This document shows, piece by piece, positions 1 through 64,000 of a stretch of 64,000 bases of DNA. A program made the translations under genes and the position numbers. The DNA comes from Desulfoscipio sp. XC116. GTDB taxonomy: Bacteria > Bacillota > Desulfotomaculia > Desulfotomaculales > Desulfallaceae. Numbering within the stretch: position 1 is the stretch's first letter; each line of letters opens with the position of its first letter. A model generated the notes under the pieces. The model had not been told where the DNA came from. It searched no databases and worked only from the letters and a program-made list of their open reading frames with translations. Where the stretch lies: the NCBI RefSeq assembly GCF_039851975.1, contig NZ_CP156660.1, positions 62,001 through 126,000 on the forward strand, read 5' to 3'.

Positions 1-2
1 TT

Positions 3-629
3 CAGGCAGAGATGGAAGCGGTGTTATGTGGGTTGCGCCGGGATGGGAATAGCGATAAAGGGTTTGACGTGCTGGCGGCGGGTGTCGGTTCGGTAGCGGT
101 TGCCGTCAGCACGGCGAAGATGCTGGTTAACACCCAATACGGCCTTGTTGTGAGCGCCGGTATTGGCGGTGGATTTCCCGGCAGGGCTGAAGTGGGTTCG
201 CTCGTGCTGGCCGATAAGATTGTCGCCGCGGACCTGGGTGTGGAAACTTCCGAGGGTTTTAGCTGTTTGGATGAATTAGGTCTTGGCGCCACTTGCATTC
301 AGGTTAATCCCGGCCTGGTGCAAGATATGGCGGAGGCGCTGCTGGCGGCGGGGCTGCCGGTCCAAATCGGCCCGGTGCTTACTGTATCGACAGTGACGGG
401 TACGCTTGATAGTGCCGCTGAATTGGCTAAGCGGGTGCCGGGGGCCACCGCCGAGGCGATGGAGGGTTATGGTGTGGCTGTTGCCGCTCATGAACAGGGT
501 GTGCCGGTTCTTGAACTTCGCGCTATATCAAATCTGGTGGGTCCACGGGACCGTGCTGCCTGGCGTATCAAAGAGGCGCTGGGTGTCCTGGAGGATGCCG
601 GCCTGGTATTGAAGGGGATGTTGCTATGA
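3..629 (+). CDS. mqnB: Futalosine hydrolase, 5' end cut by window edge
   Basis: Nucleoside phosphorylase/hydrolase-fold enzyme that should split futalosine (or aminodeoxyfutalosine) to release the base in the futalosine route to menaquinone. Visible are the glycine-rich SAGIGGGFPG loop of the PNP/UDP family and the family signature AMEGYGVAVAAHEQGVPVLE followed by LRAISN..GPRD. The Asn in ISN replaces the Asp of MTA/SAH nucleosidases, as usual in futalosine hydrolases. The reading frame is open back to base 3, so the ATG at 12 is probably internal and the true start lies outside. The stop overlaps the start of mqnD by 4 bases (ATGA), so the two are translationally coupled. Family call firm; exact substrate form not decidable. 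Confidence 0.85.
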   Translation, partial: QAEMEAVLCGLRRDGNSDKGFDVLAAGVGSVAVAVSTAKMLVNTQYGLVVSAGIGGGFPGRAEVGSLVLADKIVAADLGVETSEGFSCLDELGLGATCIQVNPGLVQDMAEALLAAGLPVQIGPVLTVSTVTGTLDSAAELAKRVPGATAEAMEGYGVAVAAHEQGVPVLELRAISNLVGPRDRAAWRIKEALGVLEDAGLVLKGMLL

Positions 630-1465
630 AAATTGCTTTTTCTCCCTGTCCCAACGATACGTTTATATTTCACGCTTGGGTACATGGTCTGATACCTGGC
701 GCACCCAAGCTTGATGTCACTTACGCGGATATTGACATCACCAACAGCCTGGCGGCTGACTGCAATGGACCGGAGGTGCTGAAAGTATCTTACGCGGCAC
801 TGCCATGGGTATTGTCCGAGTATGCGCTGCTGCCATGCGGGGGTGCGCTGGGCAGGGGATGCGGGCCGCTGGTGCTTGTGTCCGGTAGGGCGGTCGCTGC
901 CGGCAAACCGGCTGTATTGGCCGGTAAGCGGGTGGCGGTGCCCGGTGAGCGATCAACCGCTTACCTGCTGTTTCGGCTATGGGCGGACCAAAATGTGCCG
1001 GGAGGCGTGGGCGATATTGTAATCTTACCGTTTTATGAAATAATGCCGGCTGTACGCGGCGGTCTGGTTGATGCGGGGCTGGTAATTCACGAGGCGCGCT
1101 TTACTTATCCTTACTACGGGTTAACTATGCTGGCGGACCTGGGCAGTTGGTGGGAATCCGATACTAGCTTGCCTATTCCGTTGGGCGCGATTATTGCCCG
1201 GCGTTCATTGGATCTTACGGCGGTCGCCGAGTGGATTAGGGCATCGGTCCGGTATGCCCGGGTACATCCGGAGACGTCGCAAGAGTATGTGCTGAGCCAT
1301 GCCCAAGAATTATCGCCGGATGTAGCTAAAGCACATATTAACCTTTACGTGAATGAGTTCACCGAAAATCTGGGCGATACGGGGTATAATGCGGTAAATA
1401 CCCTGCTTGGCCGGGCCGCGCGGGCAGGGTTGGTTCCAGGGATTGATTCAGCGGCATTAACTTAG
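626..1465 (+). CDS. mqnD: 1,4-dihydroxy-6-naphthoate synthase
   Basis: Periplasmic-binding-protein-fold enzyme converting cyclic dehypoxanthine futalosine to 1,4-dihydroxy-6-naphthoate, a late step of the futalosine menaquinone pathway. It acts in the cytosol; no signal peptide is visible. The N-terminus MKIAFSPCPNDTFIFHAW carries the SPCPND(T)F motif that separates MqnD from MqnA; 279 residues is normal for the family. The ATG overlaps the mqnB stop. Gene pairing with mqnB supports a respiratory organism that makes menaquinone without the chorismate/MenFDHCEB route. mqnA, mqnE and mqnC are not in the window and may lie upstream of base 1 or elsewhere. Confidence 0.9.
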   Translation: MKIAFSPCPNDTFIFHAWVHGLIPGAPKLDVTYADIDITNSLAADCNGPEVLKVSYAALPWVLSEYALLPCGGALGRGCGPLVLVSGRAVAAGKPAVLAGKRVAVPGERSTAYLLFRLWADQNVPGGVGDIVILPFYEIMPAVRGGLVDAGLVIHEARFTYPYYGLTMLADLGSWWESDTSLPIPLGAIIARRSLDLTAVAEWIRASVRYARVHPETSQEYVLSHAQELSPDVAKAHINLYVNEFTENLGDTGYNAVNTLLGRAARAGLVPGIDSAALT

Positions 1466-1552
1466 CATGAAGGTCGGGTAGTTTAGACTCCGAAAGTGAA
1501 GCTTTATAAAGGTTGCGCTATTTAGAACATCACGGTAAATTTATAATTTAGT

Positions 1553-1581
1553 TTGCTATTTTTGCAAAACCATGATATTAT
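1553..1581 (+). promoter_or_regulatory. Putative sigma-A promoter of the cold-shock gene
   Basis: TTGCTA (1553-1558), 17-base spacer, TATTAT (1576-1581). It would give a 5' leader of about 110 bases before the ATG at 1697. Long leaders are typical of cspA-type genes, where they act as cold-responsive structures. Inferred from spacing and motif only. Confidence 0.5.
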
Positions 1582-1696
1582 TACAAACGTGTTAAAAAGT
1601 TGAGAACGTAAACCGCTTTTGAGACCTCTTAATGCTTGGTCAAGGTTTTAAGTTTTAAGCTTTTTGATCTATTCTACAGTAAAGGAGGTTTCAGAA

Positions 1697-1894
1697 ATGG
1701 AAGGCAAAGTAAAATGGTTTAATTCCGATAAAGGGTTCGGTTTTATTGAGACAAGTGAAGGAAACGATGTATTCGTTCATTTTTCCGCAATTCAAGGTGA
1801 AGGCTTTAAAACCCTGGATGAAGGCCAGAGTGTAACTTTTGACATAGTAGAAGGCAATCGCGGTCCCCAAGCCGCAAATGTTCAAAAGTTTTAA
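1697..1894 (+). CDS. Cold-shock protein (CspA family)
   Basis: Single-strand nucleic-acid-binding OB-fold protein of 65 residues, the usual size for bacterial Csp. RNP-1 (KGFGFIE) and RNP-2 (VFVHF) are both intact. It should act as an RNA chaperone and antiterminator in the cytosol. The ATG at 1697 is chosen because AAAGGAGG lies at 1681-1688 at proper spacing and the protein then begins MEGKVKWFN like its relatives; an in-frame upstream ATG at 1664 would add 11 non-family residues. Monocistronic, with its own promoter-like sequence and a hairpin terminator. Confidence 0.95.
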
Positions 1895-1932
1895 ACGGGC
1901 CGTATAGGGTAATAAAATATGTATTGCAAGAA

Positions 1933-1966
1933 GGGTTGCTTTCTAAATGGAAAGCCCCTTTTTTAT
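1933..1966 (+). terminator. Intrinsic terminator after csp
   Basis: GGG..GCTTTC / GAAAGCCCC hairpin followed by a run of seven T. Ends the cold-shock transcript. Confidence 0.8.
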
Positions 1967-2071
1967 TTATAATCAGTTTAGCATAAGCGCAAAATCATAT
2001 TTTGATAGCTGACAAAAAAAGATTCTGCAAGCATTGGCTTGTAGAATCTGGAGAAAATGAGCATTAGATGG

Positions 2072-2959
2072 TTAATCAGCTGCTTGCAGTACGGCATCGC
2101 AATGTTGTTGTACATAGGATTTTGATATGCCGGAACCGTGAGGCTGACTGTTGAACAAATACATGTCAAAGTGTCCGGTTACATTGTTATCGGTTATATT
2201 TTCGATATCTGTATGAGGCATGCCGGACAGGGAGGCGGCAATAGCTTTTCCGCCTGCTTGCACACATACGGGTCTGGGAGTCCAGGTCCAGTCGGAGAAA
2301 AGGCTTAACATGATATCGGTGTCTTCTTTGGTTAAAGGCTCCACATCGCAGTGGTCTGAGCCGCCCAGAACAGCAAAACGCATGGTTTTGCCGGTTCGAG
2401 TATCGGTAGCGGTAAACTTCAGGCCCGGTTTTAATATGTTTATTCCTTCTTTATACCAATCAATCAGCCGGCCATGCCTGGATGAATTGCTTTCTCCCAG
2501 TGCTTCCGCATTCTTAGGGCGTTCGACAGAACCTCTGGAAACGCTGCTGCCGTTTAAGGACAATGTTTGCCCGGCATAAATCAAATCACCTTGGATATTA
2601 TTCAGCCTGCGGATACCCTCGGCGGTAGTGCCAAACCTCTGGGCTATGCCGCCGAGTGTGTCTCCCGGCTGTACAATGTAAGCGCCGGGAGGAGTACGGC
2701 TATCTTTTTGATTTGCTGTCAGTGCTTGAGCCGCTGTTGTTTTTGATGTGTTGTCCAGCTTCAGAACTTGTCCGACGGTCAGGCGATCGTCTTTTAAATT
2801 ATTGATTTCCATTATCTTATCGATGTTGATACCATAGCTTTGGGAAATTTTCCATAGCGAGTCTCCCTCCGCCACTTTATAGTCGGCGGCGCAAGCCGGG
2901 TTGGCATTGAGCAAGAGCAATAGCAGTAAGCCCGGCAGAAACATTCTGATTTTAATCAT
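2072..2959 (-). CDS. Secreted protein: two LysM domains plus conserved C-terminal domain
   Basis: 295 residues. A signal peptide (1-24, Leu-run, cleavage near ACAAD) is followed by LysM 1 (about 26-68, YKVAEGDSLWKISQSYGI) and LysM 2 (about 93-136, YIVQPGDTLGGIAQRFG), so it should sit outside the membrane on peptidoglycan. The C-terminal 130 residues form a domain I recognise from other clostridial LysM proteins but cannot name: conserved marks are HCDVEPLT, WTWTPRPV, AASLSGMPH and GHFDMYLFNSQPHG. His and Asp residues are prominent, but no known catalytic triad is evident. Start supported by AAAGGAGA upstream of the ATG. Convergent with csp. A spore- or cell-wall role is only inference. Confidence 0.8.
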   Translation of the reverse strand: MIKIRMFLPGLLLLLLLNANPACAADYKVAEGDSLWKISQSYGINIDKIMEINNLKDDRLTVGQVLKLDNTSKTTAAQALTANQKDSRTPPGAYIVQPGDTLGGIAQRFGTTAEGIRRLNNIQGDLIYAGQTLSLNGSSVSRGSVERPKNAEALGESNSSRHGRLIDWYKEGINILKPGLKFTATDTRTGKTMRFAVLGGSDHCDVEPLTKEDTDIMLSLFSDWTWTPRPVCVQAGGKAIAASLSGMPHTDIENITDNNVTGHFDMYLFNSQPHGSGISKSYVQQHCDAVLQAAD

Positions 2960-3435
2960 TAAATGTATCTCCTTTTTTGCAGCATTACTTTAGTAAAACA
3001 TTCAATATTCGGCATTATTATCCCTGCCATTGTAGTGAAAAAATTAACTATGTTTACTTCTGTCCTCTGTATTTGGAAATTTAAAAAAATTTTTTATTGT
3101 GGGAGGAAATTTATTGTCAAAGCAGAATATATTTTCATTAATATCCGGAGAAACATTTGCATTTCTCGGATGCACTAGAGTGGTATGGTAAAATGGTATT
3201 AATTAACGGTAGCGACACCGGGTATGGTGTGTAATAATAGCTGTTTTAAAGCTGTTTTTAAAAGGGTAGGACAGTAGTACGGTAGGTAAAGTAGATGCAG
3301 GTTTCAGGCGCTTCCCGGACAGCCTCGCTGGTTTTAATGTGGGGTATGTCGCTGTTGGGATGATGCGGCCCGCTCTTCTTTTAACTCCTACGGGGGTTTT
3401 TTTTATTGCCAGAGAGAAAAAGGAGGTCAAAGGAA
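2960..3435. other. Gene-free interval before dctPQM, possible leader
   Basis: No protein-coding reading frame with a credible ribosome site. The final 200 bases are G+C-richer and end in a T-run (3397-3404) just before the dctP ribosome site, which could be the tail of a transcribed attenuator-like leader. I could not match it to a riboswitch class. Confidence 0.35.
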
Positions 3436-4518
3436 TTGAGTAAGTATGGCAGTAAGGTGATATGGAGGTTGAAGCAAAAGTTGCCGGCTATATTAACGCT
3501 GGGTATGATGGTGCTTTTAGCCGGTTGTGGGTCGTCGGCCGCACCCGAAAAAGGCACGGGGCAGGTTGTTGAACTTAAACTGGCGCATTTCTTTCCCAGC
3601 ACTCATCCGGCAGAGACAGATTTAATCCAGCCCTGGGCCCAAGCGATTGAAGAGGCTACCAATGGCCAGGTGAAGATAACCAGCTATCCCGGCGAAACGC
3701 TGCTTAAAGCGGATCAGGTGTACGACGGGGTGGTCAGCGGTGTTGCCGATATGGGCATGTCTTGTTTCTCCTACACCCGGGGACGTTTTCCGGTCATGGA
3801 GACTTTTGAGCTTCCCGGCGTTACCTATAATAATTCCAAGGTGGCCAGCAAGGTGGCCTGGGAGGGAATTAAAAAAATAAATCCGGAAGAAATTCAGGAT
3901 ACCAAAATGATGATGGCGCTTACCACCGGCCCCGGAGATTTGTTCACCAAGGTTCCGGTACGCCGTCTGGAGGACTTGCAAGGCCTGGAAATAAGGGCTA
4001 CGGGTCTGAGCGCTCAAACACTTCAGGATCTGGGGGCCAATCCGGTGGCGATGCCCCAGTCCGATGCTTATGAAGCTTTATCCAAGGGAGTTGTTAAGGG
4101 CAATCTGTCTCCGGTTGAAGTATTAAAGGGTTGGAAGCATGCTGAGGTGACTAAATATTTAACCAAGACGCCTTTCCTTTACAATACCTTGTTTTTTATA
4201 ACCATGAATCTGGATAAGTGGAATTCATTGTCTCCGGAAAACCAGGCGGCCATTGAAAAAGTAAATGAAAAATATTTTACGGAAGTGGCTATGGGCCTGT
4301 GGGATAAGCAAAACGAGGCCGCTATGAAGTGGGCTGTTGAAGAACAGGGCGTCCAGGAGATAAAACTGACTGAAGAGGAAACCGATCGCTGGATAAAGCT
4401 TGTGCGGCCCATTCAGGATGAATTTGTAGCCGATATGGATGCCAAGGGGCTCGCGGGCCGGCAAATTATGGATACCGTTTTGGAGCTGGCTGACAAATAC
4501 AATAAGGAATACCAATAA
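3436..4518 (+). CDS. dctP: TRAP transporter solute-binding lipoprotein, DctP family
   Basis: Extracytoplasmic receptor that captures a small carboxylate-type anion and hands it to the DctQM permease. The N-terminus has a basic stretch, a hydrophobic core and the lipobox LLAGCG, so it should be a membrane-anchored lipoprotein. The family Arg-containing region LEDLQGLEIRATG (about residues 180-192) precedes the ligand segment ANPVAMPQSDAYEAL. The TTG at 3436 is preferred over the TTG at 3406 because AGGAGG lies at 3421-3426, nine bases upstream. First gene of dctPQM. Ligand not predictable from sequence; C4-dicarboxylates and 2-oxoacids are both common. Confidence 0.88.
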   Translation: MSKYGSKVIWRLKQKLPAILTLGMMVLLAGCGSSAAPEKGTGQVVELKLAHFFPSTHPAETDLIQPWAQAIEEATNGQVKITSYPGETLLKADQVYDGVVSGVADMGMSCFSYTRGRFPVMETFELPGVTYNNSKVASKVAWEGIKKINPEEIQDTKMMMALTTGPGDLFTKVPVRRLEDLQGLEIRATGLSAQTLQDLGANPVAMPQSDAYEALSKGVVKGNLSPVEVLKGWKHAEVTKYLTKTPFLYNTLFFITMNLDKWNSLSPENQAAIEKVNEKYFTEVAMGLWDKQNEAAMKWAVEEQGVQEIKLTEEETDRWIKLVRPIQDEFVADMDAKGLAGRQIMDTVLELADKYNKEYQ

Positions 4519-4537
4519 TACCTGGGGGTGATGGGAA

Positions 4538-5098
4538 GTGGTTAGAATTACCGGTATGGTGACGGGCTTGAGCCGCGTTATTGATAAAATAGCCGGGTTG
4601 TGCATGGTGTCCGCCATGCTGCTGGCGGTTGCCAATATATTTTTGAGAGCTTTATTCAGCCGTCCCATTTTGGGGGTTTACGAATATGTTGTTTTTTTAA
4701 CGGTGGTGACGATAGGCTTGTCCCTGGCTTACTGTGCGGTGCAGGACGGCCATATTGCCGTGAGCTTTGTGTTTGACCGGCTGCCTTTAAAATTGCAAGG
4801 GCCGGTTGATTTAATAATTAACACTGCGGCCTGCTTATTTTGGAGTCTTTGTGCCTGGCAGGTCGGTGTCTACGCCGGCAGTACGGCGGCCAGCGGTATA
4901 GTGTCACCTACTTCTCAATTACCTTTATATCCTTTTATTTACCTGGTTGCCTTTGGGCTGGCGGTGCTTGCCCTGGTATTGCTGGTTAGGACAGTAGAGG
5001 CCGCGCAAAGGTTGTGGCAGCCATCTATAACAACCCTGTCATCGCCTCAAACTAAGGCGATGAAATCTATGCAAAAGGCGGCGGCATTAAATAAATGA
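4538..5098 (+). CDS. dctQ: TRAP transporter small permease, DctQ family
   Basis: Small membrane subunit of 186 residues with four predicted membrane helices (about 17-38, 50-70, 90-112, 132-153), bridging the receptor to DctM. Family pattern FLRALF...YEYVVFLTVVTIGLSLAY with the conserved acidic residue is visible. GTG start behind GGGGGTGA. The stop overlaps the dctM ATG by four bases. The cytoplasmic C-tail (about 35 residues) is longer than usual and polar. Confidence 0.85.
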   Translation: MVRITGMVTGLSRVIDKIAGLCMVSAMLLAVANIFLRALFSRPILGVYEYVVFLTVVTIGLSLAYCAVQDGHIAVSFVFDRLPLKLQGPVDLIINTAACLFWSLCAWQVGVYAGSTAASGIVSPTSQLPLYPFIYLVAFGLAVLALVLLVRTVEAAQRLWQPSITTLSSPQTKAMKSMQKAAALNK

Positions 5099-6402
5099 GC
5101 GCATTGATAGTTGGAATAATCAGTATTATAGCTTTCTTTATCCTATTGGTTTTGCGGATGCCCATTGCTTTTGCCATGGCTCTGGTGGGCCTTGTCGGAT
5201 TCGGTTGTTTGACTTCACCGTCTGCCGCCTTTAGTATGGTGGCCAAGGAAATTTACGCCACATTTGCTTCCTATTCGCTGGGTGTTATCGCCATGTTTGT
5301 TTGGATGGGCTTTCTGGCCTTTTATTCAGGTATTGGTAGCAGGATGTACGTATTTGCGTATAAGCTGATCGGCCACTATCCGGGTGGGCTGGCTATAGCC
5401 ACTCAGGCGGCATGCGGCGTGTTCGGGGCTATTTGTGGTTCCAATACGGCCACAGCGGCTACTATTGGCGCCATTGCATTGCCGGAGATGAAAAAGTATC
5501 AATATGACGATTCACTGGCCACGGCCAGCGTGGCCGCGGGCGGTGTGCTGGGTGTGCTGATTCCGCCCAGCGTGATATTTATTATTTACGGTATGGCAAC
5601 GGAACAGTCGGTAGGCAGTTTATTTGTAGCGGGTATACTGCCCGGTATACTTCTTATGCTGCTGTATATGGCCACCATCGCGGTGATTACTTTTCGCAGG
5701 CCCGGCCTGGGTCCCGCCGGGCCAAAAGCAACCTGGCGGGAAAGATCCGTAGCGCTCCGCGGTGGGCTGGGGGAAGTTCTGGTTATATTCTCCATATCCA
5801 TGGGCGGGCTTTTTATCGGCTGGTTTACTCCCACGGAAGCGGGCGCTGTAGGTGCCGCGGGTGTTTTGGGGGTAGCCCTTTTTAAGAGAAGCCTCAGTTG
5901 GGAGGGTTTTAACAAATCCCTTTTAGACGCCACGCGCACTACGGCCATGATTATGCTGCTTATCGCCGGGGCTATGATTTTCGGGCGTCTGATGGCCGTA
6001 AGCAGGCTGCCGTTTGAAATGGCCCAAATGGCCGGTGCCTTGCCCCTGCCTCCTTTTGCAGTGATGGCCATAATATTATTTATCTACCTGGTGCTGGGCT
6101 GTTTTATCGATGCGCTGGCCCTGGTGCTGCTAACCATACCTATATTTTATCCCATTGCAGTGAATACTCTCGGTTACGATCCTATCTGGTTCGGCGTAAT
6201 TATTGTAATGACCGTGGCCATGGGGGTAATTACGCCTCCGGTGGGTATGAATGTATACATTATCAAGGGAGTTGCGCCGGATATACCCCTGGAAGTGATT
6301 TATAAGGGTGTATGGCCTTTTTTGGGGGCGATTATAGTTTGTTTGGCCCTGCTGGTTGCCTTTCCGCAGCTGGCCACCTTTTTGCCCGGATTAATAGCTT
6401 AG
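5095..6402 (+). CDS. dctM: TRAP transporter large permease, DctM family
   Basis: Transport subunit of 435 residues with about twelve hydrophobic segments. It should move the DctP-bound anion inward with a sodium gradient. Typical family motifs include GAICGSNTATAATIGAIALPEMKK, GVLIPPSVIFIIYG and the C-terminal ITPPVGMNVYIIKG. It starts inside the dctQ stop codon (ATGA), giving a tight three-gene operon. No regulator is adjacent. Confidence 0.9.
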   Translation: MSALIVGIISIIAFFILLVLRMPIAFAMALVGLVGFGCLTSPSAAFSMVAKEIYATFASYSLGVIAMFVWMGFLAFYSGIGSRMYVFAYKLIGHYPGGLAIATQAACGVFGAICGSNTATAATIGAIALPEMKKYQYDDSLATASVAAGGVLGVLIPPSVIFIIYGMATEQSVGSLFVAGILPGILLMLLYMATIAVITFRRPGLGPAGPKATWRERSVALRGGLGEVLVIFSISMGGLFIGWFTPTEAGAVGAAGVLGVALFKRSLSWEGFNKSLLDATRTTAMIMLLIAGAMIFGRLMAVSRLPFEMAQMAGALPLPPFAVMAIILFIYLVLGCFIDALALVLLTIPIFYPIAVNTLGYDPIWFGVIIVMTVAMGVITPPVGMNVYIIKGVAPDIPLEVIYKGVWPFLGAIIVCLALLVAFPQLATFLPGLIA

Positions 6403-6597
6403 ATCTTAGCATTGACATTGCAGTGGAAAGTATAGCTTATTGAACTTTGAGATGGGTTCGCCCCGCTCCCCAAATTACTTGCGCCGCAGCATTAAACATG
6501 ATTGTTGCACAGGCAAGTTGAATTTTATGGTTTGTTTGTATGCGCTGCTTGATGCTATCGTACTATTGTTAACCCTCTTGCATATAATAATCTTTCG

Positions 6598-6642
6598 GGG
6601 AGTAACTGCCTTATGGGCGGCTGCTCCCTGCTTTTGGTTTTA
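6598..6642. terminator. Hairpin between dctM and the convergent flavoprotein gene
   Basis: GGGAGTAACTGCC pairs imperfectly with GGCGGCTGCTCCC across TTATG, followed on the plus strand by a T-rich tail. It likely ends dctPQM and may serve both strands. Moderate because of mismatches. Confidence 0.5.
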
Positions 6643-6656
6643 AGCAACAGCTTTAA

Positions 6657-7910
6657 TCATGCTTTAGCAGCGCTTAAACCGCTTAGATATCCTGTGGAGA
6701 AGGCGATTTGTAAATTATAACCTCCGGTTAAGGCATCAACATCAATTACCTCTCCGGCAAAATACAGTCCGTTAATAATTTTAGACTCCAGGGTTGACGG
6801 GTTGATTTCCTTAATATTAATACCGCCGCTGGTAACAATGGCTTCATCCAGCGGGCGGGTGCCCGTGACTGTTAGAGTAACATTTTTTAAAGTATGCGCC
6901 AGCTGCTCCCGCTCTTTTTTGTTGATTCGGTTTACTTGCTTGTGCATATCTACGCCGGACAATTGTAATACAATGTCAATCATTCTTTGGGGCAGTAAGT
7001 CATCAAGGGCGTTTTTTAAGTGTTTGCCGCTATATTTATTAAAATCTCTCTGTAAGCGGGCATTCAGCTGCTCGTTGGTCAATGCCGGCTTAAGGTCAAG
7101 GGTTAAAAGCACCGGATTATTGGTTTCTGTATGAATATAGTGTTTTATAAGGCTGCTGATGCTTAGAATAATTGGCCCGGATACGCCAAAGTGGGTAAAA
7201 ATCATTTCTCCAAATTGTTCCGCACGGACTTTGTTATTAATAACAGCTTTTGCGGACACGTTTTTTAACGTTAGACCCTGCAGGTCTTTGACCCATTTTT
7301 CTCCGGTTGCCAAGGGAACTAAAGCCGGCTTGGGATCTATGACGGAATGGCCCAGCCGCTGTGCCATTTTGTAGCCGTCTCCGGTGGAGCCCGTTTGTTT
7401 GTAAGACATGCCCCCCGTGGCAATAATGACTTTGGGCGCGGATATTTTTTTATCGTTGTTTATAAATACACCCGCTGCCCGGTGATTGTCTATGAGTATT
7501 CCTTTGACTTCAGTATGTAATTTTACATGAACACTGTTTATCTGCAGGTGCTTTTGGAGTGCTTTGATAACATCGCTGGACTTATCCGAGGCGGGGAAAA
7601 CCCGGTTGCCGCGTTCCACTTTGGTTTGGACACCCAAAGATGCCAGCAGTGCCGTAAGATGGTGATTATCAAAGGATCTTAAGGCGCTGTACAGAAATTT
7701 GGGATTAGAGATGATATTTTGAAAAAAATCATCCGCGTCTCCGTTATTAGTGACATTGCACCTGCCTTTTCCGGTAATAAACAGTTTCTTGCCCAGTTTG
7801 TCGTTCTTTTCAAGCAGGACGACTTTTAACCCTTTGGCCGCCGCAGTGGATGCGCCGAGCATACCTGCCGGACCGCCGCCAACGACTATTAAATCGTAAT
7901 CGTAATCCAT
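6657..7910 (-). CDS. HI0933/BaiN-like NAD(P)/FAD-dependent oxidoreductase
   Basis: Cytosolic flavoprotein of 417 residues. The N-terminal FAD-binding Rossmann motif DLIVVGGGPAGMLGASTAAA (residues 6-25) is followed by the family signature KLFITGKGRCNVTNN (about 41-55). The C-terminus ends in the FAD-contact segment GLYFAGEVIDVDALTGGYNLQ. The family includes bile-acid reductase BaiN and many proteins of unknown substrate; some act on quinone- or steroid-like ring systems. Substrate here unknown. Single gene, convergent with dctM and divergent from the helicase at 8077. Confidence 0.85.
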   Translation of the reverse strand: MDYDYDLIVVGGGPAGMLGASTAAAKGLKVVLLEKNDKLGKKLFITGKGRCNVTNNGDADDFFQNIISNPKFLYSALRSFDNHHLTALLASLGVQTKVERGNRVFPASDKSSDVIKALQKHLQINSVHVKLHTEVKGILIDNHRAAGVFINNDKKISAPKVIIATGGMSYKQTGSTGDGYKMAQRLGHSVIDPKPALVPLATGEKWVKDLQGLTLKNVSAKAVINNKVRAEQFGEMIFTHFGVSGPIILSISSLIKHYIHTETNNPVLLTLDLKPALTNEQLNARLQRDFNKYSGKHLKNALDDLLPQRMIDIVLQLSGVDMHKQVNRINKKEREQLAHTLKNVTLTVTGTRPLDEAIVTSGGINIKEINPSTLESKIINGLYFAGEVIDVDALTGGYNLQIAFSTGYLSGLSAAKA

Positions 7911-8076
7911 TTGTTTGCCCCCGGATAGAGTATAGTAAGTAATATTATAAAGACAAACAGTCCAATAAACAAATTCTTAAAACGCAAATATTTCCAAGGT
8001 ATTGCTTATTTATGATATGATAGTAACTGTGGTTTGGGTATGCTATAGATGATAGATCAAGTAAAGGGGAAAAATT

Positions 8077-9522
8077 ATGATGGTATTTCATGACTTTGGT
8101 TTAACCGAGCCTTTAATTAAGGCCCTTAATAATATGGGGTTTGAGGAGGCGACGCCTATACAGGAGCGCGCCATTCCCGTAGGCTTGCAAGGGCGGGACC
8201 TCATCGGTCAGGCACATACGGGCACCGGTAAAACAGCGGCTTTTGGTATACCTCTGATGGAAATTTTACAGGTTGGGCGAGGATATATACAAGGTATTGT
8301 TTTAGCCCCCACCCGTGAATTAGCCGTCCAGGTAGCTGAGGAATTAAATAAACTCGGACAATATAAGGGCATCAATACATTGCCTATATACGGGGGCCAG
8401 GATATTAACCGCCAGATCAGAGCGCTTAAAAAAAGACCTCACATTATTGTGGGCACGCCCGGGCGTTTAATGGATCACATGAGGCGCAAAACAATCCGTC
8501 TGAATCAAGTCGGTATAGTGGTTTTGGATGAAGCGGACGAAATGCTGAATATGGGATTTGTTGAGGACATTGAAAATATACTTAAAGATATTCCGGAGGA
8601 AAGACAGACGATGCTTTTTTCCGCAACGATGCCGGCCCCTATCCGGGCTCTGGCCGGCCGCTTCATGAACAACCCGGAGGTTATCAGGGTTGAATCCCGG
8701 CAGGTAACGGTGCCGAACATTGAGCAAGGTTACATCGAAGTGCACGAAAAACAAAAATTTGATGTGCTGTGCCGCTTGCTGGATACCCAGTCGCCGGACA
8801 GGGCTATTATTTTTGGCCGGACTAAACGCCGGGTAGACGAGCTGTTTGAAGCATTGAACAAACGTGGCTATTCGGCTGAAGGGATTCACGGGGATTTATC
8901 CCAGGCCAGGCGGGACCAGGTGATGAGACAGTTTAAGGAAGGCGCGATCGAAATGCTGGTGGCTACTGATGTGGCCGCCAGGGGGCTGGACATTACCGGG
9001 GTAACCCATATATATAATTTTGACATTCCCCAGGACCCGGAGGGTTATGTCCATCGTGTCGGCCGTACCGGGCGGGCCGGTAAAACGGGTGTGGCCATTA
9101 CTTTGGTGACGCCCAGGGAAATACATCACTTGAGGGTAATTGAAAATATGACCAGGGGTAAAATAGCCCGCCGCCCCGTGCCGACGCTAAAAGACGCTAT
9201 TGAGGGGCAGCAGCGCATGGCAGTGGAAAGATTGCTTGCGGCTGTAGAAAAAGAAAACATAGAGAATTACCGGGTGCTGGCCGAAGGGCTATTGGAAGAA
9301 ACCGATTCGGTTACGTTGCTGTCGGCGGCCTTAAAGGTGCTTACCAAGGAGCCTGATCAGACCCCTGTTGCGTTGACTGAAGAAATGCCGCTCAGGATTA
9401 AAAAGAATAAAAATATACGTACCGGTCAAAGGAGCTATTACGGCGGATCGGGTAAGAAGGGCGCCGCCGGGGGCGGTGGGGGCTTTAGAGGGAAAAAGCG
9501 GTCAAGCAGCCGGTCCTATTAA
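8077..9522 (+). CDS. DEAD-box ATP-dependent RNA helicase (CshA/DeaD type)
   Basis: 481 residues. All helicase motifs are intact: Q motif (FGLTEPLI...TPIQ), Walker [32 protein letters not shown] and HRVGRTGR. After the two RecA-like domains (to about 370) comes a short helical segment and a basic Gly/Lys/Ser tail (about 435-481) suited to RNA binding. It resembles CshA-type helicases that aid ribosome assembly, mRNA turnover and cold growth. Two ATG codons in tandem (8077, 8080) follow AAAGGGG. The gene is followed directly by a palindromic repeat that may end the transcript. Confidence 0.92.
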
Positions 9523-9544
9523 ATGCATATTAAATGCAGAAAAA

Positions 9545-9690
9545 AGGGGAGTGTCGCAAAACTACTTTCTTGGAGTAGTGAGCGACGCTCCCTTTTCTAA
9601 ATGCAGCTAATTATTCCGATAACAATCCGGTATTTTTATAAAAAGCTGCCGCACTATGACTCTTCAGCCCGTTGTGCAACAACCTATTTT
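9545..9690 (-). mobile_element. MITE-like palindromic element, copy A
   Basis: About 146 bases that match copy B (60740-60880) in reverse orientation along the whole length by eye. The left hairpin on the plus strand (GGGAGTGTCGC...GCGACGCTCCC, 9546-9595) sits right after the helicase stop and could double as a terminator. The other end carries TTGTGCAACAAC. Ends are loosely inverted (GGGG..GT.GCA). No coding capacity. Confidence 0.6.
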
Positions 9691-9871
9691 GGGGTGGTTG
9701 CAGTGCCGGAGCCAATCTGCAGTTTTACTGTGGTCGACGCTTTTGCAGCTGCGACAATTTTTGTGGGACTGTCCCAGTCAGCGATGGCACCAAACGACTG
9801 AAATACGGTTCGAATCAAAGCAGGGCCGTTTTCGTTTGTTGTTGAGGCATTCGGATATGCTTGGCTTGTGT

Positions 9872-9886
9872 GTAAACATCGTTTAC
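9872..9886. promoter_or_regulatory. Possible operator, GTAAAC-N3-GTTTAC
   Basis: Perfect dyad 15 bases upstream of the -35 box of the AidB-like gene. Could be a site for an upstream-acting regulator; no identical copy was noticed next to the local TetR gene. Confidence 0.3.
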
Positions 9887-9900
9887 TATGATGAATTATG

Positions 9901-9929
9901 TTGACAAGTGTTAAGCGTATTGTTATTAT
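9901..9929 (+). promoter_or_regulatory. Strong sigma-A promoter of the acyl-CoA gene pair
   Basis: TTGACA (9901-9906), exact 17-base spacer, TATTAT (9924-9929), 50 bases before the TTG start at 9979. Confidence 0.7.
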
Positions 9930-9978
9930 TCAAATATGATAACTATTCAGTTAACTTAAACAGAAAGGGTGTGGTGAC

Positions 9979-11577
9979 TTGACTTTATATGGTTTTCCCA
10001 ACTCGTACAATTTTGATGATTTTTTAAAAAGAAGGGATAGCTATGATTATTATCGGGACGATGTTTTTCTGCAGAGGTTAGTGCGGAAATATGTTGGTGA
10101 CGAATGGGGTGAACTGCACCGGGAGTTGCTGGTCTTTTCTTCCAAAGTATCATTCACTTGGAGAAACATGGCCGACTACATGGCAAGACCCGAAGTTCAT
10201 CCTAAAATGCTGCACTATGACGCTCATAATCACCGTATTGACCGCATAATACGTCCTATGGAGACTTCGGTACTAGAAAAAGAAATCTTTTCTGAAGGAC
10301 TATTCTCTGTCGGAACAACTCCTTGGGAAAGTTTTATTAAGCGCTTTTTGCTTCATCAAAACGGCGAATTCGGTATTATGTGTCCTTTGGCTTGCACTGA
10401 AGGTCTAATTGCTTTAATCGAGCATTATCCTGACCACGGTATTCCCGAACTTGGTAAAATCCTTCAGCATTGCAAAGAGGGAATTGACGGTGAATTTGCT
10501 ATTGGGGCTCAGTTTATGTCCGAGATACAGGGTGGTTCGGATATTCCCGCGAACCTGCTGGCGGCGGTACCTGATGGAGATAACTACAAGCTTTATGGGA
10601 ATAAGTTCTTCTGTTCGGCTATGCATGCGGATTATGCCGTAGTGACAGCCAAAGTAACCGGCAATGAAAAGGTCGGGACATTTATAGTGCCCGCCTGGCT
10701 GCCCGGGGATAAAGAAAAAGAACATCGGAATGACTATACAATTAATAGAATTAAGTGGAAAATGGGTACCTGTGAATTACCTACAGCCGAAGTTGACTAC
10801 AACGGAGCAGTTGCTTATCCTATTGGCCCAATCGATAAGGGAGTGGCTAATGCCGTAGGTATTGTACTTACCTTGTCACGTATAGCTGTGGGGATCTCCA
10901 GCGGTGCGGCTATGCTTCGCGCTGCAAGGGAAGCTAAAATGTATAGTGAATTCCGTGATGTATTTGGCAGTAAAATTAATAAATTCCCGCTGGCGGCACG
11001 TCAGATCAGAGACATGATGAATACTTCGCAGAGGACAATTGCTGGTGCGTTTAAGCTATACGACATGTACATTAAGCTAGGACGCAAACTTGTCCCCGGA
11101 CTGAAGACCAATGAGCCATTGAATGTCCTAAAACAGCGTTTTATTCTTCGGGAACTTATTTTAATGCAAAAAATAACTGCATCCTGCGAGGCTGTTGATG
11201 TACTACGTAAAGCAATGAGCGTTTTTGGCGGTCACGGAGTAATGGAGGAATTCTCCTCACTGCCCCGGCTATTTAGAGACGCTATAGTAAACGAATTATG
11301 GGAAGGCCCAAGAAATGTATTGCTTACCCAAATATATCGCGATCTTCAGAGGGCTTCAGCATGGTTTGACCCTAAAGCATTTGTTGTTGAAGCCTTAATG
11401 GAAGCCCCGAAAGATACAGTTAATGAGCTGTCTGAACAACTGCAACGTTTAATGAACGCTCCGGTACTCTCTGGCTCTGATGCCGATTCTTTGGAAGCCG
11501 CGGGAGAATGGGAAGCTTTCTGTGATGATTTTTTTGGGACATACCAGCAACAAGCACTAGCAGAAGTTATTGAGTAG
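9979..11577 (+). CDS. AidB-like acyl-CoA dehydrogenase family protein
   Basis: 532 residues, close to the ~540 of AidB and longer than ordinary acyl-CoA dehydrogenases (~380). FAD-dependent fold marks: QFMSEIQGGSDIPAN, the NKFFCSAMHADYAVVTAKV strand region, and a C-terminal FGGHGVMEE...NELWEGPRNVLL with the Glu expected near the active site. AidB binds DNA in E. coli, but here the neighbour is an acyl-CoA ligase, so a CoA-thioester or fatty-acid role is more likely. TTG start behind AGAAAGGGTG. First gene after a strong promoter; 28 bases before the ligase gene. A+T content is higher than in the backbone. Confidence 0.75.
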   Translation: MTLYGFPNSYNFDDFLKRRDSYDYYRDDVFLQRLVRKYVGDEWGELHRELLVFSSKVSFTWRNMADYMARPEVHPKMLHYDAHNHRIDRIIRPMETSVLEKEIFSEGLFSVGTTPWESFIKRFLLHQNGEFGIMCPLACTEGLIALIEHYPDHGIPELGKILQHCKEGIDGEFAIGAQFMSEIQGGSDIPANLLAAVPDGDNYKLYGNKFFCSAMHADYAVVTAKVTGNEKVGTFIVPAWLPGDKEKEHRNDYTINRIKWKMGTCELPTAEVDYNGAVAYPIGPIDKGVANAVGIVLTLSRIAVGISSGAAMLRAAREAKMYSEFRDVFGSKINKFPLAARQIRDMMNTSQRTIAGAFKLYDMYIKLGRKLVPGLKTNEPLNVLKQRFILRELILMQKITASCEAVDVLRKAMSVFGGHGVMEEFSSLPRLFRDAIVNELWEGPRNVLLTQIYRDLQRASAWFDPKAFVVEALMEAPKDTVNELSEQLQRLMNAPVLSGSDADSLEAAGEWEAFCDDFFGTYQQQALAEVIE

Positions 11578-11605
11578 AAATTAATTAAGTTGGGGGAGGG
11601 CAGTT

Positions 11606-13114
11606 ATGATAAATATTGGTAGATTGATGAGTAATCGTGCCTATCTTTCACCTGGTCTTGAAGCATTTGTGGGGGAAAATTATCGGTTTACCTACGACCA
11701 GACCAATAAACGTGTAAACCAATTAGCCGTTTACTTGAAAGAACAAAAAATTTCCCGTGGTGAACGTATAGCTGTTTTGTGTAAAAACAATCATTACTTT
11801 GCTGCAGCTTTGTTTGCAGCAGCTAAAATTGGCGCAATTGTGATCCCGCTTAATTGGCGCTTACAGGCTCAGGAGTTAACCTATATTATAAACGATTGCG
11901 GTGCTTTCTTGATTTTATACGATGATGAGTTTAGCCCAATGATAGAAAAATTACGCTCAACCACACCAATACGTCTGTTTTTAAGAGCGGGAGGGGCGGG
12001 ACCGGACCCTGAGTTTGAGGAAGTTCTATCCGGGCAATCCACCTATGAACCTGATGAGGTAATGAGCAAGGGTGAAGATACGGCAGTAATTATGTACACT
12101 TCCGGTACTACAGGTAAACCTAAAGGCGCCATGTTAACCCACAATAATCTTTTCTCAGCTTCAGTGGCCCTTTCCCATACGATTGACTGGCGCTATCGCG
12201 ACCGTTTCCTTGCGGTGGCGCCATTCTTCCATATTGGTGGTCTTGCCCCGCTGATAACTAACGTTCACAAAGGCTGTACAATAGTTTTTATGCCTAACTT
12301 TGACCCCATGTCCGCCTGGACGATTATTGAAAACGAGAAAATTAATAATTTGATGTCTGTCCCCTTGATGTTGCTTGCCATGCTTAAAGTTCCGGGTGTG
12401 GAAAAATTAAATTTGAAAGCTTTGCGAACTATAATATGCGGAGGGGCGCCGGTACCGGACAGCTTAATAAGAGCCTACCTGGGAATAGGCATAAAAGTTG
12501 AACAGGTATACGGAATAACCGAATACTCCGGTGCGGTTGCCTTCTGGACTCACGAAATGCCACTGGAGAAAAGCGTTTCTATGGGCAAGCCTGTCTTTTG
12601 CGGCGACATCAAGATTATCAGCCCTGAAACTGATCGGGAGCTGTCCCCCGGTGAGGTTGGAGAGATACTTTGCGGTGGACCCCAGGTTTTTAAAGGCTAT
12701 TGGAATAATCCTGAAGCTACAGAAAAGGCATTGGTCGGTGAGTGGTACCATTCAGGGGATCTTGGCAAAAAGGATGAAGATGGGTTTGTTTATGTGATTG
12801 ACCGGTTAAAGGATATGATAATTAGCGGTGGTGAAAACATATATTCCGCTGAATTAGAGACAGTAATTAGCACCCATCCGGCAGTTGCTGAAGTGGCGGT
12901 TGTGGGTGTCCCCGATAGTAGGTGGGGCGAGATTCCCAGAGCGTATATTGTTAAGAAACCGGATACAGATGTAACTGTGCAGGATATAGTAACTATTTGT
13001 AAACAAAACCTTGCCGGTTATAAATGTGTCAAAGAGGTAAGATTTGTTGATACTCTTCCGAGAAATGCAGTAGGCAAAATACTAAAAAATGTCCTTAAAC
13101 AGCAGTTTAGTTGA
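11606..13114 (+). CDS. AMP-forming acyl-CoA ligase
   Basis: 502 residues. It should activate a carboxylic acid to acyl-AMP and then acyl-CoA in the cytosol. Core motifs are complete: P-loop YTSGTTGKPKGAMLTHNN (about 167-184), YGITEYSG, YHSGDLG, hinge DRLKDMIISGGENIYSAELE, and the C-terminal catalytic Lys in PRNAVGKILKN. Likely co-transcribed with the AidB-like dehydrogenase, giving an activation-plus-dehydrogenation pair. Chain length and substrate cannot be read from sequence. ATG with GGGGGAGGG upstream. Confidence 0.85.
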   Translation: MINIGRLMSNRAYLSPGLEAFVGENYRFTYDQTNKRVNQLAVYLKEQKISRGERIAVLCKNNHYFAAALFAAAKIGAIVIPLNWRLQAQELTYIINDCGAFLILYDDEFSPMIEKLRSTTPIRLFLRAGGAGPDPEFEEVLSGQSTYEPDEVMSKGEDTAVIMYTSGTTGKPKGAMLTHNNLFSASVALSHTIDWRYRDRFLAVAPFFHIGGLAPLITNVHKGCTIVFMPNFDPMSAWTIIENEKINNLMSVPLMLLAMLKVPGVEKLNLKALRTIICGGAPVPDSLIRAYLGIGIKVEQVYGITEYSGAVAFWTHEMPLEKSVSMGKPVFCGDIKIISPETDRELSPGEVGEILCGGPQVFKGYWNNPEATEKALVGEWYHSGDLGKKDEDGFVYVIDRLKDMIISGGENIYSAELETVISTHPAVAEVAVVGVPDSRWGEIPRAYIVKKPDTDVTVQDIVTICKQNLAGYKCVKEVRFVDTLPRNAVGKILKNVLKQQFS

Positions 13115-13285
13115 TTTCAAGTTTATAATTAATCTATTATACTGAAAAACCCGGAAAGAGAAGTTGAATTGCAGGGGAATGGCTGTGGGCCTTGAAACCG
13201 GGCGGAACAATACCTGCGGGCTTTGTTCTCTGTCATAAATATGCTAAAATATAAACGCGGTTAACAAATTAGATTAGGAATAAAT

Positions 13286-14512
13286 ATGAATAATAATTGG
13301 AAAAGAAATACGGTAATCTTTCTGGCCGGCCAGAGCCTGTCGCTTTTCGGCACGTCCCTTGTACAGTACGCGATCCTGTGGTACATCACCTTAAATACGC
13401 AGTCGGGCGTGATGATGACTATATATATTATTTGCGGGTTTTTACCCACCTTTTTTCTTTCTCCCTTTGCCGGGGTCTGGGCTGATCGTTATAATCGGAA
13501 GCTGATTATTATGCTGTCCGATTCTATAATTGCGTTATCAACCCTGTTTTTGGCCGTACTGTTTCTCATGGGTTACAACGCGCTGTGGCTGCTCTTTTTG
13601 ATGGGCGCAGTCCGTGCCACCGGCTCCGGTGTGCAAACGCCGGCGGTGGGAGCTTTTCTGCCGCAGATTGTGCCCCAGAAGCAGCTTACCAGGGTAAACG
13701 GGATTATGGGGAGCATCCAGGCCGCGGTTGCGCTGGTATCACCCATGGTCAGTGGCGCGCTGCTTACCGTGGCCAGTATTGAAGCCATATTTTTTATCGA
13801 TGTTGTCACAGCGGCTATCGCTGTATTGGCGTTGCTGCTGTTCCTCCAGGTGCCCGTTCATGCCAAGGCGTTGGAAAAGCAACCCCTCGGTTATTTCAGC
13901 GATATGCGCGAAGGCATTATCTACATTAAAAATAATGCTTACATTAAGCAGTTCTTTATTTTTTGCACTTTTTTCTTTTTCCTGATTGCGCCGGCGGCAT
14001 TTTTAACGCCGCTCCAGGTGGCGCGCAGTTTCGGCAGCGATGTCTGGCGGCTTACGGCAATTGAAATAACCTTTTCCATCGGCATGATCGCGGGCGGTTT
14101 AATCATGACCGCCTGGGGCGGCTTTAAAAACCGGGTGCATACCATGACCCTGTCAATACTGGTCAGCGGCGCCGGCACCGTCGCCCTGGGGCTGGTACCA
14201 GTCTTTTGGATCTACCTGGCTATCATGGGTGCGATTGGCGTGACCATGCCGCTTTTCAATACGCCCTCCATGGTTTTAATTCAGGAGAAGGTGGAGGAGA
14301 GTTATATGGGCCGGATATTCGGCGTGTTCAGCATGATCGCCAGTTCCATGATGCCCTTGGGTATGCTGGTGTTCGGGCCGGTGGCCGATTCCATAAAAAT
14401 AGAATGGCTGCTCGTAGGGACCGGGGCGTTGCTTTTTATCCAGGGTTTTTTCCTGCTGGGCAGCAGGACGATGCTGGAAGCCGGTCAGCCGGTTGAAAAA
14501 CCGGACCGGTAA
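13286..14512 (+). CDS. MFS efflux transporter (MFS_3, EntS/MefA type)
   Basis: 408 residues, about twelve membrane helices. The cytoplasmic loop between helices 2 and 3 has the MFS signature GVWADRYNRK (about 63-72), and the N-terminus FLAGQSLSLFGTSLVQYAILWYI resembles siderophore and macrolide exporters. Probably a drug or metabolite exporter of the inner membrane. It has its own upstream region and ends close to a convergent TetR gene, a common efflux-pump/regulator pairing. Substrate unknown. Confidence 0.82.
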   Translation: MNNNWKRNTVIFLAGQSLSLFGTSLVQYAILWYITLNTQSGVMMTIYIICGFLPTFFLSPFAGVWADRYNRKLIIMLSDSIIALSTLFLAVLFLMGYNALWLLFLMGAVRATGSGVQTPAVGAFLPQIVPQKQLTRVNGIMGSIQAAVALVSPMVSGALLTVASIEAIFFIDVVTAAIAVLALLLFLQVPVHAKALEKQPLGYFSDMREGIIYIKNNAYIKQFFIFCTFFFFLIAPAAFLTPLQVARSFGSDVWRLTAIEITFSIGMIAGGLIMTAWGGFKNRVHTMTLSILVSGAGTVALGLVPVFWIYLAIMGAIGVTMPLFNTPSMVLIQEKVEESYMGRIFGVFSMIASSMMPLGMLVFGPVADSIKIEWLLVGTGALLFIQGFFLLGSRTMLEAGQPVEKPDR

Positions 14513-14588
14513 ACCAGGAGTAACGGAGATTAAAGCCGCTGTTCTAACGTGCCGGATATAAAGAATGAGATTGCTTACGTTCCGAACA

Positions 14589-14624
14589 AAACCCGGTAAA
14601 AGAAGCTGATCTTTTGACGGGTTT
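14589..14624. terminator. Hairpin between MFS and TetR genes
   Basis: AAACCCG/CGGGTTT with inner TAAAAGA/TCTTTTG pairing. It lies between the two convergent genes and may stop both; no strong T-run on either strand. Confidence 0.45.
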
Positions 14625-14630
14625 GAAAAT

Positions 14631-15248
14631 TTATAACTTGGTAGCGCCATTTTTAAATATTTCCGCTGTTACTGAAGCCAATTTTAGCATATGCTTCCCT
14701 ATTTCCTCTTCGTTCCGTCCCGGATATTTTCTAAAGGTGATTAGTATTCCGTTTAAGGCCGCAAAAAAAGCATGTGACACAAGACGTACATTTTGTTTAA
14801 GGCCTATCCTGATAAAGATATTATCAAAAATATTAAGTAAGTAACGTTCTATTGTGTTAAACTTTTCCAGTGATTTTTCACTTATCCCTCCGTCTATCAT
14901 AAAGTGCGTCATCATCTGGAAAAACGAATCATGGTCTGCTAGATATGCCACGAAATCGCAGGCCATTTTTTCAATGGAGGCATTTTTATTCTCCTCAAAT
15001 AGCTTTGCCAAGTTTTCTCCGATAACCTTGGCTTCACGGTATAATGCTTCAAGAAATAATTCATCACGATCTGAGAAGTAACGATAGATGGAAGCCGGTG
15101 ATATTCCCGCCTCAGCGGCGATATCACGTATGCTCACCTGATTGAATGGCTTACGGGCAAAAAGGTTGATGGATGCATTAATGATAAGATCTTTTCTAAT
15201 TTCCCGCTCATTTTCTTTTAGCTTAACTAAAGTAGATTTATGTTCCAT
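14631..15248 (-). CDS. TetR/AcrR-family transcriptional regulator
   Basis: 205 residues. N-terminal helix-turn-helix VSIRDIAAEAGISPASIYRYFSDRDELF (about 38-65), preceded by a longer basic/acidic N-terminus than usual. The C-terminal ligand domain has no recognisable class. Convergent with the MFS exporter and two genes from the acyl-CoA ligase, so it may control either. TetR proteins of the FadR type often sense acyl-CoA, but that is inference here. The 5' flank (15249-15320) is very A+T rich with several TATAAT-like hexamers. Confidence 0.85.
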   Translation of the reverse strand: MEHKSTLVKLKENEREIRKDLIINASINLFARKPFNQVSIRDIAAEAGISPASIYRYFSDRDELFLEALYREAKVIGENLAKLFEENKNASIEKMACDFVAYLADHDSFFQMMTHFMIDGGISEKSLEKFNTIERYLLNIFDNIFIRIGLKQNVRLVSHAFFAALNGILITFRKYPGRNEEEIGKHMLKLASVTAEIFKNGATKL

Positions 15249-15513
15249 TTATAGTATCCCTCGTGATAAAATTATAATTATCTATATTATTCTAAATAAT
15301 ATTCTATATAACCTGCAATAACAATTAAAAAGAGCAGCCTTCTTATCTTACCAAGCGCGGGGAAAAGTTGAACATAATTGGTTGGGGATATTACGAATCC
15401 ATGTGCAATAGTAATTATCCGGCTTTGGGCCGCTATGTAGACAAACAGAAGATGAAGGGCATTTTATGCGTCATAAAAGCTTTTTTTGTAAGTATTCCTG
15501 CAAAAGTTGACTA

Positions 15514-15542
15514 TTGCAAAATGTTCTTGACTTTGCTATAAT
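15514..15542 (+). promoter_or_regulatory. Sigma-A promoter of a non-coding unit
   Basis: TTGCAA (15514-15519), 17-base spacer, consensus TATAAT (15537-15542). No coding start follows for several hundred bases. Confidence 0.65.
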
Positions 15543-15548
15543 GCATAT

Positions 15549-15920
15549 AAGCACCATCCATACAGTAATCAGGTCGTACGGTATGCAAGAAGCGTCGGAT
15601 TTATGGTTCGGGTTTGTTGCGCAAGTAAGCCAATTTATGGGTAGTGTTTTTGTGTTTGTTTAAGTTGTTGTTGGTGATGTAGGTTAACTAAATTGGTATT
15701 TCTGTAATTTCGGTCGGATCAAATTTGGTTGGGTAATACTGTTAAGACGATTGATCAAGTGAACGGTACGAATATTTTTGCTCCTTGGTGTTTGCAGTAT
15801 AGTGTATAAATGTAATACAACGTAAAAACATTGTTTATGGAGAACTGCTTTGCATGTTTTGTATCAAAAAACTGTAAGGATGGTTGCTTATGAGAGAAGG
15901 TCCGACGCCTTCTCTCATTT
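15549..15920 (+). ncRNA. Candidate small RNA of about 370 nt
   Basis: The interval runs from a consensus promoter to a perfect 11-bp hairpin (ATGAGAGAAGG / CCTTCTCTCAT, 15890-15917) followed by a T-rich tail. No reading frame with a ribosome site is present. The strand is unusually G+T rich, with repeated GTTTGTT/GTTGTTGTT tracts. It precedes the tRNA-Ser and SRP RNA genes, themselves stable RNAs. I do not recognise the RNA; size and shape do not match 6S RNA, tmRNA or RNase P as I know them. Confidence 0.4.
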
Positions 15921-15989
15921 ATTTGCGGGTGGTTGCCAGACCTGCCAGTATTTAATTGGCGGTTGGGCGGCTATTATAAGTAAAAGGTC

Positions 15990-16018
15990 TTGCGGTTAAA
16001 CTAAAAGATATGTATAAT
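15990..16018 (+). promoter_or_regulatory. Promoter of tRNA-Ser
   Basis: TTGCGG (15990-15995), 17-base spacer, TATAAT (16013-16018), about 55 bases before the tRNA. Confidence 0.6.
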
Positions 16019-16073
16019 AAATATTGCGCGGTTGTTAGCGCTATAATTATATACAATGTGTAATGTAGACCAA

Positions 16074-16167
16074 GGAGAGATGGCTGAGTTGGTCGAAGGC
16101 GCGCGACTGGAAATCGCGTAGGCGGTCTGAATCCGTCTCGAGGGTTCGAATCCCTCTCTCTCCGCCA
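16074..16167 (+). tRNA. tRNA-Ser(GGA)
   Basis: 94 bases including the encoded CCA. Acceptor stem GGAGAGA / TCTCTCC, D-loop TGGCTGAGTTGGTCGAAGG, anticodon loop CTGGAAA giving GGA (reads UCC/UCU), a long variable arm as expected for Ser, and T-loop GGTTCGAATCC. In Firmicutes a tRNA-Ser often lies near dnaX and the SRP RNA, as here. Confidence 0.95.
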
Positions 16168-16174
16168 TATGATA

Positions 16175-16230
16175 TTTAGGAATGAGGACGGACTTAACCG
16201 ATATATTACGGGTCCGTCTTCATTCCTAAA
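16175..16230 (+). other. 19-bp hairpin between tRNA-Ser and SRP RNA
   Basis: 16175-16193 pairs with 16212-16230 over 19 positions with one G-U. Only a weak T-rich stretch follows, so it may be an RNA processing signal or terminator separating the two stable RNAs. Confidence 0.55.
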
Positions 16231-16248
16231 CAGCCAGATTTTACTTTT

Positions 16249-16517
16249 GGCCGTGCTAGATGGGGAGGTAGCGGTGCCCTGTACCCGTAATCCGCTGTAG
16301 CGGGGTTGAATTCCTGTCCGAGGATTTGGCTTGTGAGGTCCGGCTTTTGTAAGGGGTGCTGACGATTGGGTCTTGCGCGACGGAGACTTTTGAACCGTGT
16401 CAGATCCTGACGGAAGCAGCACTAAGGAAGTTTATCCGGGTGCCGCGAGGGTGCCTGATCCGAGCTACCTGCAAAAGTAACGCTTGGAAGTCAGTATTCG
16501 ACGACAGGTGCACGGCC
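16249..16517 (+). ncRNA. ffs: Signal recognition particle RNA, large bacterial type
   Basis: About 269 nt. Ends pair as GGCCGTGC / GCACGGCC. The 5' Alu-like domain begins GTGCTAGATGGGGAGGTAGCG. The S-domain tip GTGTCAGATCCTGACGGAAG followed by CAGCACTAAGG is the Ffh-binding helix 8 with its tetraloop and symmetric loop. The long form with an Alu domain is typical of Bacillus/Clostridia relatives. It targets membrane and secreted proteins with Ffh. Location just before dnaX matches Bacillus. Confidence 0.93.
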
Positions 16518-16542
16518 ATTAAATTTATTATATTTACGATAA

Positions 16543-16571
16543 GACCGGCTTAGGGCCGGTTTTCTTCTTTA
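16543..16571 (+). terminator. Terminator of SRP RNA
   Basis: GACCGGC..GGCCGGT hairpin followed by TTTCTTCTTT. Confidence 0.75.
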
Positions 16572-16674
16572 TAAAACCGATTTAAGATCTATGGCAGGCG
16601 ATGGTTCCAGCGGAAGGGAAAAAGCGCCGCGGCAGCGAAATTAATTTAGTGGTTAATCTATGCGAGGGGTGTGG

Positions 16675-18630
16675 ATGGTGAGTTATCTGGCTTTATACCG
16701 GCAGTGGCGGCCGCAGCAGTTAAGTGATCTGGTGGGACAAAAGCATGTGACTGAGACACTGCGCAATGCATTGATGGCGGACAAAGTGAGCCACGCTTAT
16801 TTATTCTGCGGGCCTCGGGGCACAGGTAAAACCAGCACGGCCAAGGTGCTGGCCCGGGCTATTAATTGCCCGGAGCGGCAGGGGGGTGAACCGTGCAACC
16901 GGTGCCGGAATTGTCGGGAAATATTATCCGGTGCTACCATGGATGTAATTGAAATTGACGCTGCTTCCAACCGGGGTATTGATGAAATACGCGAGTTGAA
17001 GGAGAATATAAAATATTTTCCTTCGCTGGGAGGTAAACGGATATACATAGTGGATGAAGTGCATATGCTCACCAACGAGGCCTTCAATGCTTTGCTGAAA
17101 ACATTGGAAGAGCCGCCCGGGCATGTGGTGTTCGTGCTGGCCACCACGGAGCCGCATAAGGTGCCCCTGACCATACTATCCCGTTGTCAGCGCTTTGATT
17201 TCCGTCCCCTACCTAACGAATTAATCGCCAAACGTTTGGAAGAAGTAGCGGCTAAGAGTAATTTTAACGTGGACGGGGATGCGATGCGGGCTATTACCCG
17301 GGCCGCCGGAGGCAGTATGCGGGATGCCTTGAGTGTGTTGGACCAGGCGCTTTTGTTAAGCGGGGAAGCCGCCGTAACTGCCGATACGGTGTACAGTATT
17401 TTAGGTACGGTGTCTGAAGATGTGCTGCTTGATTTAGTCACCGGATTGGCGGGAAAAAAAGCGGCTGACGTATTAAAGCAAATGGCCGTTATTGTTGCCG
17501 AGGGTAAAGATTTGCAACAGCTGGTCAGGGAATTAACGGAATATCTGCGCCGGTTACTGGTGGTTTGTCTGGTTCCCGAAGGCACGGGGGAAACCGGGTT
17601 TGGTACGCCCCCGGCGGAATTGTTGCAGTTGTTTACGCGCAATCAGCTGATCAGGGCTATAGATCGCCTGGTGGAGGCCGAGCAGACCATGCGCCGCAGC
17701 GCGCATCCGAGGGTAGTGCTGGAGTTGGCGTTGGTGCGGATTATGGATGACGATGATATGCCGCCGATAGATGAACTGTTGTACAGGATTGAGCGGCTTG
17801 AACAGGCGCTGGCCGGTGGGGAACAGTCAGAACAGCGCGGGCAAAGGCTGCCGGGTGTTAATAACGCGTCCGTGAAGGATGTTCCGGTGCTGCAAGGCAG
17901 CCGTCAACCAGCGCTTAAGTCTCCGGCGGTGGAGGTAAACACCCAGGCCGGTTTCCTGATTGATGGCAAGCAGCCTAAATCGGGTAATACTATAGCTAAT
18001 CAAGTTATTGTGCCGGTGCCTGGCGTTGCTGACAATAATACGGCTGCCGGGCCGTTGTCGCCGGTTGCCCCCAATAGTGAAGATGATTCCCGGTCCTCGT
18101 TCGGGCTGGAGAAGTCACCTGCCGACACTCCCGACCCGGTGGCGGCTGCTGAAAAAACCGGTGCAGCGGCGCTTCAAACGGTTCAGCAAGCTGCGCCAAA
18201 GTCCGGTAGTGCCGCGACGTCTCCCGACCGGCAAGCTGCGCACAATGTTCAAGATGACCCCCGCTATAGTATTGGACAACTTAAGAAGTGGTGGCCGGAA
18301 ATAATGGCCATGGTTAAAAAAGCTAATCCGATTGCCTATACCTGCTTGTGCCAGGCCTGGCCCGCGGAAATAAAAGAACATTGTTTGGTGTTGGGTGTGC
18401 CCCGGGGAGATATTTTTATCAAGGATATGGCGGGGGATCCCGAGATCAAGCAATTGTTGACTAAAACGCTGGATTCAGTTACCCGCTTGACTTGGCAGAT
18501 ACGCTGCGATTTTTACGATGCTCCGCCGCCGGGCTGGCTAAAGAAATCGGAACAATTGGATGCTGAGGAAGCGATAAGTCTGTTTCAGGGTGCGGTGGTG
18601 CCCCTGGAAAAGGATTTGGATAATAAATAA
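16675..18630 (+). CDS. dnaX: DNA polymerase III subunit gamma/tau
   Basis: Clamp-loader ATPase. Walker [10 protein letters not shown], a zinc module (Cys then CNRCRNC), Walker B DEVHM, sensor 1 ATTEPHK and the arginine finger SRCQRF are all present in the first 230 residues. Domain III follows to about 370. Residues about 380-530 form a low-complexity Ala/Pro/Ser linker, and the last 120 residues are the tau-specific domain. No slippery A-run for gamma frameshifting stood out. The start is ATG 16675 or GTG 16678 (then [12 protein letters not shown] like relatives), behind GAGGGG at 16664-16669; an ATG at 16660 is less likely. First gene of the dnaX-ybaB-recR run. Confidence 0.93.
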
Positions 18631-18643
18631 GGAGGTACTAAAA

Positions 18644-18958
18644 ATGGGTGGGAATATGGCTAAAATGATGAAGCAAGTGCAAAAAATGCAGGCCGATATG
18701 GCTAAAATGCAGGAAGAACTGGGCAATCGGACGGTGGAAAGCACCGCCGGCGGCGGTGTGGTGCGGGTGGTGGCCAATGGCCGCCAGGAAATCGTAGCTG
18801 TGGAAATTAAGCCCGAGGCGGTGGACCCGGAGGACGTGGAAATGCTTCAGGACCTGGTTCTGACTGCGGTCAACGAAGCATTAAAACAGGCCCAGGATAT
18901 GATGGCCAAGGAAATGGGTAAATTAACCGGCGGGTTAAATATACCCGGCTTATTCTAA
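18644..18958 (+). CDS. YbaB/EbfC nucleoid-associated protein
   Basis: 104-residue dimeric DNA-binding protein. The Met/Lys/Gln-rich N-terminal helix ([19 protein letters not shown]) is followed by a beta-sheet core, and the C-terminus [11 protein letters not shown] is the usual tail. The ATG at 18644 has AAGGAGGT at the dnaX stop. The dnaX-ybaB-recR order is one of the most conserved in bacteria. A second YbaB-like gene lies at 59981. Confidence 0.95.
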
Positions 18959-18979
18959 CGGTAAAAGGAGCCCTGTATA

Positions 18980-19588
18980 GTGAAGCAAATGCAATACGCC
19001 GGCGCGGTATCACGCTTGATCGGCGAATTGGCCGGATTACCCGGGATTGGCTCCAAAACGGCGCAACGTTTGGCTTTTTTTTTGTTGAGCGCTCCCCCGG
19101 AGGTGGCCGGCAGCCTGGCGGAGGCTATCAGGGAGGCCAGGGATAAGGTGCGGCAGTGTTCGGTTTGCGGTAATCTGACCGATGTAGACCCTTGCCCGGT
19201 ATGTACTAACGAGACGCGCAACAACGGAGTAATCTGTGTGGTGCAGGATCCCAGGGATGTTGCGGCCATAGAAAAATACCGGGGTTTTAAAGGTGTCTAT
19301 CATGTGTTGCATGGCGCTCTTTCACCCCTGGCGGGTGTGGGGCCTCAGGAATTGAATATTAAAAGCCTGCTGGCCCGTCTGGCAGGCGGCGCGGTGCGGG
19401 AAGTGATTTTAGCCACCAACCCGGATGTGGAGGGGGATGCCACCGCGCTCTATTTAGCTCGGCTGATTAAACCCCTTGGTGTAAAGGTGACCAGAATAGC
19501 CCATGGTTTGCCGGTGGGCGCTCACCTGGAATACGCCGATGAAGTAACCCTGGGCAGGGCTATTGAGGGCCGCCGGGAAATAGAGTGA
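18980..19588 (+). CDS. recR: Recombination mediator RecR
   Basis: 202 residues. N-terminal helix-hairpin-helix LAGLPGIGSKTAQRLAFFLL, a zinc finger CSVCGNLTDVDPCPVC (about 57-72), a Toprim domain (VVQDPRDVAAIEK ... ATNPDVEGDATALYLARLI) and a C-terminal Walker B-like tail. It works with RecO to load RecA at gaps. GTG start at 18980 with AAAAGGAG upstream. Its TGA stop is the first part of a repeated three-hairpin element. Confidence 0.95.
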   Translation: MKQMQYAGAVSRLIGELAGLPGIGSKTAQRLAFFLLSAPPEVAGSLAEAIREARDKVRQCSVCGNLTDVDPCPVCTNETRNNGVICVVQDPRDVAAIEKYRGFKGVYHVLHGALSPLAGVGPQELNIKSLLARLAGGAVREVILATNPDVEGDATALYLARLIKPLGVKVTRIAHGLPVGAHLEYADEVTLGRAIEGRREIE

Positions 19589-19698
19589 ACCCGTTCAGTT
19601 AAAGCTGAACATCGGGGCTTCAGATTGGGGATTCTACCCTGCCTGAAGTAAAGATAGGAACTCCCACCATAGAAATGGGAGTCCTGGAATTTGATAAA
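19585..19698 (+). repeat. Stop-codon-linked three-hairpin repeat, copy 1
   Basis: Begins GTGAACCCGTTCAG so that its TGA is the recR stop. Three hairpins follow: GTTCAG/CTGAAC, CTTCAG..GGG/CCC..CTGAAG, and ACTCCCA/TGGGAGT, then a shared tail GGAATTTGATAAA. Two more copies lie at 60274 and 60667. The architecture resembles right ends of IS200/IS605-type elements (region of TnpB guide RNA), but no transposase is near; that link is inference. Confidence 0.65.
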
Positions 19699-19837
19699 CA
19701 GTAATTTTTTCCATTAATACCCCATATTATTTTATAAGCGGATTCTTGCTTCGGGTACGAGAACTACATCACTTTAGGACGAAGCGGGAATAATGGAGCC
19801 GGTTGGTATCGGATAGGCTTGATTGGGGGTACGGTTA

Positions 19838-20101
19838 ATGGAATGGAATTTGCTTGTTATAGGATCGATGGCGCTGCTGGGCCTGTATATTATGACTACT
19901 GCCATGTACAGGCCGCTGCGCTGGCTTTTAAAGTCGGCTTGGTGTTTGGTTGTTGGTACGGTGCTCTTAATATTGCTAAATTGGGGCTTGGAATTTTTGG
20001 ATATGCATGTGTCTTACAATCCCTTTACTGTGCTGGTGGCCGGTATATTACAGCTGCCCGGTCTGGTTATGTTGGTTTTAATGAACCACTGGTTTGTATG
20101 A
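19838..20101 (+). CDS. bofA: BofA-family pro-sigma-K processing regulator
   Basis: 87-residue membrane protein with three hydrophobic stretches. The C-terminal YNPFTVLVAGILQLPGLVMLVLMN matches the conserved BofA end. In Bacillus, BofA sits in the forespore outer membrane with SpoIVFA and holds back the SpoIVFB protease until sigma-K activation. ATG at 19838 chosen because GGGGGT lies at 19825-19830; an in-frame TTG at 19823 would overlap that site. Position after recR is as in Bacillus. Confidence 0.8.
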   Translation: MEWNLLVIGSMALLGLYIMTTAMYRPLRWLLKSAWCLVVGTVLLILLNWGLEFLDMHVSYNPFTVLVAGILQLPGLVMLVLMNHWFV

Positions 20102-20268
20102 AAAATACGGTATGCAGTGTAAAGATTCTGTAATATAGCTAATTTCTTGACGGGTTAATGTTGTTGCAATATACTTAAACAGTGTTGATGACAAAATAAT
20201 TCATAAAAAGTTTCTAGATTATTAAAACTATAACACAAGATTTTAGAATTATTAAATTTATCGCGGGG

Positions 20269-20943
20269 GTGAAGATTATTGGCCCGCGGGTAGTAGAAGC
20301 TTACGTTGGAGAATATGCCAGCGGTAAAAGCGAAGTAGCCGTTAACAGGGCGGTTGATTTGGCCGCTTGTGGCCGGGGGGTTACCCTGGTGGATTTGGAT
20401 ATTGTGGAGCCGTGTTACACGCTGCGCCCCATAAAAAAAGAGTTGCAGCGCAAAGGGATTACCGTGCTGGCCTGGGAGACCAGGGATACCATGGGGTTGG
20501 GTGAAACAGGCAATGTGCTCCGGGCGGAAAACCGTTGGGCATTGCGCCGATCCGGCGATATTGTGTTGGATATCGGTTATGGAGTGGAAGGTGCTAAAAC
20601 TCTAAACCTGCTGGAAGGAGCAGGTGCGGATCCCGACCTGAAGATTTATGCTGTTATAAATATTGCCAGGCCAATGACGGGCAGCGTGACGGATATAGTG
20701 GATTATGTCCGCGAGCTGGGTAGTGTACACGGTTTGATCAATAACAGCCACCTGGGAGACGAAACTGATGTGGAGATTGTTCAGCAAGGGGCCCGGATAG
20801 TGGATGAAGCGGCCGGGCAATTGCAATTGCCCGTGGTTGTTACTACAGCGGTCCCGGGAATTGCGGCATTAATCGGGCCGGTGGATATGGCCGGGCACCC
20901 GGTTAGGAAATTGGAAAGGTATATGCCGCACACGTTTTGGTAA
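20269..20943 (+). CDS. P-loop NTPase linked to 2-oxoacid:ferredoxin oxidoreductase genes
   Basis: 224 residues. Residues 14-22 (GEYASGKSE) form a P-loop variant, followed by LVDLDIVEPCYTLR like the Asp-rich switch of MinD/ParA/CobQ-type ATPases. The segments IVLDIGYGVEGAK and YAVINIARPMTGS look like Walker B and nucleotide-base strands. No membrane segments. It starts with GTG at 20269; the ribosome site is weak (GCGGGGG overlaps the start), so the start is uncertain. It lies 44 bases before korA on the same strand and could serve maturation, regulation or cofactor delivery for that enzyme. I do not know a named family member. Confidence 0.65.
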   Translation: MKIIGPRVVEAYVGEYASGKSEVAVNRAVDLAACGRGVTLVDLDIVEPCYTLRPIKKELQRKGITVLAWETRDTMGLGETGNVLRAENRWALRRSGDIVLDIGYGVEGAKTLNLLEGAGADPDLKIYAVINIARPMTGSVTDIVDYVRELGSVHGLINNSHLGDETDVEIVQQGARIVDEAAGQLQLPVVVTTAVPGIAALIGPVDMAGHPVRKLERYMPHTFW

Positions 20944-20987
20944 ATAAGTTTCACATGGAGTCAAGATTTTAGGAGGTGTACAAGTCA

Positions 20988-22076
20988 ATGCCAGAAAAAC
21001 CGATTCAAGGTGAAAAAAGGGTGTTCATGACCGGTAATGAAGTAGTGGCTTGGGCCGCCGCAGCGGCTGAGGCCGATATCATGTACGGTTACCCCATAAC
21101 GCCCCAGAATGAGATTATGCATTACTGGACCAGGATGTTGCCCAAGTACGGCCGCAGGTTTTTGCAGACCGAGGATGAGCTGTCGGCGGGATTCACTACT
21201 GCGGGCGGCGTACTGGCCGGCAGAAGGGCCTTTACCGCCACCGCCGGTCCGGGTAATACATTAATGCAGGAACCCCTGAGCATGGCCGAGGCCATGCGGC
21301 TGCCGGTGGTAGTGATTGTGCAGCAGCGCGGCGGTCCTTCCACCGCTACGGTGATTTATTCACAGCAGGAAGTCACCTTGACCACGCTGGGCGGCAACGG
21401 CGAAGGATTAAGGGTGGTTTACTCTACCGCTACCCACCAGGAGCTTTTTGATTACACAATCAAGTCCTTTAATACCGCGTGGAAATACCGTTTCCCCACC
21501 TTTGTACTGGGTGATGGTTACCAGGCCAAGATGAGAGAGTCGCTAACCATGTATGACCCTGCGTCACGGGGCATTACCATGGTGCCCACCGAGCCTTATG
21601 TGGGCATGGCCGGGATGCCGGGAGTGGATAGGGAACCGACTCATTTAAGAAATACTTACAATGTGGAAGAAGAGCTGTTCGAGGTGCTGGAAAATTACCT
21701 GGCCGATTATGCCAAAGCGGCGCCCGAGATTGCTGAATACGATGCCTTTGATACCGATGATGCCGAGTTGGTGGTAATTTCCCACGGCGTGGTTTCCCGT
21801 GCCTGTAAGGCGGCGGTCAAGGAACTGCGGGAAGAAGGCTACAAGGTAGGCTATTTCCGTCCCATTACTCTGCGCCCGCTGCCGGCGGACCAGCTGCGGG
21901 ATGTGGCCGGCAAGGCTAAACAGCTGCTGGTGGTGGAATCCGCCAATGGGCAGTTGGACAGATTGATTAAAGAAGTTATTTATGGAAACACAACAGAAAT
22001 GCTATCCTTGTTTAAGCCGGGTGTGGGTATTACCACCGAGGAAGTGGTAGCCCGTGTGAAAGAAATAAAAGGCTAA
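20988..22076 (+). CDS. korA: 2-oxoacid:ferredoxin oxidoreductase, alpha subunit (KorA/VorB-like)
   Basis: Pyrimidine-binding and transketolase-C-type subunit of a four-subunit enzyme that oxidatively decarboxylates a 2-oxoacid to acyl-CoA with ferredoxin. MTGNEVVAWAAAAAEADIMYGYPITPQNEIMHYW is the N-terminal signature; GPGNTLMQEPLSMAEAMRLPVVV and a C-terminal GYFRPITLRPLPADQL domain follow. 362 residues. ATG at 20988 with AGGAGGTG at 20971-20978. Subunit order alpha-beta-gamma-delta with separate polypeptides. 2-oxoglutarate and branched-chain 2-oxoacids are both possible; the sequence does not settle it. Confidence 0.85.
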   Translation: MPEKPIQGEKRVFMTGNEVVAWAAAAAEADIMYGYPITPQNEIMHYWTRMLPKYGRRFLQTEDELSAGFTTAGGVLAGRRAFTATAGPGNTLMQEPLSMAEAMRLPVVVIVQQRGGPSTATVIYSQQEVTLTTLGGNGEGLRVVYSTATHQELFDYTIKSFNTAWKYRFPTFVLGDGYQAKMRESLTMYDPASRGITMVPTEPYVGMAGMPGVDREPTHLRNTYNVEEELFEVLENYLADYAKAAPEIAEYDAFDTDDAELVVISHGVVSRACKAAVKELREEGYKVGYFRPITLRPLPADQLRDVAGKAKQLLVVESANGQLDRLIKEVIYGNTTEMLSLFKPGVGITTEEVVARVKEIKG

Positions 22077-22174
22077 TGCTATGATATTATATATAATTAA
22101 GATTGCGCTTTATGAAGCGTGGGATCATACTAATTATGATTATTTGTTGAGAGAATTGAAAGGGGGCTTTTGTA

Positions 22175-22933
22175 ATGTCAGTACAGCCTGCCATGCCCAA
22201 ATGCTGGCGTGTGGAATCCAAACCCCATAAATTCTGTCCGGGTTGTGGCCACGGACTGGTGCTTAAAGCACTGGGACAGGCCATTGATGAGCTGGGCATT
22301 CAAGATAAGGTTGTTTTTGGCTGTGACATTGGCTGTTCGCTGTTGTCCTGGGACTTTTTCAATGTAGATACTGTACAAACTCACCACGGCCGCACAACAC
22401 CGGTAATTACCGGTATCAAGCGGGCCAATTCGGAAGTAACCGGGATTGCTTACATGGGTGACGGCGGTGGTTACGCTATTGGCGCGCAGCATCTGGTAAG
22501 CGCGGCGACCCGTAACGAGCGGATTACGGCAATTTTGGTCAATAATACTCAGTATGGCATGACCGGCGGCCAGATGGCGCCGACTACCCTTCCTGGTCAG
22601 AAGACTGAAACTTCACCTTATGGCCGTGATGTAAACACTGCCGGTTATCCCACTCAGGGGCCGGAAATGGTGGCTGCTATCACTCAGGAAGGTGCCTATG
22701 TGGCCAGGGGTACCGTGGCCAATGTAAAGCAATTAAAGGGTTTTATTAAAAAAGCACTGGAAAATCAAATGGCCGGGAACGGGTTTAGTTTCGTGGAGGT
22801 ATTATCCACCTGCCCCACCAACTGGCGTACCAACGCCGAAGATACCTGGAAATTTGTTGAGCAAGAAATGACCAAATATTTTAAGGTAGGGGAAATTAAA
22901 GTACCCGGTCCCCGGGAGAAGGAGGGACAGTAA
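22175..22933 (+). CDS. korB: 2-oxoacid:ferredoxin oxidoreductase, beta subunit (TPP-binding)
   Basis: 252 residues. The TPP-binding motif MGDGGGYAIGAQHLVSAATRNERITAILVNN (about 91-121) contains GDG and the NN end, and HKFCPGCGHGLV near the N-terminus supplies a CxxC of the kind that ligates the proximal cluster. ATG behind AAAGGGGG. Separated from korA by 98 bases, followed by korC after three bases. Confidence 0.88.
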   Translation: MSVQPAMPKCWRVESKPHKFCPGCGHGLVLKALGQAIDELGIQDKVVFGCDIGCSLLSWDFFNVDTVQTHHGRTTPVITGIKRANSEVTGIAYMGDGGGYAIGAQHLVSAATRNERITAILVNNTQYGMTGGQMAPTTLPGQKTETSPYGRDVNTAGYPTQGPEMVAAITQEGAYVARGTVANVKQLKGFIKKALENQMAGNGFSFVEVLSTCPTNWRTNAEDTWKFVEQEMTKYFKVGEIKVPGPREKEGQ

Positions 22934-22936
22934 TAA

Positions 22937-23503
22937 ATGGCTAAGCCGGTAAAAATTGTTCTGGCTGGCGAGGGCGGCCAGGGGGTGCAATCGGTAGCCC
23001 AGATTATCGCCGAGGCGGCTAACGAGGAAGGGCGCGAGGCGCTGTATATACCTAATTTCGGTGTGGAACAGCGGGGCGGTGTTTCCGTAGCCTATCTGCA
23101 GATTGGCGATGAGCATATAGGAGCGCCCAAGTTTCAAATCGGTGATATCGTTGTGGCCTTAAGTGACCGGGCCGTTCGACGCACCAAGCAGTATGCAGGG
23201 CCTGAAACCATATATGTTTATGACTCGGGCATTGAAGATATTGAAGATGAGTTGCCCAAGAACGCTAAAAAAGTACTGGGCATTCCAGCTATTGAGGTAT
23301 CCAAGAATGAGCTGCATCCCCGCGTGTTTAACATTATTATCATGGGTGCGGTGGTGAAGGCCACCGAGGTGGTGGCCGTGGAGGACGCCAAGGCGGCTTT
23401 GGAGAAAAAGCTGGGCTATAAATTCGAGAAGAATCCCAAGCTTCGGGAAATGAATTTCCGGGCTATTGAACGCGGCATGGAATTAGTGGCCAGCATACTG
23501 TAA
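22937..23503 (+). CDS. korC: 2-oxoacid:ferredoxin oxidoreductase, gamma subunit
   Basis: 188 residues of the catalytic gamma domain that binds CoA. Signature VLAGEGGQGVQSVAQIIAEAA (about 8-28), then FGVEQRGGVSVAYLQI. ATG three bases after the korB stop with GGAGGGACAG upstream. Part of the kor operon. Confidence 0.88.
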   Translation: MAKPVKIVLAGEGGQGVQSVAQIIAEAANEEGREALYIPNFGVEQRGGVSVAYLQIGDEHIGAPKFQIGDIVVALSDRAVRRTKQYAGPETIYVYDSGIEDIEDELPKNAKKVLGIPAIEVSKNELHPRVFNIIIMGAVVKATEVVAVEDAKAALEKKLGYKFEKNPKLREMNFRAIERGMELVASIL

Positions 23504-23517
23504 AGGGGGTATTTTAA

Positions 23518-23778
23518 ATGGCTCAAACCTTCGAGGGGCGTACCCTGGAAGTGGAAAAAGGTTTTTGGACATTGTTCCCCGGGCTTTGCAAGGGATGTGG
23601 CCTGTGCATTCAAAAGTGTCCCAAAAAGTGCATGAGCTGGTCCGATGTGCTGGGGGTATACGGTACGCCTTCGGTAGAGATAAACGATGAATGCATTGCA
23701 TGCGGCATCTGTCAGAATTTCTGTCCGGATTGCGCTATAGCAGTGGAGAAAAAGAAAGAAAAAAAAGAACAGAACTAA
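23518..23778 (+). CDS. korD: 2-oxoacid:ferredoxin oxidoreductase, delta subunit (2x4Fe-4S)
   Basis: 86-residue ferredoxin-like subunit. Two cluster motifs: CKGCGLCIQKCPKKC and CIACGICQNFCPDCA, each CxxCxxCxxxC with an extra Cys. It passes electrons from the beta subunit to soluble ferredoxin. The C-terminus is a Lys/Glu tail. Last gene of the operon; an intrinsic terminator follows. Confidence 0.9.
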   Translation: MAQTFEGRTLEVEKGFWTLFPGLCKGCGLCIQKCPKKCMSWSDVLGVYGTPSVEINDECIACGICQNFCPDCAIAVEKKKEKKEQN

Positions 23779-23793
23779 AATAGCAAGGTTAAC

Positions 23794-23832
23794 AAGCTGC
23801 GGGAGGTTTTTTATACCCCGCAGCTTTTTAGT
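23794..23832 (+). terminator. Terminator of the kor operon
   Basis: Perfect 10-bp stem AAGCTGCGGG / CCCGCAGCTT followed by TTTA; loop AGGTTTTTTATAC. Confidence 0.85.
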
Positions 23833-23975
23833 ATGGCAAGGGTTAACATATACATACTTAGTGCCACTGGTAAAACTTGCAAATCGGGCTGTAGCGCAGT
23901 ATATCGGGGCTTGGAAATATTTACTCTTTGGGACCGGCGGCGGTTCAGTTACATATATTAAATAAGGGTGATATC

Positions 23976-24185
23976 ATGAGCGAGTGCGTTTGTTGCTTTT
24001 GCGGATCCGACAGGGTTATGAAACAAGGTATCTGTATTTGGGGATACTATATTTGCTCGGATTGTGAGGAAAAAATTTGTTGTTTAACTATGGACAGTAT
24101 TGATTATGAGTATTATAGAAACGGGTTCAAAAGTATGTGGTGCTTGGCGGACAACTGTTCGCCCTCCGGCAATGCTTGTTTCTGA
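23976..24185 (+). CDS. gin: Sigma-G inhibitor Gin (CsfB family)
   Basis: 69-residue zinc-binding anti-sigma factor. Two Cys pairs (C6xxC9 and the later ICSDCEEKI) frame QGICIWGYYIC, matching the Gin pattern Cxx C...GI.....IC..CE. Gin keeps sigma-G (and sigma-E) off at the wrong time or place during sporulation. ATG at 23976 with TAAGGGTG upstream. Its place before the Orn/Lys/Arg decarboxylase and tmk is the Bacillus order. The C-terminus overlaps an opposite-strand gene by 73 bases. Confidence 0.8.
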   Translation: MSECVCCFCGSDRVMKQGICIWGYYICSDCEEKICCLTMDSIDYEYYRNGFKSMWCLADNCSPSGNACF

Positions 24186-24382
24186 ACCAGCCGGGCTTGG
24201 CGGTGAGCCATTTCCAAATCGCTTTTAATCCGGCTGAGAGTGGCTGGATTGATGCCTGTGCGACATGAAATCTCCAGGTCGGGGGTGCCTTTTTTCCAGG
24301 CCCGGATAAGGCCGGGCACATTGGTGCGATACTTCTGGGATAATTTATCTGTATTGATTTCTATTGTATTCACTCCTTTCAT
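24113..24382 (-). CDS. Small helix-turn-helix protein, unassigned
   Basis: 89 residues or less. The segment PDLEISCRTGINPATLSRIKSDL looks like a helix-turn-helix (ISCRTGINPATLSRIKSD), followed by a Gln/Ala-rich helix. Convergent with gin and overlapping its 3' end. The ATG at 24382 has no good ribosome site, while AAAGGAG lies just inside the frame, so a start further in (for instance GTG 24373 or an unusual codon) is possible. I do not recognise the family. It is divergent from the decarboxylase gene by 146 bases and might regulate it. Confidence 0.45.
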   Translation of the reverse strand: MKGVNTIEINTDKLSQKYRTNVPGLIRAWKKGTPDLEISCRTGINPATLSRIKSDLEMAHRQARLVQKQALPEGEQLSAKHHILLNPFL

Positions 24383-24528
24383 GCGCTTTATTTTTATTTT
24401 GGCCGCTAATCGGTATCTTTATGAAGTAAATGAAATGCAATTGAGGGTTAAAAAAGGTTTGGTTTCTAGCCCGTTGGTTAACAATATGATAAAATAAAAC
24501 GTTAATAAAAATTTATAGGAGAAATTCA

Positions 24529-25992
24529 TTGCTAATTAATCATGAGCATACTCCTTTGGTGGATGCTTTGGAAGAATACAGCAATATAAAAGCAGTACGC
24601 CTGCATGTACCCGGTCACGGTGGCGGTCCGGGGCTGCCAAAAGCAATGCGGCGGAGCAATCTGCCGGGTTGGGATGTTACTGAACTGGCGGGTTTGGATG
24701 ATTTACACAATCCGACGGGAGTGATAGCCGCGGCTCAGCAAAGTGCCGCAGAGCTTTACGGCGCCCGGTGTACTTTTTTTTTAGTAAATGGCACCACTGT
24801 GGGGTTGCAGGCTTTAATTGCAGCCACTTGCAGTAAAGACCGGGCACTGGTGCTGCCGCGCAACGTGCACCGGTCGGTGCTGGGCGGATTGGTGATCAGC
24901 GGGGCCAGCCCGGTGTTTATAGAACCGGCTATTGTGCCTGGTTTTGATTTTGCCGCTGGATTTTCGCCGGACAAGCTGGATGCCGCCTTGCGGCAATCTT
25001 CGGGCGCGGGGGCTGTGCTGGCCGTGCATCCCTGCTATTACGGGGTAGTAGGTGATCTCGATGGGTTAAGCGAGGTGTGCCGGCGGCACGGGGTGCCTTT
25101 ACTGGTGGACGAGGCCCACGGTACGCACTTGCGCCTGCACCCCGCGCTTCCTGCCGATGCGTTGTCCCTGGGCGCTGATGCAGTGGTGCAAAGTGTGCAT
25201 AAAACCGGGGGCGCACTGACCCAGGCTTCCTGGCTGCATCTGGGCGGTAAGCGGGTAGAGCGGCAGAGGGTGGCTGATGCACTGCGCTTGCTGCAGACCA
25301 GTAGTCCTTCCTATATTTTAATGGCCTCACTGGATGCGGCCAGGAAGCAGCTGGCCTTTAAGGGACAAGCCGTGTTGGATGATTTATTGACCCTGGCCGT
25401 TGACGCGGCCTCGAGAATTAACCAAATACCGGGGCTGGCCGTGCTGAGCAAGGAGTATTTGGGAGGGCCGGGTGCTGTGCATTATGATCCCACCCGTTTA
25501 GTGATTTCGGTGCGGAAATTGGGGATTGGCGGGTACGCGGCAGCCCGGCGGCTGGCTACTGTACATGGTATATATGTGGAAATGTCCGATGCTTACAACC
25601 TGGTGGCAGTATTATCGTTGGGCACGAGCCGGGCGGATGTGATGGCTTTGGTGGGGGCTATGGCTGAAATCAGTCGCTCAGTGGGGGCGGGGCATGCAGC
25701 GGATCGAAACTGTAATGGACTGTCCCCGGCGGGCCCGCCGCTGCCGCCGCAGGTTATGACACCACGCCGGGCCTGGCTGGCGAAACAAAAAAAAGTGAAT
25801 ATTGAGGAAAGCCGGGGATTGGTTGGCGCGGAAATAATCGCGGTTTACCCGCCCGGCATAGCGATAATATATCCCGGGGAGGAAATTACCACCGAGGTTA
25901 TAGAATACTTATTACAGGTGCGGAAAATGGGGGTGCATATCCAGGGTGCCGCAGATGCGACGATTAGAACCATACGGGTTGTGGATATTTAA
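24529..25992 (+). CDS. Orn/Lys/Arg decarboxylase-family PLP enzyme (YaaO-like)
   Basis: 487 residues, the short class as in Bacillus YaaO/SpeA. PLP-site marks: LVDEAHGTH (Asp binding the pyridine N) and SVHKTGGALTQASWL with the Schiff-base Lys. It ends in a C-terminal domain with YPPGIAIIYPGEEIT. It probably decarboxylates a basic amino acid for polyamine supply. Substrate is not fixed by sequence. TTG start at 24529 with TAGGAGA seven bases upstream. Residues about 390-420 are a Pro/Gly-rich linker. Lies between gin and tmk as in Bacillus. Confidence 0.82.
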   Translation: MLINHEHTPLVDALEEYSNIKAVRLHVPGHGGGPGLPKAMRRSNLPGWDVTELAGLDDLHNPTGVIAAAQQSAAELYGARCTFFLVNGTTVGLQALIAATCSKDRALVLPRNVHRSVLGGLVISGASPVFIEPAIVPGFDFAAGFSPDKLDAALRQSSGAGAVLAVHPCYYGVVGDLDGLSEVCRRHGVPLLVDEAHGTHLRLHPALPADALSLGADAVVQSVHKTGGALTQASWLHLGGKRVERQRVADALRLLQTSSPSYILMASLDAARKQLAFKGQAVLDDLLTLAVDAASRINQIPGLAVLSKEYLGGPGAVHYDPTRLVISVRKLGIGGYAAARRLATVHGIYVEMSDAYNLVAVLSLGTSRADVMALVGAMAEISRSVGAGHAADRNCNGLSPAGPPLPPQVMTPRRAWLAKQKKVNIEESRGLVGAEIIAVYPPGIAIIYPGEEITTEVIEYLLQVRKMGVHIQGAADATIRTIRVVDI

Positions 25993-26227
25993 ATCTGTAT
26001 GGCTTTAAACCAACTTATATAAAATATTGTTAGGCGTTTTGCATTTTGTGCTGCTATCCGGGATAAATTCGGAAACTTGCTTTGACAAGTGCTTGTTTGA
26101 AGCGCGATAGCGACGTGCCGGTCTTATAGATAATGAGGGTAACAGTGAAAACCGCTTTACCGCTGTTCGCAATCACCGGCCGTTCGAGTTTTTCCGAGTT
26201 TGCTCCACATGTAAGGAGAGTTTAAAA

Positions 26228-26854
26228 TTGCTGGCGGGTAAATTTATCGTATTTGAAGGCATTGACGGGGCGGGTAAGACTACCCAGATGGAACTGCTGG
26301 CCGGTTTCTTGAAGAAGATGGATATTCCTGTGCTGTGTACCCGGGAACCCGGGGGCACCCGAATCGGCGGCAGACTGCGGGAACTATTATTAGACCCGGC
26401 CTGTCATGATATAAGCCACCGTACAGAGGCGTTTTTATACGCGGCGGATCGGGCCCAGCATGTTGATGAGATAATAAGACCTGCTTTGGTCAAGGGAATT
26501 ACGGTGCTCTGTGACCGGTTTGTATATTCCACCCTGGCTTACCAGGGGTGGGGGCGGGGTATGGATATGGCGCTGCTGCGGCAATTAAACGAACTGGCCA
26601 CCGGTGCTCTGGTGCCGGACGCGGTGGTGCTACTGGATATAACCGTGCGGGAAGGTATAAGCCGGGTGCTGGGACAGCGTCCCCCCGACCGCCTCGAAGG
26701 CGAGAAAAACGATTTTTTCCGGCGGGTGCGGGATGGTTACCTGGAAATGGCTCTGAGGTGGCCCGGAACCTTTCGCGTGGTAGAAGGAGACGGGCCGGTG
26801 GAAGATGTACACCGGCGCATTTTAAAGGCGGTCGGCGATTTAATAACACCGTAA
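26228..26854 (+). CDS. tmk: Thymidylate kinase
   Basis: 208 residues; phosphorylates dTMP to dTDP. P-loop FEGIDGAGKTTQ (about 8-19), the dTMP-binding TREPGGT, DRFVYSTLAYQG (DRY-type motif) and a LID region QRPPDRLEGEK are all present. TTG start at 26228 behind AAGGAGAG. Upstream 235 bases hold nothing I can name. Bacillus yaaQ and yaaR, which usually lie between tmk and holB, are missing here. Confidence 0.95.
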   Translation: MLAGKFIVFEGIDGAGKTTQMELLAGFLKKMDIPVLCTREPGGTRIGGRLRELLLDPACHDISHRTEAFLYAADRAQHVDEIIRPALVKGITVLCDRFVYSTLAYQGWGRGMDMALLRQLNELATGALVPDAVVLLDITVREGISRVLGQRPPDRLEGEKNDFFRRVRDGYLEMALRWPGTFRVVEGDGPVEDVHRRILKAVGDLITP

Positions 26855-27003
26855 TATTGGTTCGCAGGGTTTCAGTGTTATAATTGTTGTATGCATATAT
26901 GAAACTTTTATTATATGTTTATGCCATTTCGGCTGCTGTGTTTTGGTGTCAAAATTATAGTTATTGATCCGTACTCGCGGATAATTTATTGGAGGTAGGG
27001 TTG

Positions 27004-27999
27004 ATGCCGCTTCTAGGGGACGTGGTAGGTCACAAAAAGATTAAAGAACGTCTTAAAAGTGCCCTGGCCGGAAGGGTCAACCATGCTTATCTTTTTGGCG
27101 GGCCGGTGGGGGTTGGCAAAAAAACAATTGGGTTGGCCTTTGCCCGGGCGTTATTATGCCGCCGCGGCCGGGGGGATGCTTGCGGAGAATGTGACGACTG
27201 TGTCCGTTCGGAACGGGGTGTGCATCCTGATTTGCATATTATCCGGCCGGAAGGGGCATCCATAAAAATTCACCAATTGCGTGCCGTACAGGACGGCGCT
27301 GCTATTACTGCCTTTGGCTCGGGCAGGCAAGTTTTCCTGGTGGAACAGGTCGAAAAAATGACTTTGGCGGCAGCCAACTGTTTTTTAAAAATACTGGAGG
27401 AGCCTCCGTCCGGGGTCGTATTTATACTGGTCACCGATGACCCGGCCAGGATACTGCCGACAGTGCGGTCTCGCTGCCAGCAGTACCGCTTTACTCCCCT
27501 ATCCGGCGAGGAAGTGTTGCAGGTGTTGGCTAATACCGGTACCGGGGCGGAGTATGATGCTGATAGTACCCGGGTGGCCGCGGCGTTGTCCGGGGGATGT
27601 CCGGGACGGGCGTTGGCGATGCTTAGCGGGCCGGATAAACGCGGCGCCATGTTGGAGTTATTAATGCGGTTAGTCCGGGAAAGGCCGGGCAGCGCCTTTA
27701 CTCCTGTGGAAGAACTGGCGGAGCGGGAAAACCTGGCGGAGTTTGTTAATTATGCTATTCCTTTTTTCAGGGATGTGCTGATCTGGCAAACAACCGGTTC
27801 CGCGGAGCTTCTAATCAATGTGGATCGGCATTCATATATTGTTGAATTGGCCGGTACTTATGCAAAACATGAGGTAATGGACATACTGATAACGGCGGAA
27901 AAAGCTTTTGACCGCTTGGCAAGCAATGTTAACCAGCGCTTGGTGCTGGATTTCCTCTTGTTCAAAATTACCGGCCTGGGGAACGATGATCGGGGGTAG
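27004..27999 (+). CDS. holB: DNA polymerase III delta' subunit
   Basis: About 331 residues of clamp-loader fold. A P-loop-like GGPVGVGKKT, a zinc module (C..CGECDDC) and the SRC motif TVRSRCQQYRF are visible. Delta' is a stator that does not need ATP hydrolysis, and the helix after the P-loop is weakly conserved. ATG 27004 preferred: GGAGGT at 26991-26996; upstream TTG codons at 26989 and 27001 are in frame. Six bases before ricT. Confidence 0.9.
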   Translation: MPLLGDVVGHKKIKERLKSALAGRVNHAYLFGGPVGVGKKTIGLAFARALLCRRGRGDACGECDDCVRSERGVHPDLHIIRPEGASIKIHQLRAVQDGAAITAFGSGRQVFLVEQVEKMTLAAANCFLKILEEPPSGVVFILVTDDPARILPTVRSRCQQYRFTPLSGEEVLQVLANTGTGAEYDADSTRVAAALSGGCPGRALAMLSGPDKRGAMLELLMRLVRERPGSAFTPVEELAERENLAEFVNYAIPFFRDVLIWQTTGSAELLINVDRHSYIVELAGTYAKHEVMDILITAEKAFDRLASNVNQRLVLDFLLFKITGLGNDDRG

Positions 28000-28005
28000 T
28001 GGATA

Positions 28006-28968
28006 TTGCCGTATATTGTAGTAGGGATCCGTTTTAAATCGGCGGGAAAAATATACTATTTTGACCCTGGGGAATTGCACTTATCAGTAAACGATGGTGT
28101 TATTGTGGAAACTTCCAGAGGGATTGAATACGGAACCGTGGTAATTGAACCGCGGGAAGTGCCGGAGGAGGAAGTGGTCGGTAATTTAAAAATGGTGCTG
28201 CGCCGGGCCAACGAAGAAGATATGGCTCAATTGCAAGCCAACCGGGAGAAAGAAATCAAGGCCATGGAAATCTGCCTGGAGAAGATTAACACTCACGGAT
28301 TGCCCATGAAGCTGGTGGACGTGGAACAAACCTTTGATGGCAATAAAATTATTTTTTATTTTACTGCCGATGGGCGAATAGATTTTCGCGAGCTGGTCAA
28401 GGATCTAGCCGCGATTTTTCGGACCCGCATTGAACTGCGCCAGATTGGTGTGCGGGATGAGGCTAAAATGATGGGCGGTATGGGCTGCTGTGGCAGGGAA
28501 TTATGCTGTACCACCTGGCTGGCCGATTTTGCGTCGGTGTCCATTAGGATGGCTAAAGAGCAGAATCTTTCACTTAATCCCACTAAAATTTCGGGTATTT
28601 GTGGCCGTTTAATGTGCTGTTTAAAGTTTGAAAATGAAGTTTATGAACAGGCCAAAGAAGGCTTCCCGGAACTTGGCAAAAAGGTAACCACACCGGACGG
28701 CGACGGCCGGGTAAATGGTATTAATATTTTTAAGCGAACAGTTAATGTGGAACTGCGGGAAAGTAAATTGGTTAAAGAGTATCCCTGTAGTGTAATTGAA
28801 GTGGAGTCTGTGGAAGGTGATCATGGTGAAGCCCCTAACGTTAAAAATGAAGGCGCTGGAGGCCAGGGCACAGGACCTGCTGTCCGAAATCAAAAATCTG
28901 AAAAATCTTGTCGAAATGCTCGAAACAGAAAATGCAAAGCTCAGACAACAGTTGATCCTGATGTATGA
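28006..28968 (+). CDS. ricT: PSP1-domain RicT (YaaT) iron-sulfur regulatory protein
   Basis: 320 residues. The PSP1 domain (about 60-145) is followed by the Cys-rich GCCGRELCC and CGRLMCCL motifs that bind 4Fe-4S clusters in the RicAFT (YlbF-YmcA-YaaT) complex, which guides RNase Y processing and Spo0A phosphorylation. TTG start at 28006. The last 48 residues are polar and low-complexity and are read over the yabA start, so they may be dispensable. Confidence 0.9.
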   Translation: MPYIVVGIRFKSAGKIYYFDPGELHLSVNDGVIVETSRGIEYGTVVIEPREVPEEEVVGNLKMVLRRANEEDMAQLQANREKEIKAMEICLEKINTHGLPMKLVDVEQTFDGNKIIFYFTADGRIDFRELVKDLAAIFRTRIELRQIGVRDEAKMMGGMGCCGRELCCTTWLADFASVSIRMAKEQNLSLNPTKISGICGRLMCCLKFENEVYEQAKEGFPELGKKVTTPDGDGRVNGINIFKRTVNVELRESKLVKEYPCSVIEVESVEGDHGEAPNVKNEGAGGQGTGPAVRNQKSEKSCRNARNRKCKAQTTVDPDV

Positions 28969-29143
28969 TATGCAAGAAAGTGATAAAACCGGTTCCGCCG
29001 GTTTGCCGAAGGTGGTCTCGGGGCGGCAGAACCTGGTTAATTTGTACAACCAGGGTTTTCATGTCTGCAATATCTATTTTGGCCGAATACGGGAAAGCGA
29101 GTGCTTATTTTGTGCTGCTTTTTTACATCGCAAACAGGAGTGA
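28823..29143 (+). CDS. yabA: YabA-like replication initiation control protein
   Basis: 106 residues. N-terminal leucine-zipper coiled coil (about 8-48, LKMKALEARAQDLLSEIKNLKNLVEMLETENAKLRQQL) and a C-terminal zinc site GFHVCNIYFG....CLFCAAFL. YabA tetramers bind DnaA and DnaN and restrain initiation. ATG at 28823 overlaps ricT by 146 bases in another frame, an unusually long overlap that suggests coupled translation. The same ricT-yabA order exists in Bacillus. Confidence 0.82.
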   Translation: MVKPLTLKMKALEARAQDLLSEIKNLKNLVEMLETENAKLRQQLILMYDMQESDKTGSAGLPKVVSGRQNLVNLYNQGFHVCNIYFGRIRESECLFCAAFLHRKQE

Positions 29144-29148
29144 TTTAG

Positions 29149-30009
29149 ATGCGGCCGGTTGAAGGGAGCGGCGTTTTATTCCTTTGTGCCACACCTATCG
29201 GTAATTTGGAGGATATTACCTTGCGGGTGCTGAAGGTGTTGCGGGAGGTGGATCTGGTGGCGGCTGAAGACACCCGCCATACCCGCAAGCTGTTTAGTCA
29301 TTATGGCATCCATACTGCTCTGACCAGCTACCATGAGCATAACCGGCAGTCCAAAGGTGTTTATATTATTGAACAGCTGGCCGCGGGGCGAAACGTGGCT
29401 TTGGTAAGTGATGCCGGTACGCCGTGCATTTCCGACCCGGGTGAAGAATTAGTTGCGGCGGCTCTGGAAAGAGGTATCCGGGTGACGTCATTGCCCGGAT
29501 CCAGTGCTTTGCTGGCTGCGCTGACCATGTCCGGACTGGCGACGGCCAGATTCGTATTTGAGGGGTTTTTGCCGGTCAAGAACAAGGAGCGACGCCGGCG
29601 GTTGACACTGCTGGCCCGAGAGTCCAGAACCATGGTATTATATGAGTCTCCCCACCGTCTGCTGAAAACATTGGGTGAGCTTGTAGATGTCCTGGGTGAC
29701 CGGCGGGCCTGCACGGCCCGGGAATTGACCAAGCTGCATGAGGATGTGCGGCGCGGTACTTTAAAGCAGCTGCAGCAGCAGTCGGAAAACCGACCGCCGC
29801 GGGGTGAATTTGTGCTGGTTATTGATGGGTGTTCTGCCGTAGAGGAAAAAGAACAAGCTTTGGATAACGGTTTAGTATTGTCACCGGAGGAATCTGTGCG
29901 CTTATTGCAGGAGGAAGGGGTACCAACCAGCAAGGCTATAAAAATAGTAGCCCGCCTGAGGGATATCCCCCGGCGGGAACTGTATAATCAGATTAACAGG
30001 TCCACATAA
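29149..30009 (+). CDS. rsmI: 16S rRNA C1402 2'-O-methyltransferase
   Basis: 286 residues of the tetrapyrrole-methylase fold. LFLCATPIGNLEDITLRVLKVLREVDLVAAEDTRHTRKL is the N-terminal signature, followed by LVSDAGTPCISDPGEELV and an SAM-site LPGSSALLAAL. It uses SAM to methylate the ribose of C1402 in the ribosome P site. ATG six bases after yabA. Bacillus yabB and yazA, normally between yabA and rsmI, are absent. Confidence 0.95.
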   Translation: MRPVEGSGVLFLCATPIGNLEDITLRVLKVLREVDLVAAEDTRHTRKLFSHYGIHTALTSYHEHNRQSKGVYIIEQLAAGRNVALVSDAGTPCISDPGEELVAAALERGIRVTSLPGSSALLAALTMSGLATARFVFEGFLPVKNKERRRRLTLLARESRTMVLYESPHRLLKTLGELVDVLGDRRACTARELTKLHEDVRRGTLKQLQQQSENRPPRGEFVLVIDGCSAVEEKEQALDNGLVLSPEESVRLLQEEGVPTSKAIKIVARLRDIPRRELYNQINRST

Positions 30010-30038
30010 AATTATACATTGGCTTATGTATCCTGCTG

Positions 30039-30305
30039 TTACATGGCTTTAACCTCTTCTTTTACATTTTCAAACATGGCTAAAGCGCAATTTCGACAAA
30101 CCAGCTTGCCCTTGTAATGCTGTACGTCGGCGGCGTTGCCGCAGAATACGCAAGCGGGCTCATATTTCTTTAAAATTATTTTTTCGGCATCAACATAGAT
30201 TTCCAAAGCATCTTTTTCATCAATACCGAGAGTACGACGTAATTCAATAGGAATTACCACGCGGCCCAGCTCGTCCACTTTTCTAACAATACCAGTAGAT
30301 TTCAA
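30039..30305 (-). CDS. abrB: AbrB/SpoVT-type transition-state regulator
   Basis: 88 residues. N-terminal swapped-hairpin DNA-binding domain STGIVRKVDELGRVVIPIELRRTLGI matches AbrB and Abh. The C-terminal part ACVFCGNAADVQHYKGKLVCRNC has two CxxC pairs, zinc-ribbon-like, which Bacillus AbrB lacks as a full pair. TTG at 30305 chosen: GGAGGG lies just upstream and the protein then begins like relatives; an ATG at 30326 would take in the ribosome site. Opposite strand to metG, same place as in Bacillus. Confidence 0.88.
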   Translation of the reverse strand: MKSTGIVRKVDELGRVVIPIELRRTLGIDEKDALEIYVDAEKIILKKYEPACVFCGNAADVQHYKGKLVCRNCALAMFENVKEEVKAM

Positions 30306-30475
30306 GTCTTTCCCTCCCCTCAGCACGCATTATTTTAGTAGCTAAATAATGCATTATTCGACATAAATTGATTTTAATGCACAAGTAAATGGTACCAATG
30401 ATGGCAGTAAAAGTCAACACTTTTTTTATAAAAACTTGGTTTTTATTGTATAAAAATTATTGTTTTAGGGAAAAC

Positions 30476-30505
30476 TTGACAAGATAGACATCATTACTTT
30501 AAAAT
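30476..30505 (+). promoter_or_regulatory. Promoter of the metG T-box leader
   Basis: TTGACA (30476-30481), 18-base spacer, TAAAAT (30500-30505). Confidence 0.6.
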
Positions 30506-30511
30506 CATTAT

Positions 30512-30795
30512 GTCGATACAGGTCATGATGGAGAGGAGTAAATGCGGAGGAACCGATCAGCGAGTGGGGTTGGTGCAAGCCCACCGGGGAAACCGTATTG
30601 AACATGGCTCCGGAGCCGTCGGTTGAATTCGCAAGTAGACCGTACCGGGTTAAGCGCCGTTATCAAGCTTGAGGTATCGGGATAGCAGTTCCCCGTACCT
30701 TAGTGAGACCTTTTCGATAGAAAAGGTGAAATAAGGGTGGTAACGCGGAAATAGTTTTCGCCCCTGGTTAAGCCGGGGGCGTTATTTATTGTATG
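30512..30795 (+). promoter_or_regulatory. T-box leader upstream of metG
   Basis: Contains stem I with GAGAGGAGTA base, the near-consensus T-box AAGGGTGGTAACGCG (30733-30747) and a terminator CGCCCCTGG / CCGGGGGCG with T-rich tail (30760-30790). Uncharged tRNA should stabilise the antiterminator and let metG be made. An ATG at 30604-30606 within GAACATGG on the descending side of stem I is a plausible Met specifier codon. Confidence 0.85.
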
Positions 30796-30888
30796 GCTTT
30801 TTTAAATCAGGAGCAAGACCTTAAATAACCGATGGTGTAAAAAGTGATGCCGGATTGAAAATTTTAGGATTATTAGGAGGAGAAAAGT

Positions 30889-32448
30889 ATGGAAGCAAAG
30901 AAAACTTTTTACATAACAACGCCAATTTATTACCCAAGTGACAACTTGCATATTGGACACGCTTATACCACGGTGGCAGCCGATGCCATGGCCAGATTTA
31001 AAAAACTGACCGGTCATGAGGTCTGGTTTTTAACGGGCTCCGACGAGCATGGTCAGAAAATAGAACGCTCGGCCCGTGAGCGGGGTGAAACACCCTTGGA
31101 ATATGTGGACAAAATTGTTGCGGGTTTTAAAAATCTCTGGAGCAATTTAAATATTAGTTACGATGATTTTATTCGCACCACGGAAGACAGACACAAAAAA
31201 GTGGTGCAGAAAGTTTTTCAGAAATTATATGATCAGGGGGATATTTATAAGGCCGGCTACAAGGGTTGGTACTGTACACCCTGCGAAACATTGTGGACCG
31301 AGGCGCGCCTGGAGAAGGGCAACTGTCCGGATTGTGGCCGTTCAGTTGAACCGCTGGAGGAGGAAAGCTATTTCTTTAAGATGTCCAAGTATGCCGACCG
31401 CATGCTCAAGTATATTGAGGAAAATCCTGATTTTATCCAGCCTGCCTCCCGGCGCAATGAAATGGTCAGCTTTATTAAGAGTGGGCTCGAAGACCTTTGT
31501 GTGTCCCGTACCACCTTTGACTGGGGAATTACAGTACCATTTGATAAAAAACATATCATTTACGTGTGGGTGGATGCTTTGACCAATTATATTTCAGCGT
31601 TGGGGTACGGTGAGGAAGACGATACCTTATACCAAAAGTTCTGGCCGGCCGATATTCATTTGGTGGGTAAAGATATCGTTCGCTTTCACACTATTATCTG
31701 GCCCATTATACTTATGGCTTTGGAATTGCCCCTGCCCAAGCAGGTGGTGGGACATGGCTGGGTGCTGTTGGACAGCGGTAAGATGAGCAAGTCCAAAGGC
31801 AATGTAGTGGACCCGCTGGTGCTTATCGACAAGTACGGCGTGGATGCTATCCGCTATTACCTGCTGCGGGAAATGCCTCTGGGTGCGGATGTTATTTACT
31901 CGGAGGAGGCGCTGGTACACCGTATCAATGTCGACCTGGCCAATGATTTCGGCAATTTATTCAACCGTACCTGCGCTATGGTAAATAAGTATTTTAAAGG
32001 GCGCTTGGAAACACCGGAGGAGGCCCTCGAGGGCCCGGATGAGGAGTTGCTGGAGCTGGCCCGTAATACCCCGTCGGAGGTAGAGGAGCTTATGAATCGC
32101 CGGGAAATCTCCAATGCTCTGGCGGCTATATTGCGTTTGGTGGGCCGGGCCAACAAATACCTGGAAGAAACCGCGCCTTGGGCGCTGGCCAAGGATCCGG
32201 CCAAGCAGGGCCGCTTAAACACGGTGCTGTATAATGTGGCCGAGACATTGCGTTTTGCCACTGTAATGGCAGCGCCGTTTATGCCCGGGCTGCCCGGGCG
32301 GGCCTGGCCGCTTCTGGGCATTGAGGGGCAGCCGCACCTGTATACCTGGGAGTCGCTGCAGTGGGGCAAGCTGCCGGGCGGTGCGGTACTCAAACGCGGG
32401 GAACCGCTGTTTCCGCGCATTGACCCGGCTGCTTTGGGGGAAGCGTAA
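30889..32448 (+). CDS. metG: Methionine-tRNA ligase
   Basis: 519 residues. HIGH-type DNLHIGHAY (about 17-25), zinc-site YCTPC...NCPDCGR, KMSKSKGN (about 299-306) and the Rossmann/anticodon domains are complete. It ends at 519, lacking the C-terminal EMAP-type tRNA-binding domain found in ~650-residue Bacillus enzymes, so it is the short form. ATG with AGGAGGAG upstream. Controlled by the T-box leader. Its stop overlaps the tatD ATG by one base. Confidence 0.95.
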   Translation: MEAKKTFYITTPIYYPSDNLHIGHAYTTVAADAMARFKKLTGHEVWFLTGSDEHGQKIERSARERGETPLEYVDKIVAGFKNLWSNLNISYDDFIRTTEDRHKKVVQKVFQKLYDQGDIYKAGYKGWYCTPCETLWTEARLEKGNCPDCGRSVEPLEEESYFFKMSKYADRMLKYIEENPDFIQPASRRNEMVSFIKSGLEDLCVSRTTFDWGITVPFDKKHIIYVWVDALTNYISALGYGEEDDTLYQKFWPADIHLVGKDIVRFHTIIWPIILMALELPLPKQVVGHGWVLLDSGKMSKSKGNVVDPLVLIDKYGVDAIRYYLLREMPLGADVIYSEEALVHRINVDLANDFGNLFNRTCAMVNKYFKGRLETPEEALEGPDEELLELARNTPSEVEELMNRREISNALAAILRLVGRANKYLEETAPWALAKDPAKQGRLNTVLYNVAETLRFATVMAAPFMPGLPGRAWPLLGIEGQPHLYTWESLQWGKLPGGAVLKRGEPLFPRIDPAALGEA

Positions 32449-33269
32449 TGGATTTACAGACAGGTTTGCCTGACGGTCGGACAGAGACTGCAAGTTCGGT
32501 GGAACTTTTTGACACTCACGTTCACCTTTATGATGAACAATTTGCTGACGACCTTGACCGGGTATTTAGCCGCATGGCCCAGGCCGGGGTTGCCCGGGCC
32601 ATGTGTGTGGGTTATGATGTTGATTCATCGGAAAAAGCGGTAGCCATGACGAAAAGCCGTACCGGTATTGTGGCCGCGGTGGGGGTGCATCCGCACGATA
32701 CCGGGAGCGTGGCGGCGGATTACCTGGCCCGGCTGGCTGACCTGGCCCGTCATCCTCGGGTGGCGGCACTGGGTGAAATAGGCCTGGACTATTATCGGGA
32801 TCTTTCGCCACGTCCGGTACAGCAGCAAGTTTTTCGGGAACAGCTGGCTTTAGTGCGGGAACTAAACATACCGGTGATTATTCATGTGCGGGAAGCTTAT
32901 GGCGACTTGTTGGATATTTTGCGGCGGGACGGCATCAGTCCTGCCGGTGGAGTAATGCATTGTTTCAGTGGCAGTTGGGAAGTGGCCCAACAGGCCATGG
33001 AGATGGGTTTTTACATTTCCTTGGCCGGGCCGGTGACTTTTAAAAAAGCTCCCAAGTTAAAAGAAATTGCCGTACGAGTGCCTGCAGACCGCTTGCTTAT
33101 AGAAACAGATTGCCCCTTTCTGGCTCCCGAGCCATTTAGAGGGAGGCGCAATGAGCCGGCCTATGTGCGGTATGTGGCTGAACACATTGCCGTGTTGCGG
33201 GATATATCTCTCGGGGAACTGGCCCAAGTTACCACCGCCAACGCAAGGAGGCTGTTTAACCTGATTTAG
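32448..33269 (+). CDS. tatD: TatD-family metal-dependent deoxyribonuclease (YabD)
   Basis: 273 residues of TIM-barrel hydrolase. Metal ligands visible: FDTHVHLYD (HxH), GEIGLDYYRD, IIHVREA, MHCFSGS and ETDCPFLAPEPFRG. About 22 extra residues precede the barrel compared with E. coli TatD, from the ATG overlapping metG; an internal start is possible but no better ribosome site is seen. Member of the metG-tatD pair conserved in Firmicutes. Bacillus rnmV, normally two genes on, is absent. Confidence 0.92.
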   Translation: MDLQTGLPDGRTETASSVELFDTHVHLYDEQFADDLDRVFSRMAQAGVARAMCVGYDVDSSEKAVAMTKSRTGIVAAVGVHPHDTGSVAADYLARLADLARHPRVAALGEIGLDYYRDLSPRPVQQQVFREQLALVRELNIPVIIHVREAYGDLLDILRRDGISPAGGVMHCFSGSWEVAQQAMEMGFYISLAGPVTFKKAPKLKEIAVRVPADRLLIETDCPFLAPEPFRGRRNEPAYVRYVAEHIAVLRDISLGELAQVTTANARRLFNLI

Positions 33270-33490
33270 TTGGCGTAAGTGCGCTATTTTTATAAGTGAG
33301 AGTACCATCTAATCTTACTCCCATGTTGCCATGAAAAGTATGGCTTTAGAGCAGGGAAGATGCTTTGGCCTGTCATTTGCGAGGAGCTAAGCGGCGTGGC
33401 CGTCTTATATTTGATTGTTGACGCTATGGGGATTACTTGCGATGACACTTGTGTAAGATTGACGCGTTGAAAAGATAAGGGGGGACTGAT

Positions 33491-34039
33491 TTGTTAGAAG
33501 GAATGTCGGACGCTGCCAGGGGGTTGACACTGGTATTCACAGGAAACGGCAAGGGTAAAACCACCGCGGCGCTGGGTATGGCCCTAAGGGCCTGGGGCCA
33601 GGGTATGAAGGTATTGGTTTTGCAATTTATCAAGGGCGGCTGGAAATACGGTGAACTGAAGGCGGTGGAAAAACTAGGTTCCAACTTTGTAATGCGGCAA
33701 ATGGGGGAAGGGTTTATCAAAGGTTCCGGTGAAGATGGTATGGAGGTGCACCGGACAGCGGCCCAAAACGCCCTGCAAGAGGCCCGAAAGGCTGTGCGGG
33801 AGGGGGCCGCCGATATGATCATCCTGGATGAAATAAACTATGCTGTACACTACGGGCTGGTGGACTTGGCGGATGTGCTGGATATCATCCGCAGCAAACC
33901 GCCCGGCGTGCATCTGGTGCTTACCGGGCGTAACGCAGCTGATGAGGTAGTGGAATTGGCCGATCTGGTAACGGAAATGAAAGAAGTGAAGCACCCCTTT
34001 GCCAAAGGCATATCCGCCCAAAAGGGTATTGAATTTTAA
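33491..34039 (+). CDS. cobO: Cob(I)yrinic acid a,c-diamide adenosyltransferase, CobO/BtuR type
   Basis: 182 residues; attaches the adenosyl group of ATP to cobalt of corrinoids, making adenosylcobalamin. P-loop-like VFTGNGKGKTTAALGMALRA (about 14-33) and the C-terminal DLVTEMKEVKHPFAKGISAQKGIEF are diagnostic. TTG start at 33491 behind AAGGGGGG. Not part of the Bacillus backbone. The 220 bases upstream do not show a cobalamin riboswitch that I recognise. Confidence 0.92.
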   Translation: MLEGMSDAARGLTLVFTGNGKGKTTAALGMALRAWGQGMKVLVLQFIKGGWKYGELKAVEKLGSNFVMRQMGEGFIKGSGEDGMEVHRTAAQNALQEARKAVREGAADMIILDEINYAVHYGLVDLADVLDIIRSKPPGVHLVLTGRNAADEVVELADLVTEMKEVKHPFAKGISAQKGIEF

Positions 34040-34198
34040 CGATTGTTTCACTGCCCATATTAATAAGGGAGCTAAAAAATTGGCCGATATACCATTTGGT
34101 TGTGAAACGAATACAGATCAATAAAATATGGTTAAACAAATAAGGTGTTGCCCTTGAGTTGACAGATGCCGGATATAATAGCCGGCCCGTCGCCCGAG

Positions 34199-34243
34199 GG
34201 CGGAGCAAGTTGGAAGGCATTAGCCCCGCCGACTTGCTCCGGA
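34199..34243. other. Hairpin downstream of the chemoreceptor gene
   Basis: CGGAGCAAGTTGG pairs with CCGACTTGCTCCG across a 15-base loop; a second GC hairpin (CGTCGCCC..GGGCG) lies beside it. Without a T-run on either strand, but placed between the convergent cobO and chemoreceptor genes where a terminator is expected. Confidence 0.4.
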
Positions 34244-34275
34244 CAATTTAGTACTTGGCACTTGCAATGAGGGTT

Positions 34276-36123
34276 TTAAATCTTAAACCTGGCTACTGCT
34301 TGATTAAGTTCCGTAGCAATGTTAGCCAGTTCCTGAGTGGCACTGGAAACCTGTTGGATGGATGAAGCAATTTGTTCATTAGCGGTGGTAAGCTGTTGTG
34401 TTCCTTCATTTGATTGCCATGCAACATCGGCCAACTCTCTAATAACCAGTGTGTTCTTTTCCACCGCATTGATTATTTGTTCCAATGAAGTCCCGGCATT
34501 ATTCGATAATATAACCCCTTCATTAACTTCCTGCATGCCCCTATCCATAGCCTCTACAGCTGTATTTACTCCAACCTGGATATCTTTTATTAAATCAGTT
34601 ATTTTATGAGCGGCGTTGGCCGATTGTTCGGCAAGTTTACGCACTTCTTCGGCCACCACCGCAAAGCCACGCCCATGTTCACCGGCCCGGGCCGCCTCAA
34701 TGGCCGCATTTAATGCTAAAAGATTGGTTTGATCTGCTATGCCGGTAATTGTATTGATAATTTCCCCTATTTGGTTGGATTGTTGTCCCAGCTTTTGAAC
34801 TGCTTCAGAAGCATTGTTGGATACATCGGCTATCAAGGCAATTTTTTCGACGATATTTTTAACTGCTTGGTTTCCTTGCCGGGCAATAAGGTGAACTTGC
34901 TGGGATTCTTTGGTGGCTTCTTCGGCATTTTCGGCACCCTGGGTGGAGGTTGTGGCCACCTCGTTGGTTGTATTAGCTACCTCTTCAACTGTGGCGCTTA
35001 CTTGCTCACTAGAGGCGGCCAGTTCCTGGCTGTGTGAGGCCAGTTGATCGGAAGTGCTCTGGATATTTGCTATCACTGCTTTTAAATTATTTACCATTTT
35101 GCTGAAAGCAGTTATTAAAACACTGATTTCATCCCGACTGCGGGTCTGGGTGATCTTTGGGGTAAGGTCTCCTTCGGCGATGGTTTCGGCAACCTGGCTT
35201 AAATTAATAATGGGTTTTGATATAACATGGGCAATAGCGGCTGCAATGAGCATCATCATAATCATGGCGGCTATGTTTACGATAATGCTCATATTTCTTA
35301 TGCCGGTTAACGGTTCCATAATATCCTCAACGTTTGCTGATTGGGCCACCGACCAATTGCTTAACTCAATCGGAGCAAAGGCAAGCATCTTATCAGCCCC
35401 CTGATGAGAGTAAAAACCATATCCGTTTTCATCGCTGTTCATCTTTTGAAGAAGTTGTTTTAGTTCGGTATCGCTTGTTTCCATTAATTTTTTATTGTTT
35501 ACAAATTGAGTGTCGGGGTGGGCGATGGTTATATTGTCATTACCCTGGATAAAGCCGTAGCCTGTGCCGCCCAGCTGCATATCTTTAACAACCCGTTCCA
35601 GATAATCCAGTTCCACAGTAACGCCAACCAACCCGTCCGGTGAATTATCATCATCTTTATAAACAGGGGCAACCACTGCAATTACTTGGTTTCCGGTGGC
35701 TTTGCTGATGATGGGGTCTGTAATCACTGTTTCGCCGTTTAATGCTTTGGAATAATAGTCCCGATCAGAGATATCCACCGGTACGTCATTGGTACCGATA
35801 CCGTTACCGGTTTGGTCCGTGGCATATAAATATTCATATTCTTCGTTGGCTTCCTGAACTCGCTTTAATACCGGCAGGTAGATGTCCGGGTCCAAACTTT
35901 TTACAGTTGCACCTGCGGCTCTGTTATTTATATCCTTCATAATTCCATCAAGCCATTGGTTAATGATCTTGGCGTTAAAATCCGCGTTTTTGGCGGCGGC
36001 ATTGGAAACCTCCGCCATAAGTATGTTGGCGGCTTTGTTATAATTAATAAATGATACCGTTGTCAAAATAGTCATGGTGGCTATACTGATTATAAAAATT
36101 ATCTTTAATTTCAAACTTTTCAT
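34276..36123 (-). CDS. Methyl-accepting chemotaxis protein with dCache sensor
   Basis: 615 residues. TM1 (about 6-27), extracellular double-Cache domain (about 35-280, including DYYSKALNGETVITDPIISKATG), TM2 (about 282-303), HAMP (about 305-357), then a coiled-coil signalling domain with the conserved tip DQTNLLALNAAIEAARAGE and GRGFAVVAEEVRKLAEQS. dCache receptors often bind amino acids, polyamines or carboxylates. Ligand unknown. Lone receptor; no che genes in the window. The 5' flank to about 36250 is A+T rich. Confidence 0.93.
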   Translation of the reverse strand: MKSLKLKIIFIISIATMTILTTVSFINYNKAANILMAEVSNAAAKNADFNAKIINQWLDGIMKDINNRAAGATVKSLDPDIYLPVLKRVQEANEEYEYLYATDQTGNGIGTNDVPVDISDRDYYSKALNGETVITDPIISKATGNQVIAVVAPVYKDDDNSPDGLVGVTVELDYLERVVKDMQLGGTGYGFIQGNDNITIAHPDTQFVNNKKLMETSDTELKQLLQKMNSDENGYGFYSHQGADKMLAFAPIELSNWSVAQSANVEDIMEPLTGIRNMSIIVNIAAMIMMMLIAAAIAHVISKPIINLSQVAETIAEGDLTPKITQTRSRDEISVLITAFSKMVNNLKAVIANIQSTSDQLASHSQELAASSEQVSATVEEVANTTNEVATTSTQGAENAEEATKESQQVHLIARQGNQAVKNIVEKIALIADVSNNASEAVQKLGQQSNQIGEIINTITGIADQTNLLALNAAIEAARAGEHGRGFAVVAEEVRKLAEQSANAAHKITDLIKDIQVGVNTAVEAMDRGMQEVNEGVILSNNAGTSLEQIINAVEKNTLVIRELADVAWQSNEGTQQLTTANEQIASSIQQVSSATQELANIATELNQAVARFKI

Positions 36124-36412
36124 TAAATACCCCCTCTTTTTTTGTCTTGTCTAATAGCGGATATCAATACATAATAAATCACCATTCCTGATGTTAATTT
36201 TATGTTCCCAACACCCTCCTCCCTATTTTAGTGCTTAGTTAACAACAGTATTTGGCGAAAAATGTAAATTCCTGTTGTTAACTTATAATATATTACCATA
36301 AATTATAAACTTTAAATAAGCAAAATATTAAAAATATTTGAATTAGTGAGCGGATGGTCCGGTATTGACTGTTGTATATGCATCTAAAACTGTTAAAAAC
36401 CGGACTTGGGCG

Positions 36413-36680
36413 CATTGAAAGTTGAGTTGGATACCTTTGCAGAATTAAACAGTTGCCTTAGTCGGCTTTTTAATTTTTGTTATTTTTTAACTGGGAAGCT
36501 TTTCAAATGCTGTAAAAAGTGGTAAAGCATTAAATGCCGGGGTTTGTACAGAGCAAATAACGCATAGATGGACGTGTTTTACAATTTAACCAGCGTGGCA
36601 GGAAAAAGGAAGTATGTGGCACTGTTGCCTATGGCGCTATCATTTCAGCTTACCAGGGGGCCAAAAAGTAATTTACGCTG
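36413..36680 (+). pseudogene. Decayed duplicate of the yabE leader and 5' coding region
   Basis: 36413-36620 is a near-copy of 37664-37872 (the leader upstream of yabE). At 36619 it jumps into sequence matching 38113-38160, which is codons about 27-42 of yabE (the membrane segment ..MAIISAYQGAKK). About 240 bases between the two parts are missing, so this is an internally deleted remnant of an extra yabE copy. The leader carries a hairpin AATTAAACAG..., intact in the other copy and degraded here. Confidence 0.75.
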
Positions 36681-36834
36681 TAGTACTAATGCAATACCCT
36701 TTTTACCCAAGCATAATCAAATAATCCCCTTGCGCAAAATTAATCAGCCCAATACCCGAGCGCCTCTTTCAAAAAACTGCGGCAATGGATATAATATGCC
36801 TAAGAAATAAACAGAGAGCCGGTGGTTGGCAACT

Positions 36835-37483
36835 ATGACCGCGGAACAAACGGGAAACCTCTTAAGCCCTTTAAACGACCTGGTATTTAAAGCGCTTTTT
36901 GCCCGGGAAGAACCAAGGAGCAGAATTATTCTCATTGACCTGCTCAATTCATTGCTGGGTTTATGCGGAGATGAAAAAATAATCTCGATAACCCACTTGA
37001 ACCCTTTTAATTACAAAGAATATCCAGACGACAAAAGCTCCATTCTGGACATAAAAGACACCTCCGGGAGAAATGAACCCGCTGGAATATTGGCTGACCT
37101 TTATGAAAAACGCCCATAAATCGGACGGCAAAGATTTACTCCAAAAATTAATGGGCCGGAAGGAGGAATTAGCTATAGCCATGGATATGCTGGAAGAAAT
37201 AAGCGCCGATGAAAGGTTGCGGCAAAAAGCCTATGCACGGGAAAAGGCCAGACTGGATGCCATTTCCAGAATCAAATATGCCGAGTTGAAGGGTATGGAA
37301 AAAGGAAAAGTTGAAGGCAAGGCTGATTTATTAATTAAGCAGCTTTCCAAACGGTTCGGCAACCGCCTGCCGAAGGATTTGCAGACGCTGTTAATGGGCG
37401 CCGACGATGCGGTTCTGGATACGATTGGGGAGGAGATTTTCGATTTGCGGACTCCTGATGACATTTTAAAGTTTTTAAATTAA
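36835..37483 (+). pseudogene. Broken Rpn/PD-(D/E)XK nuclease family gene
   Basis: N-terminal part (LLSPLNDLVFKALFA ... SILDIKDTSG) matches the recombination-promoting nuclease/PDDEXK_2 family start. The frame then fails at about 37065, and a +1 frame continues with MNPLEYWLTFMKN ... MEKGKVEGKADLLIKQLSKRFG ... ILKFLN, the family C-terminus. About 130 residues holding the ExQ/K catalytic part are missing, so this is an internal deletion plus frame change, not a simple frameshift. Flanked by the 208-base direct repeats. Inactive. Confidence 0.75.
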
Positions 37484-37663
37484 AACCAAGATCCGGCCTT
37501 GGCGGTTAAAAACGCAAAGGAGGTTTACGATCCTTATATGGGCGGCGGGGTTGTGAGCCTTCTTGGTCATCAAATATGGGCATAGTATTTATTTTTAAGT
37601 ATGTTTTTTTCCGGAAGTAAGGTAGTGGCGTTCAATGTACTAATTGTGCACCCTAAAACCAGT

Positions 37664-37872
37664 CATTGAAAGTTGAGTTATATATCTTTGCGGAATTAAA
37701 CAGTTGCCTTAGTGCGGCTGTTTAATTTTTGTCATTTTTTAACTGGGAGGCTTTTCAAGTGCTGTAAAAAGTGGTAAAGTATTGAATGCCGGGGTTTGTA
37801 CAGAGCAAATAATGCACAGATGGACGTGTTTTACAATTTAACTAGCGTGGCAGGAAAAAGGCAGTATGTGGC
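37664..37872 (+). repeat. Direct repeat copy 2, leader of yabE
   Basis: Matches 36413-36620 almost base for base. It contains a 10-bp perfect hairpin AATTAAACAG / CTGTTTAATT followed by TTTTGTCATTTTTT (37688-37726), a terminator shape, and then a long segment bracketed by CTGTAAAAAGTGG and ACGTGTTTTACA that can pair. May be an untranslated regulatory RNA before yabE; not matched to a known riboswitch class. Confidence 0.6.
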
Positions 37873-38034
37873 GAATATATATTAGGCCAAGTGTTACCGA
37901 TGATGATAGTCTCTAATTAATTTAATTGATTAAACGATTTCAGCATATGTTAAAAGTATGAATTCTTTACAGATTAATTAAGTGGTTATTGCAAGCCGTG
38001 TTATGCGGTTTTTGAAGGAGGGATAATTATTATT

Positions 38035-39030
38035 TTGAACAATAATGCAGCGGAACGCACTTCGCCCGACAACTTCTTTGATGGCAGAGTTGCGGCAGCT
38101 TTATTGGCTATAGCACTGTTGGTTATGGCTATCATTTCAGCTTACCAGGGGGCCAAAAAGGAAGTTAATTTGCTGGTAGACGGTAAACAATATCAGGTGC
38201 ATACTTTTCATAATGATGTCAATGGGCTTTTAAATGAAAATGGCATTGTTCTTAAGGAAAAGGACAGGGTATCTCCGGTTCCGGCAACTGTCCTGAATGA
38301 CGGTATGACGGTCAAAGTGCGCCGGGCCGTGCCGGTGCAGCTGCAAGTGGGCACAGAACAATACCAATTAATCAGTTCGGCTGAAACAGTTGGCGAGGTG
38401 CTCAAGGAAAAAGGCGTGGTGCTTGGAGAGCGGGATGTGGTTACCCCCGGACTTTCGACCCGGTTGGATAAAGAAGCCCGTATTCAAGTGGACCGAATTA
38501 CTACCCGGGTAATTGAGGAAAAAGCACCTATCCCCTACCGAATCCAGCGGGAGAATGACGCTACATTGTTCAGGGGAGTTGTCCGGGTTATCAACAGCGG
38601 TCGCGAAGGATTGGAAAAGAAGATGTGGGAAATAGTATATAAAAACGGTGAAAAGATGGAAAAAAATCTTTTGGCCAGTAGTGTATTGGAAGTACCTGTG
38701 GATCGGGTGGTTCGGGTGGGGACTATGCAAACTGTTAACAGGGGCGGCAATACTATTAGGTTTTCCCGTGCTTATGATATGGTAGCTACCGCCTATTCCC
38801 ATACCGGAAATAATACTTCTACCGGGATTAGTCCCCATGTGGGGGTTGTTGCGGTTGACCCGTCGGTAATACCCATGGGAAGCCGGCTTTATGTGGAAGG
38901 GTACGGTTACGGCAGGGCAATGGATAAGGGAAGGAGCATTAAAGGAAGCAGAATTGATGTTTTTCTGGAAAGCCACAGCCAGGCCGTCAGCTGGGGAAGA
39001 CGTACAGTAAAAGTATACCTGCTTGAATAA
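38035..39030 (+). CDS. yabE: YabE-like cell-wall protein: DUF348, G5 and 3D domains
   Basis: 331 residues. An N-terminal membrane anchor (about 18-38, VAAALLAIALLVMAIISAYQ) is followed by two DUF348 ubiquitin-like repeats (about 44-84 and 102-143), a G5 domain (about 147-225) and a C-terminal 3D domain (YDMVATAYSHTGNNTSTG...VAVDPSVIPMGSRLYVEG...IKGSRIDVF) with the conserved Asp residues of lytic transglycosylases. Related to Bacillus YabE/YocH and to Rpf proteins active on peptidoglycan. TTG start at 38035 after GGAGGG. In the Bacillus backbone position before ksgA. The leader is duplicated upstream. Confidence 0.9.
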   Translation: MNNNAAERTSPDNFFDGRVAAALLAIALLVMAIISAYQGAKKEVNLLVDGKQYQVHTFHNDVNGLLNENGIVLKEKDRVSPVPATVLNDGMTVKVRRAVPVQLQVGTEQYQLISSAETVGEVLKEKGVVLGERDVVTPGLSTRLDKEARIQVDRITTRVIEEKAPIPYRIQRENDATLFRGVVRVINSGREGLEKKMWEIVYKNGEKMEKNLLASSVLEVPVDRVVRVGTMQTVNRGGNTIRFSRAYDMVATAYSHTGNNTSTGISPHVGVVAVDPSVIPMGSRLYVEGYGYGRAMDKGRSIKGSRIDVFLESHSQAVSWGRRTVKVYLLE

Positions 39031-39035
39031 AATGT

Positions 39036-39070
39036 GAGGGGCTTGCGCTCCTCCTTTTTATTTTTTTTGT
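39036..39070 (+). terminator. Terminator after yabE
   Basis: GAGGGGC / GCTCCTC stem with TTGC loop followed by CTTTTTATTTTTTTT. Confidence 0.8.
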
Positions 39071-39127
39071 CTAAACTGGTATGATATATAACAGTGATAT
39101 AAATTCGCGACAGGGAGGGGGTACATT

Positions 39128-39994
39128 ATGGACCCTGCATCACCCAGGGTAGTAAGGGCTTTATTGGAACAGCATCAATTCAGGATCAAAAAAAAATTTG
39201 GTCAGAACTTTCTTGTTGACGGTAATATTATAAATAAAATATTAAATGCTGCTGAGTTGAGCAACATGGATGTAGTAGTCGAAATCGGCCCGGGGGTGGG
39301 GGCGCTTACCTATCGCTTGGCACAGAAGGCCCGGCGGGTGGTAGCCGTGGAAATTGACCGCACCGTATTTCCATTGCTGGCGGAAACTTTGGATGGTTTG
39401 GATAATATTACGTTGGTGGAGGCGGATGCTCTAAAAACCGACTTTGATCGACTGGTGCGGGAGCGGGCCGGCGCCCCGGCCAATGGATACAAGGTGGTGG
39501 CTAATTTGCCGTATTATATTACCACTCCCTTAATTATGCATTTATTGGAAGGGCATTTGGGCGCCCGTAAAATAATTGTTATGGTGCAGGAGGAGGTGGC
39601 CCGGCGGCTTATTGCTTCCCCGGGTGCCAAAGATTATGGGGCCCTCACTGTGGCCGCCAACTATTACGCGGTGGTGGAATTGGCCTTTAAAGTGCCCCGC
39701 ACCGTGTTTCTGCCACGCCCCGAAGTAGATTCGGCCGTAATAAGTATGACGGTAAGAAAAAGTCCGGCAGTTTGCGTTAAAAATGAGCAAGTTTACTTTG
39801 CCCTGGTCAGGGCGGCCTTTCAGCAGAGGCGCAAAACATTGCTTAATGCATTGGGCAATTTGAATAAGGAATTTTCCAGAGATAAGTGGCTTAATATTTT
39901 GCGGCAGGCTGAAATTGACCCGGTGCGCCGGGGTGAAACATTAAACTTACGGGAGTTCGCTCGCCTGGCTGATGTCTATGATCAATGCAGGTAA
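39128..39994 (+). CDS. rsmA: 16S rRNA dimethyladenosine transferase
   Basis: 288 residues (KsgA); dimethylates A1518 and A1519 of 16S rRNA with SAM. SAM motif VVEIGPGVGALTYRL (about 51-65), acidic VAVEIDR, and motif IV NLPYYITTPL are present, with the C-terminal helical domain. ATG behind GGGAGGGGG. Order yabE-rsmA as in Bacillus, but rnmV between them is missing. Confidence 0.95.
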   Translation: MDPASPRVVRALLEQHQFRIKKKFGQNFLVDGNIINKILNAAELSNMDVVVEIGPGVGALTYRLAQKARRVVAVEIDRTVFPLLAETLDGLDNITLVEADALKTDFDRLVRERAGAPANGYKVVANLPYYITTPLIMHLLEGHLGARKIIVMVQEEVARRLIASPGAKDYGALTVAANYYAVVELAFKVPRTVFLPRPEVDSAVISMTVRKSPAVCVKNEQVYFALVRAAFQQRRKTLLNALGNLNKEFSRDKWLNILRQAEIDPVRRGETLNLREFARLADVYDQCR

Positions 39995-40014
39995 TATAAA
40001 AGGAGATGGACTAA

Positions 40015-40485
40015 TTGTTCTTTATCAGTCCTTCCAAGGGGAAGCTGTCATTTATAGAAATGATGAATGATGTTATCGACTATATCAGCGGTCTGCCCAG
40101 TTCATCTTATAAAATTATTATCGGAACCGACTCCATGGTCAGGGATGAAACCTGTTTTGTTACCGCCGTTGTGGTGCACCGCCTGGGCAAAGGGGCCAGG
40201 TACTATTATCGTAAGAAAGTGCAGCGTAAGATAAGAAGTCTGCGGCAAAAGATATTTTATGAAACAGCCCTCAGTCTGGAGTTGGGTGGCAAAATAGCGG
40301 AATATTTTTCTGAAAGCGGTTTTGCCGAAATGCCGGTTGAGGTACATATTGACGTGGGTGTCCAAGGTGAAACCCGCGACTTGATTAAAGAAGTAGTGGG
40401 TATGGTTGTCGGCAGTGGCTTTCAGGCCAAAATTAAACCCGATGCCTACGGCGCTTCTTCTGTGGCGGATAAGTATACCAAGTGA
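40015..40485 (+). CDS. YkuK-family RNase H-like protein
   Basis: 156 residues. The strand YKIIIGTDSM supplies the first acidic residue of an RNase H fold, followed by CFVTAVVVHR and VEVHIDVG with a further Asp. Cellular function not established to my knowledge. TTG start 20 bases after rsmA, so probably co-transcribed. Confidence 0.8.
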   Translation: MFFISPSKGKLSFIEMMNDVIDYISGLPSSSYKIIIGTDSMVRDETCFVTAVVVHRLGKGARYYYRKKVQRKIRSLRQKIFYETALSLELGGKIAEYFSESGFAEMPVEVHIDVGVQGETRDLIKEVVGMVVGSGFQAKIKPDAYGASSVADKYTK

Positions 40486-40608
40486 AATTAGCTTTAAATA
40501 GTTATGTGTGTATCGGGATATCAAGATATAGGTCGTTATTGTTGGAGTTCTGTGATATCCAATTTAAGGTTTATATACATAAAGCTGTCCGGTTAGTTTT
40601 ATAAATAA

Positions 40609-40635
40609 AAGCCTGCCTCCAGGCTTTTTTTATTT
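40609..40635 (+). terminator. Terminator after ykuK
   Basis: AAGCCT / AGGCTT stem with GCCTCC loop and a long T-run. Confidence 0.85.
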
Positions 40636-40701
40636 TACGGCTATTCACACCTTTGCCCTGCTATTTCATAACATGTAGAAAAAACAATGGGGGCTGATTA
40701 A

Positions 40702-41577
40702 TTGGATATAAAAGTTGGTGATGTGGTAGGGCGAAAGTCATATGGTATGGATGTCTATTTTAAGGTGATGGAAATTCATAATGATAAATTCGGAAATTCA
40801 ATGGCCCGTTTAAATGGTTTGGATATGAGGCTTTGTGCCAATGCACCGCTCACCGATCTGGTAAAAATAGAACCCGGGAAAATTGCGGATTACTGGCGCA
40901 TGACCATGACCAAAAACCACGAGGCCATGCGCAGAGTTTTTATGCGCCGCCAGAAGGACCGGGAAAGAACATTGATGCGTTCATTGCCCGGCACGGAGGC
41001 AGAGGAATTGGATAGCTTTGATGTGCCGGGACGGGTATTGCACATCGATGGTGACGGTGAATATCTTGACTTATGCATGACCACGTACCGGCAGCTGCAA
41101 ATTCCCGCCAACGGATTTAACATTGCGGAAAGCCGGCAAGCGCAAAAAGTATATGATTTATTGCTGAAGCACCGGCCGGATTTACTGGTGCTTACCGGAC
41201 ATGATGGTTTTAAGAAAGATATTAAGGATTTTTCAGACATTGCCAACTACCACAACTCAGGCCATTTTGTAGCCGCTGTGCAGGAGGCCCGGCGATATGA
41301 GAAAAGCCGGGATGACCTGGTGATATTTGCCGGTGCCTGTCAGTCTCATTATGAGTCGCTGCTTGAGGCCGGGGCAAACTTTGCCAGCTCTCCCCAACGG
41401 GTGTTGATCCATGCCTTTGACCCCGTGTTTGTAATGGAAAAGATCGCCTACACATCCATCTATGATCCCATAAGTCTGAGGGAGATTATTTTATCCACAA
41501 TAACCGGATTTGATGGTGTTGGAGGAATGGAAACCAGAGGGAAATACCGTATGGGAGTGCCACGTTCGCCTTATTAG
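40702..41577 (+). CDS. yabG: Sporulation cysteine-type protease YabG
   Basis: 291 residues, full length. N-terminus KVGDVVGRKSYGMDVYFKV is a small beta-barrel, followed by the peptidase region with VLHIDGDGEYLDLC, LVLTGHDGF, YHNSGHFVAAVQEAR and VIFAGACQSHYE that defines YabG. In Bacillus and Clostridium it processes spore coat and cortex proteins late in sporulation. TTG start. Supports a true spore-former. Last gene of the Bacillus-like backbone. Confidence 0.92.
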   Translation: MDIKVGDVVGRKSYGMDVYFKVMEIHNDKFGNSMARLNGLDMRLCANAPLTDLVKIEPGKIADYWRMTMTKNHEAMRRVFMRRQKDRERTLMRSLPGTEAEELDSFDVPGRVLHIDGDGEYLDLCMTTYRQLQIPANGFNIAESRQAQKVYDLLLKHRPDLLVLTGHDGFKKDIKDFSDIANYHNSGHFVAAVQEARRYEKSRDDLVIFAGACQSHYESLLEAGANFASSPQRVLIHAFDPVFVMEKIAYTSIYDPISLREIILSTITGFDGVGGMETRGKYRMGVPRSPY

Positions 41578-41634
41578 ACGGTAACCCTTTCTTATTGGCA
41601 TGCATAACATGGCATCAGTAGAGGAGGTGTGGCT

Positions 41635-42636
41635 ATGGAAAAGTATTATCGCGTTCTTGATAAGGTTCGTGGGCGTATTTTGCAAATGCCCAATGTTGTT
41701 GGTATAGGAGTGGGATATAAGCGGGTGGGGATGACCCGTACCGATAAGCCGGCGATTGTTGTTTTTGTAAATAAAAAGGTATCCGCGGTAAGCCTGCGCC
41801 GCAATCAGAAGGTGCCGGGAGAGCTAGATGGATTAGACACCGATGTGGTTGAAATAGGACGGGTACGCTTATTGGATAGGGTTATGAAAATGCGCCCCGC
41901 TTTTCCCGGCAGCAGTGTCGGTCATTATAAAATCAGCGCGGGTACTTTGGGGGCTGTGGTTAAAGATAAACATACCGGTGAAAAGTTTATTTTATCCAAT
42001 AATCATATACTGGCCAACGGTTCAAGCGGAAGTGACGGTCGGGCCAAGGCAGGCGATGCCATTTTGCAGCCGGGCCCTTATGACGGGGGAAAACAAAGTG
42101 ATAAAATTGCTGAACTGGTGAGGTTTATTCCGCTGATCAGGACTTCGCAGCAATCTGATTGTCCGGTGGCGGCCGGTGTGGCGGGTATTGGCAATCGGTT
42201 TATTAAACTGATACGGCCAACGTATGAAATGCGCTTTTATAAATATAGCCGTTCCACTAATGTAGTGGACTGTGCCGTGGCCAGGCCGATGAATAATAGT
42301 CTGATCGGTGAAGAAATAGTAGAGCTCGGTTCGGTTTCCGGGGTAGGTGAAGTTCAGGAGGGTACATGGGTGCAAAAAAGCGGCCGAACCACCGGGGTTA
42401 CCTCCGGGGTGGTCACTGCTATGGGAGTTACGTTAAGGGTTGAACTTTCCGACGATGAATCCGGTTGGTTTAGTGACCAGGTGGTGGCCGATGTAATGTG
42501 CCAGCCGGGTGATAGTGGTTCGCTGATTTTAAACAAAGAAAACAAAGCAGTGGGCCTTTTATTTGCCGGCTCGGATTCACACTGTATATTTAATCGTATT
42601 CAAAATGTACTTAAACTATTGGAAGTGGAATTTTAG
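41635..42636 (+). CDS. Trypsin-like serine protease homologue
   Basis: 333 residues without a signal peptide or membrane helix. Catalytic residues appear as His in LSNNHILAN, Asp in VVDCAVARP and Ser in CQPGDSGSLIL, the last a clear chymotrypsin-fold signature; the surrounding KSGRTTGVTSGVV is also typical. The N-terminal 80 residues (VVGIGVGYKRVG, PAIVVFVNKKV) form a separate domain of a kind seen in Nal1-like proteins. ATG at 41635 with AGGAGG at 41622-41627. It follows yabG by 57 bases; a shared role in spore protein processing is inference. Confidence 0.8.
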   Translation: MEKYYRVLDKVRGRILQMPNVVGIGVGYKRVGMTRTDKPAIVVFVNKKVSAVSLRRNQKVPGELDGLDTDVVEIGRVRLLDRVMKMRPAFPGSSVGHYKISAGTLGAVVKDKHTGEKFILSNNHILANGSSGSDGRAKAGDAILQPGPYDGGKQSDKIAELVRFIPLIRTSQQSDCPVAAGVAGIGNRFIKLIRPTYEMRFYKYSRSTNVVDCAVARPMNNSLIGEEIVELGSVSGVGEVQEGTWVQKSGRTTGVTSGVVTAMGVTLRVELSDDESGWFSDQVVADVMCQPGDSGSLILNKENKAVGLLFAGSDSHCIFNRIQNVLKLLEVEF

Positions 42637-42683
42637 TTGCTAAACGGGGGCCAACAGTATATGTTGCCGGGGGAGGTTCGAAC

Positions 42684-43076
42684 GTGAAGGTTTACCAGAC
42701 CAGCGATGTAGCTCTCACTTTTTTTAATGATATTCCGGCCATCGGCCCCCGCTTGCCAAGCAAGGAAGACGCACTGAAGGTGGCGGAAAGCTACTTGCGG
42801 TTAATTGATAAGCTGGCCCGCGAAAAAAAAGGCAACCCGCGCTGCAGCATCAGTTTTCTGAAGCAAACCGACGGGCTTTATACATTGATATTGAGGGGTT
42901 CCGGTATGGCCTTGGAAACACTTAGTAATTTGGATGAGCTCATGCTGCAGCGCTTTAAAAAAGGATTGAAAAATAAATTGTTTATTTTAACCTGTTTTTT
43001 TGACGACCAGGATGGTAAGGTGGCGTGTCTGGCCTTAACTGAAGGCGTGGGCGCCGTCCTTTACTCACCGGGGTAG
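42684..43076 (+). CDS. Conserved-looking small protein, function unknown
   Basis: 130 residues, soluble, mixed alpha/beta by eye (ALKVAESYLRLIDKLAREKK; YTLILRGSG; KLFILTCFFDDQDGKVACLAL). GTG start at 42684 with GGGGGAGG upstream; 47 bases after the protease gene, same strand, so probably one transcript with it. I recognise no family. Confidence 0.6.
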   Translation: MKVYQTSDVALTFFNDIPAIGPRLPSKEDALKVAESYLRLIDKLAREKKGNPRCSISFLKQTDGLYTLILRGSGMALETLSNLDELMLQRFKKGLKNKLFILTCFFDDQDGKVACLALTEGVGAVLYSPG

Positions 43077-43092
43077 AGAGGCAACTTCCCGT

Positions 43093-43151
43093 GGTGCCGG
43101 GTGTTAAAGGTTGAAAGATTAAAAGTCTTCAACCTTTCAACACCCGGCACC
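43093..43151. terminator. Long hairpin after the protease transcript
   Basis: GGTGCCGGGTGTTAAAGGTTG... pairs with ...CAACCTTTCAACACCCGGCACC over about 26 bp with one bulge. No T-run, so it may block 3' decay or pausing rather than act as a classic terminator; it could also be a lone palindromic repeat. Confidence 0.45.
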
Positions 43152-43389
43152 GGTCTATTGGTTACCTATACCATATAGCAGTTATTTTGCGCCAATAAAA
43201 ACCTCGCCCCAGAAACTATTAATTTAACATAATTTATGGGGGATAACCTTAATTTAGCCAAATTGCTAGACTTAAATCATATTGGTATTATTAATATCAG
43301 CCGGCCAGACACTGGACAGGCATACTTTAAATGTTAGCGAGTATGTTTCCAAAAAAGAGGTATCCACAAGAAAGGGGAGAGTTAACAAG

Positions 43390-45021
43390 TTGCATGCACA
43401 AAACAAAAAGATAGCATTGATCCCTGTATTGGTTTTATTAGCGGCGGTTTTATTGCTGACCGGGCCTGTTTGGGCTGCGGACAGTCCAGTGGATGCAGAT
43501 GGCGACAACTTAACGGCAGCGGAAATGTTGTCATTGGGTGAAATGGCAGTCACGGATGAGTCTCCGGTGGACAAGGTGGGCGTGAACGGGCAAGATGTTG
43601 CTTTTGGTTTGCCGATGGTAGTGGGCAGCGTGGAAGGAAGCGAATTATCAGTTGAGGCCAACCAATTGTTTAACCTGATTAATGATGAGCGGGATAAAGC
43701 AGGCCTTGAGCCGGTGGCAGCGGACAATATGTTGACCGTACTGGCCCGGCTGAAAGCCAAGGATATGGCGGAGAAAAAATATCTGGGGTCACGCTCCCCC
43801 ATTTACGGTACTGTGAATGATATGTTAAACGAGGCCAAGGTGCAGTATCATGCGGTTGGCGAAAACCTGACCCGTGCCGGCAGCGCCGAGTCGGCTCATA
43901 CATCGTTTATGCGATACAACAGCACGCTAAAAAACCGTATTTTAAATCCCGCTTATGATCGCGTAGGAGTAGCGGTGGAACCGGCGGGCAGTTGCTATTA
44001 TGTGGTGGAAATCTTTATTGACAGCGCGGATCAAAATCAGTCGCAAACCCCGGATGCCGACGAAGAAAACGGAGCGGACGATCAGCCCGAACCGGCTCCT
44101 GTACCGGACCCGCGGCCCGCTTCCGGTATGTCGGCCGACGAGCGGCAGATGCTTGATTTGGTTAACCGGGAAAGGACCCGGCGGGGCCTGAGTCCGCTGC
44201 AATTTGACAGCGCACTGCTGCAGCAGGCCCGTTTAAAGGCCGAGGATATGGCAGAAAACAATTATTTCAGCCATACATCACCAACCTATGGTTCACCCTT
44301 TGATATGCTGCGGGCTGCCGGTATCAAATACAATTACGCCGGTGAGAATTTGGCCATGGCACCATCGGTTCAGCGGGCCCACGACGGTCTGATGAATTCC
44401 AGCGGCCACCGGGCCAATATATTAAACACAAGCTTTGATCGTGTCGGTATTGCTGTGCAGAGTAAAGGCAATCAAAAATATTTTGTGCAGTTGTTTACAG
44501 GGGGGCAGCGCAATACCAGCCCGACCCCGACACCGCGGCCCGATCCTGCGCCGGCACCGCAGCCCGAGCCTGAACCTGAACCTGAACCAACTCCACAACC
44601 GACGCCACAGCCCGGTAACGGATCCAATGTTACTTCTATGACGTCCGACGAACAGAAAATGTTCCAACTGGTTAACGAGGAAAGAGCCAAGTACGGGGCA
44701 GCCCCATTAAAGGTTAATAATGAGTTGGTTAAGTTGGCCAGCCTAAAGGCTCAGGATATGATAAGCAAAAATTACTTCAGCCATACTTCGCCAACATATG
44801 GCTCACCCTTTGACATGATGAAGCAGTTTGGTATTCGGTACGGCTACGCAGGTGAAAATCTGGCCGGTGCCTCCGCTGTCGGTACGGCCCATCAAAACCT
44901 GATGAATTCCTCGGGCCATAGGAAAAACATACTAAATACCAACTTCACCGAGGTGGGTATAGGGATTGTCGATGGCGGACCTTACGGCAAAATGTTTGTG
45001 CAAATGTTTATACAGCCGTAA
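43390..45021 (+). CDS. Secreted protein with three CAP/SCP domains
   Basis: 543 residues. A signal peptide ends near VWAADS. CAP domains at about 80-205, 255-375 and 423-543 are joined by Pro/Glu/Gln-rich linkers (PEPEPEPEPTPQPTP). Domains 2 and 3 keep the His/Glu set (NYFSHTSPTYGSPFDM ... GENL ... SSGHRANIL). Domain 1 has lost it: LGSRSPIYG replaces FSHTSP and the SGH motif is absent, so it is degenerate. Bacterial CAP proteins such as YkwD are extracellular, of uncertain activity. TTG at 43390 after AAAGGGGAG gives a proper signal peptide; an upstream in-frame start at 43282 adds 36 unlikely residues. Confidence 0.82.
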   Translation: MHAQNKKIALIPVLVLLAAVLLLTGPVWAADSPVDADGDNLTAAEMLSLGEMAVTDESPVDKVGVNGQDVAFGLPMVVGSVEGSELSVEANQLFNLINDERDKAGLEPVAADNMLTVLARLKAKDMAEKKYLGSRSPIYGTVNDMLNEAKVQYHAVGENLTRAGSAESAHTSFMRYNSTLKNRILNPAYDRVGVAVEPAGSCYYVVEIFIDSADQNQSQTPDADEENGADDQPEPAPVPDPRPASGMSADERQMLDLVNRERTRRGLSPLQFDSALLQQARLKAEDMAENNYFSHTSPTYGSPFDMLRAAGIKYNYAGENLAMAPSVQRAHDGLMNSSGHRANILNTSFDRVGIAVQSKGNQKYFVQLFTGGQRNTSPTPTPRPDPAPAPQPEPEPEPEPTPQPTPQPGNGSNVTSMTSDEQKMFQLVNEERAKYGAAPLKVNNELVKLASLKAQDMISKNYFSHTSPTYGSPFDMMKQFGIRYGYAGENLAGASAVGTAHQNLMNSSGHRKNILNTNFTEVGIGIVDGGPYGKMFVQMFIQP

Positions 45022-45041
45022 ATAATAATATCCGGCTGTGT

Positions 45042-45095
45042 GAAGGGGCTGTTGCACCGCGAGCTATAAGCTCGTAGTGCCGCAGCCTCTTTTGG
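45042..45095 (+). repeat. Palindromic unit related to the MITE-like element
   Basis: AAGGGGCTGTTGCAC...AGCTATAAGCT...GTGCCGCAGCCTCTT hairpin after the CAP gene. The left arm matches the left end of copy B (60740). Followed by TTTTGG, so it may serve as a terminator. Confidence 0.55.
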
Positions 45096-45098
45096 TTG

Positions 45099-45280
45099 CT
45101 AAATGTAAACAGCGGGTCCCCAAGAACTGCTGTTGGAGCTGATATCCAGCATGATCATGCCATCTTTAATCTTCGGATAGTCCAGTACGCTTCTTTTTCC
45201 ACCTGGTCGGCAAACCGGCCCGCCGGAGCCAAGTACCAGCCGTCGTAATCGTCAGCCGGAGCGTCAAACAACTGTTCCAT
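45099..45280 (-). pseudogene. Frameshifted remnant, possibly of a SAM methyltransferase
   Basis: A strong ribosome site (AAAGGAGT) precedes ATG at 45280. The first frame gives about 41 residues (MEQLFDAPADDYDGWYLAPAG...) and stops at 45155. A second frame carries on in step to a TAG at 45099 (..PKIKDGMIMLDISSN..). The D.WY..PAGRF pattern recalls the N-terminus of class I methyltransferases, but the catalytic part is missing. Codirectional with dxs, 45 bases downstream of it. Confidence 0.4.
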
Positions 45281-45325
45281 ATAACTACTCCTTTATTAAA
45301 GGAATTAAATAGTCTGGGTCATGTG

Positions 45326-47191
45326 CTATTTGAGAAGACCTGCGCTCACTTCTTTTACTATTGATTGAGCATCAAGTCTGTATATGCTTTGAAGCTCATT
45401 TATCAAACCGTGGGCAATGAAGTGGTCGGGATATCCGAACATTTTTGATTTTATATTTATTCCTCTCCTGCTCATAGTCTCAAGAACCTTGCTTCCAAAC
45501 CCACCGGTTAAAGCATTATCCTCAATGGTTACGAGAAACCTTGTCTTACCCGCTGAATTTAGAATAAGTTTTTCATCAATTGGCTTTATGAATCTTGAAT
45601 ATATAATATCACAGGTAAAATTCATTTTTTCCAGCATATCTGCAACGAGCAGTGCTGTCTCTACTTTATTTCCAACCGCCGCAATGGTTACATTAGTACC
45701 TTCCCGCAAAAGAAGTGATTGCCCGTATATGAGAGGCGGCGTTTCAACAAGCTTATCCGATCCTTTTCCTCTGGGATACCTTATGGCAACTGGCCCTTTA
45801 TGCTCTTCAAGTGCGTATTTTAACATCTTGGCAAAATCATTATAATCGCAGGGCGCCAATATGGTCATATTTGGTATATGGCTTAAGAAAGATATATCAT
45901 AAATACCATGATGAGTTTCACCGTCTTCCCCCACAATTCCGGCTCTGTCAATTGCAAAAACCACATGAAGGTTCTGAAGAGCTACGTCGTGCATCACCTG
46001 GTCATATGCTCTCTGTAAAAATGAAGAGTACAGCGCAACAACAGGGTTCATGCCGTTTGTGGCAAGACCAGCTGCCAATGTAACAGCGTGTTGTTCTGCT
46101 ATTCCCACATCAAAAAATCTCTCGGGAAACTTCTTTGAGAAAAGATCAAGCCCTGTACCATGGGGCATTGCTGCTGAAATGGCTACAATGCTATCGTTAT
46201 TTTGGGCTATTTTTGTAAGTTCCCGACCGAATATTTCTGAATAACCGGAACCACAGTTCGCAATGATTTTCCCCGTCTCAATCTCAAAGGGAGCTATGCC
46301 GTGAAAGATATGAGGATTTTCCTCAGCATAGATATATCCTCTTCCCTTTCGTGTGCATATATGCACAAAAACTGGTCCTTTTATTTTCTTTGCCCTTGAT
46401 AAAACCTTTTCAATCTCCATTATATTGTGTCCATCAATAGGGCCTAAATACTTAAAACCCAGTTCTTCAAATATTATACCAGGCATTATCATGTATTTAA
46501 TAGAGCCTTTAAGCCTACCAAGAACTTGAGTAGCACTTTTATTGATAAGAGGTATTTTATTTAACAAAAAACCAATATTTTCTTTAACTTTGAAATAAAA
46601 TGGTTCTGTCCTAATCTTACTAAGATAACTGGATAAGCCCCCTACATTCTTTGAAATAGACATTTCATTGTCGTTTAATATTAGGATAAAATTATTAGAA
46701 AACCGTCCCGCATCATTCAATGCTTCAAACGCCATTCCCGCTGTTAGAGCTCCATCTCCTATAATAGATATCACCGAGTAGTTTTCTTTTTTTAAATCCC
46801 TTGCTCTTGCAATTCCAAGAGCAGCGGAAATAGAGGTGCTGCTATGCCCTGTATTGAAAACATCATGTTTACTTTCATTAACCTTTGGAAATCCCGATAA
46901 TCCGTCTAATTTCCTGAGCGTATGAAATTTGTTCTTTCGTCCGGTTATAATTTTGTGAACATAAGTCTGATGGCCGACATCCCAGACGATCTTATCGGAA
47001 GGTGAATTGAACACCCGGTGTAAAGCCAGTGTTAGCTCTACCACACCTAAGTTGGAAGCAAGATGGCCTCCGGTTTTAGATACCTTATCAATTAAAAACA
47101 TTCTTATCTCATCTGCCAGTTTAGTAATCTCTTCCAGATTAAGTTTTTTAATATCATCTGGCGAATTAACTTTGGATAAAAGGTTAGCCAA
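45326..47191 (-). CDS. dxs: 1-deoxy-D-xylulose-5-phosphate synthase
   Basis: 621 residues; condenses pyruvate and glyceraldehyde 3-phosphate with TPP, first step of the MEP isoprenoid route, also feeding thiamine and pyridoxal. Motifs are intact: VWDVGHQTYVHKI with the active His, TPP-binding GDGALTAGMAFEALN, DVGIAEQHAVTLAAGLA with the catalytic Glu, and the C-terminal transketolase domain. Markedly A+T-richer than the backbone genes and rich in AAA/ATA codons, which suggests different ancestry. No other MEP gene nearby. Confidence 0.95.
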   Translation of the reverse strand: MANLLSKVNSPDDIKKLNLEEITKLADEIRMFLIDKVSKTGGHLASNLGVVELTLALHRVFNSPSDKIVWDVGHQTYVHKIITGRKNKFHTLRKLDGLSGFPKVNESKHDVFNTGHSSTSISAALGIARARDLKKENYSVISIIGDGALTAGMAFEALNDAGRFSNNFILILNDNEMSISKNVGGLSSYLSKIRTEPFYFKVKENIGFLLNKIPLINKSATQVLGRLKGSIKYMIMPGIIFEELGFKYLGPIDGHNIMEIEKVLSRAKKIKGPVFVHICTRKGRGYIYAEENPHIFHGIAPFEIETGKIIANCGSGYSEIFGRELTKIAQNNDSIVAISAAMPHGTGLDLFSKKFPERFFDVGIAEQHAVTLAAGLATNGMNPVVALYSSFLQRAYDQVMHDVALQNLHVVFAIDRAGIVGEDGETHHGIYDISFLSHIPNMTILAPCDYNDFAKMLKYALEEHKGPVAIRYPRGKGSDKLVETPPLIYGQSLLLREGTNVTIAAVGNKVETALLVADMLEKMNFTCDIIYSRFIKPIDEKLILNSAGKTRFLVTIEDNALTGGFGSKVLETMSRRGINIKSKMFGYPDHFIAHGLINELQSIYRLDAQSIVKEVSAGLLK

Positions 47192-47375
47192 ATAGGTTTC
47201 ACCTTACTTTCAGTTTCGCTTAGGTTTAAAATTACATATAACTTATTTTTCCAATTAAAAGTTTTAAGAACATTTCAATGCTTGCAAGAGCCTTCAGTAT
47301 TCCATTTACGGACATCAACGTATTCAAACTTATTTAACTTATCAATTATCCTGCTTATTTAATCATAGAGCATTG

Positions 47376-47672
47376 TCACTGACGATTATTGAAACCAACA
47401 ATACTATGTAATCTATCAAAAACGCCACGGTCGCATTCGTCACAAATAGACACGGTTTTAACATCATATAACTTACCAAGCTGTGCTAAAATCATGCTGA
47501 GTCGTTTATCTTCATTCACTAACAGATACATGCGACTTTTACTCCCGTCTTCAATAGGCGCACATAAAATACCATCAAGATTGTAATTCCTTCCTGAAAA
47601 AAGCTCTGTAATGCGCGACATGACCCCAGGATAGTTGTTTACAGTCAAAACGATAATAACTCCCTTTGTCAT
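47376..47672 (-). CDS. ilvN: Acetolactate synthase small (ACT) subunit
   Basis: 98 residues. MTKGVIIVLTVNNYPGVMSRITELFSGRNYNLDGI is the ACT domain that binds valine for feedback control; the rest (DVKTVSICDECDRGVFDRLHSI) is short, as in compact IlvN/IlvM forms. ATG at 47672, one base after the ilvB stop, so coupled. The frame is open further upstream but there it only reads across ilvB. Confidence 0.85.
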   Translation of the reverse strand: MTKGVIIVLTVNNYPGVMSRITELFSGRNYNLDGILCAPIEDGSKSRMYLLVNEDKRLSMILAQLGKLYDVKTVSICDECDRGVFDRLHSIVGFNNRQ

Positions 47673-47673
47673 T

Positions 47674-49350
47674 CTATTGCTCCTTCCATAACATTGTAGT
47701 ATTCCCTTCGCCCGGAGGAACCATAGGAAATACTTTTTCTGCATGATGGATCGGGATATTAATGAGCATAGGCTTTTTGCATTGCACACCCATCCGAAGC
47801 GCATTTTCCAAATCTTTAGGATCCGTATCCTTTTTGACATCAATGCTATCAATCCCAAATCCCTTTGCCAATAAAGCAAAATCTGGATTCGTTTTAAACT
47901 TGCTCGCCATGAGGTTATTGTTGTAGAATAGCTCCTGCTGTTGCCTGACAAGCCCTAGATGCTGATTCTTGAAAACAAAAATCGTAAGATTGCAGCCTAA
48001 ATCTGCGGCTGTTGTAAGCTCCTGAATATTCATCAGAATTGAACCGTCGCCACTGAAGCATACGACTTTTCGCTTTGGGTTTGCTATACTTGCTCCGATT
48101 GCCACCGGCAACCCGAATCCCATTGTACCAAGTCCGCCTGATGTAAGAAGTGTTCTTGGTTTTTCAAAAGGATAAGCCTGTGCGACCCACATCTGATGTT
48201 GACCAACATCTGTGGCGATGATAGCATCATCCGGAAGCAAAGTTGCTGTTTTGCGGATTATTTGATATGGACTGAACGGATCATCATATATTCCTATCGA
48301 GGGGTAGGAGTTCTTAATATTTAATATCTCCTGCAACCAAGGCGTCCTGCGGTTATCTTCAATCAATCTCCTAAGTTCAATCAATACCTCTTTGGCATCT
48401 CCGACGATCGAGTATTCCGCCTTTCTGTTCTTATTGATTTCAGCACAATCAATGTCAATATGAATAACCTTTGCATTTGGGCAAAATTCCGAAAGTTTGC
48501 CTGTAGCACGATCGTCAAATCTGCTTCCGACAGCAATAATAAGATCCGCTTCATTCATTGCCATGTTCGTATATCGTTCCGCATGCATACCAAGCATGCC
48601 AAGGTTCAGGGGATGCGAATGCGGAATAGTACCAAGCGCAAGCAGCGTTGTCACAACTGGAATACTATTCTTTTCCACAAACGAGATTAAGTATCTTGAT
48701 GCATTTGCATGAATGATACCACCGCCTGCGTAGAGAATAGGCCTTGGGGATTTGTTTATGGCTGCTGCGATTTTGTTCAAACCGTCATTCTTATTTTGAA
48801 TAGATATATCAATCGGTTTTCCGGGGTTGGGCCATTCTTCTACGTCCACTGTTTCAAGCTGAATGTCTCTCGGCACATCGACAACGACAGGTCCGGGCCT
48901 TCCGGACGAAGCGATTGTGAAAGCCTCCGGGATCAAAAAAAGAAGCTCCTTTGCTGATTTAGCAATGAAATTATGCTTTGTTATCGGTATCGTGATACCA
49001 TAAGTATCAACCTCCTGAAACGCGTCGGTTCCAATTATTGAGGTTGCAACCTGTCCTGTGATAATCACTATCGGAATTGAATCAAGCTTTGCATCAGCGA
49101 TTGCTGTTATGATATTTGTTGCACCCGGGCCGGAGGTGGTAATTGCGACCGCCACATTCCCTGTTGACCGCGCAATCCCTTGTGCGATAAACCCTGCTCC
49201 TTGTTCGTGGCGTGCAAGAATATGCTGGATGCCGCTTTTTGCTAAGGCATCATAAAGCGGTAAATTTGAGCTCCCCGGAATACCCGCTATTATCTTAATC
49301 CCTTGGTTCTCAAGTAGTTTTACTATAATTTGCGCTCCATTGTATTTCAT
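47674..49350 (-). CDS. ilvB: Acetolactate synthase large subunit
   Basis: 558 residues; TPP/FAD enzyme joining two pyruvates (or pyruvate and 2-oxobutyrate) for branched-chain amino acids. Catalytic Glu in ILARHEQGAGFIAQG, the FAD region, and TPP motif GDGSILMNIQELTTAADLGCNLTIFVFKNQHLGL are intact. ATG behind AGGGAGATG. A+T rich like dxs. No T-box or other ilv genes are adjacent, so this may be a second, acquired copy. Confidence 0.93.
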   Translation of the reverse strand: MKYNGAQIIVKLLENQGIKIIAGIPGSSNLPLYDALAKSGIQHILARHEQGAGFIAQGIARSTGNVAVAITTSGPGATNIITAIADAKLDSIPIVIITGQVATSIIGTDAFQEVDTYGITIPITKHNFIAKSAKELLFLIPEAFTIASSGRPGPVVVDVPRDIQLETVDVEEWPNPGKPIDISIQNKNDGLNKIAAAINKSPRPILYAGGGIIHANASRYLISFVEKNSIPVVTTLLALGTIPHSHPLNLGMLGMHAERYTNMAMNEADLIIAVGSRFDDRATGKLSEFCPNAKVIHIDIDCAEINKNRKAEYSIVGDAKEVLIELRRLIEDNRRTPWLQEILNIKNSYPSIGIYDDPFSPYQIIRKTATLLPDDAIIATDVGQHQMWVAQAYPFEKPRTLLTSGGLGTMGFGLPVAIGASIANPKRKVVCFSGDGSILMNIQELTTAADLGCNLTIFVFKNQHLGLVRQQQELFYNNNLMASKFKTNPDFALLAKGFGIDSIDVKKDTDPKDLENALRMGVQCKKPMLINIPIHHAEKVFPMVPPGEGNTTMLWKEQ

Positions 49351-49403
49351 AAATTCATCTCCCTAATATGTACTTTAGTATTTGCTTAATTAGTTGCGAG
49401 GTG

Positions 49404-49550
49404 ATGATGATTATTGAATTTATTGAAATTCTAAAAGCCCTATCTGATGAAACACGATACAAATTACTCAAACTTTCCTTAGGTCAAGATTATTGCGTGG
49501 GGGCACTGACAGAAAAGCTCATTCTTGTCGTGATTCCGTTTGGTTATTAA
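49404..49550 (+). pseudogene. Truncated ArsR-family regulator
   Basis: FIEILKALSDETRYKLLKLSLGQDYCVGALTEKL matches the first helices of an ArsR winged-helix repressor, then departs from the family and stops after about 48 residues, before the recognition helix and wing. Divergent from ilvB, with tandem ATG codons after GCGAGGTG. Probably a remnant. Confidence 0.55.
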
Positions 49551-50045
49551 ATAACCCCTGGTACGGATAATATTGGCGTTGCTTAAACTAGACGCAAAGT
49601 ATTTGTAATTAAATGGTATCACAAGTGGGCTAACTAAAAAAACCGAATTTATCTTGGAGGGAATAACCTGGCTTTTACTATTTCCTAATCGATTTCAAGA
49701 TTAACTCGGAAATATTTATTAATCCTGCTCTTATTTATCGACTTCTGATGTTGGCTATTAGGGGTAATATCAGCGGAACTGATAACAGGAGCAAAATAGA
49801 TTCAATAAATGTGGTTTTCGCCTATTGCCAGCAACGCTGGCAATAGGCGAAAACCACTAATAATTTAAAAGCCTATGGTTCTTTATGTTCGTTACACGAT
49901 GACAATCCTTGCTGAATTCGTTTGGTTTCCTCCTTTAGTGCTTTAAATTTATTAGTCATTTATTAATATACAATAACCTAACACAGTTTGAACTATAAAT
50001 CCAATGCATGTTTTGCATAGTTATTATGCGTTATGGTAATACAAA
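49551..50045. other. Gene-free interval with a long perfect palindrome
   Basis: No credible gene. The open stretch that ends at the palindrome (about 49710-49840) has no start or ribosome site and may be a further gene remnant. The palindrome at 49811-49857 is listed separately. Confidence 0.5.
49811..49857. repeat. Perfect 22-bp palindrome with 3-base loop
   Basis: 49811-49832 is exactly complementary to 49836-49857 around AAC. No T-run follows on either strand. Unique in the window as far as I can see. Confidence 0.8.
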
Positions 50046-50083
50046 AAGGCAGGCACCAATAATTAAATTGGTCACCTGCCTGA
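50046..50083 (-). terminator. Terminator of selD
   Basis: On the minus strand GGCAGGTGACCAAT pairs with ATTGGTGCCTGCC and is followed by TTTTTG, downstream of the selD stop. Confidence 0.75.
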
Positions 50084-50108
50084 ATTAAATAATATGTTTT
50101 AACTATGA

Positions 50109-51158
50109 TTAGGCGATAACATTAATCAATCCGGGGTCGTTTACTATTTCCCCTATCTCCTCCGCCAGCGTTACTTCCGGGTCTTCGTGCAAAGCGGCCA
50201 GCAGGCGATCCGCATTTTCACGGGACACAACCATCAATAATCCGCCGGAGGTTTGCGCATCGCAAAGAATCAGCCTCATCTCACTTGATAGTACCTGGTC
50301 CCACTGCACCGTGTCACGAAGATAGCGGTAGTTGTTGTGGGTACCCTCGGGCACCGCGCCGGCCCGGACCAATTTTTCAGTTTCCGGCAGCACGGGCACC
50401 GCGGCTGCGTTAACCCGTGCCCCTACCCCGCTGGCGACGGCTATCTCCCGCAAGTGCCCCAGCAGCCCGAACCCCGTCACGTCGGTGCAGGCATTGACCC
50501 CGATCTCCAGCATAATCTCTGAAGCCCGCCGGTTTAGTGTCAGCATAATATCTGTAATTTTTGCTGCTTGGTCTTTATGCACCTTCCTATAGTCTATACC
50601 GGTGGTAATTATCCCAATACCCAGCGGCTTGGTAATAATCAAGCGGTCTCCCGGTTGGGCTCCGTTTTTTCTCACCATCCGTCCCGGATTCACAAAACCG
50701 GTAACCGCCAGGCCGTACTTTGGTGCGCTGTCGGTAATGGAATGCCCGCCGACGATGGTGACACCGGCTTCAGCGGCTTTATCCGCTCCGCCTCTGATGA
50801 TGTCCTCCATAATAGACAGCGGCAGGCTTTGGTTGGGAAACCCGATGACATTTAGGGCGGTCACCGGCCTGGCGCCCATAGCGTATATGTCGCTTAGAGC
50901 GTTAGCCGCGGCAATCATTCCAAACTGGTAAGGGTCGTCGACTACCGGGGTGATATAGTCAATAGTTTGGATCATGGCCAATTCATCATTAAGCTTGTAT
51001 ACCGCAGCGTTATCATCTCTGCCGGCCAAGACGTTGGGGTCTTTCACCGGCGGCAGACAGCGCAGAACCTGTGCCAGGTCCGCAGGACCTATCTTACATG
51101 CTCACCCCGAACCGGGAGAATAAGATGTAAGCTTTACGTTTAACGGCTGCTTCTTCAA
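50109..51158 (-). CDS. selD: Selenophosphate synthase, itself a selenoprotein (in-frame TGA)
   Basis: 349 residues when TGA is read as selenocysteine. It makes selenophosphate, the selenium donor for Sec-tRNA. The frame downstream of GTG 51047 gives the usual body (DPNVLAGRDDNAAVYKL ... DAQTSGGLL). Going upstream, the same frame holds P-P-L-C-R...PGIKCA then TGA at 51104-51102 then GSG: read forward, GSGUACKIGPADLAQVLRCLPP, the SelD active-site motif with U at the usual Cys/Sec position. The frame opens at TTG 51158 after GGGGTGTG, with a stop just before. Ordinary gene calling would truncate it to begin at 51047 without the active site. Sec at residue 19. Confidence 0.92.
51076..51090 (-). 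promoter_or_regulatory. Candidate bacterial SECIS hairpin in selD
   Basis: AGGTCC / GGACCT stem with TGC loop starting 11 bases after the selD TGA on the minus strand, the position expected for a bacterial SECIS bound by SelB. Confidence 0.55.
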
Positions 51159-51176
51159 TATTCACACCCCAAACCT

Positions 51177-51288
51177 TTAGAGGCTGTTTATCTCCGCATA
51201 GCCTGTAAGATCCCGCTGTGTTTTCTTAATATTGATAACACAGTGTGTAAGAAACGGCCTGCGTTCCACATTTTGCAACAGCCTCTTA
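51177..51288. mobile_element. Small MITE-like element with TTA target duplication
   Basis: Ends GAGGCTGTT (51180-51188) and AACAGCCTC (51277-51285) are perfect inverted repeats, flanked on both sides by TTA (51177-51179, 51286-51288). 106 bases, non-coding, with internal hairpin ACACAGTGTGT region. Sits between selD and the UxxC selenoprotein gene. Its outer arm GGCTGTTGCA resembles the ends of the 146-bp elements. Confidence 0.6.
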
Positions 51289-51319
51289 ATACTTTATTCT
51301 ATTTATTGTCTTGTGGTAC

Positions 51320-51577
51320 CTAGTTTAGGATTTCATTAAGGAAGTCGTACATGTTTTCTTTGTCCAAAGCTGTTTCCCTGGGAACTAATTGGCCATTTAC
51401 AAACACATTGGTAGATGATAACAGAGTGTAACCCTTTGCCTCCACTGAATCATTTAGATAAATGTTCAGTTCAATTTTGTCACCGAATTTTTCCTTCATT
51501 TTTTTGGCTATAACTATAGCCATCCGGCAGCTTTTTCAATTTGGATTTCCGCTGTGAAAAACAACCAAATTAACCAT
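51320..51577 (-). CDS. Thioredoxin-fold selenoprotein with UxxC active site (in-frame TGA)
   Basis: 85 residues when TGA is read as selenocysteine. ATG at 51577 follows GGAGG at correct spacing. The N-terminal strand LVVFHSG leads to N-P-N-U-K-S-C, where U is TGA at 51538-51536, then an amphipathic helix (MAIVIAKKMKEKFG) and a strand KIELNIYLND, the beta-CxxC-alpha-beta start of a thioredoxin/glutaredoxin fold with Sec replacing the first Cys. The later STNVFVNGQLV could carry the beta-strand facing the site, though a cis-Pro is not obvious. Just after TGA, GGCTATA / TATAGCC can form a SECIS-like hairpin. Probably a thiol reductase fed by the nearby TrxB. I know no established name. Confidence 0.82.
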
Positions 51578-51646
51578 TAAAAAACCTCCTTTGTTTTGTA
51601 TTGGGATTTTGAGATAAAGAAGTAATAACTGTAAAGTCGTCGCCTT

Positions 51647-51958
51647 TCATATAAGGTCGCCATACCTTTTCTTCCACCATTCCCAGTATGATTTATCGTC
51701 CATAAAAGACTGGTCGTCCGGGGTCCAAACTTCATTTTTATCCATAATGTAACTTTGATCGTTTTTATCCCGGGTCAATATTTCATAGGCTTCAGAGATT
51801 TGCTTAAATTTATCGGTTAAGTTCCGGTCCCCGTCATTGAGGTCGGGATGAAACTTTTTTGCCAGCTTCCGGTACGCGCATTTTATCTCTTCGATACCTG
51901 CTTTGTCGGACACACACAGTATAAGTCTTGCTTTTCTTCTTAATTCCTCCCTTTTCAT
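51647..51958 (-). CDS. Small J-domain protein
   Basis: 103 residues. The J domain (about 8-70) has [18 protein letters not shown] with the HPD motif that stimulates DnaK ATPase. No Gly/Phe region, zinc fingers or substrate domain follow, only an acidic, aromatic tail ([15 protein letters not shown]). So it is a J-domain-only co-chaperone. Minus strand, between trxB and the UxxC gene, 69 bases upstream of the latter. A function in folding or maturation of a partner in this cluster is inference. Confidence 0.8.
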
Positions 51959-51989
51959 TGCTACATCACCACGCTAATTTTAAAAATTT

Positions 51990-52006
51990 CGCTGCGCAGT
52001 AGTTGC
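51990..52006 (+). repeat. 17-base direct repeat flanking trxB, copy 1
   Basis: CGCTGCGCAGTAGTTGC, identical to 53296-53312 on the other side of trxB. Similarity does not extend beyond it. Confidence 0.5.
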
Positions 52007-52217
52007 CTACCGTCCTAAACAATGGTAATAGTTGTCCGTGACATATTTTTGTTCTAAGAACTTCAATCAAAGGTTCCTTAATCTTTTGAAAAACAAGCAT
52101 AAGGAGTCCCCACGAAGTCTGGGGATAACAACGGGACAATAAAGCAAAGTGTTCTGCGTTTGAAATAGGGCCTAATTTAAGCAAAGAAAAAACAGCTTAA
52201 GTTAATTGGTTAAAAAA

Positions 52218-53144
52218 TTATAGGAGGGCTAACCCTTCCAGGTATTTTTCCGCGGTCACTGCGGCGATAGCTCCGTCGGCGACGGCGGTGACCACCTGGC
52301 GAAGCAGTTTTTGACGAACGTCTCCCGCGGCAAATATACCGGGGATTGAAGTTAGCATATTTTCGTCGGTAATAATATAACCCTTTTCATCAAGTCTGAC
52401 CAGTTTTCTAACCAGACCTGAACTGGGCCGGTAACCCACGTAAATAAATGTACCGTCCACATTTAGTTGAGTTTTAGCACCGGTTCGCACATCTTGGATT
52501 AACACAGCTTCTACGGTATTCGTACCGTGGATTTCATCGACGACACTGTGCCAGATGAATTCTATTTTTCCATTCTCAAAAGCCCTTTGCTGTACAACCC
52601 TGGTAGCTCTTAACTCGCCGCGGCGGTGAATGATATAAACCTTTTGCGCAAATCTGGTAAGGAAGAGGGCCTCTTCAACAGCTGCGTCACCTCCTCCGAC
52701 AACGGCAACTTTTTTGTCGCGGAAAAAGGCGCCGTCACAGGTAGCACAATAAGAAACACCACGGCCAGTATATTCCGCTTCACCAAATACGCCCAATAGT
52801 CGAGGCTGAGCTCCAGTAGCTATTATCACTGCGCCAGTTGATATTTCACCGTCATCGGTTTTAACGACAAATTCTTTTTCAACGGGCACAATCTGTTCTG
52901 CATTGGCGGATGCGATTTCAAGACCAAAGCGGCAAGCCTGGCTTTCCATCTGTCTCATTAATTCAGGGCCGCTGATGCCTTCGGCGAAACCAGGATAATT
53001 TTCAATAAAATCTGTGCTAACCACAAGGCCACCTGAGATCCCCTGCTCCAGGAGAACGGTGTTCATGGCAGCCCTGGAAGCATAAATTCCGGCGGAAAGG
53101 CCGGCCGGACCACCACCGATGATAACTAGATCTTTTTTCTCCAT
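52218..53144 (-). CDS. trxB: Thioredoxin reductase
   Basis: 308 residues. FAD motif DLVIIGGGPAGLSAGIYASRA, redox-active CATC in GVSYCATCDGAFF, NADPH-binding VVGGGDAAVEEALFLTRFA and the C-terminal FAD segment GIFAAGDVRQKLLRQVVTAVADGAIAA. It reduces thioredoxin-like proteins with NADPH in the cytosol. ATG 53144 is favoured because AAAGGA sits 12 bases upstream, whereas at ATG 53156 it abuts the codon. No ordinary CxxC thioredoxin is in the window; the nearest thioredoxin-fold gene is the UxxC protein at 51320. Confidence 0.93.
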   Translation of the reverse strand: MEKKDLVIIGGGPAGLSAGIYASRAAMNTVLLEQGISGGLVVSTDFIENYPGFAEGISGPELMRQMESQACRFGLEIASANAEQIVPVEKEFVVKTDDGEISTGAVIIATGAQPRLLGVFGEAEYTGRGVSYCATCDGAFFRDKKVAVVGGGDAAVEEALFLTRFAQKVYIIHRRGELRATRVVQQRAFENGKIEFIWHSVVDEIHGTNTVEAVLIQDVRTGAKTQLNVDGTFIYVGYRPSSGLVRKLVRLDEKGYIITDENMLTSIPGIFAAGDVRQKLLRQVVTAVADGAIAAVTAEKYLEGLALL

Positions 53145-53295
53145 GTCTATATTCATTCCTTTCGCTTCGCTCAAGGCACAAAACATAATTAGATGTATTG
53201 GCTCAAGCTGTTTTTTAAAAGATGCATTTCCTTATTTAGTGAAATGCTTTTATTTTAAGTAGCTTGGCATACTCAGTTTATCCCAGGATGCGGTA

Positions 53296-53312
53296 CGCTG
53301 CGCAGTAGTTGC
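53296..53312 (+). repeat. 17-base direct repeat flanking trxB, copy 2
   Basis: CGCTGCGCAGTAGTTGC, same orientation as 51990-52006. Confidence 0.5.
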
Positions 53313-53417
53313 TCAAAAATCGTTTAACGCTGAATCTCTGTTGTTAGTTGGAAAACCGGTTATTAAAGTTACTGTTTACAGGGTAGCACAGGATATATTA
53401 TAATTCAAATGCAACAT

Positions 53418-53436
53418 ATGCATAAGTAGTATGCAT
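53418..53436. promoter_or_regulatory. Dyad operator between trxB and the LysR gene
   Basis: ATGCATA-N5-TATGCAT, a perfect inverted repeat in the T-N11-A style of LysR sites, 34 bases before the LysR ATG. Probably the site for self-control and possibly for control of divergent trxB. Confidence 0.55.
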
Positions 53437-53469
53437 TTAAGTTATGGATAGCCGGAGGCCGGGTAGACA

Positions 53470-54390
53470 ATGGGCGAATTAAGTTTATACCACCTAAAAA
53501 CCTTTTATACCGTGGCCAGGCATCTTAATTACTCCCGGGCCGGGGAAGAACTGGCCATCAGTCAGCCCGCCGTATCACGACAGGTGGCGGCATTGGAAAA
53601 AAACCTGGGTATGGACTTGTTTGTGCAGCGGGGCCGTAAGGTGGAACTTACTGATGCCGGCAGGAGTTTGTTTGATTACGTTGACCGCATATTTCATTTA
53701 GTAGATCGGGCTGAAAGGACACTGGCGGAATATAAAGACCTGGAACGAGGAAAAGTCTTTTTTGGTGCGGGTATTACCATCGGAGGTCGGTTAATCCCAC
53801 AGATACTGAAAAGCTTTCGGCAAATGCATCCCCGCATTGAGGTATCGTTATTATTAGCCAACAGTTCCACTATAGAGCGCATGGTTGCATGCGGAGACCT
53901 GGACCTGGGATTTACAGCCGGAAGCGTAATGGACTCTGCGCTGCATATGGAATCTGTTTTTCGAGAAGAATTGGTGCCGGTTATTTCTGCGCAGCACCCT
54001 TTGGCTCGACCGGATATTACGCTGGCCGAGCTAAATGGTGAAATGCTGCTCTGGAGGGAAAATGGTTCCGCAGCTAGGGATGTGGTGGAACAATATCTGG
54101 AGGAGGAAGGGCTAACTTTTAAAAACCGGGCGGAGATAAGAGATTCCGGAGCTATCAAACAGCTGGTGTTAGAGCAGTTGGGCGTTGCCTTTCTGCCGCG
54201 CCGCGCGGTAGAGCGGGAACTTAAATCGGGAATTCTACACCGGATTGCATGCAGCGATTCTGCAATTGCTTTAAATTGCCATATTGTTTCGGCTAAAGAT
54301 ATGCATTCATATCCCGCCGTTCTTGCCTTTTTGAATTATGTGCGAAAGTGGGCAAGTGAACATAAAAGCAAACGTTCCAAAGGTAAGTGA
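53470..54390 (+). CDS. LysR-family transcriptional regulator
   Basis: 306 residues. N-terminal winged helix (LYHLKTFYTVARHLNYSRAGEELAISQPAVSRQVAALEKNLGMDLF, about 5-49), linker helix, then a LysR-substrate domain beginning GKVFFGAGITIGGRLIPQIL. Closest in style to CbbR/CysL-type regulators. ATG at 53470 with GGAGG upstream. Divergent from trxB with a dyad operator between them. Effector unknown. Confidence 0.9.
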   Translation: MGELSLYHLKTFYTVARHLNYSRAGEELAISQPAVSRQVAALEKNLGMDLFVQRGRKVELTDAGRSLFDYVDRIFHLVDRAERTLAEYKDLERGKVFFGAGITIGGRLIPQILKSFRQMHPRIEVSLLLANSSTIERMVACGDLDLGFTAGSVMDSALHMESVFREELVPVISAQHPLARPDITLAELNGEMLLWRENGSAARDVVEQYLEEEGLTFKNRAEIRDSGAIKQLVLEQLGVAFLPRRAVERELKSGILHRIACSDSAIALNCHIVSAKDMHSYPAVLAFLNYVRKWASEHKSKRSKGK

Positions 54391-54789
54391 ATTATTCGAT
54401 GATCTTATCAATAAAAAAGCTATTTAGGTGAGACGTCCAGTCGTTTAAATCACTTATTGGATTAACGTTTGCTCTCGTTTGCTCTAATGATATAATTATT
54501 ACATGGAAAAAAATAAACCACCGGTTACGACAAATATGCAGGAATCATGGAAGCTATCTCAATTTATCCTTTCCAACGCTACCATTGGTAGTCCGGGAAA
54601 ATACATTAAAGATCACTCGGTTAAAGGATGTTACCATTATTTATGAGAAAGAAAACGGGAGCCCGAAAGCAGAAAAAATATTTCCTGGTAAGGCCACCCG
54701 GGGATAATAAAATAACATTAATTAACCCTTAGAGCGTTAAAATTATATTATGGCAATAATATGAGAAAAGAGGATTAAGGGGGATTAGC
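54391..54789. other. Interval with one doubtful 47-codon reading frame
   Basis: A small frame 54503-54646 (MEKNKPPVTTN...) lacks a ribosome site and has no recognisable family; it could be a gene scar. Otherwise A+T-rich flank of the AAA ATPase gene. Confidence 0.3.
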
Positions 54790-55971
54790 TTGAAAATTGA
54801 ATCCCTATCGATAAAAAATTATAAAATATTTCGAGATGTGACCATTAAAGATTTACCTAACATGGCAGTTTTTCTTGGTGCTAATGGTTCAGGTAAATCC
54901 ACTTTATTTGATGTATTTGGCTTTTTACATGATGCTCTAATGGATAACGTTAAAGCAGCTATTACTATGCGCGGTGGCTATAAAGAAGTCGTTTCTAGGG
55001 GTGAAAAGGGACCAATTGATTTCGCCATTAAATTTCGTCCCAAGCCCGGGGATCCTGTAGTTACCTATCAGTTAAAAATAGGTACGGATAACAGGGGAAT
55101 ACCTGTTGTTAAGCGGGAGGTGCTTAGATACCGCCGTGGTCAGAAGGGGCAGCCGTGGCATTTTCTTGATTTTTCTGAAGGTGCCGGAGTAGCCATTGTT
55201 AATGAGATGGAATATGGTCAACCGGATGCCGAACCAATACGCGAGGAGCAGAAATTGGATTCACCCGACATACTGGCTATTAAAGGATTGGGCCAGTTTC
55301 AAAAGTTCCCTCAGATTGCTGCATTTCGCCGTTTAATTGAAGGCTGGCACGTTATGGATTTCCATATTCAAGCTGCGAGATTTAGTCAAGATGCCGGTTA
55401 TAGCGAGCATTTATCGCCCACTGGAGAAAATTTACCACTTGTGGCCAAATTTATGTATGAGCATTACCCAAAACAGTTTCAGGAAATATTGAATAAAATG
55501 TCCCAGAGGGTACCTGGAGTTACAGATGTTCAGGCTACCGAAACTACTGATGGAAGAATAGTATTGCGCTTTCAGGATGGTTCATTTAAGGACCCGTTTA
55601 TTGCCCGGTATGTTTCAGACGGCACAATAAAAATGTTTGCTTATTTATTGTTATTACATGACCCCAATCCGCACCCTTTACTTTGTATAGAAGAGCCGGA
55701 AAGCCAGCTGCATCCAGAACTTTTATATGAACTAGCAGAGGAATTTAGGAGCTATAGTGAAAGGGGCGGTCAGGTATTCATATCTACTCACTCACCTGAT
55801 TTTGTGAACGGCGTAGATATCTCTGAATTGTTTTGGCTAACTAAGCGGCAAGGCTTTAGTATTATTCAAAAAGCTTCTGAAAATAAATTGGTAAAAAGTC
55901 TTATAAAAGAAGGGGACTTACTTGGCTCACTGTGGAAACAAGGCTTTTTTGAGGGAGCCGGGCCACGATGA
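54790..55971 (+). CDS. AAA (RecF/OLD-like) ATPase, first gene of a two-gene module
   Basis: 393 residues. N-terminal strand pair IESLSIKNYKIFRDVTI, Walker A LGANGSGKSTLFDVFGFL (about 29-46), an inserted helical region, signature SDGTIKMFAYLLLL, Walker B LLCIEEPESQLHPELL and H-loop VFISTHSPDFV. This ABC-ATPase-like arrangement is that of AAA_15/AAA_21 proteins. TTG start after AAGGGGG. The stop overlaps the next gene's ATG by four bases, so the pair is coupled. Such pairs with a nuclease-like partner often act in phage defence; that is inference here. Confidence 0.82.
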   Translation: MKIESLSIKNYKIFRDVTIKDLPNMAVFLGANGSGKSTLFDVFGFLHDALMDNVKAAITMRGGYKEVVSRGEKGPIDFAIKFRPKPGDPVVTYQLKIGTDNRGIPVVKREVLRYRRGQKGQPWHFLDFSEGAGVAIVNEMEYGQPDAEPIREEQKLDSPDILAIKGLGQFQKFPQIAAFRRLIEGWHVMDFHIQAARFSQDAGYSEHLSPTGENLPLVAKFMYEHYPKQFQEILNKMSQRVPGVTDVQATETTDGRIVLRFQDGSFKDPFIARYVSDGTIKMFAYLLLLHDPNPHPLLCIEEPESQLHPELLYELAEEFRSYSERGGQVFISTHSPDFVNGVDISELFWLTKRQGFSIIQKASENKLVKSLIKEGDLLGSLWKQGFFEGAGPR

Positions 55972-56525
55972 GTAAAATTGTTTTTATGTTGGAAGAGCCC
56001 TCAATGAAAGAATTGCTGGATAAGTTACTGCCACAACTGCTTCCGCAGGGGGTGGACTTTATGACGGTTCCACATGAGGGAAAGCAGGATTTGGAAAGAT
56101 CTATCCGCCGCAAGCTGCGCGCATGGAATGAGCCTGGAGTGCGCTTTATCATTGTACGTGACCAGGATGGTGGGAATTGTTTTAGAATAAAAGGTGATCT
56201 CCTAAATATTTGTAAACTGGCCGGCAGGCCAGATTCCGTAATTCGCATTGTTTGCAACGAATTGGAATCATGGTTTCTGGGGGATTTAGTTGCGGTTGCT
56301 GCTGCTTATGATAAACCCCGGATTGCAAGGTTGCAGGGAAAAAGAAAATATCGTAATCCTGATAATGTTACCAACGCGGCAGAGGAATTAAAAAAACTGG
56401 TCCCAGAATATCAGAAGCTTCAAGGAGCCAGGAGAATCGCAAACCACATTGATAGAGACAGAAATATATCAAATAGTTTTCGCGTATTTTTAGAAGGGGT
56501 TTTACGGGTAGCTAATAGTAATTAA
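55968..56525 (+). CDS. DUF4276-family Toprim-like partner protein
   Basis: 185 residues. N-terminal VFMLEEPSMKELLDKLLPQLLP supplies the conserved Glu, FIIVRDQDGGNC a DxD, and VCNELESWFLGD another acidic pair, as in Toprim-type nucleases (OLD, DUF4276). ATG inside the ATPase stop (ATGA). Likely the effector or partner of the upstream ATPase. Toxicity or nuclease activity untested and inferred only from fold and pairing. Confidence 0.75.
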   Translation: MSKIVFMLEEPSMKELLDKLLPQLLPQGVDFMTVPHEGKQDLERSIRRKLRAWNEPGVRFIIVRDQDGGNCFRIKGDLLNICKLAGRPDSVIRIVCNELESWFLGDLVAVAAAYDKPRIARLQGKRKYRNPDNVTNAAEELKKLVPEYQKLQGARRIANHIDRDRNISNSFRVFLEGVLRVANSN

Positions 56526-56529
56526 GTCT

Positions 56530-56771
56530 ATAGCTTTCCTTCACAATTACGTGGCTTACAAGGGCTATGGCACCGCGGCGATCGTGGGGACTGAAAGCTT
56601 CACCGACGCAGCCGCTGTCCACGATTGGGCGCGGACCGCCGTGGAGTGGGCGAACGCGGAAGGGTTAATCACCGGCCGCACCCCCACCACACTCCGGTAC
56701 CCGGCGGCGACGCCACCCGTGCGGAGGCTGCTGTGATTTTGAAACGGTTCATAGAAAACATTGCAAAATAA
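56530..56771 (+). pseudogene. Frameshifted remnant of an SLH-domain protein
   Basis: YKGYGTAAIVGTESFTDAAAVHDWARTAVEWANAEGLITGR is a surface-layer-homology repeat. The frame shifts near 56692, after which a different frame gives P-G-G-D-A-T-R-A-E-A-A-V-I-L-K-R-F, the usual SLH end, to TAA at 56771. Only the last SLH repeat of a former C-terminus remains. Confidence 0.6.
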
Positions 56772-56783
56772 GGTAAAGTGTCA

Positions 56784-56806
56784 CGAGGCGAGGATATCCC
56801 CGCCTC
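56784..56806 (+). other. Hairpin after the SLH remnant
   Basis: CGAGGCGAGG / CCCCGCCTCG stem around ATATC; probably the old gene's terminator though no T-run follows. A further hairpin GCGGTAGGTTTTGGG / CCCCAAACTTGCCGC lies at about 56860-56905. Confidence 0.45.
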
Positions 56807-56928
56807 GCTGAAGTTTGTCTAAATTAATATTGTCTAAACCTGATGCGGTACTTGTCCCTCGGCGGTAGGTTTTGGGAATGGAGAACCCCAAACTTGCCGC
56901 AGCACAGCTATTTTAAATTCTCATACTA

Positions 56929-56985
56929 AAAGGAGCATTGCTTGCTACTTGAAAAAGTAGTTTGTGACGCTCTATTTTTTTATTT
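56929..56985. repeat. Diverged half of the MITE-like element
   Basis: AAAAGGAGCATTGCTTGCTACTTG... and ...GTAGTTTGTGACGCTC match the right half of copies A and B with several changes; ends in a T-run of seven. Confidence 0.4.
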
Positions 56986-57070
56986 TTATGTAGTTAGACA
57001 AATATTGTCTGCACATTTTAGATAGTCCCTCATATATTATTATAGAACTCTCATGAAAGGAGGAGATTGT

Positions 57071-58621
57071 ATGGTTGCTGCCCAGACAACTGTTAAGGAA
57101 ACTATTACCGTAAACCAGGTGGTGAGCGAGAATTCCCAGCAAACTGTGGTACGCGGGACCTTCATGATACCTGACCCCAAACCGGATGTGGAACAGATTA
57201 TCTCAATAGATAAGACGGCCAGCGTCAAAAAGACCAGACTTTTACCTGATAAAGTAGTGGTCGAGGGAAGACTCATTTTGCAAATCGTATACGTGGCCTT
57301 CGAACCGGATCAATCCGTCCACCATATGCACGGGCAGGTTCCTTTTACCGCCTACGTAGACTTGCCGGGTGCGCTGCCCGACATGGATGTAAGAGTGGAT
57401 GCCTTTGTCGAGGATGTTAAACTTAATCCCAGCAGCAGGGATGTTCGGCAGTATGATGTGATAGCGGTACTGAATGTATCGGCTAAGGTGACTGAAACCA
57501 GGGAAGTCGAGGTGCTAACGCAGGCGCCGGATGACATGAACGCCGATTATGACGTGATTCACATTGATGACGTGATAGGCCGGGAATCCGCCCAGGTGAT
57601 TATAAGCGAGGATTTTGACGAACCGGATGAGAAGCCGGAGCCGGCAAAAATACTGGATGTGGATTCCATCGCCATGGTTACGGATGCCCGTATTGTAGCA
57701 GACAAAGTGATAGTTGACGGTGAATTAACACTGCAGATTATGTATGTAGGCGCAGTGCCGGAACAGTCCGTGCATGATATGCACAAAACCATCTACTTTA
57801 CTGATTTTGTTGAAGTGCCCGGGGCCGACCCGGAAATGGATGTGATTGTGGATGCTTTTGTGGAAGACTGCGATGTCGAGATTAAAGGTGATCCATTTTT
57901 CAGCGCGAGTTGTGTGATTAGGCTTGATGCCCGGGTTACCGAGCCCCGAGAGGTCAGGGTCGTTACCGAATGCGCCGGTGCTACGGTGGAAACTCTTGAG
58001 TTAAATGTTGAACATATCATTGGCGAGGACTCTTCCCAGGTAGTGGTGCGGGAAACCGTTGAAACTCCTGATCCCAAGCCGTGCCCGGAAAAGGTGCTCA
58101 ATGTATCCATAGATGAACTTAAAGTAACTGAAACAAAAATCATTAAGAACAAGGTAATCACCAAGGGCTATGTGGATATCAAGATTATTTACGTCTCTGC
58201 CAAGCCTGATCAGGCTGTGCACGCCATGCATCAGCGCCTCAATTTCCGCACCTTTGTGGAAATTAAAGGGGCCGCCGACGGCATGGATGTGGTTGTCAAG
58301 CCGATGGTGGAATATATCAATGCCGAGGCCGAGAATTGCGACGTTAATGTCGAGGCGGTTATCAAGGTCAGGGTCCGGGTTACAGAAACGATGCGCCGGT
58401 CCGTGTGTTCCGGCATTGTGGAAGAGGAAGAAGAACCTACTGAAGAGTGTCCCGTTGGCCAGGTAATTGATTACACTGTTAAATCCGGCGATACGCTTTA
58501 TCAGTTGGCCCAGCGCTACAGTACCAGCGTAAATAGAATATTGGCCGAAAACCCGGGGATAGATCCCAATAATTTGCGGGTCGGTCAGGTCATCAGGATT
58601 CCCTGTGGGGCTAAGGGCTAA
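57071..58621 (+). CDS. SipL-like protein: three SPOCS (DUF3794) domains plus LysM
   Basis: 516 residues. Three repeats each with the pattern ..VVRGTFMIPDPKPDVEQIISID...VVVEGRLILQIVYVA...HMHGQVPFTAYVDLPGA..DMDV.. (about 5-150, 165-310, 325-470), then a LysM domain (YTVKSGDTLYQLAQRYSTSVNRI, about 470-514). This matches the domain plan of C. difficile SipL, which tethers SpoIVA and coat to the forespore. ATG at 57071 after AAAGGAGG. Followed 29 bases on by another SPOCS gene. A spore-coat role is strongly suggested but not shown. Confidence 0.78.
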   Translation: MVAAQTTVKETITVNQVVSENSQQTVVRGTFMIPDPKPDVEQIISIDKTASVKKTRLLPDKVVVEGRLILQIVYVAFEPDQSVHHMHGQVPFTAYVDLPGALPDMDVRVDAFVEDVKLNPSSRDVRQYDVIAVLNVSAKVTETREVEVLTQAPDDMNADYDVIHIDDVIGRESAQVIISEDFDEPDEKPEPAKILDVDSIAMVTDARIVADKVIVDGELTLQIMYVGAVPEQSVHDMHKTIYFTDFVEVPGADPEMDVIVDAFVEDCDVEIKGDPFFSASCVIRLDARVTEPREVRVVTECAGATVETLELNVEHIIGEDSSQVVVRETVETPDPKPCPEKVLNVSIDELKVTETKIIKNKVITKGYVDIKIIYVSAKPDQAVHAMHQRLNFRTFVEIKGAADGMDVVVKPMVEYINAEAENCDVNVEAVIKVRVRVTETMRRSVCSGIVEEEEEPTEECPVGQVIDYTVKSGDTLYQLAQRYSTSVNRILAENPGIDPNNLRVGQVIRIPCGAKG

Positions 58622-58650
58622 TTAATAATTTTTTAAAAGGAGGTTGTGAC

Positions 58651-59769
58651 ATGCCTATACAATATTTTTACAGCGAGCCCGATAATGTTTTATGTGTAAA
58701 AATAAAGGTTCCGGTGGTTCTGGCGGAGGAAGAAGTGCAGGTGATTGTCGATAACGTAGCCGCTCTGCCCGAACTGGCCCAGAAAATTGACCATATTGAT
58801 GCCCGTTTGGATGATTTCGAGGCCCGGCCTGTATTCATACACGAAAACGGCGGCCGGTGGATCAGTGTAATCGAAGAAGAGGGCTGGGACCGCTTTGGCT
58901 GGCACTGGGCGGAGCACCGTCAGCCCGTGGTGAAAAAGGTGCTGGTCAGCGGTACGCTGCACAAGCAAATTTATTACGTGGATAAAAATGACCACGTCAA
59001 GCATGTGGGAGAGGATATTCCCTTTGCCGACGATGTGACACTGGATGTCCCTCAGCCGGTGGTAAATGAGAATGATGTGTTCGTTCAACTGCACCATAAA
59101 AAAATCGATATGCGCTGGGATTTGCGGCGGGGCTCCCGGCTGCACCAGACCGGGGTCATGATTTTCCAGGTCAAGGTGGTGGAGGAAAGACAGATTTTCG
59201 TGCAGGTTTGCCCGCAGCTGGACCGCAAGTGCGTTCGTGGTGTTAACCTGCTTAAGGACGGCAGCTTTGAGGCCTGGGGTACCAACACTACCCCGGTATT
59301 TTGGGGAGCCAGCAATGTATTGCGCTATAACAACGGTGCTTTACTTGGCAATATCCCCAATGAAGCGGCTTCACTGTTCCAGACTGTTAACCGGCAGGGC
59401 GCCAACAACAACAATATTGTGCCTACCGGGGAGTACCGTTTGTGTTTTGACGCATCGGAGATTCCTAATTTCAGGACGGTTTTAGGGGGTACGGCTTCCT
59501 TTAACCTAACGGCGGAACTGCTGTTTTATAATATTTACGGCGAGCTCGTAAACGGTGAGACCAAAACCTGGAACGCCGGAAACATAGCTGATGAGTCGTT
59601 TACAAATTTGTGCCTCAATGCCGTTGCTCCCGAGGAAGCCCGGGAAGCTCTGGTGAGATTTAGCTTTGAGCCCAACTCGCTGAACACCAGCGCAGTGGTA
59701 ATTGATAATGTCAAGCTTGAATGTATGAGAGTGCAAAATCGCTACTTCGAACAATTTACGCAGGGATAA
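58651..59769 (+). CDS. SPOCS-domain protein with C-terminal beta-sandwich
   Basis: 372 residues. The first half has one SPOCS-like domain (KKVLVSGTLHKQIYYVDKNDHVKHVGEDIPFADDVTL, about 98-134). From about 200 (NLLKDGSFEAWGTNTTPVFWGASN) to the end is a jelly-roll-like fold reminiscent of carbohydrate-binding modules (VVIDNVKLECM). No signal peptide. ATG after AAAGGAGG. Likely a coat or exosporium component co-transcribed with the SipL-like gene. Confidence 0.65.
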   Translation: MPIQYFYSEPDNVLCVKIKVPVVLAEEEVQVIVDNVAALPELAQKIDHIDARLDDFEARPVFIHENGGRWISVIEEEGWDRFGWHWAEHRQPVVKKVLVSGTLHKQIYYVDKNDHVKHVGEDIPFADDVTLDVPQPVVNENDVFVQLHHKKIDMRWDLRRGSRLHQTGVMIFQVKVVEERQIFVQVCPQLDRKCVRGVNLLKDGSFEAWGTNTTPVFWGASNVLRYNNGALLGNIPNEAASLFQTVNRQGANNNNIVPTGEYRLCFDASEIPNFRTVLGGTASFNLTAELLFYNIYGELVNGETKTWNAGNIADESFTNLCLNAVAPEEAREALVRFSFEPNSLNTSAVVIDNVKLECMRVQNRYFEQFTQG

Positions 59770-59817
59770 TTGGTAATTAGCGATTGATTTCGCTGCCAAA
59801 ATCTATTATTAAGACAA

Positions 59818-59848
59818 AGGGATGGTTGAAGACCATCTCTTTTTTCTT
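59818..59848 (+). terminator. Terminator of the SPOCS gene pair
   Basis: GATGGT / ACCATC stem with TGAAG loop followed by TCTTTTTTCTT. Confidence 0.8.
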
Positions 59849-59980
59849 AAATGCGGAGTTGTTGAAAGCGGTTGCAAGCGTAACTTATTAACAGGAATTT
59901 ATTGTTATCGGTTAGCTTAACTATTTTAACTTTTAAGGCATATATTTGATAAGAGTGAAAACGAAGGGGGAAAACAGACA

Positions 59981-60274
59981 ATGAATAATATGGGCAATTT
60001 CATGCCGCTTGTACAGGAGTTGCAGGAACAGCTGAAAAATATGACGGTGAAAGTTAATGCGGGTGAGGGGGCGGTGCAGCTGGTAATGAACGGCAATCAA
60101 GAGGTGGTGCAGCTTCACTTTAAGCCCGCCTTGCTGCAGGACCCTGCTCAGTTGGCTCAGTTGACCGCGGAGGCTTTTAATGAAGCTATGCGGGAATCCA
60201 AAAAAATGGTGCGTGAGCAATTGTCCAAGTTGACGGGCGGACTGGCCATACCAACTGTGCCGGGTTTAATTTAG
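59981..60274 (+). CDS. Second YbaB/EbfC-like DNA-binding protein
   Basis: 97 residues. Same build as the canonical copy at 18644: N-terminal helix PLVQELQEQLKNMTV, core VQLVMNGNQEVVQLHFKPALL, and C-terminus LTGGLAIPTVPGLI. It lacks the Met/Lys-rich start of the canonical protein. ATG with AAGGGGG. Not beside dnaX/recR but among spore-envelope-type genes, so it may be a stage-specific paralogue. Its TAG abuts the stop-linked repeat copy 2. Confidence 0.78.
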   Translation: MNNMGNFMPLVQELQEQLKNMTVKVNAGEGAVQLVMNGNQEVVQLHFKPALLQDPAQLAQLTAEAFNEAMRESKKMVREQLSKLTGGLAIPTVPGLI

Positions 60275-60390
60275 TGAACTCGTTCAGCTAAAGCTGAACA
60301 TCGAGGCTTCGGATGGGGATTCTACCCTCACTTGAAGTAAAAATGGGAACTTCCACTTATAGAAGTGGGGAGTTCCGGAACTTGATATAA
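60274..60390 (+). repeat. Stop-codon-linked three-hairpin repeat, copy 2
   Basis: Starts GTGAACTCGTTCAG where the G is the last base of the YbaB-paralogue TAG stop. Hairpins GTTCAG/CTGAAC, CTTC..GGGG/CCC..GAAG and ACTTCCACTT/AAGTGGGGAGT as in copy 1, and tail GGAACTTGAT. Confidence 0.65.
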
Positions 60391-60409
60391 ATAAAGGTGG
60401 TCGAATATT

Positions 60410-60670
60410 ATGCCCGACGCCGGTCTGGAAAAAAGCATGGTTGAACTGCTGGAGCTAAAGGATAAGTATCATTTAGATAATGATAAATTGTTATTGTTGG
60501 TGGGCTTGGTGAATTTAATGGGTATTATTAACCTGCTGGAGGTACGTGTCGCTGCCGGTGCGGAGAAGAGCGGCGCCGGCCGTTCCGCCTTGCACCAGGA
60601 GATGGCGCCCTTATGGGGTATGTTCGGTGGTCCCAAGGGCAGGCAGCCGGTCGACGGTGCCGCTAAGTGA
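60410..60670 (+). CDS. NLMG-motif small protein A, unknown
   Basis: 86 residues. A helical N-terminus MVELLELKDKYHLDNDKLLLLVGLVNLMGIINLLEV is followed by a Gly/Ala-rich tail. The same core, D.D......L.NLMG..N.L, occurs in the protein at 61626, so the two are paralogues. One hydrophobic stretch might cross or sit on a membrane. ATG after AAAGGTGG. The stop TGA is the first part of repeat copy 3. No known family. Confidence 0.6.
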   Translation: MPDAGLEKSMVELLELKDKYHLDNDKLLLLVGLVNLMGIINLLEVRVAAGAEKSGAGRSALHQEMAPLWGMFGGPKGRQPVDGAAK

Positions 60671-60898
60671 ACTCGTTCGGCTAAAGCTGAACAGCGGGGT
60701 TTCAAATGGGGATTCTGCCCCGCCTGAAGTAAATAGGAAGGGGCTGTTGTACAACGGGCTAAATAGTTTATAGTGCGGCAGTTTTTGGTAAAGATATCGG
60801 ATTATTATCGGAATAATTGGCTGAATCCAGAAAAGGAAGCGTCGCTCACTACTCCAAGAAAATAGTTTTGCGACACTCCCACTTGGAATTTGATAAAA
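60667..60898 (+). repeat. Stop-codon-linked repeat, copy 3, interrupted
   Basis: Starts GTGAACTCGTTCGG (its TGA is the stop of the gene before). It runs to GAAGTAAATAGGAA at 60738, is broken by the MITE-like copy B, and resumes at about 60881 with the shared tail CTTGGAATTTGATAAA. The third hairpin of the repeat has been replaced. Confidence 0.65.
60740..60880 (+). mobile_element. MITE-like palindromic element, copy B
   Basis: Begins GGGGCTGTTGTACAAC and ends TTTTGCGACACTCCC. Matches copy A (9545-9690, reversed) over its length, including the unpaired middle GGATT.TTATCGGAATAATT. Nested in repeat copy 3. No coding capacity. Confidence 0.65.
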
Positions 60899-61032
60899 GG
60901 GCTGCCGGCGGACCGCTCTCTCACCGGCTGAACAATTATATGGGTTCTTACACTTTTTTGCTGCCGCGGCATTGTCCCAATTGAAATGTAGTATTGGGTT
61001 CAGCGCTTATCAGTGCCGCCCGGGTGAAAATA

Positions 61033-61509
61033 TTAGTGTTTGCTCTTACGGGGCATTTCGGCGGGGAGCACTGAGGGGGGCGGTTCATCCGCTGTTGCAA
61101 TGGTGATATCACCGGTGTCCGTTTGTGATGTGTTATAGTCACTCTCCGCAGCTGCCGTTTGCTCATCTGCTAATTGTTCCGCAGTCTGTTCAATTGGCAA
61201 TTTAAAATCCGGTTCATGCGGGGTTTGGTAGTAGGGCTGATCATCAATTGGTGGCAGATCATTAACGGGCGGATTATTAGGCTCGGTCTCGGGTTGTTCC
61301 TGAGGTGTATTGCTGTCAGGGGGCATTATTAATTGATAGACGGCACCGTGCAGCGTGTTTATACCCTTTTGCATCTCCTTTACGGTATTCTGGGTGCCGT
61401 TAATCATGTCGATTAACTGGCGCATCCAGGGTTCCAGGTCTTGCCCTTTCAGTGTAAGCATAATGAATACCGGAAGCATTTCCCACAGGCTTAACGATGA
61501 ACGGCTCAA
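61033..61509 (-). CDS. Acidic Pro-rich protein, unknown
   Basis: 158 residues. About 35 mildly hydrophobic residues at the N-terminus (LWEMLPVFIMLTLKGQDLEPWMRQLIDMINGTQ) lead into a Pro/Glu/Asp/Thr-rich, likely disordered tail. TTG start at 61509 after AAGGAGAA. Divergent from the NLMG protein B gene. No family recognised; the company suggests a spore-envelope group. Confidence 0.55.
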   Translation of the reverse strand: MSRSSLSLWEMLPVFIMLTLKGQDLEPWMRQLIDMINGTQNTVKEMQKGINTLHGAVYQLIMPPDSNTPQEQPETEPNNPPVNDLPPIDDQPYYQTPHEPDFKLPIEQTAEQLADEQTAAAESDYNTSQTDTGDITIATADEPPPSVLPAEMPRKSKH

Positions 61510-61625
61510 AATAATTCTCCTTTCTTATAATTGGTTTTTATATAAATCATGAAATATACTATGTAAATGCTTAATTAACTGCTACCTTGGGTAAATATTG
61601 AATTGACTAAGGGGGTGTTTGAAAA

Positions 61626-62213
61626 TTGGATAATGATAAGATTGAACATACTCTGGTTAAAATATTGGAATATCGGTCCGAGCATAAGGTTGACGACGAC
61701 AGTATTCTAATTATGCTTAGTTTGCTGAACCTGATGGGAATGGTTAATGTGTTAAACCGTGATGAGGATAGCGGCAGTGCCGCAAGTGCCGGGCCGGGCG
61801 GCGTTCCGGGAAATATGGAAGCGCTGCTTGGGCCGCTGATAGCTCTGATGGCCGCGGGAATGGGAAAAGGCGGTGGCGCCGGCGGCGGGCAGGGTTCCTT
61901 TAATCCCGCAGCGTTGCTAAGCCTATTGGGAGGCGTCCAGGGTAAGGGGGGGATACCTGATCTTTCCGCACTATTTAGCCTGCTGGGGCCGCTGATGGGC
62001 ATGGGGGGAGCCGGCCAGCCACCGGGCCGGACCGGCGGCGGCAATAATGAGTCGGCGGCTAAATCGCAGCCTGTTCAGCGGGAGATAAACCTGGATAAAA
62101 AGTATAAAACCTCCGGTACTGGTACGGAAAACGGCGGAGAGCGGACTCCGAGGAAGGAAAAAAAACGGCCGCCCAAGCCCGGTGAGGTATTAAAATGGAA
62201 ATTCGGGACATGA
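61626..62213 (+). CDS. NLMG-motif protein B with Gly-rich middle, unknown
   Basis: 195 residues. N-terminus LVKILEYRSEHKVDDDSILIMLSLLNLMGMVNVL parallels protein A. A Gly/Met-rich middle (about 50-135) holds two similar segments (ALLSLLGGVQGKGGIPDLSALFSLLGPLMGMGG), then a basic Lys/Arg tail (TPRKEKKRPPKP). It may assemble through the Gly-rich part. TTG start at 61626 after AAGGGGG. 30 bases before the next gene. Confidence 0.6.
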   Translation: MDNDKIEHTLVKILEYRSEHKVDDDSILIMLSLLNLMGMVNVLNRDEDSGSAASAGPGGVPGNMEALLGPLIALMAAGMGKGGGAGGGQGSFNPAALLSLLGGVQGKGGIPDLSALFSLLGPLMGMGGAGQPPGRTGGGNNESAAKSQPVQREINLDKKYKTSGTGTENGGERTPRKEKKRPPKPGEVLKWKFGT

Positions 62214-62243
62214 TAAACAGAAAGACCAACCGGAGGTGATTAT

Positions 62244-62477
62244 TTGGGCGATAAGGCCGGAACCGCCCGCGAAACCATTTGGGTGGGTGGATTGCACGAT
62301 GTGGATGGCAGCCGGGAAATCGAACATAATTTAATCCAGGTGGATGGGGTGCAAGAGGTGCAAGTGGCGCTGGATGAAGGGAGCGTCACCGTGAATTATG
62401 ACCCGGCGGTTATCAGTGGGGAATATCTGCGCCGCACTTTAAATTCATTGGGTTATTCTCCATATGTACGCTATTAA
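62244..62477 (+). CDS. HMA-fold protein lacking the CxxC metal site
   Basis: 77 residues. Spacing and strands follow the heavy-metal-associated domain (TIWVGGL.........IEHNLIQVDGVQEVQVALDEGSVTVNYDPAVISGEYLRRTLNSLGYSP). Where CxxC should stand there is LHDVDGS, so copper or zinc binding in the usual way is not possible. TTG start at 62244 behind GGAGGTGA. Perhaps a structural or ligand-binding descendant. Confidence 0.65.
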   Translation: MGDKAGTARETIWVGGLHDVDGSREIEHNLIQVDGVQEVQVALDEGSVTVNYDPAVISGEYLRRTLNSLGYSPYVRY

Positions 62478-62538
62478 AGCGGGCTTTGCGGGGCCCGCTT
62501 TTTACATTAAAGCAACAAACTATAAGGCAGGGATGTAC

Positions 62539-62985
62539 ATGAACGCCAAGCTGTTGGCTTTGCTGATTGCCGCCGGATCCGGGGTGGCTATGGCGCTGCA
62601 GGGTTCGCTTAACGCTGCTTTGGGTAAGATAATCGGTCTTCTGGAAACTACCTTTATAGTGCATTTGGTGGGTTTGGCGGCAGTTTTTTTATTGCTGTTT
62701 GTGTTCAAGCTGGGTGACGGCGACTGGCATCGTTATGCTGAGGCGCCCTGGTATGTCTACCTGGGCGGTATACTGGGCGTGATTATTATATATTTAGTGG
62801 TTCGTTCCATTCCCGTTTTGGGGGTGGCGGCGGCTACCACCGCCATAATTGTGGGCCAGGTGCTGACCGCTTGCCTGGTAGATCACCTGGGGATGTTTGG
62901 ATTAAATAAGGTGCCCTTTACCTGGTACCGGGTGGCCGGTACGGCTTTGATGGCTTCGGGCGCTTTTTTATTATTAAAAAAGTGA
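62539..62985 (+). CDS. DMT-superfamily transporter, YdcZ (DUF606) type
   Basis: 148 residues, five hydrophobic segments (about 3-22, 33-54, 70-92, 95-115, 128-146) with ALQGSLNAALGKIIGLLETTFIVHLVG, the usual YdcZ start. These half-size proteins pair as dimers in the membrane; substrate unknown. ATG 62539 follows GCAGGGA at proper spacing. Converges on and overlaps the ZIP gene by 12 bases. Confidence 0.8.
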   Translation: MNAKLLALLIAAGSGVAMALQGSLNAALGKIIGLLETTFIVHLVGLAAVFLLLFVFKLGDGDWHRYAEAPWYVYLGGILGVIIIYLVVRSIPVLGVAAATTAIIVGQVLTACLVDHLGMFGLNKVPFTWYRVAGTALMASGAFLLLKK

Positions 62986-63693
62986 ATTTATCCGTGCCAT
63001 AAATAAAAAGCCGGCTGCTGCGCCACAGAGGGCAAAAATTGCCTGGTTGTTAAACGACGCGGGCACCAGCTTTTCAATTACGATAAATATCATGGCGCCG
63101 GCGGCCAGCGCTAAAAGCAGTGCATTTAAGGCAGGTGAAGCTTGCAATATAAATAAACCCAGCAGTGTGCCCAAAGGGGTTACCAGGCTGATTAATCCAT
63201 TGAGGGCAATTATCCGCCCGCCGCCCATGCCGCTGGCTCTCAAAGGGGCCGCGGTAGCCATGCCCTCGGGTATGTTATGCAATCCTATGGCCAGGACCAG
63301 CAGCGGTCCCAGCTGTGCGGAAGTTGAGTAGCCCGCTGCTATGGCAATACCCTCGGGCAAATCATGCAAAGCAATCCCCAGAGCGATTAAGTAACCCATG
63401 CGCAGGTAAATCTGGCTGTTATGACGGCCGGGCATTAATCGGGTTAGTATAAAATCCAGGCCGGTCAGCAGTAAGAAGCCGCCGGCAAATCCAAGCAGGC
63501 AAACGCCCGGGCCGCCGTAGGCCAGAGAAGTGGGCAACAGATCCATGATGACTACTGCTGTCATCACCCCCGAGGCAAGCCCCAGCAGCAGGGCCAGCAC
63601 CCGTTCTTTCATTTGCCCGAACAACATAATTAATGCCGCGCCCAGGCAAGTGCCCAGCCCGGCGACAAGGGCGTAAATTAATATACCAATCAA
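62974..63693 (-). CDS. ZIP-family metal transporter
   Basis: 239 residues, eight hydrophobic helices. The two metal-site motifs HDLPEGIAIA and HNIPEGMATA in adjacent helices identify the GufA/ZupT-like ZIP group, which imports zinc or other divalent metals. The N-terminus GIQ-type start is plain. Next to an HMA-like gene, but that one lacks its metal site, so no firm link. Confidence 0.88.
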   Translation of the reverse strand: MIGILIYALVAGLGTCLGAALIMLFGQMKERVLALLLGLASGVMTAVVIMDLLPTSLAYGGPGVCLLGFAGGFLLLTGLDFILTRLMPGRHNSQIYLRMGYLIALGIALHDLPEGIAIAAGYSTSAQLGPLLVLAIGLHNIPEGMATAAPLRASGMGGGRIIALNGLISLVTPLGTLLGLFILQASPALNALLLALAAGAMIFIVIEKLVPASFNNQAIFALCGAAAGFLFMARINSLF

Positions 63694-63710
63694 TTAATCA
63701 CCTTCCAGTG

Positions 63711-64000
63711 TCAGGGGATGAAAATGGTTTGCCCTATTACTAACCGGTCGGGAGCGATAAGATTATTGATAGCGATTAGTGTTTCCAGATTTGTGTTAAA
63801 GGATTGGGCTATTTTCCACAGGGTGTCCCCGGGTCGGACCGTATATGTTTTGCCGTTGCCGCCGTTGCTGCCGTTGCCGCCGCTTCCGGCTGTGGGCTTG
63901 AAAGCGGGAATTGTTTCTGTTTGGGAACGGTCGTAAATATGTACCGGGGTGCCGATAGGTACTTGGGGAAAGAGTTCTTCAACATGGTAGTTATGCATGC
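63711..64000 (-). CDS. LysM-domain protein, 5' end cut by window edge
   Basis: At least 95 residues. An N-terminal segment ELFPQVPIGTPVHIYDRS is followed by a Gly/Asn linker and a C-terminal LysM (YTVRPGDTLWKIAQSFNTNLETLIAINNLIAPDRLVIGQTIFIP). An ATG at 63998 is in frame, but the true start may lie beyond the edge. 17 bases upstream of the ZIP gene on the same strand. Possibly spore- or wall-bound. Confidence 0.7.
   Translation of the reverse strand, partial: MHNYHVEELFPQVPIGTPVHIYDRSQTETIPAFKPTAGSGGNGSNGGNGKTYTVRPGDTLWKIAQSFNTNLETLIAINNLIAPDRLVIGQTIFIP

What the first reader, a model, noticed from the sequence alone, without database searches (positions are those of the whole stretch)
51320..51577. 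Unannotated UxxC thioredoxin-fold selenoprotein hidden by in-frame TGA
Seen: ATG 51577 with GGAGG upstream opens a frame that meets TGA at 51538 and then continues without a stop to 51320. The residues round it read NPNUKSC, followed by a helix and strand as in thioredoxin. A hairpin GGCTATA/TATAGCC follows the TGA. Known: Sec often replaces the first Cys of CxxC in redox proteins and selD lies next door. Gene callers will report only a 67-residue fragment starting at 51523 with no active site.
Basis: partly seen in the sequence, partly recalled or inferred. Interest (0 to 1): 0.85.

Follow-up and report, generated by a model that had tools for sequence, protein, structure and literature searches.

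The report
Thioredoxin-like selenoprotein TsoX beside selD

Summary
Reading the TGA at 51538-51536 as selenocysteine gives an 85-residue protein (51577-51320, minus strand) with the motif HSGNPNUKSC. It scores 129.7 bits (cut-off 52) against NCBIfam NF045809, TsoX. A 2026 review lists TsoX as a predicted UxxC selenoprotein, so the family is known. All five members found over the cut-off, window included, carry TGA there and Cys three codons on. The genome has selA, selB, tRNA-Sec and selD. The hairpin after the TGA meets published bSECIS limits in 4 of 5 members, but so do 11% of all window TGAs. The model is a confident thioredoxin fold whose first strand precedes the TGA.

Additions: one distant member is fused to thioredoxin reductase, and trxB lies near tsoX here. 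The selenoprotein gene tsoY, beside tsoX in Desulfotruncus arcticus, is missing here. All five members have Thr or Ser where thioredoxins have the cis-proline. I suggest a TrxB-fed oxidoreductase serving selenium metabolism; that role is inferred.

The parts
51320..51577 (-). tsoX, 85-codon selenoprotein gene (ATG to TAG)
   Evidence: NF045809 129.7 bits vs cut-off 52; coordinates checked
51536..51538 (-). Sec-UGA, codon 14, first position of UxxC
   Evidence: TGA in 5 of 5 members over the cut-off
51505..51522 (-). SECIS-like hairpin: 7 bp stem, AGUU loop, 20 nt between UGA and loop
   Evidence: limits from PMC13188914
51585..51589 (-). Shine-Dalgarno-like GGAGG of tsoX
50109..51158 (-). selD, selenophosphate synthetase, with its own in-frame TGA at 51104-51102; start probably TTG 51158
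   Evidence: TIGR00476 349.9 bits (cut-off 125) on the part 50109-51047; extension read, coordinates; the start codon is inferred
51647..51958 (-). small DnaJ-domain protein
   Evidence: PF00226 E 2e-18
52218..53186 (-). trxB, thioredoxin reductase
   Evidence: TIGR01292 392.1 bits vs cut-off 343.45
53470..54390 (+). LysR-type regulator; best NCBIfam match is the selenium-metabolism LysR NF040786, below its cut-off
   Evidence: 185.3 bits vs cut-off 250
51578..51646 (-). dnaJ-tsoX junction where tsoY is missing; its tsoX-side part matches the sequence after the tsoY stop in Desulfotruncus arcticus
   Evidence: no TsoY match at E <= 1 in the whole genome

Best explanation
The gene encodes TsoX, an 85-residue thioredoxin-fold selenoprotein. 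Shown by sequence and prediction: UGA codon 14 sits where related thioredoxins have the first Cys of CxxC, at the start of helix 1; TsoX genes with the same UGA are in four other genomes; the genome has the Sec machinery. Inferred: SelB inserts Sec with the help of the hairpin after the UGA; Sec14 attacks an oxidised or selenium/metalloid-bearing substrate, Cys17 resolves the bond, and the TrxB encoded in the same locus re-reduces the selenenylsulfide with NADPH (about 0.6 likely). Further inferred: its job lies in selenium handling next to SelD, for example reducing selenium or passing it on for selenophosphate synthesis (about 0.35). Identity as a selenoprotein of the TsoX family is about 0.97 likely; the confidence given is for identity plus a redox role of UxxC.
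For: NF045809 match far over cut-off. TGA and +3 Cys in 5 of 5 members over the cut-off, which came from 113 genomes of the order (4 over the cut-off) and 398 of the phylum (2, the window's own again among them). Cys at the Sec column in 4 of 4 distant Cys-type proteins that I chose to align. selA, selB, tRNA-Sec, selD with its own TGA. More synonymous than non-synonymous change per site after the TGA in all 6 pairs of four members (weakest pair 0.12 vs 0.06). Model pLDDT 96.1, strand 2-8 before Sec14, helix 15-34 after it; most of the top solved matches are thioredoxins. TrxB is in the same gene row in the window and in D. arcticus, and fused in G097: one 412-codon frame matching TsoX at 10-89 and TrxB at 107-405. 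selD lies within about 2.2 kb in 4 of 5 loci. A thioredoxin reduces selenite and appears important for selenoprotein synthesis in E. coli (PMC8538045, abstract only).
Against: No experiment. Before the TGA there are only 13 codons, and pS against pN there rests on one or two synonymous changes a pair. The hairpin is only weakly above chance and G097 misses the energy limit (-7.3 vs -7.5). No TrxB match in the 17 kb and 16 kb held round tsoX in G416 and G469. No selD match in the 19.6 kb held round the fused member G097, which sits with corrinoid and MtaA/CmuA-like genes, so a selenium role may not be general. LysR and selD also sit with tsoY, without tsoX, in G406. Four of the five members are from one order, so neighbour counts are not independent.
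Confidence: 0.9

Rival explanations
1. TsoX is a general or methyltransferase-linked thiol reductase, fed by TrxB, with no special tie to selenium metabolism; selD is beside it because selenium genes cluster.
For: The fused TsoX-TrxB of G097 lies between a corrinoid-type protein and an MtaA/CmuA-like methyltransferase and near two small MerP-like proteins read with TGA as Sec, with no selD match in the 19.6 kb held. All these neighbour names are best matches below the curated cut-offs. Cys relatives below the TsoX cut-off in G461 also lie near an MtaA/CmuA-like gene (123.5 bits, cut-off 235.4).
Against: In 4 of 5 loci selD and the LysR regulator are at hand, and no match to the G097 corrinoid or methyltransferase proteins was found in the three such stretches searched (L029, L030, L031). 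The window was not searched for them.
Confidence: 0.35
2. TsoX binds a metal or metalloid at UxxC rather than acting as a thiol reductase.
For: The residue aligned with the thioredoxin cis-proline is Thr or Ser in 5 of 5 members, Pro in the 4 Cys relatives aligned and in 1nho and 1fo5. A passage of PMC2757866 says the cis-proline may prevent metal binding to CxxC.
Against: TrxB adjacency and fusion point to redox cycling. Loss of cis-proline is only permissive. The assignment rests on sequence alignment; bond geometry in the model was not measured.
Confidence: 0.25
3. The real gene is the 67-residue fragment starting at 51523, and the TGA frame upstream is chance.
For: It is the frame that a mechanical caller lists.
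Against: The HSG.P.UxxC pattern is kept in five genomes; the profile covers residues 2-82; by the model the fragment would lack the first strand and the active site.
Confidence: 0.02
4. A cysteine gene recently broken by a TGA mutation.
For: Distant relatives have Cys there.
Against: The same TGA is in 5 of 5 members over the cut-off, from three families by the tool's labels (f1, f18, f149), with the reading frame kept.
Confidence: 0.01

Closest known systems
TsoX, NCBIfam NF045809 (HSGNPxU motif (seleno)protein)
   Same: Motif, length (residues 2-82 on profile positions 1-81 of 82), UxxC, 129.7 bits vs cut-off 52
   Different: No difference seen in the sequence. The original paper (Haft and Tolstoy 2025, mSystems) is not held, so its neighbourhoods could not be compared.
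MJ0307-type small thioredoxins (TIGR00411; 1fo5, 1nho in the PDB)
   Same: Length about 85, CxxC position, profile match over nearly the whole length
   Different: Sec for the first Cys, Thr for the cis-proline; 18.4 bits vs cut-off 92.75
SaoT (NF040730) and HUIPC (NF047660) selenoproteins
   Same: Thioredoxin-like UxxC proteins
   Different: 17 bits vs 65 and 14 bits vs 105
AhpF (TIGR03140)
   Same: Thioredoxin-like part joined to a TrxB-like reductase, as in the G097 fusion (AhpF anatomy recalled; match)
   Different: The G097 fusion scores 249.1 bits vs cut-off 502.9 and its thioredoxin part is TsoX; in the window the two are separate genes

Membership tests
TsoX (NF045809) | score over curated cut-off | tested here: met
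   129.7 bits, cut-off 52, E 3.5e-38
TsoX (NF045809) | HSGNPxU motif, UxxC | tested here: met
   FHSGNPNUKSC; motif as named
TsoX (NF045809) | gene neighbourhood described by its authors | not testable with these tools
   paper not held
bacterial selenoprotein | complete Sec machinery in the genome | tested here: met
   selA, selB, tRNA-Sec, selD
bacterial selenoprotein | hairpin within the bSECIS limits (loop 3-9 nt, stem 4-16 bp, G in first two loop positions, 16-37 nt, MFE <= -7.5) | tested here: met
   window hairpin meets all (-8.3); 11.3% of window TGAs do too, so weak
bacterial selenoprotein | Sec actually inserted | not testable with these tools
   needs 75Se labelling or mass spectrometry
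classical thioredoxin (PF00085) | thioredoxin fold | tested here: met
   pLDDT 96.1; 2trx_A Z 9.6, rmsd 2.0 over 81 residues
classical thioredoxin (PF00085) | Pfam match | tested here: not met
   no Pfam family at E <= 0.01 for the window protein; of the 9 aligned proteins 1 matches PF00085 and 4 match PF13192
classical thioredoxin (PF00085) | cis-proline before strand 3 | tested here: not met
   Thr56 aligned to it; by sequence alignment only

The most novel reading that the evidence does not exclude
TsoX is a dedicated selenium (or metalloid) carrier: a UxxC thioredoxin fold freed of its cis-proline so that it can hold a selenium or soft-metal atom, charged through TrxB and, in the window's relatives, delivering selenium to the neighbouring SelD, itself a selenoprotein.
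Probability: 0.15. Interest if true: 0.65.

Novelty: new member of a known kind. Interest (0 to 1): 0.35.

Why it matters
The gene is a clean case of a selenoprotein that an ordinary ORF caller misreads, but the family has a name. It matters a little more because a 2026 review calls the form of selenium that SelD uses in cells, and its donor, incompletely elucidated (PMC13188914, passage). A Sec thioredoxin in one gene row with a thioredoxin reductase and selD, and with its cis-proline lost, is a direct candidate to test.

Tried and rejected
Rfam scan of 50000-53500 gave two matches, both below their gathering scores, and no SECIS family. No TsoX relative at E <= 1e-3 among 72,556 plasmid records; phage, viral-contig and E. 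coli collections were not searched. The genome-contig scan, which reaches close relatives only, found one close relative (Desulfotruncus arcticus, L011) and two archaeal thioredoxins with WCGPC. TsoY was sought in the window's own genome and not found. The class-level search went over 113 genomes with the same result as the order-level one, and two searches round G097 went over the same 10 genomes; they add no member. Below-cut-off matches (6 genomes, 2), which carry no stop, were not counted as TsoX. Four Cys-type proteins of G461 (L032) were chosen for the alignment; the other below-cut-off hits were left out of it. Two further small proteins of that row look thioredoxin-like by eye and were left out too. 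The script used a motif too tight to find the known TsoX members and was replaced. The translations of L004, L005, L006, L008, L010, L027 and L028 read the wrong strand and were not used. L048 (G420, around tsoY) was fetched and not analysed. In the alignment of the hairpin one cell has a two-sided change and 113 of 500 shuffles reach that: not evidence by itself. Pfam at E <= 1 gave one match for the window protein, RnlA_toxin at E 0.041, 14.6 bits against a cut-off of 27, taken as chance. In the VIA-align list fold-switched KaiB stands among the thioredoxins (Z 10.9 and 10.4), so the fold comparison shows the fold, not the function. The best Foldseek E-value is 9.6e-05.

Literature searches on TsoX, TsoY, TsoA, HSGNP and the paper's title: the one relevant paper that I recognised was the 2026 review, of which I saw passages. 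A few other listed papers hold the letters 'tsox' or 'tsoy' beside 'selenoprotein' (for example PMC8533274, PMC8763373, PMC10536192); I did not open them. Su et al. 2007 on the cis-proline was seen only as a reference entry. Haft and Tolstoy 2025 was not seen beyond its reference entry. Searches were read as listings, from which PMC8538045 (abstract and outline) and PMC2757866 (passages) were opened.

Full report
Observation. The ORF tool lists only 51320-51523, 67 residues. Three TGAs in the window have a ribosome-site-like start upstream and 40 or more open codons downstream; only this one has Cys three codons away.

Identity. The 85-residue translation matches NCBIfam NF045809, TsoX, with 129.7 bits against a cut-off of 52, over residues 2-82, so on both sides of the TGA. 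The 2026 review PMC13188914 lists the HSGNPxU motif selenoprotein TsoX, NF045809, UxxC, and credits reference 64, Haft and Tolstoy 2025 (passages). That paper is not held. Four other small thioredoxin-like families match at E 0.0017 to 0.065, far below their cut-offs.

Members. Over the cut-off: 4 of 113 genomes of the order and 2 of 398 of the phylum, one of them the window's own again. Together five loci: the window, Desulfotruncus arcticus (L011, taken to be G412), G416 of the same genus, G469 and G097. All five have TGA at the site and Cys three codons on. Of the six other genomes of the genus listed, one (G416) has it. In an alignment with four Cys-type proteins of G461 that I chose, the Sec column is Cys in all four, and the second Cys is kept in three of four. 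After the TGA, synonymous change per site exceeds non-synonymous in all six pairs of four members (window, D. arcticus, G416, G469); the 13 codons before the TGA are too few to tell.

Sec machinery. tRNA-Sec at C1:1688923 (67.1 bits), selA at C1:1704817, selB at C1:1702898. selD lies 161 nt downstream of tsoX if it starts at TTG 51158, and has its own in-frame TGA at 51104-51102 in SPGSGUACK.

SECIS. The review gives limits for the bacterial element. The window hairpin (7 bp, loop AGUU, 20 nt between UGA and loop, -8.3 kcal/mol) meets them, as do D. arcticus, G416 and G469; G097 misses on energy (-7.3). But 211 of 1871 TGAs in the window meet them too, single-sequence z-scores are modest, and covariation is one cell; the share of cells paired, 91.4%, was reached by 27 of 500 shuffles. 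The hairpin agrees with Sec insertion and does not prove it.

Structure. AlphaFold2 on nine sequences, Sec given as Cys, gives pLDDT 96.1: strand 2-8, helix 15-34 starting right after residue 14, then further strands and helices. Most of the top solved matches are thioredoxins (for example 2trx_A Z 9.6, rmsd 2.0 over 81 residues); fold-switched KaiB is also high in the VIA-align list. A profile of the nine sequences matches 1nho and 1fo5 best in the PDB. A fragment starting after the TGA would lack strand 1 and the Sec. The residue aligned with the cis-proline is Thr in four members and Ser in G097, against Pro in the four Cys relatives and in 1nho and 1fo5. PMC2757866 (passage) says the cis-proline likely forms part of the substrate-binding site and may prevent metal binding to CxxC.

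Neighbourhood. Window order: LysR (divergent), trxB, dnaJ-like, tsoX, selD. D. arcticus has the same with tsoY between dnaJ-like and tsoX. tsoY there has a TGA at codon 323 and scores 466.7 bits (cut-off 250) on the part before it. In G416 only the last 37 codons of tsoY remain, no TrxB match lies in the 17 kb held, and a 426-codon frame that looks like a transposase (not tested) lies between tsoX and selD. In the window tsoY is gone: the sequence before tsoX matches what follows the tsoY stop in D. arcticus, and there is no TsoY match in the whole genome. G469 has LysR, selD and tsoX and no TrxB or TsoY match in the 16 kb held. G406 has LysR, tsoY and selD but no TsoX match. The LysR proteins of the window, G416, G469 and G406 have NF040786 (selenium metabolism) as best match, all below its cut-off of 250 (185.3, 194, 182.7, 192 bits). 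TsoY over its cut-off is in 3 of 113 genomes of the order; among these 113 both genes are found together only in G412. So tsoX and tsoY look like separately lost cargo of a LysR-selD locus, and TsoX can be kept without TsoY.

Fusion. In G097 one frame of 412 codons holds TsoX (residues 10-89, 104.1 bits) and thioredoxin reductase (107-405, 365.6 bits). It is a single case. Its neighbours are a corrinoid-type protein, an MtaA/CmuA-like methyltransferase and two small MerP-like proteins with in-frame TGA; these names are best matches, all below the curated cut-offs.

Mechanism. Shown: family, Sec codon, machinery, neighbours; the fold is predicted. Inferred: Sec14-Cys17 redox cycle re-reduced by TrxB; a role in selenium handling beside SelD. 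The genome has a second TrxB over the cut-off (C1:1605940), so the one beside tsoX may be dedicated to it, but this is inference. A thioredoxin was reported to reduce selenite through a selenium-bound intermediate and to be important for selenoprotein synthesis in E. coli (PMC8538045, abstract), which makes the selenium role plausible. Against it stands G097, with no selD match in the 19.6 kb held and with methyltransferase-type genes.

Verdict. New member of a known kind, with a modest, testable addition in neighbours and active site.

Noticed in passing
50109-51158: selD has an in-frame TGA (51104-51102) in SPGSGUACK and a probable TTG start; the mechanical ORF list shortens it to GTG 51047.
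   Followed up: yes
L023 5477-10309 (G097): TsoX-TrxB fusion among a corrinoid-type protein, an MtaA/CmuA-like methyltransferase, two MerP-like proteins with TGA codons (one UxxU) and a membrane-type protein.
   Followed up: partly
L032 4614-8761 (G461): Row of small Cys-type thioredoxin-like proteins (four aligned, two more by eye) with a BioB/PylB-like radical SAM protein and an MtaA/CmuA-like gene, both below cut-offs.
   Followed up: partly
L030 8129-8239 (G416): Remnant of the last 37 codons of tsoY beside an intact tsoX.
   Followed up: yes
54790-56525: A 393-residue ATPase-like frame overlapping a 185-residue frame, a pair that by eye resembles two-gene defence systems; no search was made.
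   Followed up: no
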